Shown one piece after another: positions 1 to 44,296 of a stretch of 44,296 bases of DNA. The stretch is from contig JAAVFK010000004.1 of NCBI GenBank assembly GCA_014800785.1, forward strand, positions 50,621 through 94,916, read 5' to 3'. The notes under the pieces are model-generated. The model was not told where the DNA came from. It saw only the letters and a list, made by a program, of their open reading frames with translations, and made no database searches. This DNA comes from Bacteroidales bacterium (GTDB lineage Bacteria > Bacteroidota > Bacteroidia > Bacteroidales > Muribaculaceae). The number at the start of each line of letters is the position of its first letter. Within the stretch, counting starts at the first letter, position 1. The position numbers were made by a program, and so were the translations under genes.

Positions 1-16
1 TATCGTTCACGTTTAC

Positions 17-30
17 GCCTCATTTGAGGC
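17..30 (-). other. small hairpin in the leader of an off-window transcript
   Basis: A perfect 5-bp stem (GCCTC/GAGGC) with a 4-base AAAT loop on the minus strand lies about 15-25 bases inside the transcript expected from the promoter at 50-81. The gene it leads into lies beyond the left edge. The role is unknown. Confidence 0.35.
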
Positions 31-49
31 CGTGTCCGAAATTCGAGTG

Positions 50-81
50 CAAAGTTAATCCAATTTTCTCAACCCTCCAAA
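50..81 (-). promoter_or_regulatory. Bacteroidota-type promoter firing out of the window
   Basis: On the minus strand TTTG (81-78) is followed after 20 bases by TAACTTTG (57-50), matching the Bacteroidota -33/-7 pattern exactly. Transcription would start near position 43 and leave the window to the left, so its gene is not visible. The 33-base block 50-82 is almost the same as the promoter block at 2831-2863 (28 of 33 positions). I see nothing else in 82-176. Confidence 0.7.
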
Positions 82-176
82 TAATTTGACAAAAAATTTG
101 CAAAATATTTGTGATTTTTTGGACATATCTTTCGCACCTCTCCCCTATCTCCCCTAAAATCAAGAGATTTTACATT

Positions 177-209
177 AATGGATCGATCGGCTGATCCGAC
201 CGATCCATT
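177..209 (-). terminator. hairpin downstream of glmS
   Basis: Two 14-base arms (177-190 and 196-209) pair with one mismatch around a 5-base loop. It lies 44 bases past the glmS stop codon and before the next minus-strand promoter, the position expected of the glmS terminator. The tract after it on the minus strand is A/T-rich but not a clean run of T, so termination strength is uncertain. Confidence 0.6.
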
Positions 210-252
210 ATTATTTCTATCTTTAGACTATTTTTGCCTGCTTTGGTCATCA

Positions 253-2097
253 TCACTCCACAGTCACCGACTTGGCGAGATTTCGCGGCATATCCACGTT
301 CTTGCCTTTATTGATGGCGATATAGTATGACAGAAGCTGAAGCGGAACACTGGTGATGATCGGAGTCAGACACTCCGGCACCTCGGGGATATCGAGTACA
401 TGATCCGCGATGTTGGCTATCTCGGTGTCTCCTCTGGTCACGATTGCGATTACTGAACCCTGACGCGCCTTCACCTGCTGCACGTTGTTCACGATCTTCT
501 CATAGAGATGGTCGTTGGGGGCGATGATAACACTCGGCATCTCGGCATCTATAAGCGCGATCGGACCATGTTTCATCTCAGCTGCCGGATAACCCTCCGC
601 GTGAATATAGGAGATCTCCTTTAGCTTGAGGGCTCCCTCAAGAGCAACGGGATAACTGTAGCCGCGTCCGAGATAAAGGAAGTTGCGCGCGTAGGTATAG
701 ATCAGGGAAAGATGTTTGATCTTATCGTTCAGCTTCAGCACATCCTCGACGAGTTCCGGGATACGGCTGATATAACCGCCAAGTCTCTCTTCCTCCTCTT
801 CAGAGAGATTGCCACGCAGACGGCCTACCGCGATAGCGAGCAATGTGAGCACCATCACCTGACCGGTGAACGCTTTCGTGGAAGCCACGCCGATTTCAGG
901 ACCTACATGAATATAGGTGCCGCTATGGGTTTCACGAGGGATGGACGAACCAACGACGTTGCTGATACCATAGACAAACGCACCCATTTCTTTCGCGATC
1001 TGGATCGCGGCGAGCGTGTCGGCTGTTTCGCCGCTCTGCGAGATAGCGATCACGATGTCGCGGTCGTCAAGCACAGGATTCGAGTATCTGAACTCGCTGG
1101 CATACTCAACCTCGACGGGGATCCGGGCCATATCCTGAAGCAGATATTTGCCGAGCAGGGCAGCGTGCCACGAAGTACCGCATGCCACGATCACGATTCT
1201 TTTTGCGTTGAGGAATTTTTCCTTGTTGTCAAGAACACCGGTCAGACACACTCGCTTGCCACCGTCGATAACGCGGCCGCGGATGCAGTCACGCAGGGTG
1301 TCGGGCTGCTCGAAGATCTCCTTGAGCATGAAGTGAGGGAAGCCACCTTTCTCAAGCTGAGAGATACTCATCTGAAGTTCGGTGATATTGACGTCTGCTT
1401 CCTCGTTCTCGAGATTCAGAAGCTTCAGCGGTTCGCCTTTCTTGATGACGGCGATCTCTTCATCCTTCAGATAAACTACGTTCTGAGTGTACTCTACAAA
1501 AGGAGTTGCATCTGAAGCAAGGAAAAACTCATCCTTACCGATTCCGATCACGAGCGGCGAGCTTTTGCGGGCAGCGATTATCTGATCGGGATTACTCTTC
1601 TCGATCACCGCGATCGCATAGGCGCCGACAACCTCGTTGAGTGCCTGACGAACAGCATCCACCAGCGAGCAATTATTCTTCAGGCGTATATATTCTATAA
1701 GTTCTACGAGCACCTCGGTGTCAGTCTCGCTGTGAAAGGTACACCCATGTTCAATAAGAGCGTCCTTGAGCACCTTGTAGTTCTCGATAGTGCCGTTATG
1801 AACAAGGGCAATGTTTCCATCCTCGCTATAATGGGGATGAGCGTTATTGTCCGTAGGCTCGCCGTGGGTAGCCCAACGGGTGTGGGCGATGCCTACCTTT
1901 GCGTCAAGTTTCTTACCCTTACAATGCTGTTCGAGATTGGAAACTTTACCGCAGCTTTTATAGATATTGAGAGAGCCATCCGGCGCACAGAGTGCGATAC
2001 CGGCGCTGTCATAACCACGGTATTCAAGTCGGTGAAGACCTTTGATGAGAATGTCGTAGACGTTTCCGTCACCGATATATCCTACGATTCCACACAT
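253..2097 (-). CDS. glmS: glutamine--fructose-6-phosphate aminotransferase (isomerizing)
   Basis: GlmS converts fructose-6-phosphate and glutamine to glucosamine-6-phosphate, the first step toward UDP-GlcNAc for peptidoglycan and lipid A, in the cytosol. The 614-aa length is normal for the family. Cys2 in the N-terminal MCGIVGY, exposed after removal of Met1, is the glutaminase nucleophile; EYRGYDSAG, HTRWATHG and ETDTEVLV are glutamine amidotransferase motifs (about residues 1-225). Two SIS sugar-isomerase domains follow, with ACGTSWHAA near residue 305 and SQSGETADT near 350, and the conserved C-terminus LAKSVTVE is present. The gene stands alone, with its own promoter at 2317-2348 and a hairpin at 177-209. 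The untranslated leader is about 210 bases, and I see no glmS ribozyme in it. Confidence 0.98.
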   Translation of the reverse strand: MCGIVGYIGDGNVYDILIKGLHRLEYRGYDSAGIALCAPDGSLNIYKSCGKVSNLEQHCKGKKLDAKVGIAHTRWATHGEPTDNNAHPHYSEDGNIALVHNGTIENYKVLKDALIEHGCTFHSETDTEVLVELIEYIRLKNNCSLVDAVRQALNEVVGAYAIAVIEKSNPDQIIAARKSSPLVIGIGKDEFFLASDATPFVEYTQNVVYLKDEEIAVIKKGEPLKLLNLENEEADVNITELQMSISQLEKGGFPHFMLKEIFEQPDTLRDCIRGRVIDGGKRVCLTGVLDNKEKFLNAKRIVIVACGTSWHAALLGKYLLQDMARIPVEVEYASEFRYSNPVLDDRDIVIAISQSGETADTLAAIQIAKEMGAFVYGISNVVGSSIPRETHSGTYIHVGPEIGVASTKAFTGQVMVLTLLAIAVGRLRGNLSEEEEERLGGYISRIPELVEDVLKLNDKIKHLSLIYTYARNFLYLGRGYSYPVALEGALKLKEISYIHAEGYPAAEMKHGPIALIDAEMPSVIIAPNDHLYEKIVNNVQQVKARQGSVIAIVTRGDTEIANIADHVLDIPEVPECLTPIITSVPLQLLSYYIAINKGKNVDMPRNLAKSVTVE

Positions 2098-2316
2098 AGT
2101 GATGTAAGTGTCAGTTTAGGTTTGAAAGTTGTTCCGAATCTGAAATAAAACTCAATAGCTTAAGAAATCTATCAAATATCCCCAAGGGGACACAGTTCAT
2201 ATCGGACGTTTTTAAATGAGTATGAGCCAACCGCGCCCATGCACCGAGTCGTTCGAAACAAACGACAAGCCGGCACAAAAGCGTGACAGGCGACTATCAT
2301 TCTTAAATATTACGCG

Positions 2317-2348
2317 CAAATTTACGAAAAATTGTCCACATACGCAAA
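2317..2348 (-). promoter_or_regulatory. glmS promoter
   Basis: On the minus strand TTTG (2348-2345) is followed after 20 bases by TAAATTTG (2324-2317), an exact TAnnTTTG match. Transcription should begin near 2310, giving a leader of about 210 bases before the glmS ATG at 2097. It separates glmS from the RNA-like locus upstream. Confidence 0.75.
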
Positions 2349-2424
2349 TCCCGGCCTTCCCTCACCCGCAAACCGACACTTAACGAACTATCGACACGAA
2401 CTATCGACGTCCGAAAATAAGCGA

Positions 2425-2452
2425 CCCCGCGGTTCCTTCCGGAGCCGCGGGG
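2425..2452 (-). terminator. GC-rich hairpin, likely terminator of the upstream RNA
   Basis: Twelve-base arms (2425-2436 and 2441-2452) pair throughout, with one G-U pair, around a 4-base loop. On the minus strand the stem is followed by TCGCTTATTTTC, fairly T-rich. It lies between the RNA-like locus and the glmS promoter, so it could end the transcript starting near 2824. Termination on the plus strand is less likely because no gene runs into it from the left. Confidence 0.55.
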
Positions 2453-2824
2453 CATTATATTGTTAGCGCAAGATTGTTGGTATATGATATATTAGATTTT
2501 TCATCTTCCGGAGCTCCGGAAGAATCTTGAGTTTTCACGTCAGTGACGCTGCGGAGAGAAGCCGGGCGTATAGGATCACGGTTTCCCGGTTCAAGTCTCG
2601 AGTTTCTCTCAGGTATCAGATTAAAAGATAGAGGTCAGTGCAATTCCCACTAAGGTTCTCATGGGTCCTCACCCTGAGCCTCTCTCCGCTGCGTCTGGCT
2701 ACCCGCTTCACAGCGGGCGCTGTTCACGATGTCAGTGTCAGTTTTCAGTATTATGTATCTTTTCTCTTCCTCCCGTCCGAACCACATTTCTCAGAGAGAA
2801 CATTTGGTTCGGTTGTCATTTCCG
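2425..2824 (-). ncRNA. candidate structured non-coding RNA, family not recognised
   Basis: No convincing protein is encoded here, yet a consensus minus-strand promoter (2831-2862) fires into it and a hairpin (2425-2452) closes it. Read on the minus strand the elements are: a hairpin just after the start with arms CCGAACCA/TGGTTCGG and TTCTC/GAGAA; a CCCGCT-GTGA-AGCGGG hairpin (2717-2702) capped by a GNRA-type loop; then a core closed by an 18-bp stem with one A-A mismatch (2545-2562 with 2679-2696). Nested CTCAGG/CCTGAG, GAGG/CCTC, TATC/GATA and CCGGG/CCCGG pairings lie inside it. A perfect 18-base palindrome is at 2505-2522. The GTGA loop appears only on the minus strand, supporting that direction. 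RNase P, tmRNA and SRP RNA signatures are absent. A 6S-like RNA or a Bacteroidales-specific RNA are guesses only. Confidence 0.5.
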
Positions 2825-2830
2825 ACACCG

Positions 2831-2862
2831 CAAAGTTAATACAATCCCCTCACCCCTCCAAA
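2831..2862 (-). promoter_or_regulatory. promoter of the candidate non-coding RNA
   Basis: On the minus strand TTTG (2862-2859) is followed after 20 bases by TAACTTTG (2838-2831). The spacer is nearly identical to that of the promoter at 50-81, which suggests a shared, probably strong promoter type. The start should fall near 2824. The rest of the gap up to 3177 is A/T-rich, and I found no convincing plus-strand promoter for the NYN gene in it. Confidence 0.7.
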
Positions 2863-3177
2863 TCTTTTTTCAAGCAAAATATTGAATTTACTTTCAATTG
2901 AGCATCATACTTGTGACACTTTGCTATTTTTACCCCTCTTTTAGCCCATTATTTTAAAAATTAATAGCAAAATGTCAATTTAGACTTTTCACCAACACCA
3001 ACAACTATGTTTTATAACATCTAAAAACGAACGAAAATATTTTCATTTCAGTTTCATTTTCAATCCCTGCTCCGCTTATTTCCCGATATAATACAAGTAC
3101 CACCATCAAACCCGACAGGGGCTGCATACGTTGAATTATATGTAACCAATCGCCGGTCACGGCAAACAAACTACGCT

Positions 3178-3828
3178 ATGCAAGGATATATCTCTGTCGG
3201 AGTCTTCATCGACGGCGGCTACTACGCCAAGGTTAACCGCGCCCTGAAGGCGGCCGAAAGCTCCATCATAAGAGTCAAGTCTCTGTTCAACTTCATAACC
3301 ACCCGCCTGGCTATGGATGACGGAATTGCCCCCGGGGACTGTCAGATCACCGAGGCCCACTATTTCCGCGGACGCTATCGCGTGAAGGAGGCATACGACA
3401 AGCACCTGCTCTATAATGAACGTAAATTCGAGGATTCCCTCATCGAGAACGATGTCATTTTTCACTACAAGCATCTGCGCGAGGTTGATCGCGACGGCGA
3501 GGTGCAGGTTATCGAGAAAGGCGTCGATGTATGGTTCGCGCTCGAAGCATACGAGCTTTCAGCCTTCCGCCATTTCGATTATGTGGTACTTATCACCGGA
3601 GACGCCGATCACGAAATGCTGGTACGCAAGCTCAAAGCCATAAAGGTCAAACCGGTCTTGCTGACCTGGAACCTGACCGACGTTGACGCCACCTCTCCCC
3701 TTCTCCGCGAGGAAGTCGGCCATCACTGGGAACTTTCCGAAATTCTCCAGCAGTATCCGCGCCTGAAGAAAGAGCTGCTCTACAAGCTCCGCGATCCGGC
3801 CGTCGCTCCGCTCGGTGACACATTTTAA
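3178..3828 (+). CDS. NYN-domain (LabA/DUF88-like) protein
   Basis: This 216-aa protein carries a NYN domain, a PIN-like nuclease fold often found in RNA-processing enzymes. The opening strand VGVFIDGGYYAKV (about residues 7-19) contains the first conserved Asp, and VVLITGDADHEMLVRKLKA (about 137-155) has the typical TGDxD motif; together these would bind a metal ion. KGVDVWFALEAYELS in between is also typical. Metal-dependent RNase activity is inferred from the family, and the substrate is unknown. There is no signal peptide, so it is cytosolic. It starts at the ATG at 3178, and no in-frame alternative is better. It is monocistronic, converging on the pepD gene with a shared hairpin at 3919-3948. 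Confidence 0.85.
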   Translation: MQGYISVGVFIDGGYYAKVNRALKAAESSIIRVKSLFNFITTRLAMDDGIAPGDCQITEAHYFRGRYRVKEAYDKHLLYNERKFEDSLIENDVIFHYKHLREVDRDGEVQVIEKGVDVWFALEAYELSAFRHFDYVVLITGDADHEMLVRKLKAIKVKPVLLTWNLTDVDATSPLLREEVGHHWELSEILQQYPRLKKELLYKLRDPAVAPLGDTF

Positions 3829-3918
3829 GGCCAATTAATTCTTCGCACATAAATCCAAAGACATAAGATTATTTTGCGCACATAAACCAATATACGTACA
3901 CATAGCTTTATATAGAAA

Positions 3919-3948
3919 GGAGAGCAGGCATTTCGATGCTTGCTCTCC
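3919..3948. terminator. bidirectional terminator hairpin
   Basis: Thirteen-base arms (3919-3931, 3936-3948) pair with a single G-U pair around a TTCG tetraloop, an especially stable loop. It sits between the convergent NYN gene and pepD. Both flanks are A/T-rich, so it may serve both strands. Confidence 0.75.
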
Positions 3949-3996
3949 CTCCTTATATTATATGGTGTATTTTATATGGTGTACTCTTTCCTGAAA

Positions 3997-5454
3997 TCAG
4001 GCGAGACGGCGGAGGATGTCGCAGAGAAGTTTCCAATATTTCTCTACTGAGGGAATATTGGCTTTCTCGCTGGGGGAATGGATATCTTTAAGCGTGGGAC
4101 CGAAGCTGATCATATCCAGTCCGGGCATCTTCTCAAGGAAGAGACCACACTCAAGACCGGCGTGGAGCGCTTCTACGCGCGGTTTTTCTCCAAAGAGATC
4201 CTCGAAGCTCTGCTCAGCCACCTTGAGGACTTTCGACTCCGGATTGGGAGCCCATCCCACATAGGTATCGTCAAACACAACTTCAAAGCCGATCATCGAG
4301 AACAGAGCCTTGACACGGTCGGCGATCTCGTCGCGACGGCTATCTACCGACGATCTCTGGTGAACCGTCACAGTCACCGTCTGCGCAGCCTTATCGCACT
4401 TAATGCTCGCAACGTTGCACGAAGTTTCTATCAGACCGGGGACTGCATTTGACATTCCCTGCACACCGTTGGGACAGCTGAAGACGGCCGCGATCAAGCG
4501 GTCTGATTCCCCTTTCTCCCATACCATGTCGCGAGCAGCGGTCTCTTTACATTCAACGACAAATGCGTCGCCCTCCGCAAGCTTGAATTCATCGCGCAGA
4601 ACGGCCTCGAATTCCTTGGACATCTTGTCGAAGTCGGCCGCCTTATCAGCCGGGATGCCGACAACTGCATGAGCCTCGCGCGGAATGGCGTTCGCCAGAC
4701 CTCCGCCGTCGATCTCAGCCACGTAGACCGGGAAACATTCATTAACCTCCCAAAGGAAACGGCAGAGCTGCTGGTTGGCGTTTGCACGTCCAAGACCGAT
4801 TTCCATACCGGAGTGGCCACCTTTGAAGTGATCAAGACCACATACGCGCCATGCCAGACCCTCGGGAGCACCTTCAAGCACATAAGAGCGTTTGGCGAGC
4901 GTCACCTTGCCGCCGGCACAACCGATCACAAGCTGACCATGCTCCTCGCTGTCGAGATTGAGAAGGATATCACCCTCTACAAAGCCGGGTTCGAGGCCAT
5001 TGGCTCCGATCAGGCCCTGCTCCTCGTCAACAGTGAAAAGAACCGAGAGCGGACCGTGAACGAGCGAGTCGTCCAGCAACACGGCCATACCGGAGGCACA
5101 GCCCATACCGTTGTCAGCACCGAGGGTAGTACCGTCCGCCTTCACCCAATCGCCGTCGACGATCGTTGTGATCGGATCGTTGAGGAAGTCATGTACCTTG
5201 TCGCCGCGCTTTTCGGCCACCATATCCTGGTGTCCCTGAAGAATGATACGCGGAGCGTTCTCGTGACCGGGAGTGGCAGGCTTCGTCATGACAACGTTGC
5301 CGACCTTGTCGGTACGCACGGGGATATTATGTTTTGTCGCCCAGTCGACCAGAAAGGCTTTCATCTTTTCGAGATGATGGGTCGGACGGGGAATTTTGGT
5401 TATTTCATCGAAGCATTCCCAGAGGAGCTTCGGCTGGAGATCTGTAATTTTCAC
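3997..5454 (-). CDS. pepD: aminoacyl-histidine dipeptidase, PepD-like (copy 1)
   Basis: A 485-aa cytosolic dipeptidase of family M20 (PepD subfamily), which hydrolyses a broad range of dipeptides. Metal-binding and catalytic residues are visible: HQD (His75, Asp77), the bridging Asp114 in LGADNGMG, the general base in DEEQG (Glu144/Glu145) and Asp168 in LLNLDSEE; HAGLECGLF near the C-terminus supplies a further His. It starts at the ATG at 5454. It lies 101 bases after a muramidase lipoprotein, with no clear terminator or promoter between, so it may be co-transcribed with pepD copy 2 and the muramidase. Its length and motif positions match copy 2 exactly, marking the two as paralogues. Confidence 0.95.
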   Translation of the reverse strand: MKITDLQPKLLWECFDEITKIPRPTHHLEKMKAFLVDWATKHNIPVRTDKVGNVVMTKPATPGHENAPRIILQGHQDMVAEKRGDKVHDFLNDPITTIVDGDWVKADGTTLGADNGMGCASGMAVLLDDSLVHGPLSVLFTVDEEQGLIGANGLEPGFVEGDILLNLDSEEHGQLVIGCAGGKVTLAKRSYVLEGAPEGLAWRVCGLDHFKGGHSGMEIGLGRANANQQLCRFLWEVNECFPVYVAEIDGGGLANAIPREAHAVVGIPADKAADFDKMSKEFEAVLRDEFKLAEGDAFVVECKETAARDMVWEKGESDRLIAAVFSCPNGVQGMSNAVPGLIETSCNVASIKCDKAAQTVTVTVHQRSSVDSRRDEIADRVKALFSMIGFEVVFDDTYVGWAPNPESKVLKVAEQSFEDLFGEKPRVEALHAGLECGLFLEKMPGLDMISFGPTLKDIHSPSEKANIPSVEKYWKLLCDILRRLA

Positions 5455-5483
5455 AATAAAATATTAAGGTTAACTTAGAGAGC

Positions 5484-5512
5484 GTAGACTCTTAGAGCAT
5501 GTAGACTCTTAG
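5484..5512. repeat. short direct repeat between muramidase and pepD
   Basis: GTAGACTCTTAG occurs at 5484-5495 and again at 5501-5512, a 17-base period. It lies in the 101-base gap between two same-strand genes. No hairpin or promoter is evident, and it may be chance or a protein-binding site. Confidence 0.4.
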
Positions 5513-5555
5513 GGCGGGTTGCAATGCCTGTTTAGAGCTGCCGACAACGACCGGA

Positions 5556-6380
5556 CTATTTATGCGGAACTGAGGAAGTACGCTTTATGGCTGAGCGGAC
5601 ATCTTCCGGATGCTTCTCAGACTCCTTGGGCGTTTTGGCCTCCTTCGCCTTTTCTGCGTCGCGTAATTTCTTGTAGGCGTTTGCCATCTTGGTATGGTAG
5701 CCACGCTTCGCGTATGAAGCACCGTTATATTTCCGCGCGAATCCGGCCCAGTTCTTGGCTTTCAAGTCGGCGAGCATTCCGGAATTCCGGATAAAGGCGG
5801 CGAATAGCTCCAGTTGTTCCAGCTCCGAATATGAGCAGAGCCTCACGAACTCGTCTATCGTCTTGCATCCGCACATCTTATAATTGAACCCACCGATCTG
5901 GAACATACCCCAGAAGGTGCCCATGTTGGCTCCCTGGGCGTTCTGCTTGCGGGCATTGATGAGCTGGGTCCATTCCTGGTGTGCATAACCGGTGAGACCT
6001 TTCGGAACACTCTCCCCTTTGGCGCCGGACTTGTCTGTCGCCTTAGCACGAAAGCGGTTGAACATCGCGCGATCGAAGTTGATCACCGGTACGCCCGGGG
6101 CCCAGAAGCCCTTCATCTGCGAACCGGCCTCAATCTGGACGACCGCCTTGATCGCGGCGATCTCCACACCTAATTCTTCGGCAACGATTCGGAAATCCTC
6201 GTCAGTCAACCCGGAGTAGCGGGTTTCGGCGTCGGCGGCCGGAACAGAGTCCACACGGACCTCGACCGGAGCACCGCTGGCGTCGCCGGCTGACTTTGAT
6301 GAGGGGTTCGCGCAGGCGGCGGTCATTACGGCCGCCCCTGCGAGAACCGATATTAGTGTCGGCAGCAACCGACCAATCAT
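5556..6380 (-). CDS. N-acetylmuramidase-domain lipoprotein
   Basis: A 274-aa putative peptidoglycan hydrolase. The N-terminus is a lipoprotein signal with lipobox TAAC (Cys23), so the protein should be anchored in a periplasm-facing or outer membrane. Residues about 60-235 resemble the N-acetylmuramidase family (DUF3380, known also from phage endolysins): AIKAVVQIEAG supplies the likely catalytic Glu84, followed by PVINFDRAMFNRF, GTFWGMFQIGGFNYKMCG and WAGFARKYNGASY. The lysine-rich C-terminal tail (about 240-274) has no recognised domain. The start codon overlaps the stop of pepD copy 2 as ATGA, pointing to translational coupling. Linkage of a wall-cutting enzyme with two dipeptidases suggests wall-peptide recycling, which is inference. 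Confidence 0.85.
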   Translation of the reverse strand: MIGRLLPTLISVLAGAAVMTAACANPSSKSAGDASGAPVEVRVDSVPAADAETRYSGLTDEDFRIVAEELGVEIAAIKAVVQIEAGSQMKGFWAPGVPVINFDRAMFNRFRAKATDKSGAKGESVPKGLTGYAHQEWTQLINARKQNAQGANMGTFWGMFQIGGFNYKMCGCKTIDEFVRLCSYSELEQLELFAAFIRNSGMLADLKAKNWAGFARKYNGASYAKRGYHTKMANAYKKLRDAEKAKEAKTPKESEKHPEDVRSAIKRTSSVPHK

Positions 6381-7834
6381 GCGTTGGCCACTTTTTCAAG
6401 CGTACGGCAGAGATGACGCCAGAACTTCTCTACTGTCGGGATATTGAGCTGCTCGTCGGGCGAGTGTACTCCGGTCATGGTCGGACCAAAGCTGACCATA
6501 TCGAGTTCGGGATATTTGTCAAGGAACAGACCGCACTCCAGACCGGCGTGGATAGCCTTGATGGCGGGCTTCACACCGAACAGCTCTTCGTATGCCTCGG
6601 CAGAGAGGTGCATGATGGGCGAATCCATATTGGGTGCCCAGCCGGGATAGCCGTCAGAATGGGAAACTTCGGCACCGGCGAGCTGGAAATGAGCCTCAAC
6701 CTGGCCGGCGATATCGTTTTTGCGGCTTTCGACCGAAGAACGCTGTGACGTGGTGACCTTGATCTTGTCATCGTCAATCATCTTCACGGCGGCGAGGTTT
6801 GTAGAGGTCTCAACGAGGCCTTCGAGATCGCGGCTCATCGAGTACACTCCGTGGGGAGCGCTGTAGAGAGCACGCACGAGACGAAGCGAGGTCTCGGAGT
6901 CGATGCAGTATTCGGGACGGTCAACCGGTTCGATGACAAGTTTCATCGAGGGCTCGATACCCTTATATTCGTTGCGGATGTCTTCCGCATATTTCTTGAG
7001 CGCTTTCTTGACAGCCTCTTCATGCTCAACCTGAATTCCGAAAACAGCCTGAGCCTCGCGCGGAATCGCGTTGCGGAGATTGCCGCCGTCGAACGAGCTG
7101 ACCTCGATGGGCCAACGCTGTGAACATTCCCACATGAAACGGGCGATGACCTTATTGGCATTGGCGCGGCCGAGATGGATATCACCGCCGGAGTGTCCGC
7201 CGAGAAGACCGCTGACGCTCACACGCAGATATGAGAAATTCTCAGGGGCGAAGCTGCGACGATAGGTGAAGATAGCGGTCGTGTCGATACCGCCGGCGCA
7301 ACCTACGAAGATCTCGCCGTCATCCTCAGAGTCGAGGTTGATCAGAATCTTGGCGTTGAGCATATCCTTACCGAGGTTCTGCGCACCTTCGAGACCGATC
7401 TCCTCGTTGATGGTGAAAAGAGCCTCGACAGGGCCGTGTACGAGATCCTTGTCAACCATGACAGCGAGAGCCGCGGCCACACCGATACCATTGTCGGCGC
7501 CGAGAGTGGTGCCTTTGGCTTTCACCCATTCGCCGTCGATATAGGTCTTGATCGGATCTTTCATAAAGTCATGTTCCACATCCGAGTTCTTCTCGCAGAC
7601 CATATCCATGTGGGCCTGGAGGCAAACCACGGGAGCCGATTCGTGGCCCGGAGTTGCGGGCTTCGACATGACTACGTTGCCGCACTTGTCTGTCTTTACG
7701 GCGATTCCGTGCTTTTCAGCGAAGTCGAGAAGGAATGCGCGGATCTGCTCCTCGTGGCATGAGGGACGGGGAACTTTGGTGATCTCATCGAAAATGTGCC
7801 AGATGAGTTCCGGCTTGAGGTCTTTTACTTCCAT
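6377..7834 (-). CDS. pepD: aminoacyl-histidine dipeptidase, PepD-like (copy 2)
   Basis: A second 485-aa M20-family PepD dipeptidase. Key residues fall at the same positions as in the copy at 3997-5454: HMD (His75, Asp77), Asp114 in LGADNGIG, Glu144/Glu145 in NEEIG, an Asp in NLDSEDDG and the C-terminal HAGLECGLF. The HQD to HMD change may alter substrate choice, which is speculation. It is the first gene of a minus-strand unit with a good promoter at 7940-7970, and its TGA overlaps the ATG of the muramidase gene by four bases. It is cytosolic, with no signal peptide. Confidence 0.95.
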   Translation of the reverse strand: MEVKDLKPELIWHIFDEITKVPRPSCHEEQIRAFLLDFAEKHGIAVKTDKCGNVVMSKPATPGHESAPVVCLQAHMDMVCEKNSDVEHDFMKDPIKTYIDGEWVKAKGTTLGADNGIGVAAALAVMVDKDLVHGPVEALFTINEEIGLEGAQNLGKDMLNAKILINLDSEDDGEIFVGCAGGIDTTAIFTYRRSFAPENFSYLRVSVSGLLGGHSGGDIHLGRANANKVIARFMWECSQRWPIEVSSFDGGNLRNAIPREAQAVFGIQVEHEEAVKKALKKYAEDIRNEYKGIEPSMKLVIEPVDRPEYCIDSETSLRLVRALYSAPHGVYSMSRDLEGLVETSTNLAAVKMIDDDKIKVTTSQRSSVESRKNDIAGQVEAHFQLAGAEVSHSDGYPGWAPNMDSPIMHLSAEAYEELFGVKPAIKAIHAGLECGLFLDKYPELDMVSFGPTMTGVHSPDEQLNIPTVEKFWRHLCRTLEKVANA

Positions 7835-7939
7835 TTTATCTAAGGTAATTAAATGTTTTCAGTGTTTTCATGGAGGATTCCGGGCAACCATAGGTGGACA
7901 TTGCTCTATGTCTGTATGACACCCGGAATAATCCCGAGC

Positions 7940-7970
7940 CAAAGGTAACGCTTTTTCCCGAATTGCCCAA
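7940..7970 (-). promoter_or_regulatory. promoter of the pepD-muramidase unit
   Basis: On the minus strand TTG (7970-7968) is followed after 20 bases by TACCTTTG (7947-7940). The start should fall near 7933, about 100 bases before the pepD ATG. The 362-base gap 7835-8196 otherwise holds only the divergent promoter at 8082-8111 and an A/T-rich stretch. Confidence 0.7.
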
Positions 7971-8081
7971 GAAATATATATTTTTTCACATCTCAGAGCG
8001 CCGGAAAGCTGAAAACTCCGATTTTTAAACCACTTTTTTCTTAAAAAAAGTAAAATTAAATTCTTTATTTGGCTGAAAATA

Positions 8082-8111
8082 TTGGCGGTTGCAAAAGAAT
8101 CATTAATTTTG
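8082..8111 (+). promoter_or_regulatory. promoter of the OmpH-like gene
   Basis: TTG (8082-8084) is followed after 19 bases by TAATTTTG (8104-8111). The start should be near 8118, giving a leader of about 80 bases. It is divergent from the promoter at 7940-7970. Confidence 0.7.
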
Positions 8112-8196
8112 TCACGAATATGCGGATACGGATCAGTCGACAACGGCCCTCCCGATCCGGAATTTCCATAGAATATCAAACAAACCAACCATATCA

Positions 8197-8799
8197 ATGA
8201 AAAAAACTCTCAAGGCAGTTCTGGCCCTCTTCGTCGTGCTGATGGCCGGAATGGTTTCCTGCTCATCTGAAAAAGCCGGAGACGACGCCACAAAGTCCGC
8301 CAAGCCCAAGGCAGCCGCCGTTTCGAAAGACGCGCTTCCCAACTATCGCTACGTAGACACCGATACGATCATGTCACAGTACAACCTCGCCAAGGACTAT
8401 AACGAGGAAATCGTACGTCTTCAGAACAAGATGGAAAGCGAATACAAGCGCCACCAGACCTCTATCGGTCAGCTCGCCAACACGATGCAGACAAAAATGC
8501 AGAACAACACCTATCTGAGCCAGGAGTCCTATCAGGCTGACGAGCGCAAGCTCGCGTCTCTCCAGAAGACAGCCGAGTCACAGATGGGCGAGCTTCAGAA
8601 GCAGTTCGAGCAGGCAGCCATGAAGGCACAGACCGCAATTCAGGATTCGATCAATTCCTATATCGAAGACTATAACGCGAAACATGGCTACGACGCGATC
8701 TTCGTCAAGTCGGCCGCCCTCCACTTCAACCCCGCTCTCGACATCACCGACGAGATCGTAAAAGGTCTGAACGAACGCTACAATAAGGTGAAGAAATAA
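8197..8799 (+). CDS. OmpH/Skp-family periplasmic chaperone-like lipoprotein
   Basis: A 200-aa protein with a lipoprotein signal (lipobox MVSC, Cys22), a low-complexity linker rich in Lys and Ala, and an OmpH/Skp-like body. YRYVDTDTIMSQYNLAKDY is the usual family opening, then a long coiled coil (about residues 65-150) rich in Gln, Lys and Glu, and a C-terminal strand region ending in TDEIVKGLNERYNKVKK. Skp-like proteins hold unfolded outer-membrane proteins during transit. Lipidation is unlike classical soluble Skp but occurs in Bacteroidota relatives. It is monocistronic, with a promoter at 8082-8111 and a terminator at 8863-8895. Confidence 0.88.
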   Translation: MKKTLKAVLALFVVLMAGMVSCSSEKAGDDATKSAKPKAAAVSKDALPNYRYVDTDTIMSQYNLAKDYNEEIVRLQNKMESEYKRHQTSIGQLANTMQTKMQNNTYLSQESYQADERKLASLQKTAESQMGELQKQFEQAAMKAQTAIQDSINSYIEDYNAKHGYDAIFVKSAALHFNPALDITDEIVKGLNERYNKVKK

Positions 8800-8862
8800 A
8801 ACACTCTGCTTAAAGCCAACCCGAACGGACAATCGCTGCGACGAGAGGCTAAGCAAGACATC

Positions 8863-8895
8863 AAATGGCCGGAAGAATCACTCTCCCGGCCATTT
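8863..8895 (+). terminator. terminator of the OmpH-like gene
   Basis: Arms AAATGGCCGG (8863-8872) and CCGGCCATTT (8886-8895) pair perfectly over 10 bp around a 13-base loop, followed by TTATTAAATT. It sits 64 bases after the stop codon. Confidence 0.75.
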
Positions 8896-8921
8896 TATTA
8901 AATTGGTGTGGACATCGCGTA

Positions 8922-8994
8922 AAATTTATCGCGACGCTCACGTGAAATTTATCGCGACGTTTACGTTATATAAATAGGTGTGGTCTGAAATTTA
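8922..8994. repeat. 23-base-period direct repeat upstream of hflX
   Basis: AAATTTATCGCGACG occurs exactly at 8922-8936 and 8945-8959, and its first half AAATTTA again at 8988-8994. GGTGTGG also occurs twice, near 8905 and 8977. The block lies between the OmpH-like terminator and hflX, where no TAnnTTTG promoter could be found, so it may hold the hflX control region. Confidence 0.5.
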
Positions 8995-9054
8995 AGCGCC
9001 ACACATCAATCGGGGACACGGAACGAATCGTCTGCCCCCCAATTTTCTTATGCC

Positions 9055-10287
9055 ATGATTGAAGACAACATTATAAATAAGGAGGCCAACGAGAAAACCG
9101 TCCTCGTCGGACTCGTGACCAATAAACAGCCGCTCAACAAAGTCGAGGAATATCTCGACGAGCTCGACTTTCTGGCCCATACGGCCGGCGCCGAACCGGT
9201 GAAGCGGTTCATACAGAAACTCGAATACCCCAATCCGCGCACATACGTCGGCACCGGTAAGCTCGAGGAGATCCGCCAATATATCGAAGACAACGAGATC
9301 GGCCTCGTGATCTTCGATGACGATCTCTCGCCCAAACAGGTAGCCAATATCGAGAAAGAGCTTAAGGTCAAGATTCTTGACCGCACCAGCCTCATCCTCG
9401 ACATCTTCGCCAACCGCGCCCAGACAGCCACGGCGCGCACCCAGGTCGAGCTCGCTCAGTATCAGTATCTGCTCCCCCGCCTGACCCGAATGTGGACCCA
9501 CCTCGAACGTCAGCGAGGCGGTATCGGAATGCGTGGTCCCGGTGAGACCCAGATCGAGACCGACCGCCGAATAATCCTCGACAAGATCTCGCGCCTCAAG
9601 GAGGAATTGAAGAGTATCGACCGCCAGAAAAGCATCCAGCGCAAGAACCGCGGCAAACTGACGCGAGTCGCGCTTGTCGGATATACGAACGTCGGCAAAT
9701 CGACCTTGATGAACCTACTCTCCAAGAGCGAGGTGTTCGCCGAGAACAAGCTTTTCGCGACTCTCGACACCACAGTCCGCAAGGTCATCATCGACAACCT
9801 CCCCTTCCTTCTGACCGACACCGTCGGATTCATCCGTAAGCTCCCGACCCATCTTGTCGATTCATTCAAATCAACCCTCGACGAGGTGCGTGACGCCGAC
9901 CTTCTCGTACATGTCGTGGATGTCTCCCACCCCAACTTCGAAGAACAGATAGAGGTCGTAAACAAAACCCTTTCCGAGGTTTGCGGAGCTTCGACAAAAC
10001 CGGTGATCATGGTCTTCAACAAGATCGATGCCTTCACCTACACTCCTAAGGATCCCGACGATCTCACACCGCGCACACGCGAGAATATCTCTCTCGACGA
10101 GTTCAAGGACACCTGGATGGCCCGCCTCGGTGAGAACTGCGTGTTTATCTCGGCCAAGGAGCGCACAAATATCGACGCACTGAAAGATATCCTCTATCAG
10201 AAAGCGAAAGAGATCCACTCCGAGAGATTCCCCTACAACGACTTCCTATTCCAGAAATATGATGAAGACATCGTTACCGAAGACTGA
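9055..10287 (+). CDS. hflX: ribosome-associated GTPase HflX
   Basis: HflX binds the 50S subunit and splits or rescues stalled ribosomes in a GTP-dependent way, in the cytosol. The 410-aa protein has the HflX N-terminal domain (TYVGTGKLEEI near residue 64), a coiled-coil linker with RGGIGMRGPGETQIETDRR (about 154-172), and the GTPase domain: P-loop GYTNVGKST (209-217), DTVGF (255-259) and NKID (322-325). The ATG at 9055 starts the recognisable domain without extra sequence. The 3' end overlaps the next gene by 29 bases, suggesting coupled translation. No clear promoter is visible; the 23-base repeats upstream may matter. Confidence 0.96.
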   Translation: MIEDNIINKEANEKTVLVGLVTNKQPLNKVEEYLDELDFLAHTAGAEPVKRFIQKLEYPNPRTYVGTGKLEEIRQYIEDNEIGLVIFDDDLSPKQVANIEKELKVKILDRTSLILDIFANRAQTATARTQVELAQYQYLLPRLTRMWTHLERQRGGIGMRGPGETQIETDRRIILDKISRLKEELKSIDRQKSIQRKNRGKLTRVALVGYTNVGKSTLMNLLSKSEVFAENKLFATLDTTVRKVIIDNLPFLLTDTVGFIRKLPTHLVDSFKSTLDEVRDADLLVHVVDVSHPNFEEQIEVVNKTLSEVCGASTKPVIMVFNKIDAFTYTPKDPDDLTPRTRENISLDEFKDTWMARLGENCVFISAKERTNIDALKDILYQKAKEIHSERFPYNDFLFQKYDEDIVTED

Positions 10288-12049
10288 CGACGCCCGAAGA
10301 AACGGACGGCGACCCGAGTGGTGGGAGGTGCAGAGACTTGAGTCTCAGGGATGCACCGCCGACGACTGGAGCCGCGTGACCATATCTTCGGACACTGATC
10401 TCTCGCGCATCCACCATATAGACTTCATGGGCGACGTGATCATCGGTCCTTTGGGCGGAGAATATGGCGGACGACTTAGCCATGCTATAATATCCGACTC
10501 AGTTCTCGAAGCCGGAGTGACGGTCATGAACGTGCCCGGCGGTCTGAAGAACGCTGTCGTCAGACAGGGGGCGGTGATCATGAACACAGACCGCATCGAG
10601 TATGAACCGGAAGCAGAGTGTGGCGTGGGCGTAGAAGTCGCCGTGCTTGACGAGTCCGGATCCCGACGAGTTCTGCTCTGGCCGGGACTATCGGCTCAAC
10701 TCGCGGCGCTTATAGCCCGCACACCTCAGGGCGCGGACTCTCCGGCGTGGGAAACGCTCGTGGCCGACCACCTCGAACAGACATCCGTTCCGGCCGAGAT
10801 CGGCGAGAGAGCAGAGATCCGCGACTGCGGAGTCCTGAAGAATGTCAGTGTCGGACCATTCTGTGCCGTCACCGGTGCGTCGCGGCTCGAAAACGGAGCT
10901 CTGATCAACAATGCCCCCTCTGAAAAGATATTACCGTTCATCGGCCACGGTGTCGACGCCGTCAACTTCATAGTCGAAGATGGTCGTATAGACTCCAACT
11001 CAATAATACGCAACTGCTATGTCGGCCAAGGCGTCGAGATCGAAAAGGGATTCACGGCCCATGACTCGCTCTTTTTCGCCAATTGTTCGATGGAGAACGG
11101 GGAGGCCTGCGCCGTGTTCGCCGGGCCGTATAGCGTATCCATGCACAAATCGACTCTTCTGATCGGATGTATGTTGTCGTTCATGAATGCCGGCTCGGCC
11201 ACCAACCAGTCGAACCACATGTACAAACTCGGTCCCGTCCATTGGGGAATCCTTGAGCGCGGTGTCAAGACCTCGTCCAATTCCTACCTTATGCTCGGCG
11301 CCAAGATCGGTGCGTTTTCCCTGCTGATGGGTGACCACAAGACCCACCCCGACTCATCCGAGTTCCCTTTCTCCTACCTTTTCGGCGACGAAAAAGGGGC
11401 GACGGTTGTGGTTCCGGCTATGATGCTCCGCTCATGCGGACTGATGAGAGACGAAAAGAAATGGCCGACGCGCGATCGACGCGTGAAACGCCGTCTGCCG
11501 CTTCACGACCGAATCACGTTCGAGGTTCTCAACCCGCACACCGTGTCACACATTCTTCGCGCACTCGAAACGATCGGAGAACTGCTGACGCGACCGGCCG
11601 ACGACGACCGGTTTGTGCGCTACAAGGGAATGAAACTCACCCGTGCGTCGCTTGAGCGTGCCCGTAAGATCTACTCTCTGGCCATCTATAAATATCTGCA
11701 CACCAAACTTGGCGACCGCCCTTTCCCCGAGCCGGAACTGGACGAAAACGGAGAGCCGGTAAAACCGTGGAGATGGATTGACATCGCCGGCCAGGTAGTT
11801 CCGGCCCATGTGCTGAAAGATATCGAAAAAGGAAGCGTGACCGAAGCCGAAACGCTCCTTGACTCGATTCAGGAGAGATATGCCGATCTGGAATACCGCT
11901 GGATCGGTCAGGCCTTCGGCCCCTACTGGCGTGAGCGCCGCGACCGAGTCGCCCACGAAGCGGCCCGCTTCGACGAAATGGTCGACGAGGACCGCCAGAG
12001 CTACCGCGACCAGCTGAACGCCGAAAACGCCATGCTCCGCCTCCTCTGA
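10259..12049 (+). CDS. DUF4954 family protein (left-handed beta-helix)
   Basis: A 596-aa protein of a family widespread in Bacteroidota and of unknown function. Large parts show hexapeptide-like turns of a left-handed beta-helix, as in sugar-nucleotide acyltransferases: ISDSVLEAGVTVMNV, IRDCGVLKNVSVGPFCAV and IIRNCYVGQGVEIEKGF. The central NQSNHMYKLGPVHWGILERG and GDHKTHPD segments are conserved-looking. The C-terminal third (about 400-596) is helical and charged. No signal peptide is present. Two adjacent ATG codons at 10259 and 10262 are possible starts, both inside the 3' end of hflX. Sugar-nucleotide or acyl-transfer activity is only suggested by the fold. Confidence 0.85.
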   Translation: MMKTSLPKTDDARRNGRRPEWWEVQRLESQGCTADDWSRVTISSDTDLSRIHHIDFMGDVIIGPLGGEYGGRLSHAIISDSVLEAGVTVMNVPGGLKNAVVRQGAVIMNTDRIEYEPEAECGVGVEVAVLDESGSRRVLLWPGLSAQLAALIARTPQGADSPAWETLVADHLEQTSVPAEIGERAEIRDCGVLKNVSVGPFCAVTGASRLENGALINNAPSEKILPFIGHGVDAVNFIVEDGRIDSNSIIRNCYVGQGVEIEKGFTAHDSLFFANCSMENGEACAVFAGPYSVSMHKSTLLIGCMLSFMNAGSATNQSNHMYKLGPVHWGILERGVKTSSNSYLMLGAKIGAFSLLMGDHKTHPDSSEFPFSYLFGDEKGATVVVPAMMLRSCGLMRDEKKWPTRDRRVKRRLPLHDRITFEVLNPHTVSHILRALETIGELLTRPADDDRFVRYKGMKLTRASLERARKIYSLAIYKYLHTKLGDRPFPEPELDENGEPVKPWRWIDIAGQVVPAHVLKDIEKGSVTEAETLLDSIQERYADLEYRWIGQAFGPYWRERRDRVAHEAARFDEMVDEDRQSYRDQLNAENAMLRLL

Positions 12050-12073
12050 AAGAGGGATTGACATAGCCAACAG

Positions 12074-12122
12074 AACAAAGCGAATTGAGATGACGAATTA
12101 GGTCATCTTAATTCGCTTTGTT
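12074..12122 (+). terminator. terminator of the hflX-DUF4954 unit
   Basis: Two 21-base arms (12074-12094, 12102-12122) pair along their whole length with one G-U pair around a 7-base loop, followed by an A/T-rich tract with TTTT. It lies 25 bases after the DUF4954 stop codon. Confidence 0.8.
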
Positions 12123-12145
12123 TCAAATAATTTTAGCGTTGAAAA

Positions 12146-12177
12146 TTTGGTGGGGTGCGGATTTTTTATTAATTTTG
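12146..12177 (+). promoter_or_regulatory. rpsA promoter
   Basis: TTTG (12146-12149) is followed after 20 bases by TAATTTTG (12170-12177). Transcription should start near 12184, leaving a leader of about 155 bases with a CCGCC-TAC-GGCGG hairpin (12297-12309). Such a leader could allow S1 self-regulation, as known in E. coli; here this is inference. Confidence 0.75.
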
Positions 12178-12338
12178 CGGTTGCTTTGGGAGCGGTGTGT
12201 GCCGACGCTTCGGCTGAAGCAGACGCAACTCTTTAGGTAACAGAGATTTATTAACTTTATCTATTAACCCTTTAACCGGAATCCGGATAATCCGCGCCGC
12301 CTACGGCGGTGGGCCTTCCGGAGACCAAAAGAAACTTA

Positions 12339-14141
12339 ATGACTGAACAGAAAGTTCAAAGCCCGATCGCAGACTTCGATTGGGAAGCCTTCGAGAACGG
12401 CGAAACCGCAGGCGCCAAGAGCCGCGAAGAGGTGATGCGCACCTATGACGAGACTCTTAAAACTGCAAAAGACAACGAGGTTGTTACCGGCATCGTAAAG
12501 AACATCACCAAGCGCGAGGTTCGCGTTGACATCGGCCAGAAGTCCGACGCGATCATCCCCATCAGCGAGTTCCGCTACAACCCCGACCTCCAGGTAGGCG
12601 ATGAAGTAGAAGTATTCATCGAGGCCCTCGAGGACAAGAACGGGCAGCTCCGTCTTTCTCACAAGAAAGCATGCCAGACCCGTTCTTGGGATCGCGTAAA
12701 CCAGGCCCTCGAGAACAACGAGGTGATCAAGGGTTACGTGAAGAGCCGCACCAAAGGCGGCATGATCGTCGACGTATTCGGAATCGAGGCGTTCCTCCCC
12801 GGTTCGCAGATCGACGTTCGCCCCATCCGCGACTACGATATGTATGTTGACAAGACAATGGAATTCAAAGTTGTCAAGATCAACCAGGAATATAAGAACG
12901 TTGTCGTTTCGCACAAGGCACTCATCGAGGCTGAGCTCGAAGCTCAGAAGAAGGAGATCATCTCCAAGCTCGAGAAGGGTCAGGTACTCGAGGGCAAGGT
13001 GAAGAACATCACCAGCTACGGTGTGTTCGTTGACCTCGGCGGCGTTGACGGTCTGATCCACATCACCGACCTCTCCTGGGGCCGCGTATCGGATCCCCAC
13101 GAGGTTGTTGAGCTCGACCAGGACATCAAGGTCGTTATCATCGACTTCGACAACGAGAAGAAGCGTATCGCCCTCGGTCTCAAGCAGCTCCAGCCCCATC
13201 CTTGGGATAACCTCGGTGACGACGTAAATGTCGGTGACCACGTTCACGGCAAGGTAGTCGTTATGACCGACTACGGTGCATTCGTTGAGGTTCAGCCCGG
13301 CGTTGAAGGCCTCATCCACGTTTCCGAGATGTCTTGGAGCCAGCACCTCCGTTCGGCTCAGGACTTCCTCAAGGTAGGCGACGAGGTTGAAGCAGTCATC
13401 CTCACCCTCGACCGCGACGAGCGCAAGATGTCTCTCGGCATCAAGCAGCTCAAGAACGATCCCTGGGAGAACATCGAGACTAAATACGCTATCGGTTCGA
13501 AGCACACCGCTAAGGTTCGCAACTTCACCAACTTCGGCGTATTCGTTGAGATCGAAGAGGGCGTAGACGGCCTCATCCACATCTCTGACCTCTCTTGGAC
13601 CAAGAAGATCAAGCACCCCTCTGAGTTCACCTCAGTAGGCAGCGACATCGAGGTTCAGGTTCTTGAGATCGACAAGGAAAACCGTCGTCTCAGCCTCGGT
13701 CACAAGCAGCTCGAAGACAACCCCTGGGAAGCTTTCGAAGGCAAGTTCACCATCGGTTCGATCCACGAGGGCACCGTTGTCGAAGTTATGGACAAGGGCG
13801 CTGTGATCAAGCTCGAAGACGGTGTTGAAGGCTTCGCTACTCCCAAGCACCTCGTTAAGGAAGATGGCTCGCAGGCTAAGCTCGGCGACGTTCTCAACTT
13901 CAAGGTGATCGAGTTCAACAAAGACAGCCGCCGCATCATCCTTTCTCACAGCCGTATCGCTGAAGACGCTTCGAAGGCAGAGGCTCGCGCAGCTCGCAAC
14001 GCAGCTCGCAACGCCAACCGTCCCCGCAAGCAGGCTGAGGAAGAAGTTGCAGCTCCCCAGATCGAGAAGACTACTCTCGGTGACCTCGGCGCTCTCCAGG
14101 CTCTCAAAGAGCAGATGCAGAAAGCTGAGAAGAACGGCTGA
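12339..14141 (+). CDS. rpsA: 30S ribosomal protein S1
   Basis: S1 binds mRNA and brings it to the 30S subunit. The chosen ATG at 12339 gives a 600-aa protein starting MTEQKVQSP; an in-frame GTG at 12309 would add ten residues but lies at the edge of a hairpin. Six S1 (OB-fold) repeats are visible. The first two are more divergent (TGIVKNITKREVRVDIG, IKGYVKSRTKGGMIVDVF). The next three have the strong core seen in GKVKNITSYGVFVDLGGVDGLIHITDLSW, split here as GKVKNITSYG and VDGLIHITDLSW. The last begins EGTVVEVMDKGAVIKL. The Ala/Arg-rich tail (about 555-600) is typical of Bacteroidota S1. The codon set is narrow, as in highly expressed genes. Confidence 0.96.
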   Translation: MTEQKVQSPIADFDWEAFENGETAGAKSREEVMRTYDETLKTAKDNEVVTGIVKNITKREVRVDIGQKSDAIIPISEFRYNPDLQVGDEVEVFIEALEDKNGQLRLSHKKACQTRSWDRVNQALENNEVIKGYVKSRTKGGMIVDVFGIEAFLPGSQIDVRPIRDYDMYVDKTMEFKVVKINQEYKNVVVSHKALIEAELEAQKKEIISKLEKGQVLEGKVKNITSYGVFVDLGGVDGLIHITDLSWGRVSDPHEVVELDQDIKVVIIDFDNEKKRIALGLKQLQPHPWDNLGDDVNVGDHVHGKVVVMTDYGAFVEVQPGVEGLIHVSEMSWSQHLRSAQDFLKVGDEVEAVILTLDRDERKMSLGIKQLKNDPWENIETKYAIGSKHTAKVRNFTNFGVFVEIEEGVDGLIHISDLSWTKKIKHPSEFTSVGSDIEVQVLEIDKENRRLSLGHKQLEDNPWEAFEGKFTIGSIHEGTVVEVMDKGAVIKLEDGVEGFATPKHLVKEDGSQAKLGDVLNFKVIEFNKDSRRIILSHSRIAEDASKAEARAARNAARNANRPRKQAEEEVAAPQIEKTTLGDLGALQALKEQMQKAEKNG

Positions 14142-14171
14142 TAAATCCGCCTGATTCACAAAATCAATATC

Positions 14172-14200
14172 GACCGCTCCGGAAAATTTCCGGAGCGGTC
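14172..14200 (+). terminator. rpsA terminator
   Basis: Fourteen-base arms (14172-14185, 14187-14200) pair perfectly, with the innermost bases forming the loop, followed directly by TTTTTT. This is a textbook intrinsic terminator 30 bases after the rpsA stop. Confidence 0.92.
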
Positions 14201-14299
14201 TTTTTTATATCAGATGATTGGGGTAGGTTTCAAAGTTTTTTTGTAATTTTACGGCGCGGAACGTATCTCACGTTCCATATCAGTCACCAAGGCCGAAAA

Positions 14300-14629
14300 A
14301 TGATGAAACGCATTCTGTCTTTGGCGCTCGCCATGATAATGCTCGCCGCTGTCCCCGCCGGGATGTCGGCCGCACGCACATGGGAGCCCCTGAAGACCGA
14401 AATGCATGAACTCAAGAGTGTGGCCAAAGACCCTGAGATCGAGATCAAAGCCGGATCGGGCCATCTGGTTGTCTCAGCCAACCGACAGGTCCAGATAAAG
14501 ATATTTTCGATTCTCGGACAACTCATTTCCTCGGACACACTTCCGGCCGGAACCCACCGTCTCTCCGGAACCCCACATGGTGTCTATATCATCAAGGCAG
14601 GCGATCTTACCTGCAAGGTGGTGATCTGA
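14300..14629 (+). CDS. small secreted protein with T9SS-like C-terminal tail
   Basis: A 109-aa protein with a signal peptide (hydrophobic residues 5-24, likely cleavage after MSAA), a short linker, and then nothing but a C-terminal module. The module VQIKIFSILGQLISSDTLPAGTHRLSGTPHGVYIIKAGDLTCKVVI is cited here by its parts: IFSILGQLI, GVYIIKAG and CKVVI. These match the type A sorting tail of type IX secretion substrates, which normally sits behind a large enzyme. The function of a tail alone is unknown. A weak promoter-like TAATTTTA lies at 14244-14251 without a good -33 partner. The rpsA terminator lies just before, so it is an independent unit. Confidence 0.7.
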   Translation: MMKRILSLALAMIMLAAVPAGMSAARTWEPLKTEMHELKSVAKDPEIEIKAGSGHLVVSANRQVQIKIFSILGQLISSDTLPAGTHRLSGTPHGVYIIKAGDLTCKVVI

Positions 14630-14699
14630 GCAGAACAATGAACGACTGATTGATCAAACCGACACCTTAAAAACTAATCCGATACATTCGTAACACAAA

Positions 14700-15734
14700 A
14701 TGAAAGATCCGCAAATCGACTGGAGTTCACTGGGCTTCTCCTATACGCCCACTGACTATAACGTCCGTTGCACATTCAAAGATGGCAAATGGGGCGAAAT
14801 CGAAGTTACCGACTCCGTATATATCCCCTTGCACATGGCGGCCGCATGTCTCCACTACGGCCAGGAATCATTCGAAGGCCTCAAGGCTTTCCGCGGCAAA
14901 GACGGTAAGATCCGCGTCTTCCGCATGGAAGAGAACGCGAAGCGTTTCATCCGTTCGGCCGAAGGCATCAAGATGGCTCCCATGCCCGTGGAACTTTTCT
15001 GTGAGATGGTCCGCAAGGTCGTGAAACTCAACGCACGCTTCATCCCCCCCTACGAGTCGGGCGCATCGCTCTACATCCGTCCCCTCGAGATCGGCATCAG
15101 CCCTCAGGTTGGTGTAGCTCCCGCCAAGGAGTATATGGTCGTGATGTTCGTAACCCCCGTAGGACCCTACTTCAAGGATGGCTTCAAACCCACCAAGGTT
15201 TGCCTCAGCCGCGAATATGACCGCGTTGCTCCGAAGGGCACCGGCTCGATCAAGATCGGCGGCAACTACGCTGCATCCCTGTACGCCGGCCAGAAAGCAC
15301 ATGATCTCGGCTACAGCGTGATGCTCTATCTTGATCCGAAAGACAAGACCTATATCGACGAGTGCGGTGCGGCGAACTTCTTCGCCATCAAGGACAACAC
15401 CTACATCACTCCCTCGTCCGAGACCGTTCTTCCCTCCATCACCAATATGAGCCTCGAGACCCTTGCGAAAGATCTTGGCTTGAAGGTGGAGCGTCGTCCT
15501 ATCCACTATGATGAGCTCGAGACCTTCGAAGAGGTTTCCGCATGCGGAACCGCAGCAGTTTGCTCGCCCATCGGCCTCATCGACGACCTCGACAACGGTC
15601 GTTCGTTCACCTATTCCGAAAACGGCGAAGCCGGTCCGAAGACCACCGAGCTCTATAATGCACTCCGTGGCGTTCAGTATGGCGACCGTCCCGACGAACA
15701 CGGATGGATTGAGATCATCGAGATCGACGAATAA
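14700..15734 (+). CDS. ilvE: branched-chain-amino-acid aminotransferase
   Basis: This PLP enzyme of fold class IV moves amino groups between glutamate and the keto acids of Val, Leu and Ile, the last biosynthetic and first breakdown step, in the cytosol. The 344-aa protein shows the PLP-binding lysine in SIKIGGNYAASL (Lys185), GQESFEGLKAF near residue 54, SLYIRPLEIG near 123, ECGAANFFAI near 222 and VSACGTAAVCSPIG near 280. These fit the longer BCAT type found in Bacteroidota and eukaryotes. It starts at the ATG at 14700. No TAnnTTTG promoter is evident upstream. A strong terminator follows at 15777-15810. Confidence 0.96.
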   Translation: MKDPQIDWSSLGFSYTPTDYNVRCTFKDGKWGEIEVTDSVYIPLHMAAACLHYGQESFEGLKAFRGKDGKIRVFRMEENAKRFIRSAEGIKMAPMPVELFCEMVRKVVKLNARFIPPYESGASLYIRPLEIGISPQVGVAPAKEYMVVMFVTPVGPYFKDGFKPTKVCLSREYDRVAPKGTGSIKIGGNYAASLYAGQKAHDLGYSVMLYLDPKDKTYIDECGAANFFAIKDNTYITPSSETVLPSITNMSLETLAKDLGLKVERRPIHYDELETFEEVSACGTAAVCSPIGLIDDLDNGRSFTYSENGEAGPKTTELYNALRGVQYGDRPDEHGWIEIIEIDE

Positions 15735-15776
15735 AAATCCGACCTCCGAAATCGGAAGAAGTTCCGACCAATAATC

Positions 15777-15810
15777 AACCCCGTCTGTCTGCTTGCGGAC
15801 AGACGGGGTT
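15777..15810 (+). terminator. ilvE terminator
   Basis: Thirteen-base perfect arms (15777-15789, 15798-15810) flank an 8-base loop, followed by TTCTCATTCCC, a poor T-tract. The next gene starts only 12 bases later, so partial read-through is likely to be needed to express it. Confidence 0.75.
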
Positions 15811-15822
15811 CTCATTCCCGAA

Positions 15823-16365
15823 ATGAATCCAATTGAAATAATCGACCGATACTATTCGCAGGGAGCGCTGCGCGACCTTCTGCTGGCCCATTCCGGAGCG
15901 GTGGCCGGCAAAGCGTTGTCGATCATTGACCGCAAAGGGTTGACCGGCATCGACCGCGACTTCGTTTATGAAGCGGCTATGCTCCACGATATCGGCATCT
16001 TCCATTGTGACGCACCCGATATCTACTGCGACGGCTCGCTTCCATATATATGCCACGGTGTCGAAGGACGCCTGATTCTCGAAAGCGAAGGACTGCCGCG
16101 CCACGCCCTCGTGTGTGAACACCACACGGGATCGGGCCTCACCACCGGGGAAATCATCTCTCAGAATCTGCCGCTTCCCCACCGCGATATGCTCCCCACG
16201 ACACCCGAGGAACGACTGATATGCTACGCCGATAAGTTCTTCTCAAAGTCTGCGGACCATCCGACAGCCGAAAAATCACTCGATCGTGTCCGCTCATCTA
16301 TGGCGCGCTTCAATCCCGAAGTACTCGAACGTTTCGAAGCCCTTCACGCAGAGTTCGAAGGCTGA
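15823..16365 (+). CDS. HD-domain phosphohydrolase-like protein
   Basis: A 180-aa protein of the HD superfamily of metal-dependent phosphohydrolases. LLLAHSGAVAGKAL supplies the first His, EAAMLHDIGIFHCD the HD pair (about residues 50-51), and ALVCEHHTGSG further metal ligands; ERLICYADKFFSK near residue 135 carries the last Asp. The substrate, perhaps a nucleotide, is unknown. The ATG at 15823 is chosen over an upstream TTG at 15793 because that TTG lies in the loop of the ilvE terminator hairpin. No promoter fits in the 12 bases between hairpin and start, so expression probably depends on ilvE transcription. Confidence 0.82.
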   Translation: MNPIEIIDRYYSQGALRDLLLAHSGAVAGKALSIIDRKGLTGIDRDFVYEAAMLHDIGIFHCDAPDIYCDGSLPYICHGVEGRLILESEGLPRHALVCEHHTGSGLTTGEIISQNLPLPHRDMLPTTPEERLICYADKFFSKSADHPTAEKSLDRVRSSMARFNPEVLERFEALHAEFEG

Positions 16366-16460
16366 GAATCTGAACGCCAGCCCGACGAGCCTCTCAAGTA
16401 CAACAAATGTTAAAGTTCGAGGTATTTGCGGGCGGGCGCACACACCGTTCCGGTTCTCAT

Positions 16461-16491
16461 TTTGCCGACTCATCAAGATTTTGTAACTTTG
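16461..16491 (+). promoter_or_regulatory. lptD promoter
   Basis: TTTG (16461-16464) is followed after 19 bases by TAACTTTG (16484-16491). The start should be near 16498, giving a leader of about 170 bases. Nothing else was recognised between the HD gene and this promoter. Confidence 0.72.
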
Positions 16492-16553
16492 TCGCCAAAT
16501 ACACTTGTGGAAAGCTTCTGCTGTCAAACCGATTGCCGATCGCTGTTAAGCAG

Positions 16554-16575
16554 TGAACTCGTTTAAACGAGTTCA
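16554..16575 (+). repeat. perfect 22-base palindrome in the lptD leader
   Basis: A perfect inverted repeat (half-site TGAACTCGTTT, centre 16564/16565) is flanked by a further GCTG/CAGC pair. A second hairpin, CGTATC-AACGA-GATACG, lies at 16601-16617. Both are between the predicted start of transcription and the lptD start codon, so they may act as RNA structure or as an operator. Confidence 0.6.
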
Positions 16576-16665
16576 GTCAGCTTTTCACAACGGCGCGGCC
16601 CGTATCAACGAGATACGTTCCGAGCCATCCCACTATAAACCGACATCGAAGAAACGGAGATTCCC

Positions 16666-19485
16666 TTGAGGCGTATCTGTCTATATATACTCTTCTTTTC
16701 GCTGATAGCCCTCGCCCTGGCCCAGTCGCCCGGACTCAACACCGCGAAAACCCCTGCCGAAACCGGTGGGGAGAGCTCCGACACGCTCCTGACTTCCGTC
16801 TCCGATGCCGTACGGCCCGACACAATCCTCCTCGACTCACTCGGGAACATTCTTCCGGGCGATTCACTTATGTCAGCCCCGGCAGACTCTCTCGCCGACC
16901 TGCTCGACTCGATCAATGGCGGACGCACATCTCTCAGCCGCATCTCCCGTGAGAAGACAGACTTAGAAGACGCAGTCTCCTTCTCCGCCACCGACTCCCT
17001 CGTGCTCAAAGGTGAGAATATGGCGTGGCTCTACGGCAACAGCACAGTGGAGTATCAGACCTTCAAGCTCAATTCGGCGGAAATCCAGATGCAGCTTGAC
17101 TCGGCCACCGTCTACGCCAACGGCCGACTCGACTCGACCGGCAATCTCACCGATACACCCGTCTTCGCCGAAGGTTCAGATGAGTACGAGTCGAAGACAA
17201 TGAAGTATAACTTCAAGACCCAGCGCGGATATATCACCGAGATCATCACCCAGCAGGGCGAGGGATATATCACCGGCGGCAAGACCAAGCGCATGGACGA
17301 CGGCACCTTCTATCTTGAGGACGGCAAGTACACTACCTGCAGTGACCACGAGCATCCCCACTTCTATTTCCAGCTGACCCGCGGACGTCTGCGACCCAAC
17401 AAGGATGTCGTCTCCGGCCTCGTATATATGGTGCTTGCCGACGTTCCCCTGCCGCTCGCCCTTCCCTTCGGCTATTTCCCCTTCTCAAAAAAATATTCGT
17501 CGGGTATTATCTTCCCCTCGTTCGGCGAAGACTACAACAAGGGTTTCTATCTTCGCAACGGCGGCTACTACTTCGCCATCAACGACTATGTTGACCTCGC
17601 GCTCCGCGGCGAGATCTACACCAAGGGATCGTGGGGTCTTTCGGCCCGTTCTTCATACGCCAAGCGTTATAAGTTCCGCGGCAGTTTCGACATCTCGTAC
17701 ATCAACACAGTCCTCGGCGACAAAGGGGCTCCGGACTACTCGAAACAGAACAACTTCCAGGTGCTCTGGAGCCACTCGCAGGATGCCAAGGCCAACCCGA
17801 ATATGTCATTCTCGGCATCGGTGAACTTCACGACCTCCGGCTACTCGCGAAACGACCTCAACTCATACTACAACTCCTCGTTTACCGAGAACACCAAGTC
17901 CTCGACCGTCAGCCTCTCCTACCGTTTCCCCGGATCGAAGTGGAGCATCGCCGGAACAGCCAATATCGCCCAGCGTACACAGGACTCGACCGTTTCAGTC
18001 TCCTTCCCGAACCTGACCGTCTCGATGTCACAGACCACACCGTTCAAACGCAAGAGGGTTGTGGGGGGCGAACGCTGGTATGAGAAGATCCGAATGTCCT
18101 ATCAGGGTCAGTTCCAGAACTCGCTTACCTCCAAGCAGGACGTTTTCTTCCAGAAAAGCCTCGTACGCGACTGGCGCAACGGAATGAAGCACTACGTCCC
18201 CATCTCGGCGACCTTCTCTCTGTTCAAATATCTGAATCTATCGCCTCAGATCACGCTCAACGACCGAATGTACACCTCGAAGATCCGCCGCCAATGGGAT
18301 CCCGATGCGTCGGCCGAACAGCTCGACACGGTCTACGGCTTCTACAACCTCTTTGACTTCAACGCCGGTGTCTCGCTCGACACCAAGATCTACGGATTCT
18401 GGAAACCGCTCCCCTTCCTGGGCGACAAGGTGCAGATGATCCGCCACGTCCTGACCCCGACCGTTTCATTCACCTATGCGCCCGACTTCTCCGATCCTTT
18501 CTGGGGAATCTACGGCAACTATGACTATGTTGACGCGCAAGGAATCCCCCAGACACGCAACTACTCATACTTCCAGAACACCCTCTTCGGTGCGCCGAGC
18601 CCGGGAATGCAGGGTGTGGTGAGCGTCAACCTCTCGAACAATGTCGAGATGAAGGTCAAGAGCGACGCCGACTCGACCGGTTTCAAGAAGATCTCGCTGA
18701 TCGAGAACTTCTCTATCGGCCAGTCATACAACTTCGCGGCCGACTCGCTCAACTGGAGCAACCTCTCGACCTCGATAATGCTCCGCCTCGTCAAGAACTT
18801 CAATCTCAATCTCTCGGCGACGTGGGATCCCTATACCTACGCCCTCTCCCCCTCCGGGACACCGGTGCGCGTCAACAAGACCCGCTGGCAGGCCCACAAA
18901 GGATGGGTGAAACTCGTCTCGACCGGAACGTCATTCTCCTATACCTTCAACAATGACACCTTCAAACGCAAGAAGAAGGACAACGACAAGAACAACGACA
19001 CAACCGACGGGGATGACGAGAACACAGACCAGTCGTTTGCCGAAGCCGCAGCCGCCAAGCGGCGAGGGAAGAACACCGACGACTCTGACGACACCTCGAC
19101 CGACGCCGACGGATATGAGGAATGGGCCTTCCCCTGGAGCCTGACCCTCAACTATTCGATCAACTATGGCCGCGGCGAATTCGACTACAAGAAAATGGAC
19201 TACCGCGGAAAGTTCTCACAGAACCTCTCCATCTCGGCCAATATCCGGCCGACGAAGAACTGGAACTTCTCGCTGTCGGCCTCGTATGACTTCGAGCGCA
19301 AGAAAATCGCTTATATGAACTGCTCGATCTCGCGCGACCTGCACTGCTTCACGATGTCCTGTTCGTTCATCCCGGTCGGCCCCTACAAGAGCTACAACTT
19401 CCACATAGCCGTCAAGTCGTCGCTGCTCAAGGACCTCAAGTACGACCAGAGATCGTCGACCAACAACGCCGTCAATTGGTATTGA
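16666..19485 (+). CDS. lptD: LPS-assembly outer-membrane protein LptD (Bacteroidota type)
   Basis: LptD with LptE inserts lipopolysaccharide into the outer leaflet of the outer membrane. The 939-aa product starts with a signal peptide (LYILFFSLIALALA), then a region rich in Asp and Ser, an OstA-like N-terminal domain (about 110-240: LKGENMAWLYGNSTVEY, YESKTMKYNFKTQRGYI) and a large barrel with aromatic-rich strands to the C-terminus. A charged low-complexity insert (about 765-825, Asp/Asn/Lys-rich) probably forms an extracellular or periplasmic loop. The start is a TTG at 16666. No upstream in-frame ATG exists and the signal peptide begins here, so the TTG is probably real. A promoter is at 16461-16491. 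Confidence 0.88.
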   Translation: MRRICLYILFFSLIALALAQSPGLNTAKTPAETGGESSDTLLTSVSDAVRPDTILLDSLGNILPGDSLMSAPADSLADLLDSINGGRTSLSRISREKTDLEDAVSFSATDSLVLKGENMAWLYGNSTVEYQTFKLNSAEIQMQLDSATVYANGRLDSTGNLTDTPVFAEGSDEYESKTMKYNFKTQRGYITEIITQQGEGYITGGKTKRMDDGTFYLEDGKYTTCSDHEHPHFYFQLTRGRLRPNKDVVSGLVYMVLADVPLPLALPFGYFPFSKKYSSGIIFPSFGEDYNKGFYLRNGGYYFAINDYVDLALRGEIYTKGSWGLSARSSYAKRYKFRGSFDISYINTVLGDKGAPDYSKQNNFQVLWSHSQDAKANPNMSFSASVNFTTSGYSRNDLNSYYNSSFTENTKSSTVSLSYRFPGSKWSIAGTANIAQRTQDSTVSVSFPNLTVSMSQTTPFKRKRVVGGERWYEKIRMSYQGQFQNSLTSKQDVFFQKSLVRDWRNGMKHYVPISATFSLFKYLNLSPQITLNDRMYTSKIRRQWDPDASAEQLDTVYGFYNLFDFNAGVSLDTKIYGFWKPLPFLGDKVQMIRHVLTPTVSFTYAPDFSDPFWGIYGNYDYVDAQGIPQTRNYSYFQNTLFGAPSPGMQGVVSVNLSNNVEMKVKSDADSTGFKKISLIENFSIGQSYNFAADSLNWSNLSTSIMLRLVKNFNLNLSATWDPYTYALSPSGTPVRVNKTRWQAHKGWVKLVSTGTSFSYTFNNDTFKRKKKDNDKNNDTTDGDDENTDQSFAEAAAAKRRGKNTDDSDDTSTDADGYEEWAFPWSLTLNYSINYGRGEFDYKKMDYRGKFSQNLSISANIRPTKNWNFSLSASYDFERKKIAYMNCSISRDLHCFTMSCSFIPVGPYKSYNFHIAVKSSLLKDLKYDQRSSTNNAVNWY

Positions 19486-19517
19486 TTTGGAGAATTGGGG
19501 AAAAAATTATATCTTTG
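19486..19517 (+). promoter_or_regulatory. promoter of the zapA-rny gene string
   Basis: TTTG (19486-19489) starts right after the lptD stop codon and is followed after 20 bases by TATCTTTG (19510-19517). Transcription should begin near 19524. No other promoter was found until 26.7 kb, so this one probably drives the genes up to the CCA-adding enzyme. Confidence 0.72.
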
Positions 19518-19557
19518 CACAGAATAAGAGCGCACCTCCGCGCACGGAAAGCGAAAG

Positions 19558-19866
19558 ATGGCAGCATCTACCCTACCCGACGTTATCGACGGGCTCATCC
19601 GCAAGACGGATCTGCTTGCCCGGCATATCGACGTTCTCGAACAGACGAACGCCGAGCTCAAAGCCAAGATAGCTCTCCTCGAAGAGCAACTTGCCGAAGA
19701 ACGTCAGAATGCGAACAGAGCCCGGCTCGACGCTGACTACCTCACGGTCTCGCACCGTCTGGCCGACTCGCCCGACACCATCATCGCCACCCGCCGGAGA
19801 ATCAGCTCTCTCATTCGAACCATCGACCGTTGCATCTCCATGCTTAAGGACGACCCGGAAATATGA
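19558..19866 (+). CDS. short coiled-coil protein paired with ZapA
   Basis: A 102-aa protein without signal peptide. Residues about 10-60 form a coiled coil (LIRKTDLLARHIDVLEQ, then AELKAKIALLEEQLAEE), and the rest is helical (IATRRRISSLIRTIDRCI). No enzyme motif is present. Its place directly before zapA with a four-base ATGA overlap suggests a division-related partner, perhaps comparable to ZapB or a Z-ring linker. This is inference from position and shape only; the family is not recognised. Confidence 0.75.
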   Translation: MAASTLPDVIDGLIRKTDLLARHIDVLEQTNAELKAKIALLEEQLAEERQNANRARLDADYLTVSHRLADSPDTIIATRRRISSLIRTIDRCISMLKDDPEI

Positions 19867-20198
19867 CCGATGCGGAAAACGTAAATCTGGAACTCAATAT
19901 AGGCGGCGTCAGAGTCCCTGTCGCTGTCCCGAGACAAAATCTTTCTGCCGTGAAAGATACGGAGCAGGAACTGCGCGAGCTCTACGACACGTGGAGAAGC
20001 CGCTTCCCCTCCAAGACCAACCAGGAACTCCTGGCCATGATCGCATACCAGTATGCGAGATACTACTACGAGCTGAAAGATCGATATCAGGCTGCCGTCA
20101 ACGCGACAGCCTCGCTCGAATATGCGATCGACTCGCTTCTGAAGCGGACCGAAAGCACACCCGATACAGATCCGCCTGCCGGACCGACGGAACAGTGA
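19863..20198 (+). CDS. zapA: cell division protein ZapA
   Basis: ZapA binds FtsZ and cross-links its filaments to stabilise the Z ring. This 111-aa protein has the family layout: an N-terminal strand pair (VNLELNIGGVRVPVAVPR), then KDTEQELRELYDTWRSRF and a long C-terminal helix (SKTNQELLAMIAYQYARYYYELKDRY) that dimerises. The Pro-rich tail TDPPAGPTEQ is unstructured. The ATG overlaps the stop of the coiled-coil gene, and the TGA shares its last base with another ATG (TGATG) at 20198-20200. Confidence 0.88.
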   Translation: MTDAENVNLELNIGGVRVPVAVPRQNLSAVKDTEQELRELYDTWRSRFPSKTNQELLAMIAYQYARYYYELKDRYQAAVNATASLEYAIDSLLKRTESTPDTDPPAGPTEQ

Positions 20199-20398
20199 TG
20201 TCCGCCCTCTCCGACAGACCACGACATATTGATACAGACACGATCGCTCACTACGAGCGTGTGTCTGCAGACGACACCCTGACTCAAAGCGAGTGTCGAC
20301 CGGACGTCCGGCTGCCCGATGCGGTCCATTGCCTTAAACGGCACACGACCATCACGGCGGCGCGGACGATTTTGATTTTGAATATTTTCGAACCTTAA
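20198..20398 (+). other. structured intercistronic region, also a 66-codon open frame
   Basis: The 227 bases between zapA and rny lack a promoter. They contain a chain of hairpins: 20236-20266 (AGACAC + CGCTC pairing with GAGCG + GTGTCT), 20273-20297 (GACAC/GTGTC), the palindrome CCGGACGTCCGG at 20300-20311, and 20323-20350 (GGTC + TGCC pairing with GGCA + GACC). A loose outer pairing joins 20200-20206 with 20359-20367. The same stretch is an open frame from an ATG overlapping the zapA stop (TGATG), encoding 66 residues starting MSALSDRPRHID, similar to nothing I recognise. It could be a processed RNA, a control element for rny, or a small coupled protein. I favour RNA structure. Confidence 0.45.
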
Positions 20399-20425
20399 CA
20401 TTAACACAATAAAAATCAAAGAATT

Positions 20426-21985
20426 ATGAGTATAATAATAGGTATTGTGGGCGTTGTCTGCCTCGTGGCAGGCTATTTCGCTGCCCTCTTCGTGAGCCGC
20501 CGTTCGGCGTCCTCGCGTGCCAATACCATCCTTGAAGAGGCACGTCGCGAAGCCGAAGTGACCAAAGAGAAGAAGATTCTCGAAGCCAAAGAGGAGGAGA
20601 TGCGCCTCATCGCCGACGCCGAACGCGCCTCCAACCAACGTATCCAGCGCGCACAGAGCGCCGAAGCCCGCGCGAAACAGCGCGAGATCCAGCTCAAGCA
20701 GCAGGAAGCTGACATCAACCGCGCTAAGAAGGATGTCGACAGCATGCGCCAATCGGTAGACGCCCGCTCGGCCAACCTCCAGAAACGTGAGGATGCCATC
20801 GAAGGCCGTCACGCCGAAGTGGAGAAAATGTACCGTCAGGCTCAGGAAGAGCTTGAGCACATCTCCGGCCTCTCTGCCGACGAAGCCAAGGCACATCTGA
20901 TCGAGAGTCTCAAGGACGAGGCCAAGACAGCTGCCCAGGCTTATATCAACGACATAATGGATGATGCCCGTATGACCGCCAATAAGGAGGCCAAGAAGAT
21001 CGTGGTCCAGTCTATCCAGCGTGTCGCCACCGAAGCCGCTGTCGAGAACTCGGTGACAGTATTCCATATCGACAATGACGAAATCAAGGGCCGAATCATC
21101 GGTCGCGAAGGCCGCAACATCCGCGCCCTCGAAGCCGCCACCGGCATCGAAATCATCGTCGACGACACCCCCGAGGCGATCGTCCTCTCCGGCTTCGACC
21201 CTGTCCGTCGCGAGATAGCCCGCCTCGCCCTCCATCAGCTCGTTGTCGATGGCCGTATCCATCCGGCCCGCATCGAGGAGGTTGTCGCCAAGGTCCGCAA
21301 ACAGGTCGAGGAGGAAATCATCGAGACCGGCAAGCGCACCGCTATCGACCTCGGTATCCACGGTCTGCACCCCGAGCTCATCCGCATGGTGGGCAAGATG
21401 AAATACCGCAGCTCCTACGGTCAGAACCTTCTCCAGCATGCCCGCGAGACGGCCAACCTCTGTGCGGTCATGGCCTCCGAACTCGGTCTCAATCCGAAGA
21501 AGGCTCGCCGCGCCGGCCTTCTCCACGACATAGGCAAGGTGCCCGACGACGAGCCGGAACTTCCGCACGCTCTGTTCGGCATGAAGCTCGCCGAGAAGTT
21601 CAAGGAGAAACCCGAGATCTGCAACGCCATCGGTGCCCACCATGACGAGATAGAGCCCACTTCGCTGATCGCTCCTATCGTACAGGTGTGTGACGCCATT
21701 TCCGGCGCTCGTCCCGGTGCCCGCCGCGAAATCGTCGAGGCCTATATCAAGCGTCTCAACGACCTCGAACAGCTCGCCCTCTCCTATCCCGGAGTGGTCA
21801 AGACCTACGCCATCCAGGCCGGTCGCGAACTGCGCGTGATTGTCGGTGCCGACAAGATCACCGACGACGATACCGAAAAGCTCTCGGCCGAGATCGCAAA
21901 GAAGATCCAGGACGAACTGACCTATCCCGGTCAGGTGAAGATAACCGTGATCCGCGAGACCCGCGCCGTGGCATACGCCAAGTAA
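20426..21985 (+). CDS. rny: ribonuclease Y
   Basis: RNase Y is a membrane-anchored endoribonuclease that starts mRNA decay in many bacteria without RNase E. The 519-aa protein has an N-terminal membrane segment ([22 protein letters not shown]), a long coiled coil (about 35-190), a KH RNA-binding domain with [14 protein letters not shown] near residue 222, and an HD catalytic domain with HDIGK near residue 367. The C-terminal part ends [11 protein letters not shown] in the usual way (written here from the sequence as [12 protein letters not shown]). It starts at the ATG at 20426, preceded by an A-rich leader without Shine-Dalgarno sequence. It is probably transcribed from the promoter at 19486 through the structured region, and is followed by the ricT-like gene after 27 bases. 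Confidence 0.97.
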
Positions 21986-22012
21986 GAACCCTCCATCAAA
22001 CTCTATCCCTCA

Positions 22013-23464
22013 ATGGAAGAAGATAAAAGACCGCCGCTACCCGACTGCACAAACTGCGCGGGATGCGGCACCACGGGGGGTGCCTGCGGAGGATGCAGCC
22101 GTCGTGCCGGACTTGTCAGCGATGACGACGCGGAGACGCCCCTGCCTAAATGCGGCGCGTGTGGCGGATGCGGTTCAGTAGACGGATTCCGTGGCGAACC
22201 GCGGGGAAAACTCGCCGCTACGAACTGGCTCGATGACATCTCGACCTCGGCCGACTTCCCGGCTGTCCAGGTCCAGTTCAAGAATACCCGCAACGGCTTC
22301 TACTCGAACCCCCAGAAGCTGAACCTCGAAATCGGAGACATCGTCGCCGTCGAAGCCCAGCCCGGACATGACATAGGCCGCGTCGTGATGGTCGGACCTC
22401 TCGTGAGGAACCAGATGATCAAGGCCAAGGTCGACCCCGAAAAGCCCGAGGCACTGAAACGTATCTTCCGCAAGGCTCGCCAGTCGGATCTCGAACGTTT
22501 TGACCAGGCCCGCGCCCGCGAGCACGAGACGATGATCCGCTCGCGCAGAATCGCCGAAGAGCTCGGACTGAACATGAAGATCGGCGACGTGGAGTTTCAG
22601 GGCGATGGCGCCAAGGCGATCTTCTATTATATCGCCGACGAGCGCGTCGATTTCCGAAAACTCATACGTCTCCTTGCCGACGAGTTTAAGGTGCGCATTG
22701 AGATGAAACAGATCGGTGCGAGACAGGAGGCCGGCCGCATCGGTGGCATCGGTCCCTGCGGACGCCCTCTCTGCTGCTCGTCATGGATGAGCCACTTCGT
22801 TTCCGTCGGAACCGGAGCCGCACGAATGCAGGATCTCTCGATGAATCCCCAGAAGCTTGCCGGCCAGTGTGCGAAACTGAAATGCTGTCTCAATTTCGAG
22901 ATCGACGCCTACGCCGAATCGTCGCGCAAGCTGCCCCCTAAAGATGTCCACCTCTACACTAAGGATCAGGAATACTATCACTTCAAGGTTGACATACTCA
23001 GCCGAATGGTGACCTATTCATCAGATCCGAAAATGGCCGTCAACCTCGTGACCATCCCCGCCTCCCGCGCGTTCGAGATAATCGCACTCAACAAGCAGGG
23101 CGTGAAGCCCGACGCACTCGACACCGCGAAGCCGTCCGAACCGGAGCGTCCCGAATTCATCGACCTCACCGACCAGGATGACCTTACCCGTTTCGACAAG
23201 TCCAAACGGAAGAAGAAAGCTAAGAAGCCTCAGGGTCAGAAGACCCGCGACAACAAGCCCCACGCGGAGAAACCGCGCGACAGCAAGCCGCGTCCCGAAA
23301 ACGGCCAGCCGCGACCCAAAAACCGCGAGCGTGGCCCCGAACCTCGCAACATCAAGGATCGTCCGCAACCTCAGAACCGGCCACACGATCGCCGCAAGGT
23401 CAATCCCCAGCGCCATCCCCAACAGAACCGACCCAAGTCAGAAGGCAAAGGAAATGAATCATAA
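22013..23464 (+). CDS. ricT: RicT/PSP1-family protein with Cys-rich N-terminus
   Basis: A 483-aa protein with a PSP1 domain. In Bacillus the RicT (YaaT) member joins RicA and RicF in an iron-sulfur complex that guides RNase Y. The PSP1 core spans about residues 85-350, with the Cys motifs GPCGRPLCCSSW (near 249) and LKCCLNFE (near 286). The N-terminus has two additional Cys clusters (CTNCAGCG, GACGGC and KCGACGGCG), which could bind metal. The C-terminal 100 residues are Lys/Arg/Pro-rich and disordered, likely RNA-binding. It directly follows rny, which supports a joint role. The 3' end overlaps gldH by 11 bases. Confidence 0.88.
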   Translation: MEEDKRPPLPDCTNCAGCGTTGGACGGCSRRAGLVSDDDAETPLPKCGACGGCGSVDGFRGEPRGKLAATNWLDDISTSADFPAVQVQFKNTRNGFYSNPQKLNLEIGDIVAVEAQPGHDIGRVVMVGPLVRNQMIKAKVDPEKPEALKRIFRKARQSDLERFDQARAREHETMIRSRRIAEELGLNMKIGDVEFQGDGAKAIFYYIADERVDFRKLIRLLADEFKVRIEMKQIGARQEAGRIGGIGPCGRPLCCSSWMSHFVSVGTGAARMQDLSMNPQKLAGQCAKLKCCLNFEIDAYAESSRKLPPKDVHLYTKDQEYYHFKVDILSRMVTYSSDPKMAVNLVTIPASRAFEIIALNKQGVKPDALDTAKPSEPERPEFIDLTDQDDLTRFDKSKRKKKAKKPQGQKTRDNKPHAEKPRDSKPRPENGQPRPKNRERGPEPRNIKDRPQPQNRPHDRRKVNPQRHPQQNRPKSEGKGNES

Positions 23465-23960
23465 TCCGGGTCCAAGATACCTCTTCAGTCATCCGGTTGT
23501 CGCCATCTTCATGGCGATAGCCGGATGCTGTATGCTCGCAGGGTGTGACTCGCGCGACCTCCCGGCCTATTCCCAATTTGTTGATATAGACCCGGAGGGC
23601 TGGGGGCCCGGTAACCCGGCGGAGCTGATGCCATGGCCGCGCGACTCGGTGAGAGGGTCCGAACCCTTCTCCATCACTATGGCTGTCCGGTATACCGCCT
23701 CCGCTCCCGACACAATTCCGCTCGAAGTGACAACCGAGGCGCTTGACCTCACCATGCGCAGCGATATTCTCCGTATTCCACTTCGCCACGCTCCAGGGCG
23801 CCCCTCGGGAACCGGAAGCTTCGGGGTCTACACAGTGAACGTCCCTCTGCAGGCCACTCCGGCCCGTCTGCCGGACGGGTTGCGGATCGCCATCTCCCCC
23901 ACCGTTCCGGTCCGCGGACTCGTTTCGGTCGGAATCATTCTTTCGGAACCGATCCGTTGA
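23454..23960 (+). CDS. gldH: GldH-like lipoprotein
   Basis: A 168-aa lipoprotein with an N-terminal hydrophobic segment and lipobox LAGC (Cys31), followed by a beta-rich domain opening YSQFVDIDPEGWGPGN. GldH was first found as a gliding-motility lipoprotein in Flavobacterium but is common in non-gliding Bacteroidota; its molecular job is unknown. The ATG at 23454 lies inside the ricT 3' end, and the overlap of 11 bases suggests coupling. An upstream extension in this frame would only read ricT sequence out of frame. Confidence 0.82.
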   Translation: MNHNPGPRYLFSHPVVAIFMAIAGCCMLAGCDSRDLPAYSQFVDIDPEGWGPGNPAELMPWPRDSVRGSEPFSITMAVRYTASAPDTIPLEVTTEALDLTMRSDILRIPLRHAPGRPSGTGSFGVYTVNVPLQATPARLPDGLRIAISPTVPVRGLVSVGIILSEPIR

Positions 23961-23969
23961 TCCATATAT

Positions 23970-23996
23970 CCGGAGTCTATTCCGTGCAGACTCCGG
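23970..23996 (+). terminator. weak hairpin after gldH
   Basis: Arms CCGGAGTCT (23970-23978) and AGACTCCGG (23988-23996) pair perfectly over 9 bp with a 9-base loop. The tract after it (GCTGTCTTACA) is not T-rich, so it may be a partial terminator or a transcript-stabilising hairpin rather than a hard stop. Confidence 0.5.
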
Positions 23997-24065
23997 GCTG
24001 TCTTACACCGACACACTTCGCTCTCTCCATACAATAAAAGAATCCTATCAAAGAATCCTTACGCT

Positions 24066-25229
24066 ATGCTCTCCGAGATCACTCTCAGAATCGAAAAGAT
24101 TCAGTCGCCGCTTCGCGAAGCGGGCGCCGACGCCCTCCTCGTCTCCTACAACGCCAACATATATTACACCGCCCTCCGATTTTTCCGCGGATACACCTAT
24201 ATTCCCGCCGAGGGTGAGCCTGTATTTTTCGTCATCAAGCCCCTCGGCCTCGCCGAGACACTTCCCAATGCGGTCCAGATCCGCAAGCCGGAAGAGATCC
24301 CGGCAAAGCTTGCCGAACGAGGAATCGCACTCCCCTCGCGTCTCGGTCTCGAACTCGACACGATGACCTGGTCCGACATCGAGCGTCTCCGCAAGGCAAT
24401 GTCTCCCTCCGAGGTTCTCAACGGTTCGCCGTGGCTCCGCAAGGCGCGTATGGTGAAAACCGCAGCCGAGATCAAGATGATGGAGTTCGACGGCGTTCAC
24501 CAGACCGAGGCATACCGTCATTTCACAAAAGCATATCGCGAGGACATGACCGACGTCGAGTTCCAGATCGAACTCGAGCGCATCCTGCGTCTTGAAGGGT
24601 GTCTCGGGTTCTCGCGTGTCTCCGGCGCACTGATGGAGATCAACATGGGATCCGTTATCAATGGCGATAATGCCGACGTACCGACTCCTTATGAGTTCGC
24701 AATGGGAGGCGAAGGTGTCGATCCGGCCCTTCCCGGCGGCGCGAACGGCAAGACAATGAAACCGGGAACGACCGTCATGGTCGATATGTGCGGCGCGTTC
24801 AACGGCTATCAGACCGATCTGACCCGCGTGTGGCGTATCGGTGAAGTACCAGAGCTCGCACAGAAAGCACACGACTGCTCCATCCGCATTCTCCGTGCCC
24901 TCGAAGAGGCCGGAGTTCCCGGTGTCCCCTGCGCGGACCTTTACAACCTCGCCACGGCTATTGTCGAAGAGGAGGGTCTAAGCGATTACTTCATGGGCCA
25001 CCGCCAGAAAGCGGCTTTCATAGGACACGGCGTGGGCATAGAGCTCAACGAGATGCCTGTCCTGACCCCACGCAGCCGCGATGTCCTCGAAGAGAACATG
25101 ACGATAGCCATCGAGCCGAAGTTCGTGATTCCCGGTGTCGGCGCTGTCGGTCCCGAGAACACATACCAGGTCACTCCGAAGGGCCTCAGAAATCTCACCC
25201 CGCTGAAGGAGGAGATGATTGAACTATAA
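24066..25229 (+). CDS. M24-family Xaa-Pro aminopeptidase-like protein
   Basis: A 387-aa cytosolic protein of the M24 (pita-bread) metallopeptidase family, most like Xaa-Pro aminopeptidases or dipeptidases. It has a creatinase-like N-terminal domain (about 1-135) and a catalytic domain with the five usual metal ligands: the Asp residues in VMVDMCGAFNGYQTDLTRVW, the His in GHGVGIELNEMP, and the Glu residues in TIAIEPKF and VGPENTYQV. No signal peptide is present. Exact substrate choice cannot be read from the sequence. It lies between gldH and cca on the same strand with no promoter seen. Confidence 0.9.
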   Translation: MLSEITLRIEKIQSPLREAGADALLVSYNANIYYTALRFFRGYTYIPAEGEPVFFVIKPLGLAETLPNAVQIRKPEEIPAKLAERGIALPSRLGLELDTMTWSDIERLRKAMSPSEVLNGSPWLRKARMVKTAAEIKMMEFDGVHQTEAYRHFTKAYREDMTDVEFQIELERILRLEGCLGFSRVSGALMEINMGSVINGDNADVPTPYEFAMGGEGVDPALPGGANGKTMKPGTTVMVDMCGAFNGYQTDLTRVWRIGEVPELAQKAHDCSIRILRALEEAGVPGVPCADLYNLATAIVEEEGLSDYFMGHRQKAAFIGHGVGIELNEMPVLTPRSRDVLEENMTIAIEPKFVIPGVGAVGPENTYQVTPKGLRNLTPLKEEMIEL

Positions 25230-25277
25230 GGGCCCCTACCCGATAAAAGACGGGGGTCTCCACTTCGTTTGAACAAC

Positions 25278-26735
25278 ATGAATCTATCTGACAAGTTAAA
25301 AAAGAAAGTTTTCAGACAAATAGGCGAGACAGCCGACCGCCTCGGGCGTCCGGTTTACGTCGTCGGCGGCTATGTCCGCGATATATTTCTTAACCGGACC
25401 TCGGCCGATATCGATTTCGTGACCGTGGGCTCGGGAATCGAGCTTGCACGCGAGGTCGCCAAGGATCTTCCCGGCAAGAACCGCCTCTCTGTCTTCGCCA
25501 CATACGGCACCGCCCAGATCCGCCACCGCGATCTCGAACTCGAATTCGTCGGCGCCCGCAAAGAGTCATACCGCCGCGACTCGCGCAACCCCATTGTGGA
25601 GAACGGCACCCTCGACGACGACCAGCGCCGCCGTGATTTCACCATCAACGCGATGGCAATATCACTCAATGCCGACACATTCGGTGAGGTCGTCGATCCC
25701 TTCGGCGGTCTTGAGGACCTCGACCGCAAGATCATCCGCACACCGCTTGATCCCGACATCACCTTCTCTGACGACCCGCTCCGGATGATGCGCGCGATCC
25801 GATTCGCCACCCAGCTTGAATTCGACATTCTCCCCGAGACCTTCGAAGCCATCAGACGCAATGCTTCGCGAATCGAGATCATCACCAAGGAGCGCATAAA
25901 CGACGAACTCGGAAAGATCATGCGTGCCCGGCGCCCTTCAATCGGTCTGGACCTTCTCGAAAAAGCCGGACTGATGGAACTGATCTTCCCCGAGATACAC
26001 GCTCTGAAAGGGGTCGAGACGAAAGAGGGACGCGGACACAAGGACAACTTCTACCATACGCTCCAGGTTGTCGACAACGTTGCCGCACGCTCCGACAACG
26101 AGTGGTTACGTTGGGCCGCACTGCTCCACGATGTGGGCAAACCTGTGACCAAAGAGTGGGAACCCGGAACAGGGTGGACCTTCCGCAACCATAATTTCAT
26201 CGGCGAGAAGATGATTCCGCCACTCTTCCGCAAGATGAAGCTCCCGATGAACGAGAAGATGAAATATGTCGCCAAGCTCGTAGGCCTCCACATGCGGCCT
26301 CAGCAGGTCGGCGAGGAGAAGGTCAGCGACAGCGGAGTGCGCCGTCTCCTGACCGACGCAGGCGAAGATATTGAGGATCTCATGATCCTCGCCGAAAGCG
26401 ACCTCACCTCAAAGAACCCCGTGAAGGTGCGCACAGCACTTGAAGGATTCGCCCATCTGCGCGAGCGCATGGCTGACCTTAAGGACGCCGACGCCTACCG
26501 CAACTGGAAGAACCCTATCCGTGGCGATGAAGTTATGGAGCGCCTTGGAATTCCCCCCTGCCCTCGCCTCGGCCAGCTCCTACAGCAGGTCAAGGACGCA
26601 ATCCTCGACGGCCACGTGGCCAACGACCACGATGCCGCCTGGGCATATCTCGAAACCCTCGTCACCCCAGAAGACCGCGGATCTGCAGGCGGCACATCCA
26701 CCTCCAAAAGCTCGGCTCCCGATTCTGCTTGTTGA
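25278..26735 (+). CDS. cca: CCA tRNA nucleotidyltransferase with HD domain
   Basis: This enzyme adds or repairs the CCA 3' end of tRNAs, or in some relatives polyadenylates RNA. The 485-aa protein has the class II nucleotidyltransferase head: GGYVRDIFLNRTSADIDFVT (about 34-53) with the catalytic Asp pair, DDDQRRRDFTINAMA and DDPLRMMRAIRFA, then the tRNA-binding helices and an HD domain with LLHDVGK (near 282). The ATG at 25278 is preferred to a TTG nine bases upstream. CCA-adding and poly(A) polymerase activities are hard to separate by sequence. It ends the plus-strand gene string and converges on the GH97 gene. Confidence 0.92.
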   Translation: MNLSDKLKKKVFRQIGETADRLGRPVYVVGGYVRDIFLNRTSADIDFVTVGSGIELAREVAKDLPGKNRLSVFATYGTAQIRHRDLELEFVGARKESYRRDSRNPIVENGTLDDDQRRRDFTINAMAISLNADTFGEVVDPFGGLEDLDRKIIRTPLDPDITFSDDPLRMMRAIRFATQLEFDILPETFEAIRRNASRIEIITKERINDELGKIMRARRPSIGLDLLEKAGLMELIFPEIHALKGVETKEGRGHKDNFYHTLQVVDNVAARSDNEWLRWAALLHDVGKPVTKEWEPGTGWTFRNHNFIGEKMIPPLFRKMKLPMNEKMKYVAKLVGLHMRPQQVGEEKVSDSGVRRLLTDAGEDIEDLMILAESDLTSKNPVKVRTALEGFAHLRERMADLKDADAYRNWKNPIRGDEVMERLGIPPCPRLGQLLQQVKDAILDGHVANDHDAAWAYLETLVTPEDRGSAGGTSTSKSSAPDSAC

Positions 26736-26768
26736 GCGACGCCGAGCGAATCTCATCTCCCGAACATT

Positions 26769-26816
26769 CCGAAACAAACAAAATGGCCCACGTTCACACG
26801 CAGGCCATTTTTTCGG
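26769..26816. terminator. bidirectional terminator between cca and the GH97 gene
   Basis: The inner stem AAAATGGCC/GGCCATTTT (26780-26788 and 26803-26811) is topped by a 14-base loop, with an outer CCGAAA/TTTCGG pairing. On the plus strand it runs into TTTTTTC, and on the minus strand into TTTTGTTTGTTT. It lies between convergent genes and can serve both. Confidence 0.82.
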
Positions 26817-26850
26817 AACATTTGTTTTCAATATAATAACCTAATAATCC

Positions 26851-28965
26851 TCATTTTTTGTGGGCTTTCTTAGTGATCCGGATGGCTGCGCCACCACCGG
26901 GAGCGAGACGCTGTTTCAGCTTCTGGCCCGGCTTCACGTCGACCGTGCGGATTCTGTAAGCCTGCGGATTCTCCTTCCAGTCAGCGTCGGGAGCATCCTC
27001 ATAGATGGTTGCAACATACTTCTCTCCTTTCGGGAGGAAGCTGAGGTCGATCGTCGCCACGCGGGCCTTGTCGTCGGTGATCGCTCCGACATACCAGTCG
27101 TCGGAGTTCTTGTCGCGACGGGCCACGGTGATATAGCGGTTCGGCTCTGCTTCGAGATACTTCGAATCGGACCAGTCTACCGGTACATCCTTAATGAACT
27201 GGAACGCATCTGGGAAACGCTCGTAGTTCTCGGGCAGATCACATACCATCTGCATCGGCGAGGGCATCGTCAGATACAATGCCAGCTGGCGCGCGAGCGT
27301 CGTGCCGGCCTGAGAGTCCTTGCCCTCGTTATAATAGCTCATACGGGTCTCGAAGAGACCGGGAGTGTAGTCCATCGGACCACCCTTCAGACGGGTGAAG
27401 GGAAGGATCGTGGTGTGAGACGGGGGGTTGCCGCCCATTGACTCGAACTCGCCGCCGCGCGCCGATTCCTGGGCGAGCCAGTTCGGATATGTGCGGGCGA
27501 GGCCGGTCGGACGTGGAGCCTCGTGACTGTCGACCATGATCTGATATTCGGCCGCACGCTCGATCACATGTTTCGCGTGGTCCACCATCCACTGTGAGGT
27601 GTGGTGTTCCGAACGCGGAATGATCGCACCTACATAGCCGGTCTTCACTGCGTCATAGTTGTTGTCTTTCATAAACTGGAAAGCGCGGTCGAGCTGAAGC
27701 TCATAGTCGGCTGCGTTGGCCGCAGTCTCGTGATGCATGATCAGCTTGACGCCTTTCTCTTTCGCGTAATCGCGGAGCGCGGGGAGATCGAAATCGGGAT
27801 AGGGTTTGTCAAAAAGGAACTGGCGGTTCTTGCGATAGCCGGCCCAGTCTTCCCAACCCTCGTTCCATCCTTCGACCAGCACACCGTCGATTCCGTGTTT
27901 GGCGGCGAAGTCGATATACTTCTTAACGTTCTCCGTGTTTGCCGGATGACGTCCGTTGGGGGTAAGTTTCGTGTAGTCGGTCACACCCGGCTTGGCCGAG
28001 TGGTCGTCCGAATATGCCCAGGTCTTCTCGTTGCCTGTGAACATCTCCCACCACACGCCGACGAACTTCATCGGTTTGATCCACGACGTGTCCTCGATCT
28101 TTGAGGGCTCGTTTAGATTGTAGATCAGCTGAGAGGCGAGGATGTCGCGCGCGTCGTCGCTGACGATCAGCGTGCGCCAGGGGGTGTTAAAGGGGAGCTG
28201 GAGATAGGCGCTGACACCGAGACGGTCCGGAACGAGATGGGATTTCATCGCGTAGTTGGCGGTGTCGACGTCAAGGAGCATGGCGGGATAGCCGTCGAGA
28301 GCAGCCTCGTGAGCATTCACATAAACGCCGTCGGTCGTCTTGATGAGCATCGGCGTCTGAATGGTCGTGCCGCCGGTGCGCTGTGCTTCGGTGTGGCGCG
28401 TGTAGTTATTCAGAGCCTCGGGAAGTTCGGTAAAGGTAGTCTCGGACCACAGATATTCGTCCGTGTCGTAATCACCGGGGATGGCGAACAGTGTGTGGTT
28501 GTCGGTATAGTTGAACTCGGTCAGCTCATCTTTGAGCGTGAGGTAGTTCGGGCCGTTCTGGAGCGGAAGCTCATAGCGGAAGCCGAGTCCATCATCGAAA
28601 ACGCGAAAACGGAGCGTCATCTCGCGGTCCGGATTGTCGGCCTTGAGTTTGACGGCCAGCTCGCGGAAGTGGTCGCGGACATCGGAGTATTCACCCCATA
28701 CGGGCTGCCACGTGCGGTCTACGGTCACCGTGTCGGTATCCACGATACGGAAACCGTCGGTGAACTTCGTCTCGTCCGACACGAGACCGAGACGACCGGG
28801 AGCGACGAGGGTCTTTCCCTTATAGTCGACCGAGTAAACGGGGACACCCTGAGCGTCCACATCGACCACGAGCTTCAGATCACCCGAAGGAGAAGTTATT
28901 TCGGCGGCGGCCATATTCATGGCCGCCGTCAAAATAAGCGTAGATATTACAAAAGTTTTCTTCAT
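26851..28965 (-). CDS. susB: GH97 alpha-glucosidase (SusB-like)
   Basis: A 704-aa glycoside hydrolase of family 97 with a signal peptide (TLILTAAMNMAAA), expected in the periplasm. SusB releases glucose from maltooligosaccharides with inversion. Two acidic catalytic positions of the inverting type are kept: HEAPRPTG (Glu near 480) and ESARGGEFE (Glu near 504, in RGGE). LIMHHETAANAADYELQ and YVGAIIPRSEHH are also family motifs. The N-terminal beta-sandwich (about 20-280) precedes the barrel. It is the last gene of the starch locus, 35 bases after the GH13 gene. It differs from SusB of B. thetaiotaomicron in its place at the 3' end rather than before susC. Confidence 0.93.
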   Translation of the reverse strand: MKKTFVISTLILTAAMNMAAAEITSPSGDLKLVVDVDAQGVPVYSVDYKGKTLVAPGRLGLVSDETKFTDGFRIVDTDTVTVDRTWQPVWGEYSDVRDHFRELAVKLKADNPDREMTLRFRVFDDGLGFRYELPLQNGPNYLTLKDELTEFNYTDNHTLFAIPGDYDTDEYLWSETTFTELPEALNNYTRHTEAQRTGGTTIQTPMLIKTTDGVYVNAHEAALDGYPAMLLDVDTANYAMKSHLVPDRLGVSAYLQLPFNTPWRTLIVSDDARDILASQLIYNLNEPSKIEDTSWIKPMKFVGVWWEMFTGNEKTWAYSDDHSAKPGVTDYTKLTPNGRHPANTENVKKYIDFAAKHGIDGVLVEGWNEGWEDWAGYRKNRQFLFDKPYPDFDLPALRDYAKEKGVKLIMHHETAANAADYELQLDRAFQFMKDNNYDAVKTGYVGAIIPRSEHHTSQWMVDHAKHVIERAAEYQIMVDSHEAPRPTGLARTYPNWLAQESARGGEFESMGGNPPSHTTILPFTRLKGGPMDYTPGLFETRMSYYNEGKDSQAGTTLARQLALYLTMPSPMQMVCDLPENYERFPDAFQFIKDVPVDWSDSKYLEAEPNRYITVARRDKNSDDWYVGAITDDKARVATIDLSFLPKGEKYVATIYEDAPDADWKENPQAYRIRTVDVKPGQKLKQRLAPGGGAAIRITKKAHKK

Positions 28966-29000
28966 CTAACAAATGTCTTATTCCTTTGTAAGGAACGAGA

Positions 29001-30326
29001 TTAGTTCATCAGAATTGTGTATTCGTAGGGTTCGAGCTCGATCACCACGCCAGCGTTCGTGTCCTCACCGGTCAGAAGATCGGTCATCGGAGCGCCGAGC
29101 AGAGAGATCGGGGTCTTGATGGTCTTCTCCTCGCCGGTGGTGTTCACGGCTACGAGGAGATAGTGGCCCGGAATCTCGCGGGTGAAGCAAACTACCTTGT
29201 CTTTCGAGTAGTCTTTGAGTTCGCCGCGACGAACCTCTGCAGACTGCTTGAACGCTCCGTTGATCGCCTTGTACTTGGCGGTCAGTACGCTTGAGAAGGT
29301 GAGCTTCTTGTAATCGAAGAACGAGAGTTTGCCTTTCAGTCCCTCGACATCCATCGAAGAATAGATCATCGGAGTGCCGTTGAGCATCGAAGCGAGAACA
29401 TAGGCGGCGGGAGTACCCTCGGATGCGCCGAACATCTTGTCAACCTCATTTTCAGCAGCCACGTCGTGGTTGAACGCATAGCGGAGGATAGACTTGCCGT
29501 CGGGAACCTGTGCGAGAGCCTCGCGGGCCTCCTTGACTACATCTTCGGGTTTACCGCCATTGAACGCGGCCGAGATAGTCGGAGCGCTGTTCCAGTCATA
29601 GATCATGTCGAACCCATCTGCATAGAACGAAGTCTTTGAAGACTCGGCGAGCATGATGATGTTAGGATCCACCTCCTGAAGTTCGGCGATAAGATCTGTC
29701 CAGAAAGCATCGGGCACGCCGTCGGCATAGTCACAACGATAGCCGTCGATACCTGCTTCCTTCACCCAGTAGAGCATCGCGTCTTTCATCGCGGTGCAGA
29801 GATCAGGATTATTGAAATCAAGTTGAGCAACGTCAGACCAGCCGGAGGGTGCAACGATGTTGCCGTTCTCATCGTGAACATACCAGTCGGGGTGATCCTT
29901 GATCCAGGCGTGGTCCCAGGCGGTGTGGTTGGCGACGAAGTCGAGAAGGACTTTCATACCTTTGGACTGCGCGTCTTTCACGAGAGCCTGCAGATCGGCG
30001 AGGGTGCCATATTTGGGGTTCACCTTGGTGAAGTCCTTAACAGCATAGGGAGAGCCGAAGCCGTTCAGAACGCCGGGCTCGTAAACGGGCATGATCCAGA
30101 GGATATCGCACCCCATGTCAGAGATGCGGGGAAGCTCGGCCTGAAGAGCTTTCAGACAGTCGTCCTCTGCGAAGAAGCGGGGGTTGGCCTGATAAACGAC
30201 GTTGGTCGAAACCTCATTGCCGATCACCGGCAGAGAGGGATTGTCAGGCATATCTATCTCGTACGATTTCTGGCAACCGCCGAGTGCGAGAGCTGCGATC
30301 GCAGCTATGATACTGAATTTTTTCAT
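29001..30326 (-). CDS. susG: GH13 alpha-amylase lipoprotein (SusG-like)
   Basis: A 441-aa surface amylase candidate with lipobox LGGC (Cys18). The GH13 barrel shows the four conserved regions: DFVANHT (129-135), GYRCDYAD with nucleophile Asp199, LAESS with acid/base Glu228, and FNHDV with Asp288. A C-terminal beta domain (about 360-441) follows. It is much shorter than B. thetaiotaomicron SusG (about 690 aa) and lacks room for the inserted CBM58 starch-binding module, so starch binding is probably left to the neighbouring lipoproteins. It lies 62 bases after the CBM26 gene, with a hairpin in the gap, and 35 bases before the GH97 gene. Confidence 0.93.
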   Translation of the reverse strand: MKKFSIIAAIAALALGGCQKSYEIDMPDNPSLPVIGNEVSTNVVYQANPRFFAEDDCLKALQAELPRISDMGCDILWIMPVYEPGVLNGFGSPYAVKDFTKVNPKYGTLADLQALVKDAQSKGMKVLLDFVANHTAWDHAWIKDHPDWYVHDENGNIVAPSGWSDVAQLDFNNPDLCTAMKDAMLYWVKEAGIDGYRCDYADGVPDAFWTDLIAELQEVDPNIIMLAESSKTSFYADGFDMIYDWNSAPTISAAFNGGKPEDVVKEAREALAQVPDGKSILRYAFNHDVAAENEVDKMFGASEGTPAAYVLASMLNGTPMIYSSMDVEGLKGKLSFFDYKKLTFSSVLTAKYKAINGAFKQSAEVRRGELKDYSKDKVVCFTREIPGHYLLVAVNTTGEEKTIKTPISLLGAPMTDLLTGEDTNAGVVIELEPYEYTILMN

Positions 30327-30353
30327 CTTCTGTTATTAGAGAAAGATTGGGTG

Positions 30354-30383
30354 GCAGGAGAGACACCGGAGTCTCTCTCCTGC
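30354..30383 (-). other. intercistronic hairpin before the GH13 gene
   Basis: Ten-base perfect arms (30354-30363, 30374-30383) with a 10-base loop fill the gap between the CBM26 lipoprotein and the GH13 gene. On the minus strand it is followed by CACCCAATCTTTCTC. It may be a partial terminator or an RNA-stabilising hairpin giving more binding protein than enzyme. Confidence 0.6.
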
Positions 30384-30388
30384 TGCAC

Positions 30389-31825
30389 TTATTTTACGAG
30401 TTCAGCCTTGTCAGGATAAGCGATGATATAATAATCCTTATCGGCTGTGATCGACAGGGCATCATACTGATTGGCGTCGGAACCGACGTTGAAGATCAGA
30501 TTATAGCTTTCGCCTGCACCTTTGAAAGGGAAGACGAGATACTCGATACCATCAATTGTCTTAGTCTCGCTCGCGTGAGCGCCGGGCCATCCACCGAAAA
30601 GTTCCTTCGCACCGTAGGCATATACCGCGAAGTCAGCCCAACCGGTCTTGTTCTCGATATAGAGGGCATAGTCCTCACCTTCTTCAGGATCCGGACCCGG
30701 TGTCGGAGGCTCCACGGTTCCGGGATTATAGGTCGCGGGATCGATCTCGGTAGCGCCGGTTGCAGTCAGCTCCACATATACATCGCGGTCAAGGTTGAAT
30801 ACAACCACGTCATCGACCTGAACACCGTTGCCGTTGTTGAGGATGATATGCTGCTCGCCTACGTTGATATTGGCCTCACCGAGGTCAAAGTAGGTGTACT
30901 TCACTCCGTTAATGGTAGTCTGACCCGTAGGGCTCATACCGGGCCATGTGCCGAGAAGATCGTTGACAGCTCCCCACGTATAGAGATAGAGCGCATCCCA
31001 ACCGGTCAGGTCAGCTACATAGATTGTATAGCCGTCATGTTCCACCGTTGAAGAGGGATCGAAAGGAACGACTCCGTCAGGAGTAAGCTCTACATAGTAG
31101 TCCTGATCAAGTGTTACATCAAAGTCAGCGAGCTGTTTGCCGCCGCCATTGTTGTTGAAGATAAGGTGCTCTGTAAGACCTTCGTTTGCAGCACCTGTAT
31201 CGAAATACTTATAGGACACACCGTTCATCACGACAGTGCCGGTTGCCTTCACACCGGGCCATCCGCCAAAGATTTCGGCGTCACCCCAAGCGTAAAGTGT
31301 GAGTTCATCATAGCCGCTGTTGTCTACGACATAGATAACATAACCGTCGTGGTCGATATCGCCGGGATTGTTCGACAGGAAGCCGTCGGCCCACTGCTCG
31401 ACAACCACATTCAGACGACCGCCGACTTTGGGCGCATCGCGGTGAACGACGGGCTGATTCTGTGCGGAACGCTCCTCGCCCTGCTCCATCGAAACGAAGG
31501 TGTAGCCGTCGGCGAGAGTCTTGCCGTCAACGAATGTTTTCGGATCGAGATAGATACCCCACTTGCCGTTGGTATCCCGGGCTTTCTCAAGCTCCCAGAG
31601 AGGGTTGCCGATAGCCTCCTCGCCGCCGTTGAACGGACCGGTGATATAGATCTTGTCGGTAGGCATTGTTGCCTGGGGAACGATCACCTCGAGAAGCTGG
31701 TAGCCCGGACGGGTTTCGAATCGAGGCATCTCGATGTCGAAGATGATGTCATCCTTCTGACATCCCACCATCATCGGCAGGAGCAGAAAGAGTGAAAGGA
31801 AACAGAATATATTGAATTTCTTCAT
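30389..31825 (-). CDS. SusE/SusF-position lipoprotein with three CBM26-like repeats
   Basis: A 478-aa outer-surface lipoprotein (lipobox MVGC, Cys22). Residues about 30-150 form an N-terminal domain like those of SusE/SusF. Three tandem repeats of about 95 residues follow (about 160-255, 264-360 and 385-478). Each has the pattern of a CBM26-like starch-binding module: a start such as YTIYVADLTGWDALYLYTWG, a GGWPG or GTWPG turn, a YKYFDTG strand, a LIFNNNGGGKQ segment and a YYVEL end. A Pro-rich linker (about 367-384) precedes the third. In the third repeat the YAWG tryptophan is replaced (YAYG), perhaps weakening binding. It lies 14 bases after susD. It probably captures starch; start codon at 31825. 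Confidence 0.85.
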   Translation of the reverse strand: MKKFNIFCFLSLFLLLPMMVGCQKDDIIFDIEMPRFETRPGYQLLEVIVPQATMPTDKIYITGPFNGGEEAIGNPLWELEKARDTNGKWGIYLDPKTFVDGKTLADGYTFVSMEQGEERSAQNQPVVHRDAPKVGGRLNVVVEQWADGFLSNNPGDIDHDGYVIYVVDNSGYDELTLYAWGDAEIFGGWPGVKATGTVVMNGVSYKYFDTGAANEGLTEHLIFNNNGGGKQLADFDVTLDQDYYVELTPDGVVPFDPSSTVEHDGYTIYVADLTGWDALYLYTWGAVNDLLGTWPGMSPTGQTTINGVKYTYFDLGEANINVGEQHIILNNGNGVQVDDVVVFNLDRDVYVELTATGATEIDPATYNPGTVEPPTPGPDPEEGEDYALYIENKTGWADFAVYAYGAKELFGGWPGAHASETKTIDGIEYLVFPFKGAGESYNLIFNVGSDANQYDALSITADKDYYIIAYPDKAELVK

Positions 31826-31839
31826 TATGGTGTCAGATA

Positions 31840-33645
31840 TTAATAGTTAGGATTCTGGACAAGGCCCGGGTTGACCATCAGAGCGGTCGCGGGGAGCGGG
31901 TACCACTCATACTTGCGGTCACGCTTGGCGGGGAGCTCACGGTCAGCCTCTGTCGCACGGCCGAAGAACCACCACTGGCCCTGGGTGAATTTGTCAAAGC
32001 GGCGGAGGTCAGTGCGGCGGCGACGACCCTCGTCAAGATATTCGAGACCCCATTCGCTGAGCATCCAGTCGAGGTCGAAGGCGGTGAAGCCGGGACCCGG
32101 CTTTTCGAGTTCTGCCATATCGGCCGCGTTGAAGTAACGCTGACGAACGTTGTTGACAAGTTCTTTCGCGCCGTTGACGTTCCCCTTTCTCAGGCGGCAC
32201 TCAGCCAGGGTGTAGTAAACCTCGGCGAGACGGAACTGAACTTCATCAGCCTCACGATAATCCTTGCCGGCGGTCGAGGGATAGAAAGGATAGCGCATCA
32301 GACGGTAACCTGAGTTGGTCTCACCCCAACGCGGGCTCATTACAGTCTCGAGATCGCGGCCCAGGTTCTGGAAAGTACCAACCTGGTCTACGAAGATCAG
32401 AGGTTTGTCCTGAAGGTCCGCATCAGCGGCGATAGGATCTCCCGTCACATAGTCGACCTGATTACCCATAAGGAAAAGGCCGTGCCAGTTGCCGGCAGCG
32501 TCTACAGTATAGGGCTGGCGGCGGATATCCTTCTCGTTCATACGGTCGAAGGGGGCGCCGAGCTTGTCGCCGTAGTCAAAGATGAAGCTCTTCGCGCCGG
32601 TGCTGCCTGCATAGGGAACGAGCGTACCGCTGTTATCTTTCGACGGAACCACACAACAGCAGTTCCAGCCGGTCATATCACACTCGAAGTCGAAGATCGG
32701 GCCGTATGCGAGCGGGAGCATCGGAGTCACACGGTTGTTCGCAATCTGGTAGTTATAGTGGCCCGGATCCATCGCAAAGGCAAACACAACCTCGGGACAC
32801 GTGTTGTTGTTGGCAGCGTAAATATCGCGGTAGTCAGTCACAAGGTTATACTGGCCATACTTGCCGTCTATGATTTCCTGAGCGAGAGTAGCACATTCGT
32901 CATAACGGTCTGTACCGGTCCAGAGCTCCGAGTTGAGGAGCAGACGCATCTTGAGGATACGGTTCATGCCCATATTGAGTTCGGTGCGGGTGAGGTTCGA
33001 ACCATCTTCCATGCGGAGATCCTCATAACATGCATCGAGTTCGTCGGCAATGAACTGCCACATCTTCTGACAGCCTACGTTGAAGTCGGTGTCGATCGAA
33101 CCGGGAACCGAACCGCCTGCGGCGGTATTCAAAGGTAGCGCTCCACCCCAAAGTTCGAAGTTATTGTAGTAACACCATGCGCGCATCGTACGCACCTGTG
33201 CGATATATACCTTGAGCTCCTCTTCCTTCATTCCGAGTTTGGAGGCATCGAGAGCTTCGAGGTCATGGATCACATTGTTGCAGAGACCGATGGTTTCCCA
33301 GGCGTGTTCCCAGGCATCCTTAACGATTTTTGACTCTGAATTCCAGGTCTGGCTCGAAAGCACGAATTTCTCGGCCTCGTCCCAACCCCACGCACCGCCG
33401 TTCCATGTACGCCACGCAACCTGATCGGCAGGAAGCTCGTTGAGGAAGTGGAAAAACTCAGCCATACCATCCATGGCGCTGGTGTAGATCCTCGCCACAG
33501 CACCCTGGACACTCTTCGCGTCCTGATAGTAAACCGAAGCGTCGATCCTGTCGAAGGTCTTTTCATCGAGGTCGGTACATGACGACGCACCGGCTACGAT
33601 TGCGGCCGCACCGAGCAGGCCGTATATATGAAGCTTGATATTCAT
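31840..33645 (-). CDS. susD: SusD-like starch-binding lipoprotein
   Basis: A 601-aa surface lipoprotein (lipobox ASSC, Cys23) of the SusD/RagB family, which caps the SusC transporter and binds the glycan before import. Family features are the N-terminal DLDEKTFDRIDASVYY, ARIYTSAMDG near residue 51, the TPR-like helices with VRTMRAWCYYNNFELWGGALP (about 152-172), and the C-terminal VQFRLAEVYYTLAECRLRKG (about 480-500) and EWGLEYLDEGRRRRTDLRRFDKF, cited by its parts EWGLEYLDEGRR and RTDLRRFDKF. The gene lies 20 bases after susC and 14 bases before the CBM26 gene, so it is co-transcribed. Starch as target is inferred from the neighbouring GH13, GH97 and CBM26 genes. Confidence 0.94.
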   Translation of the reverse strand: MNIKLHIYGLLGAAAIVAGASSCTDLDEKTFDRIDASVYYQDAKSVQGAVARIYTSAMDGMAEFFHFLNELPADQVAWRTWNGGAWGWDEAEKFVLSSQTWNSESKIVKDAWEHAWETIGLCNNVIHDLEALDASKLGMKEEELKVYIAQVRTMRAWCYYNNFELWGGALPLNTAAGGSVPGSIDTDFNVGCQKMWQFIADELDACYEDLRMEDGSNLTRTELNMGMNRILKMRLLLNSELWTGTDRYDECATLAQEIIDGKYGQYNLVTDYRDIYAANNNTCPEVVFAFAMDPGHYNYQIANNRVTPMLPLAYGPIFDFECDMTGWNCCCVVPSKDNSGTLVPYAGSTGAKSFIFDYGDKLGAPFDRMNEKDIRRQPYTVDAAGNWHGLFLMGNQVDYVTGDPIAADADLQDKPLIFVDQVGTFQNLGRDLETVMSPRWGETNSGYRLMRYPFYPSTAGKDYREADEVQFRLAEVYYTLAECRLRKGNVNGAKELVNNVRQRYFNAADMAELEKPGPGFTAFDLDWMLSEWGLEYLDEGRRRRTDLRRFDKFTQGQWWFFGRATEADRELPAKRDRKYEWYPLPATALMVNPGLVQNPNY

Positions 33646-33665
33646 TTGGATCAGTTGTGAAAAGA

Positions 33666-36600
33666 TTAACGGATTTTAAGCGTTACGCCGAGAGTAAGCT
33701 GAGTGGCGTTCGGATAAGCCGAAGTCACGTCGACACCCGGTGTGATTCCCGTCGAGGGAACTGCGGAGGGATCATTGCCGGTATACTTGGTCAGCGTGAA
33801 GAGATTCTTCGCTGCTATGTAAATTCGGAGCGAGTCCATCACCTTGCGGTTCTTCAGAGGAACCGTGTAACCGAGAGTCACATTGTCGAGTTTGAAATAA
33901 TCACCGTGCTCAAGGAAGTAGTCACAGATAACACCTCCGCCCGACCATACGTCGCGGTCTTTCAGATAGGTGCTGCGCAGAACGTTGTCGCTGCCGCTGC
34001 CCTGGAGACCCATTCCGTAACGACGCATATTGAAGATGTCGAAACCGAACGCACCCGAGAAGAGGAGACTGAGATCGAAGTTGTTCCACTTGATGGTGTT
34101 TGACCACGTCAGGAAGTGCTTGGGAGCACCGTCACCGATGTGACGTTTATCAACAGGGTCTGCGGTCGAAGCAAGAACCTTCTCGCCTGCTTTGTTGTAG
34201 ACGAGCATATTGTGGTTCTCGTCTACACCGGCATACTTATAGCCGTAGAACTGACCTACCTTGCCACCCTCCTCGACACGGAAGAAGTACTCGCTCGTAC
34301 CTACGCCGGGTTTCTGATAGAGGTCAAGATATGATGCCTGATAAACATCGTTCGAGAGCTTGGTCAACTTGGTTGTGCCGTAAGAGTAGTTGATGCCGGT
34401 CGAATAGGTGACAGGCTTGTTGACAACGACATCTCCGTTAAGAGAGATCTCGACACCGGTGTTACGGATAGTACCGACGTTCACAAGGATGTTCGGATAA
34501 ACATACGGGGGCTGGGGAGCGGTGTAGTTATAGAGAAGGTCCATCGAGCGACGGTCGAAGAAGTCGATAGAACCGCTCAGGCGGTTGAAGAACATGAAGT
34601 CAATACCGTAGTTCATGCTGGAAAGTTTTTCCCAGCCGAGTTTCGGGTTGGCATTGTTCGCAGGTCCGTAACCGGTAACCCACTGGCCACCCATGAGGTA
34701 TTCGCCGGAAGTAGTATATGTGGCCAGAGACTGATATGAATCGAAGTCGCTACGACCTGTCATACCGTAAGAGACACGCGGCTTGAGGCTCTGGACTGTC
34801 TGTACATATTCCGAAAGGAAGGGTGCGCGGGCCATTTCCCATGCTACCGATACAGAGGGGAATGAACCCCATTTCTTGTTATCACCGAATTTAGTCGAGC
34901 CTTCGTGACGGATAGAAGCCGACGCAATGAGCATACCTTTCCAGGAGTAGTTTACGCGGCCGAAGAAACCGATGAGGGTCGATTGGCTGCGTCCGCCATA
35001 CATCTGCACCTGGTTGTTACCTTCCTTGAGGCCGGTGCCGGCGCCGATACCCCACCAGAGGGGTTTGTCGAAGACGAAGCCTACATTCTGCATGGCCATT
35101 GTCTCCCAGTTGGAAACCTCGTAAGAGTAACCGCCGACGAAGCGGAGATCATGGTCATCGTTTTGGAAGCCGTAGTTCACGAGCCACTCGACGCGGCTTG
35201 TCCACCACTTGCTGTATTCGTCACGGGCACGACCTGCGTAACCGCCCCAGTATGACTCACCCGAAGTGGTCGGAGTGTAGTAGTCGCTCTTGAGGTCGTT
35301 ATAGTTATATGAGTAAGAGAGAGTCGTGCTCACGTTGTGGTTCTCGTTGCTCCAGATGTTGTATTTGAGATCTGTTGTTCCGAGAAGGTAGGTACGCTTG
35401 CCCTTCGAGGTGTTCACCTTCAGCTGCTGAACCGGGTTCTTGATGTCGGTCGGCGAGTTAGGCTGATAGTAGGAACCGTCGGCGTTGAAGACCGGGATGG
35501 TCGGGTTCATGCCGAGTGCGGTGTCGAACATACCGTCGTCACCCCAGGTTTCATTCACACGGCGTGCGTTCAGGGTTGCGGTCACACGGAGGTGATTGTC
35601 GAGTACGTTGACAGAGACTGCCGAACGTCCACCGAATTCCTCGCGCTGGCTGGTGATGTCAAGACCGTTTGCCTTCTTCCAGTTGACCGACGCGGTGTAG
35701 TAGCCGCCGTTGCCGATCGTGCCGTCGATACCGAGATACTGGTTGGTATCGTATGCATAGTCGCGGGTGATGAGGTCATACCATTTGGTGCTTGCGCCGT
35801 AGTCATTGCCGCGGCGTGCGAGACGCCATTCGCTCGGCGAGAGGACCTGAGGTTTGTTGACAGCGAAGGAGAGGGCGCCGTATGAGTCGTAAGTAACGAC
35901 CGGCTTGCCGGCATCGCCGGTACCTTTCTTAGTCGTAACCAGAATAACACCGTTCGCACCGCGCGTACCGTAGATAGCAGCCGAAGCGGCGTCCTTAAGC
36001 ACGGACATCGATTCGATATCCTGAGGAGCGAGGGTGCGGATGTCGCCGCCGGGGACACCGTCGATGACGATCAGCGGGCCGTTACCGGCCGAGAGAGAAG
36101 TCGCGCCGCGGACCTGAAGGTCAGCGCCACCGTTCGGGTTTGCGGCAGCAGTGCTTGACACGTTGAGGCCGACAACCTTACCGGCTAGCATCTCCATGGC
36201 GTTGTTCATAGCGCCTTTCTGGAAGTCATCGGCATTCACCTGTACGATAGAGCTCGACACCTCGCGACGGCTGATCGAACCATAGCCGACAACCACGACT
36301 TCGTCGAGAAGCTCGGCATCTTCGTACATGATGACGTCGATTTTGGTACGGCCCTTGACGGGTTCTTCAACCGCGCCGTAGCCGACATAACTGAAAACGA
36401 GTGTTGCATCGGCCGGGACATTCTTCAGAGAATAGTCACCGTCGATGCCGGTCATTGTTCCGTGGGTCTGATTACCCTTGACCGAAACGCTGACGCCGAT
36501 CAGGACGTCGCCCGTCGGGTCAGAAACGATACCTGAAATGTTCAGTGCCTGCGCCATCGCGGATGGTGCCAGCACCAGAGTCAGCACCCAGAGAAGGGAC

Positions 36601-36671
36601 ATGATGCCGACTCGCATTTTCCATGGTTTTCTGTTCATTGATGATATTATTAAGTTTGAGGTATTTTTCAT
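33666..36671 (-). CDS. susC: SusC-like TonB-dependent glycan transporter
   Basis: A 1001-aa outer-membrane TonB-dependent transporter importing maltooligosaccharides with SusD. After the signal peptide (LLWVLTLVLAPSAMA) comes a carboxypeptidase-D-like domain (ISGIVSDPTGDVLIGVSV), then the TonB box region ELLDEVVVVGYG, the plug with LQVRGATSLS and PLIVIDGVPGG, GTRGANGVILVTTKKG, and a 22-strand-type barrel to the C-terminus. The first ATG is at 36671; an alternative at 36638 (MNRKPWKMRVG) gives a more usual signal peptide length. It follows a near-consensus promoter at 36721-36751 and heads a five-gene operon. Confidence 0.94.
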   Translation of the reverse strand: MKNTSNLIISSMNRKPWKMRVGIMSLLWVLTLVLAPSAMAQALNISGIVSDPTGDVLIGVSVSVKGNQTHGTMTGIDGDYSLKNVPADATLVFSYVGYGAVEEPVKGRTKIDVIMYEDAELLDEVVVVGYGSISRREVSSSIVQVNADDFQKGAMNNAMEMLAGKVVGLNVSSTAAANPNGGADLQVRGATSLSAGNGPLIVIDGVPGGDIRTLAPQDIESMSVLKDAASAAIYGTRGANGVILVTTKKGTGDAGKPVVTYDSYGALSFAVNKPQVLSPSEWRLARRGNDYGASTKWYDLITRDYAYDTNQYLGIDGTIGNGGYYTASVNWKKANGLDITSQREEFGGRSAVSVNVLDNHLRVTATLNARRVNETWGDDGMFDTALGMNPTIPVFNADGSYYQPNSPTDIKNPVQQLKVNTSKGKRTYLLGTTDLKYNIWSNENHNVSTTLSYSYNYNDLKSDYYTPTTSGESYWGGYAGRARDEYSKWWTSRVEWLVNYGFQNDDHDLRFVGGYSYEVSNWETMAMQNVGFVFDKPLWWGIGAGTGLKEGNNQVQMYGGRSQSTLIGFFGRVNYSWKGMLIASASIRHEGSTKFGDNKKWGSFPSVSVAWEMARAPFLSEYVQTVQSLKPRVSYGMTGRSDFDSYQSLATYTTSGEYLMGGQWVTGYGPANNANPKLGWEKLSSMNYGIDFMFFNRLSGSIDFFDRRSMDLLYNYTAPQPPYVYPNILVNVGTIRNTGVEISLNGDVVVNKPVTYSTGINYSYGTTKLTKLSNDVYQASYLDLYQKPGVGTSEYFFRVEEGGKVGQFYGYKYAGVDENHNMLVYNKAGEKVLASTADPVDKRHIGDGAPKHFLTWSNTIKWNNFDLSLLFSGAFGFDIFNMRRYGMGLQGSGSDNVLRSTYLKDRDVWSGGGVICDYFLEHGDYFKLDNVTLGYTVPLKNRKVMDSLRIYIAAKNLFTLTKYTGNDPSAVPSTGITPGVDVTSAYPNATQLTLGVTLKIR

Positions 36672-36720
36672 GGCTCGTCCCTTTCTCTACCGGGAGACTT
36701 CCGGGACTTCCGAGATAGCG

Positions 36721-36751
36721 CAAAGTTCGTAATCTCACACGCGCGAATCAA
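36721..36751 (-). promoter_or_regulatory. susC operon promoter
   Basis: On the minus strand TTG (36751-36749) is followed after 20 bases by GAACTTTG (36728-36721), one mismatch from TAnnTTTG. The weak first base fits a promoter that needs an activator such as the adjacent SusR-like regulator; that dependency is inference. Confidence 0.6.
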
Positions 36752-36887
36752 TACTATCAAAGAAAAATCTAAATCAATCAAAGAACTAAACCTCTATTTT
36801 TCAGAATTATATTTTATTAAATGCAGTTAAAAAATCTAAACGATATTGAAGTCTCACGACTCATTTTTAAGCCGATCTCAGGCTGTT

Positions 36888-38618
36888 TCATCGGGTGTGA
36901 ATATTCTTCACCGAAGCCTCGAACGTCGCCGGATCCAACGCGCGCTTGCGCGTCTTGGAGCGATAGGTATAAACCGTCGAGAGCGAGCACCTGAGGAAGT
37001 TGGCGATCTTGGCGCTGTCGTCTATCCCGAGGCGGATGAGAGCGAAGAGTCGGAGTTCCGTGTTCAACAGTTCGCCCGCCTTGGGTTCCACCCTCTCTTC
37101 GGGTCTGAGCAGATCGTTGAAACGCTCGATAAAGTCAGGATAGATATTGAGGATCGCCTCATCGAAGCGGGCATAGAAATTTTTCAGCAGCTGGTCTGCG
37201 GCATCAGACGATTCAAGCTTATTGAGTAACGCTTTCTTATCTCCACCCTTGGTCGCGGCTACACGCAGGGACTGCTGGTAATGCTGGAGCGTCGAGATAG
37301 CGGAGGAGCAGAACTCCATGAAGAGGCCCGCATACTGTTCCTTGACCTTGTTATAGTCATGCAGCTCTACATTCTGTCTTGCCAGTTCCTCGTTTACATG
37401 ACGAAGCTTTTCGGACAGCTCGCTCAACTCGTCGTTTTTTTCTTTCAGCTCGGAGTTGGCGTCTTTTAATTGACCGGACATATCGGTCAGCTCGGCGTTT
37501 GCCTTGCGTATCTTCTCGTTTGCCTTTCCGAGACTGCGGAATTGTTTGAGCATGATGAGCAGAGTCAATATTAGTCCGACCGAAAGTATGCCGCTGGTCA
37601 GCACCATGTTCTTGAGTCGACTGGTCATAGCGTTCTGTCGTGAGGTGTAGGCATCGTCTATGACCGGGAGCATCTTGCTCGACTGGGCATTGCGCATATA
37701 GGCCGAATAGAAGTTTGCGTCGGCGATACTCTTCTTCAGATAACGGTTGGCCCTCTCCACATCCCCTTCATAATACATGACCGTCGCCATGGCCCTGAAA
37801 GACATATTTTCCTTCACGGCCCCTTTGACGTCCGACACTGCGCTCAGGACGAGATACCGTTTATGTTCCTCCGTGTGGCCGGATATATTGTGCAGGTAAG
37901 CGAGTGTAGACGCGAGAATAGAGTATTCCCGCGTTCCGGATTCATACTTCTCAAGCTCGTTGGTCAGAATATCGATAGCCTCATTCTCATGACCTTCTCG
38001 ACCCATCGCTGTCACCACATAGACATGACGGTTGAATGACTTGGGATCGGTCACCATATTCAATGAGTCGGTGTACAATGCCCGCAACTTTTCATATTGC
38101 CCGGCGATACTGTGTTCGTTGGTATATTCGCTCAGATACTGGTATGTCGCGCAGTAGGTTGAGTAATATTCTTCCGCCAACCCGTTGTCGAGTGAGTCTC
38201 TCGGGATACTTCTGAGAATTTCAAGCGCATCGGAAAACAGTCCGGCATGGGCAAAGACGTCAGCCTTACGTATCTGGAGCTTGAACGTCTCCATTCTGTC
38301 AGCCCTGACACTTTTCCGATCAAGATTCCGGTCAAGATAATAAAGGGTCGAATCCGCATTATAAGCTTCGAATTCCTCGGCAATTTTTTCGAGTAAAAGG
38401 GTCCTTCGCTGCTCGTCTTCAGCCACGACCAACTCGCGCTTCAGATCGACTATACGCTTCTCTTTCGCAAGGTCATAATCATGGCTGCGCTCGATTTCTT
38501 CGTCAAGCGCATCATACAGCTCCTCCAGCTCCGGAGAAGCGTCGGAATGATTATCGTGACAAGATACTAAGGTCATTCCGATCAATGTTACCAGCATAAT
38601 CAATACGAAGCGCTTCAT
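36888..38618 (-). CDS. susR: SusR-like membrane-spanning transcriptional regulator
   Basis: A 576-aa protein similar in layout to SusR, the maltose-responsive activator of the Sus genes. The N-terminus is a secretion signal with a lipobox-like LVSC (Cys20). Residues about 25-330 form TPR-like helical repeats expected in the periplasm. A membrane segment (MVLTSGILSVGLILTLLIML) lies at about 336-355, then a coiled coil (about 360-425), and a C-terminal winged-helix or LuxR-like region with DDSAKIANFLRCSLSTVYTYRSK, cited by its parts AKIANFLRC and LSTVYTYRSK, near 535-555. It probably senses starch breakdown products outside the inner membrane and activates susC from within. The gene sits just upstream of susC on the same strand, with its own promoter. 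Confidence 0.85.
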   Translation of the reverse strand: MKRFVLIMLVTLIGMTLVSCHDNHSDASPELEELYDALDEEIERSHDYDLAKEKRIVDLKRELVVAEDEQRRTLLLEKIAEEFEAYNADSTLYYLDRNLDRKSVRADRMETFKLQIRKADVFAHAGLFSDALEILRSIPRDSLDNGLAEEYYSTYCATYQYLSEYTNEHSIAGQYEKLRALYTDSLNMVTDPKSFNRHVYVVTAMGREGHENEAIDILTNELEKYESGTREYSILASTLAYLHNISGHTEEHKRYLVLSAVSDVKGAVKENMSFRAMATVMYYEGDVERANRYLKKSIADANFYSAYMRNAQSSKMLPVIDDAYTSRQNAMTSRLKNMVLTSGILSVGLILTLLIMLKQFRSLGKANEKIRKANAELTDMSGQLKDANSELKEKNDELSELSEKLRHVNEELARQNVELHDYNKVKEQYAGLFMEFCSSAISTLQHYQQSLRVAATKGGDKKALLNKLESSDAADQLLKNFYARFDEAILNIYPDFIERFNDLLRPEERVEPKAGELLNTELRLFALIRLGIDDSAKIANFLRCSLSTVYTYRSKTRKRALDPATFEASVKNIHTR

Positions 38619-38756
38619 AGCTTAGTTTTAGATGGTAGAAGATAGTTTGGCTTTGGTTGTATAAAATGGTGCATTCTAAATAATGCAGGCACATTATTCA
38701 GTCATTTCGTACAACACCGAATCCAAACTGAAAAAGATAGATAGATATAGTAATCG

Positions 38757-38787
38757 CAAAATTAATAAAAAGCAGACAACCAACAAA
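38757..38787 (-). promoter_or_regulatory. susR-like gene promoter
   Basis: On the minus strand TTTG (38787-38784) is followed after 19 bases by TAATTTTG (38764-38757). The start should be near 38750, about 130 bases before the ATG at 38618. Confidence 0.7.
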
Positions 38788-38832
38788 AAAACTTCACCTA
38801 TTTCACAAATCAAGGCCGCCGGATAAGAAAAG

Positions 38833-38862
38833 AGGGCACCCCGCGGAATTGCGGAGTGCCCT
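38833..38862 (-). terminator. tsf terminator
   Basis: Twelve-base arms (38833-38844, 38851-38862) pair with one mismatch around a 6-base loop. On the minus strand the stem is followed by CTTTTCTTATCC. It lies 57 bases past the tsf stop and ends the ribosomal-protein operon. Confidence 0.8.
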
Positions 38863-38918
38863 TATGGACATATTCGGCCATCTGCTCCCCGGAGGGAGTT
38901 TCACGACGCGAAACGGGA

Positions 38919-39911
38919 TTAGTCCTGATTGAGGTTTACGCGCTTGAACGAAACCACTACGAGACCCTTAGTGGTCTTGTCGAGGAATTCGCCTACGCTG
39001 ATCTTGGCGTCCTGAACGTAAGCCTGCTCGAGCAGACAGTTCTCCTTGAAGAACTTGTTCAGACGGCCATTGGCGATGTTCTGAATCATAGCCTCGGGGA
39101 GGTTTGCAGCCTTAGCCTCACCAGCCTCTTTCATGATCTGACGACCCTTCTCAGCTTCTTCTGCAGTGATCCAGCCCTTCGAGATGTTGCTCTCGATGTG
39201 ATCCTCAGAGTCGAAGTGGTTGGGGTTCAGACCGGCCTTGCGGAGAGCAGCCTCCTGAGCCTTGACAACCTGCTCCTGCTTGGTCTTCTCGACAGCAACA
39301 GCGATTTCCTGGTCGATGGTCTCCTGAGCAACGTCGTTGCGCGAAACAGAAACCGGGTTCATCGATGCGATCTGCATGCAGACCTCGCGGCCGATGTGTG
39401 CGTCTACGCCCTCGAGGTTGAAACCTGCGATAGCGGCGAGCTTGTCGTTGAAGTGGTTGTATGAAGCGACGCTTGCAGCTTCGAGACATTCGAAGTCACC
39501 GAGCTCCATCTTCTCACCGGTCTTACCGATCTCGTCGGTGATCAGGTCGGCAACTGTACGGCCTTCGAGGGGAAGGGCCTTGAGCTCGTCGAGGCTCTTA
39601 ACTTTCGCTTCGAGAGCAGCGTCAAGGATTTTCTTAGTCAGAGCGCGGAAAGACTCGTTCTTCGCAACGAAGTCGGTCTCGCACTTGAGGGTAACGATAG
39701 CGGCATACGCACCGTTGGTGCCGGCCATTACGCAACCTTCGGCAGCGTCACGATCCTCACGCTTGGCAGCCACAGCCTGGCCTTTCTTGCGGATGATCTC
39801 GATTGCAGCCTGGATATCGCCCTCGGTCTCGGCGAGAGCGTTTTTACAGTCCATCATACCTGCGCCGGTCATGTTGCGCAGCTTCTTGATGTCTTCGATA
39901 GATACAGCCAT
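38919..39911 (-). CDS. tsf: translation elongation factor Ts
   Basis: EF-Ts recycles EF-Tu by exchanging GDP for GTP. The 330-aa protein starts with a UBA-like domain (IEDIKKLRNMTGAGMMDCKNAL), has the signature CETDFVAKN near residue 76 that contacts EF-Tu, and two dimerisation-core repeats. The stretch GREVCMQIASMNPVSVS (near 183) marks the second core half. It lies 163 bases after rpsB, a usual pair, with a hairpin region in between (39995-40038), and is followed by a terminator. Confidence 0.97.
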   Translation of the reverse strand: MAVSIEDIKKLRNMTGAGMMDCKNALAETEGDIQAAIEIIRKKGQAVAAKREDRDAAEGCVMAGTNGAYAAIVTLKCETDFVAKNESFRALTKKILDAALEAKVKSLDELKALPLEGRTVADLITDEIGKTGEKMELGDFECLEAASVASYNHFNDKLAAIAGFNLEGVDAHIGREVCMQIASMNPVSVSRNDVAQETIDQEIAVAVEKTKQEQVVKAQEAALRKAGLNPNHFDSEDHIESNISKGWITAEEAEKGRQIMKEAGEAKAANLPEAMIQNIANGRLNKFFKENCLLEQAYVQDAKISVGEFLDKTTKGLVVVSFKRVNLNQD

Positions 39912-39994
39912 TGTCGGTGTAAATTTATTTTGGTTTGAAGATTGTTGTTGAAATATAAGTTGAATCAGCCGACATCAATGTCAGCCTCAAAAGA

Positions 39995-40038
39995 ATGGAG
40001 GCCCCTATCGGGGTCTTTAACGCCGACGGGGCCTCCAT
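39995..40038 (-). other. two-state hairpin region between rpsB and tsf
   Basis: Eleven-base perfect arms ATGGAGGCCCC (39995-40005) and GGGGCCTCCAT (40028-40038) enclose 22 bases. The inner part can pair differently: GGCCCC-TATC-GGGGTC at 40001-40016 competes with the long stem. On the minus strand the long stem is followed by TCTTTTGAGG. It could be a partial terminator that sets the rpsB:tsf ratio. Confidence 0.6.
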
Positions 40039-40074
40039 GATTGGGTCATATTCTGCAGTTGTCAGTCGCCCTGA

Positions 40075-40902
40075 TTACTCAGCCTTTGCTTCAGCGGTTG
40101 CCTCGGCAACCTTCTCTGCGGGAGCTTCGTTGCGGCGTACAACGCGACGGCGCTTGCCGGCAGCGGGTGCGTCGTTCTCGGCGTCCTTGTCTTCGGGAGC
40201 GTCAGCCTTCTCGACCTTGCGCTCTTCGAGACCTTCTGCCATAGCGGCGGTCACAGCGTCGAGGATAACCTCGATGCTCTTTGTTGCGTCGTCGTTTGCG
40301 GGGATTACGTAGTCAACGTTCTCGGGATCGGAGTTAGTGTCGACGATAGCGAACACGGGGATACCGAGACGGTTTGCCTCAGCTACGGCGATGTGCTCTT
40401 TCATCACGTCCACTACGAAGAGGGCGCTCGGGAGACGTCCGAGATCGGCGATAGAACCGAGGTTCTTCTCGAGTTTCGCACGCTGACGGGTGATCTGGAG
40501 CTTCTCGCGCTTCGACAGGTTGTCGAAAGTGCCGTCCTTGGTCATCTTGTCGATGGTGGTCATCTTCTTCACAGCCTTGCGGATAGTGGGGAAGTTGGTC
40601 AGCATGCCGCCGGGCCAGCGCTCGATAACGTAGGGCATGCCTACAGCAGCTGCCTTGTCGGCCACAACCTCTTTAGCCTGCTTTTTGGTAGCTACGAAGA
40701 GAACCTTGCGGCCGCTCTTAGCGATCTGCTTGAGAGCTTCAGCAGCTTCGTCGATCTTAGCTGCAGTCTTGTAGAGGTCGATGATGTGGATACCGTTGCG
40801 CTCCATGAAGATATAGGGAGCCATTGCGGGATTCCATTTGCGTTTGAGGTGACCGAAGTGACAGCCGGCCTCGAGAAGTTGGTCAAAAGTGGGATTTGCC
40901 AT
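40075..40902 (-). CDS. rpsB: 30S ribosomal protein S2
   Basis: S2 binds the 16S rRNA late in 30S assembly and helps hold S1. The 275-aa protein has the family opening FDQLLEAGCHFGHLKRKWNP, with FMERNGIHIIDLYKT, KVLFVATKKQAKE, ERWPGGMLTNF and VDTNSDPENVDYVIPANDD following in the usual order. The C-terminal 45 residues (about 231-275) are a low-complexity tail rich in Ala, Glu, Asp and Arg, beyond the E. coli S2 length of 241 aa. It is the third gene of rplM-rpsI-rpsB-tsf, 132 bases after rpsI, with no promoter seen in that gap. Confidence 0.97.
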   Translation of the reverse strand: MANPTFDQLLEAGCHFGHLKRKWNPAMAPYIFMERNGIHIIDLYKTAAKIDEAAEALKQIAKSGRKVLFVATKKQAKEVVADKAAAVGMPYVIERWPGGMLTNFPTIRKAVKKMTTIDKMTKDGTFDNLSKREKLQITRQRAKLEKNLGSIADLGRLPSALFVVDVMKEHIAVAEANRLGIPVFAIVDTNSDPENVDYVIPANDDATKSIEVILDAVTAAMAEGLEERKVEKADAPEDKDAENDAPAAGKRRRVVRRNEAPAEKVAEATAEAKAE

Positions 40903-41034
40903 TTTTTATTCTGGTTGTTTACGTTCTGTGAAATCAATCTGCCGGTAAACGTACCGTCGCGAGACGCTGCGCGTCCGGCAGATTTAGATTCTAAACACGG
41001 TTTGACAAAAGTCGGATAACGGACAGTCGGCAGA

Positions 41035-41421
41035 TTAACGCTTCGAGAACTGGAAACGCTTGCGAGCCTTGGGCTGACCGGGTTTCTTACGCTCTACGGT
41101 ACGTGCGTCGCGGGTCATGAAGCCTTCGGCGCGGAGAGCGGGTTTGTCCTCGGGATTGATCTTCACCAGAGCGCGGGCGATAGCGAGGCGGAGAGCCTCG
41201 GCCTGGCCTTTATAGCCACCGCCGTCGAGGTGAACGAGGATGTCATATTTCTCTGCGCAGTCGAGAGTCTCGAGGGGCTGCTTAACGACGTAGCGGAGAA
41301 TCGAAGAGGGGAAGTAAACATCCAGGGGACGTTTGTTGACTGTGATATTGCCGGTGCCTTCGGTGAGATAAACACGGGCTACAGCGGCTTTACGACGGCC
41401 GATTGCATTGATTTTTTCCAT
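41035..41421 (-). CDS. rpsI: 30S ribosomal protein S9
   Basis: A 128-aa S9 protein whose C-terminal tail reaches the P-site tRNA. It shows AIGRRKAAVARVYL at the start, GGGYKGQAEALRLAIARAL near residue 66 and the basic end KARKRFQFSKR, the usual tail. It follows rplM by 11 bases, the near-universal L13-S9 pairing. Confidence 0.97.
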   Translation of the reverse strand: MEKINAIGRRKAAVARVYLTEGTGNITVNKRPLDVYFPSSILRYVVKQPLETLDCAEKYDILVHLDGGGYKGQAEALRLAIARALVKINPEDKPALRAEGFMTRDARTVERKKPGQPKARKRFQFSKR

Positions 41422-41432
41422 CTCTTCTTAGC

Positions 41433-41912
41433 TTATTTGATCTTGTTGATGTCGATTACGATAGGATTCTTGTCGCCGAAGGGGTGCTCTGCGCTGTTGT
41501 AAACATACATGTTGCGGAGCTGGGCTGCGCCGAGACGGGTCTTGGGGAGCATACCCTTAACCACCTTCACGTAGAGGGGGTGATAGCCGGCCTTGATGGT
41601 CTTCTTCTTTGACTTCTCCATCAGAGAGGCGGGGTTGAACGCGCGCTGGCCGCCGGGATAACCGGTGTAACGGAGATATTCGCGGGTGTTCATTTTGTCT
41701 GCGGTCATAACGACTTTGTCAGCATTGATGATGATCACGTTGTCGCCGCAGTCGAGGTTCGGGGTGAAGTCGGGTTTGTTCTTACCGCGAAGGATTTTCG
41801 CAACTTTCGAGCAAAGACGACCCAGAACCTGGTCGGTTGCATCAATTACCACCCACTTCTTCTCGATGGTAGCGGGGGTGGCGGAGAGAGTCTTATAGCT
41901 TAAAGTATCCAC
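41433..41912 (-). CDS. rplM: 50S ribosomal protein L13
   Basis: A 159-aa L13 protein, an early 50S assembly protein. Visible family motifs are WVVIDATDQVLGRLCSKVAKIL (cited in part: VVIDATDQVLGRL), LDCGDNVIIINADKV, YRYTGYPGG-type (here LRYTGYPGGQ) and VKGMLPKTRLG. It is the first gene of the rplM-rpsI-rpsB-tsf operon, with a promoter at 42057-42087 and a leader of about 140 bases that contains a GCCC/GGGC hairpin. Confidence 0.97.
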   Translation of the reverse strand: MDTLSYKTLSATPATIEKKWVVIDATDQVLGRLCSKVAKILRGKNKPDFTPNLDCGDNVIIINADKVVMTADKMNTREYLRYTGYPGGQRAFNPASLMEKSKKKTIKAGYHPLYVKVVKGMLPKTRLGAAQLRNMYVYNSAEHPFGDKNPIVIDINKIK

Positions 41913-41952
41913 TTTATTGAATCAGTTGATAGTTGTTAATTCATTGATGCGC

Positions 41953-41964
41953 GCCCGTTTGGGC
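41953..41964 (-). other. small hairpin in the rplM leader
   Basis: GCCC (41953-41956) and GGGC (41961-41964) pair around a 4-base loop within the roughly 140-base leader of rplM. L13 leaders that regulate the operon are known in other bacteria; whether this one does is unproven. Confidence 0.35.
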
Positions 41965-42056
41965 ACACAAATTTGCCATACCCGCGACTTCCGCGCGATC
42001 GGCCAAAATCGCATTGCGGCGTCACGAAGTCTGACGTGTTGGATATAATCGGCTTG

Positions 42057-42087
42057 CAAAGATACAACAAATTTCTGATTCCCACAA
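42057..42087 (-). promoter_or_regulatory. rplM operon promoter
   Basis: On the minus strand TTG (42087-42085) is followed after 20 bases by TATCTTTG (42064-42057). The start should be near 42050. It drives rplM-rpsI-rpsB-tsf. Confidence 0.72.
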
Positions 42088-42141
42088 CTTTTTCTAATTT
42101 TTTAGGATATTATCGCGCAAACCTCGCCGATTACCTCTTTT

Positions 42142-42227
42142 GTTTGCAATGTCCGCACTTCGGTTGGCAATGTCCGCACTTCTGTTGGCAATGTCGCAGC
42201 CTCCTGTTTGCATTGACCACACACTCC
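42142..42227. repeat. 21-base tandem repeat upstream of the rplM promoter
   Basis: Units begin at 42142, 42163, 42184 and 42206. The first two are nearly identical (GCAATGTCCGCACTTC core); the third keeps GTTGGCAATGTC, and the fourth keeps only GTTTGCATTG. The 21-base period equals two DNA helix turns, and also seven codons in an unconvincing open frame. It lies 55 bases upstream of the rplM promoter. The rest of the gap up to 42326 holds nothing recognised. Confidence 0.7.
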
Positions 42228-42326
42228 TTTGCAATCCACATAACCTTGTAGGGACTCAATCGATTATGATCTCAATCGATCAGATTATAATACAACATTA
42301 TATGACATGAGATGGTCTAAATGATG

Positions 42327-42362
42327 AAGGAGCCGGAGATGATTGATCATCTTCGGCTCCTT
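42327..42362. terminator. hairpin downstream of the Ig-like protein gene
   Basis: Seventeen-base arms (42327-42343, 42346-42362) pair with one G-U pair; the innermost bases form the loop. On the plus strand it runs into TTTATTTGTTG, and on the minus strand into CATCATTTAG. It lies 69 bases after the minus-strand gene ending at 42431, whose terminator it probably is. Confidence 0.6.
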
Positions 42363-42430
42363 TATTTGTTGATCCGTCTATCGGATTCCGTATTATGGGA
42401 ATCCTTTCGGTTGGATTTTAGTGGGTCGGA

Positions 42431-43876
42431 TTATTTTACGATTACCTTAGAGGCTTTGCCGTTGAGCACGCGGATGTAGAGACCGTTTGCGAGCTGACCC
42501 TTAACCTGACGGCCGTTGAGGTCGTAGTAGGTAGCCACACCCTCGTTAGCTTCGATAGAAGCTACGCCGCTGGCAACGCTGATCTCGATGGGGAGGAACT
42601 GGAGAGTTCTGCCCTGTGCATTCTCATAAACTGAGAGCACACCCTTCACGTTATATTCCTTACCGGCTTCGGGGGTGAAGGCGGGAATACCAAAAGTATT
42701 ACGGAAAGTCAGAGAAGCATCACCGTCAGTGATTACAGTATTAACGTTACTTTCAGCGGGGAGTGAGTTGTCGAATGTGAGATCCTTGATGTTGATAACC
42801 TTACAGATGTAATCATCGTTTACGTCGCCGAGAGAGAGCTCGGGGATATCGAAGGTTGCATTCTGTGCGGTGACAGTCGGGAGTGTACCTGCGGGCACAT
42901 ACTCGGGAAGACCGAAGTAAGGAGAGTAGGTTACGAACCATTCAGTTGAGAGTACATCACCTACAGTGTAGTTTGCAGCATCTTCAGCATTAGCCATGTA
43001 GATGAGTGTTGCGGCACCCTGTGCATCCACAACGTAAACATTGCGCTTATTTACATAGGTGACAGTGAGGGGACAGTCGATCTGGAATGTACCGGCAGCA
43101 TCCAGAGCAGCGAGCTCAGAAAGGTCCTGGAGCGAAGAAGCGGCAGCGAAGACAGTCAGAGTGTACTTGGCAGAACCTGCGGCGTACTTGTCGTTAGCCT
43201 CACACTTAGCAGTGATTACGGTAGTACCGGGCTTAACGATAGTCACAGCACCTGTCTCAGCGTCAACAGTTGCTACGGCCTCGTTGCTCGAAGAGTAAGA
43301 AGCAACAGCATCGGTAACCTTGGAGAGTGTCGGAGCGGTGAAGGTGCCGTTGGGGAACTTGACGCTATACTCAGCCTCAGGGAACGAGAGTTCAGCAGCT
43401 TCGAGATCGGAAGAACCAAGTGTATACTCGATAGTGAGGAATCCCAAAGGCTTGTTACTAGAGTTAGCGGTATAAGAAATATTTACGCTCTCAGCAGAAC
43501 CTGTCCAATCGTTTGTAACAGTAGTAGCATCATTGAAGACGATGTTTGAAATATTTGTCGTCTCTGTCTTACCTTTCATGGTAATTGCTGTGATAGTTCC
43601 ACCAGGAACAGCTACTTTAATAGAGCCATTCTTATAGAAACGAAGTCCGTCAGACCAAAGACGAATGCCACTGGTAGGAGCAGACGACGAAGTGTTCGTA
43701 ATCACAACGCCATCCTGATCCACAATAACAGCGTCAGCTTCAACGTATTTTGAGGAGTTGCCGGATTGACGCTCCATTTCATACGTATTATTAATGAAAT
43801 CCAGCTTGAGTGTCTCAGCTGAAGCGAACGCAACACCGATAGAGGCAGCCGCGCAAGCAAGTAGAAGTTTTTTCAT
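42431..43876 (-). CDS. secreted protein with Ig-like domain and T9SS-like tail
   Basis: A 481-aa exported protein of unknown function. The signal peptide is LLLACAAASIGVAFASA. The N-terminal part (about 20-150) is beta-rich (IRLWSDGLRFYKNGSIKV, ITAITMKGKTETTNISN). Residues about 160-240 look like a bacterial Ig-like (Big_2) domain, with YSSSNEAVATVDAETGAVT and GTTVITAKCEAND. The region about 250-430 may be an OB-like or DUF5689-like domain (GTFQIDCPLTVTYVNKRNVYV, cited in part: CPLTVTYVNKRNVYV). The C-terminus (about 445-481: YYDLNGRQVKGQL, GLYIRVLNGKASKVIVK) is a T9SS-type tail. It is a single gene, with a promoter at 43941-43972, probably surface-located. Confidence 0.8.
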   Translation of the reverse strand: MKKLLLACAAASIGVAFASAETLKLDFINNTYEMERQSGNSSKYVEADAVIVDQDGVVITNTSSSAPTSGIRLWSDGLRFYKNGSIKVAVPGGTITAITMKGKTETTNISNIVFNDATTVTNDWTGSAESVNISYTANSSNKPLGFLTIEYTLGSSDLEAAELSFPEAEYSVKFPNGTFTAPTLSKVTDAVASYSSSNEAVATVDAETGAVTIVKPGTTVITAKCEANDKYAAGSAKYTLTVFAAASSLQDLSELAALDAAGTFQIDCPLTVTYVNKRNVYVVDAQGAATLIYMANAEDAANYTVGDVLSTEWFVTYSPYFGLPEYVPAGTLPTVTAQNATFDIPELSLGDVNDDYICKVINIKDLTFDNSLPAESNVNTVITDGDASLTFRNTFGIPAFTPEAGKEYNVKGVLSVYENAQGRTLQFLPIEISVASGVASIEANEGVATYYDLNGRQVKGQLANGLYIRVLNGKASKVIVK

Positions 43877-43940
43877 TAGTTAAAATTAAGATTTACTATT
43901 ATTTAGACAACTATGAATCGGCATCTACCAATTCATTGTG

Positions 43941-43972
43941 CAAAAATAGCGCTTAATGCTGACAAATGCAAA
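43941..43972 (-). promoter_or_regulatory. promoter of the Ig-like protein gene
   Basis: On the minus strand TTTG (43972-43969) is followed after 20 bases by TATTTTTG (43948-43941). The start should be near 43934, about 60 bases before the ATG at 43876. Confidence 0.7.
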
Positions 43973-44130
43973 GAAAAACAAAAAAAGTTTATCGTCGAAT
44001 ACACTTTTATGGAATGAATTATCTTGGATTCGACGACTGATACGCAGCATTCCATGAAACCGCAGACATTCTGCCCGCATATCGAAGAACAGGAATATCG
44101 TCAAACCGATGTAGGGATATCAATACAGAC

Positions 44131-44166
44131 AAAAAAAGAGCGCCGGTTCGAATGAACCAGCGCTCT
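44131..44166 (-). terminator. rRNA operon terminator
   Basis: Thirteen-base arms (44137-44149, 44154-44166) pair with one G-U pair around a 4-base loop, and on the minus strand run into seven T residues. It immediately follows the 5S rRNA gene. Confidence 0.92.
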
Positions 44167-44169
44167 GAT

Positions 44170-44280
<111 letters not shown>

Positions 44281-44296
44281 ATATCGGTTGGAAACG

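Follow-up and report, generated by a model that had tools for sequence, protein, structure and literature searches.

A stem-closed candidate sponge RNA for the small RNA FopS, encoded upstream of glmS in a Muribaculaceae-type genus

CsrB titrates the protein CsrA, and CsrB/CsrC-type RNAs carry repeated motifs on a non-coding scaffold by which a protein is titrated. Other RNAs, SroC among them, act as sponges or antagonists of an sRNA; such sponges commonly, but not obligatorily, have more than one binding site. Sponges or antagonists of sRNAs in other phyla also include chbBC/ChiX and CJnc180/CJnc190 (PMC8687705), and sRNA sponges are mentioned as a general concept in the discussion of PMC7366714. 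In Bacteroides, the sRNA FopS is described as the hub of an RNA network by which glycan-uptake genes are repressed; it is reported to pair near start codons and to repress translation, and is counteracted by the protein RbpB (PMC11697453). The words sponge, decoy and Muribacul- are absent from the main text of that paper, and a search of the open-access literature returned no sponge for FopS nor any other sponge in Bacteroidota.

Here we describe a locus, adjacent to the sugar-metabolism gene glmS, in a stretch of 44,296 nucleotides from an uncultured Bacteroidales bacterium (hereafter the window; positions 50621-94916 of contig C4 in its own genome, labelled G000) whose RNA, as judged from sequence analysis, is likely to be a sponge (target mimic) for FopS; its transcription, its binding in the cell and the direction of its effect are what we infer. 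The locus has promoter and terminator-like signals, a conserved closing stem and strong, conserved complementarity to the FopS copy of its own genome. Like chbBC/ChiX, CJnc180/CJnc190 and SroC, it offers an RNA predicted to pair with an sRNA and to relieve the targets of the latter, but in contrast to those systems the RNA is separate, large and stem-closed, with one to five strong sites. With CsrB/CsrC it shares repeated, regulator-titrating motifs on a scaffold, the difference being that the repeats are antisense to an sRNA. Its conserved sites copy the start regions with which FopS (family RF04319) pairs in Bacteroides target mRNAs (PMC11697453), whereas the mimicked start, unlike that of FopS targets, yields no translated gene. 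While the sponge class as such is known from other phyla, what is new here is an RNA of large size, closed by a stem and bearing mimics of start regions. The features are as follows.

2830..2862, minus strand: sigma-ABfr-type promoter, TTTG-N20-TAACTTTGC; boxes located in the sequence, transcription start predicted at ~2823
2425..2823, minus strand: candidate FopS sponge, non-coding RNA of ~400 nt, both transcript ends predicted
2777..2812, minus strand: 5' hairpin (minimum-energy fold)
2716..2749, minus strand: M1, weak FopS-complementary stretch, -18.0 kcal/mol, within shuffle range
2701..2718, minus strand: hairpin with GUGA (GNRA) loop (fold)
2678..2695, minus strand: P1, 5' strand of the closing stem (fold and helix scan)
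2601..2635, minus strand: M2, main FopS-complementary site, 30 pairs over FopS nt 1-34, -33.5 kcal/mol
2545..2562, minus strand: P1, 3' strand of the closing stem (fold and helix scan)
2504..2523, minus strand: hairpin 3' of the closing stem (fold)
2414..2452, minus strand: terminator-like hairpin (2425-2452; fold) plus weak U tract (TCGCTTATTTT; read from the sequence)
2316..2324, minus strand: separate -7 box TAAATTTGC, likely the glmS promoter
253..2097, minus strand: glmS, neighbour gene

An earlier note on this DNA had proposed a structured RNA locus upstream of glmS with a consensus promoter, an observation that our analysis confirms: the TTTG and TAnnTTTG boxes at 2830-2862, just beyond the upper bound of 2824 given at the time, match the sigma-ABfr consensus of TTTG near -33 and TAnnTTTG at -7 (PMC7366714). 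The minus strand of the region folds with -137.5 kcal/mol (z -5.5; 0 of 100 shuffles equally stable), and the plus strand folds too (z -6.2; 0 of 100 shuffles as stable), so that folding energy alone cannot settle the strand; we assign the minus strand because of the promoter, the order of the hairpins, the relatives and the pairing with FopS. The core at 2545-2697 is indeed closed in the fold, as the note had it, by a stem of 18 nt on either side with one A.A mismatch, formed by 2545-2562 and 2678-2695, and when folded alone it reaches a z of -2.9, with 1 of 200 shuffles as stable. The GNRA-capped hairpin was likewise recovered, with its GUGA loop at 2701-2718, and of the closing terminator the hairpin at 2425-2452 stood, but the U tract turned out weak. 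For the window peptides of 31, 42 and 22 aa, we found no convincing match in the other 24 members of the group introduced below (best tblastn E 0.09), in agreement with the view that the region holds no credible protein; the longest ATG frames in the 25 member pieces span 0-65 aa. Taken as a whole, the minus strand of 2425-2824 looks like an apparently independent, structured non-coding RNA.

The link between the window RNA and glmS is positional. On the far side of the RNA, a gene which we take to be of NYN type lies at 3178-3828 on the plus strand, and NYN-glmS neighbourhoods are found repeatedly in the genus, with rearrangements. An inverted repeat (TTTGCTATTTTT / AAATTAATAGCAAA), for which Rfam returned miRNA matches at chance level only, spans window positions 2912-2979, between this gene and the promoter of the RNA. 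Two similar genes, presumably dipeptidase-like, follow at 3997-5454 and 6377-7834 and flank a third gene, and a 5S rRNA gene is present at the contig end (44172-44280). Directly downstream of glmS, a further TAACTTTGC box (49-63, minus strand) reads out of the window; many contigs of the relatives start or stop shortly after glmS.

When the whole RNA was used as a DNA query against its own genome and 60 others, it returned besides itself a single weak true match (G036), and a second relative (G022) was found by reading the neighbourhoods of NYN genes; both lie upstream of glmS. An 80-base core of the latter, run against 111 genomes, recovered its source, G036 and two chance matches resembling coding sequence, and an exact pattern applied to 397 family genomes gave 2 matches and was too tight, as it missed the window itself. 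Motif and stem added 22 relatives to the two obtained by DNA search and reading. Altogether, 90 glmS-upstream regions of the genus were read, out of 95 listed glmS places, with members picked by motif scan, helix scan and reading by eye; members were present in 25 of these regions, the window included, and none was recognised in the other 65. All 24 relatives come from one genus and are located upstream of glmS on the same strand, with strong sequence divergence. Where a name is attached, the relatives are MAGs under the labels Porphyromonadaceae, Muribaculaceae or Bacteroides sp., and we refer to the group as Muribaculaceae-type. The members are L030 (window), L036, L037, L040, L049, L050, L052, L055, L058, L060, L069, L073, L074, L075, L078, L080, L081, L084, L089, L090, L092, L110, L112, L126 and L131, where L126 and L131 extend two of the 90 regions (L068, L061). 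Several members are closely related to each other, with near copies among L037/L040/L058 and L081/L090/L049. A TAnnTTTG box stands ahead of all 25, and a hairpin plus T run was seen by eye after the stem in L049, L060, L080, L112, L126 and L131; many members have a second TAnnTTTG before glmS. The examined pieces measure 194 to 793 nt, the longest extending beyond the RNA.

Among the candidates dropped as members, L083 and L093 are coding, L031 and L045 have a helix only, and L086 combines a promoter and a 16-bp helix, without a clear M2; the last 600 nt of L086 serve as one of the 107 control regions used below. When GTDB contigs were scanned for a subgroup signature, 8 loci came up, labelled Porphyromonadaceae (5), Muribaculaceae (2) or Bacteroides sp. 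(1), all of which correspond to loci already in the set. In one subgroup (L081, L090, L049, L069, L080, L092, L131), the blocks CCAACUUCUGUUGACC and GAUAAAGAGAUAUC are conserved near the 5' end; they stand outside the sponge model. Within the genus, a second subfamily was encountered away from glmS (L272-L277, in G084, G083, G027, G098, G087 and G070). Its loci share CAATATTTGCGTAAA(A)CTA..CTCTATCTTTGAAACTAATRCC and are FopS-complementary, with a strong FopS site in each of the six and two sites in four of them, and a frame that we take to be dipeptidase-like adjoins several.

Membership in known RNA families was assessed with 4227 Rfam models at their gathering scores. The region around the RNA gave four matches at E<=10, all far under the gathering scores, the whole window gave 5S rRNA only, and nothing came near a gathering score in 20 glmS-upstream loci (19 with members, the other being L086). 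The search for 6S, 6S-Flavo and Bacteroidales-1, suggested in the earlier note, thus ended without a family match, Bacteroidales-1 and all other Rfam families remaining below their gathering scores for this RNA; nor was there a cmscan match of the window RNA to the FopS model RF04319, for which 56 bits are needed, so that the RNA is not itself a FopS member. The lack of an Rfam match together with the conserved closing stem supports the idea, raised in the note as well, of a new structured-RNA family. That the RNA precedes glmS in the same orientation in 25 of 90 genus regions might suggest a leader or cis-regulator of that gene (attenuator or riboswitch), a reading we consider very improbable given that in the window the RNA ends in a terminator-like hairpin of its own and glmS is preceded by a second -7 box, that another open frame lies between RNA and glmS in L126, that the second subfamily is found near the presumed dipeptidase gene instead in at least some of its six genomes, that Rfam yielded no glmS ribozyme or riboswitch match upstream of glmS, and that the RNA was not recognised in 65 of 90 genus regions nor in any of 40 regions of other genera.

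A 6S-type RNA polymerase decoy, the known family that the note had in mind, would share with our RNA the long closing stem around a partly open region, and a 6S gene is otherwise unaccounted for in the own genome, where 6S-Flavo (RF01685) found no match at E<=1. This whole-genome test is weak because the model also failed in the Bacteroides control genome, and a Bacteroides 6S RNA is reported (PMC7366714). At the locus itself, no 6S model was among the matches at E<=10, nor did one match in the loci of the relatives, again as a weak test; the pieces range from 194 to 793 nt, and the conserved content is a different one, antisense to FopS. The 6S assignment therefore found no support, and we give it next to no probability.

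The conserved part of the RNAs was captured in a motif model, R1, from 12 contiguous motif copies (A3), built before FopS came into view. Over 111 genomes of the genus, R1 had a match at E<=0.5 in 109, and among the matches listed, 76 genomes had one that scored 27.3-27.9 bits and lay away from glmS, its position in the own genome being C18: 44344-44376. All 29 such loci L198-L226, and 12 more (L310-L321), proved to be the antisense strand of a FopS gene, the layout of which comprises a TAnnTTTG-type box followed by (G)UGUUUUUCAUGGUAUUAGAUUUAAGGUUAGAGG and, after it, a terminator hairpin. In cmscan, seven of seven FopS loci, among them both own-genome copies, scored above the RF04319 gathering score of 56, five genus FopS loci reaching 66.5-67.8 bits; the two copies of the own genome are FopS-A (C18, 66.7 bits) and FopS-B (C43, 75.9 bits). 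FopS was found in 108 of the 111 genomes, in 105 over the cut-off. The conserved motif shared by the RNAs upstream of glmS is, in sequence, the whole FopS 5' seed in reverse complement. A FopS-like gene in genus g30 (L328, around 1496) has the seed UCAGGUAUUAG, not UCAUGGUAUUAG, the change falling on the start-codon position.

For the pairing analysis, nt 1-34 of FopS-A were used as query, with sites at or below -22 kcal/mol counted as strong. The 25 RNAs contain 50 strong sites compared with 1.8 in dinucleotide shuffles; the reverse strands gave 1, twelve shuffled seeds gave 1-7, and 107 other glmS-upstream regions of the genus and other genera (last 600 nt each, 64 kb) gave 5. At least one strong site was present in 24 of the 25 RNAs and at least two in 20, with five in L075 and none in L074; since many members were recognised by the M2 motif and some via the helix scan, first sites and stem are not fully independent evidence, and second sites are the more independent ones. 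In the window RNA one site is strong, and the others, at -18 and weaker, are no better than shuffles. Because a cut-off of -13 gives little excess (129 sites versus 108 shuffled), M1 and the other weak window sites are no evidence. When ~380 kb of the own genome (18 stretches, the window and two FopS regions) were scanned on both strands, only the antisense strands of the two FopS genes gave stronger complements than the window site, and the best one after it reached -29.6. Opening costs of 6.9 for the window RNA and 7.6 for the FopS seed leave about -19 at this site. FopS-A pairs better than FopS-B in 22 of 25 members (not in L055, L074 and L131), and in 23 of 25 the fold leaves the best site less paired than the remaining RNA. 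The complementarity thus has the reach expected of a sponge, extending along the seed of an sRNA from the same cell and exceeding chance level. For glmS as a FopS target there was no excess, the 90 start regions averaging -10.7 versus -10.9 kcal/mol in shuffles.

The closing stem was analyzed per member as the best helix, with G-U pairs at low weight, between the parts to the left and right of the best FopS site. This helix beats 60 of 60 shuffles in 21 of 25 members and is reached by shuffles in L052 (1/60), L055 (1/60), L050 (4/60) and L089 (14/60), in a test that was not blind because the helix scan had helped to choose some members; in L074 the helix is present, and a strong FopS site is lacking. 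The stems vary in sequence, for instance GCGUCCGCAGGCAU/AUGCCUGCGGACGC in L078 and AUAUUCGGAGAGGG/CCCUCUCCGAAUAU in L110. In eight sequence-alignable stems, 91.3 per cent of the cells pair; L049, with the same stem as L081, L089, with a bulged stem, and members with unalignable stems were excluded from the pair count. Changes on both sides were seen in 7 of 13 pairs versus 1.8 in shuffles, with 0 of 500 shuffles as high and slid versions giving 0-2, five of the seven double changes resting on a single sequence each (L126 or L131). Further pair types were unexceptional in the same eight stems (12 versus 10.5 in shuffles, 62 of 500 as high). For the closing stem, the compensation described in the note is borne out as regards changes on both sides, but not as regards the number of pair types.

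A CCUCU box accompanies the motif in 21 of 25 members (absent in L052, L055, L089 and L074) and can pair with the AGAGG extension of FopS-A. The AGAGG form, GGTTAGAGG, occurs in 41 of 41 such genus FopS loci, a number that is not an unbiased census because the loci were found with a motif containing CCUCU, and in none of 27 FopS loci from other genera and families; five other genus genomes differ at the AGAGG position (L267, L270, L278-L280). No member was recognised ahead of glmS in 40 genomes from other genera, contig ends having shortened two of the regions; the best motif score was 16.2, where shuffles reach 20.6. Motif matches at the order level outside the genus (60 genomes) led to 20 loci with FopS or FopS-like genes and no sponge, and the same held for the 9 loci checked among those listed at the family level in other genera (167 genomes). 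We lean towards the view that a single Muribaculaceae-type genus gave rise to a new family of sRNA sponges, large, stem-scaffolded and often with several sites, and that these co-evolved with the AGAGG-extended FopS seen only in this genus, most of the sponges carrying the matching CCUCU.

According to the sponge model, the locus would give rise to an independent non-coding RNA of ~400 nt, in which the long stem closes the molecule and would expose a fairly open stretch copying the start region of FopS target mRNAs. FopS would pair with this stretch through its whole 5' seed, and as the start-region copy has no working start codon, the RNA would capture FopS without being an mRNA. Free FopS would then drop, and FopS-repressed genes, in Bacteroides those for outer-membrane glycan transporters, would rise. 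In M2 of the window RNA, the A of the mimicked AUG is absent; of 52 sites counted, 19 are without AUG, and among the other 33, open frames of 1-17 codons follow in 28, the remaining 5 running off the examined piece. The repeats had also been considered as general start-region mimics, an idea that was rejected when none of the 173 gene starts predicted mechanically for the own genome had CTRATRCC; CTGA is enriched there (27 versus 12.8).

Complementarity alone gives no direction, and the RNA could conversely serve some other function and be targeted or partnered by FopS, whose pairing would switch or degrade it. A single strong site, as in the window, is enough for being regulated, and the subgroup-conserved elements outside the FopS sites suggest another job. 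We nonetheless consider this unlikely, as repeated sites in 20 of 25 members, 19 of 52 sites without AUG, mostly short frames and strong divergence outside sites and stem fit a decoy better. A decoy might also be directed at a protein, the start-region-like repeats titrating an RNA-binding protein such as an RbpB-like RRM protein; in B. thetaiotaomicron, FopS and a susC 5' region are ligands of RbpB, which binds single-stranded regions (PMC11697453). However, the CCUCU box (21 of 25) fits the AGAGG extension of the genus, as explained by base pairing and not by protein binding, and the pairing covers the entire FopS seed, which makes titration of a protein quite improbable in our eyes.

If the FopS sponge reading is true, this RNA would, judging by the open-access literature, be the first sponge of the phylum Bacteroidota. 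Its fast-changing scaffold, combined with conserved sRNA-binding stretches, shows how such RNAs evade homology searches. Sponge and sRNA are both encoded by short, separate genes and would make a ready test system. For the biology of these bacteria, a dedicated FopS-capturing RNA would add a layer of control, the first known RNA-on-RNA control of the glycan-uptake FopS network in Bacteroidota.
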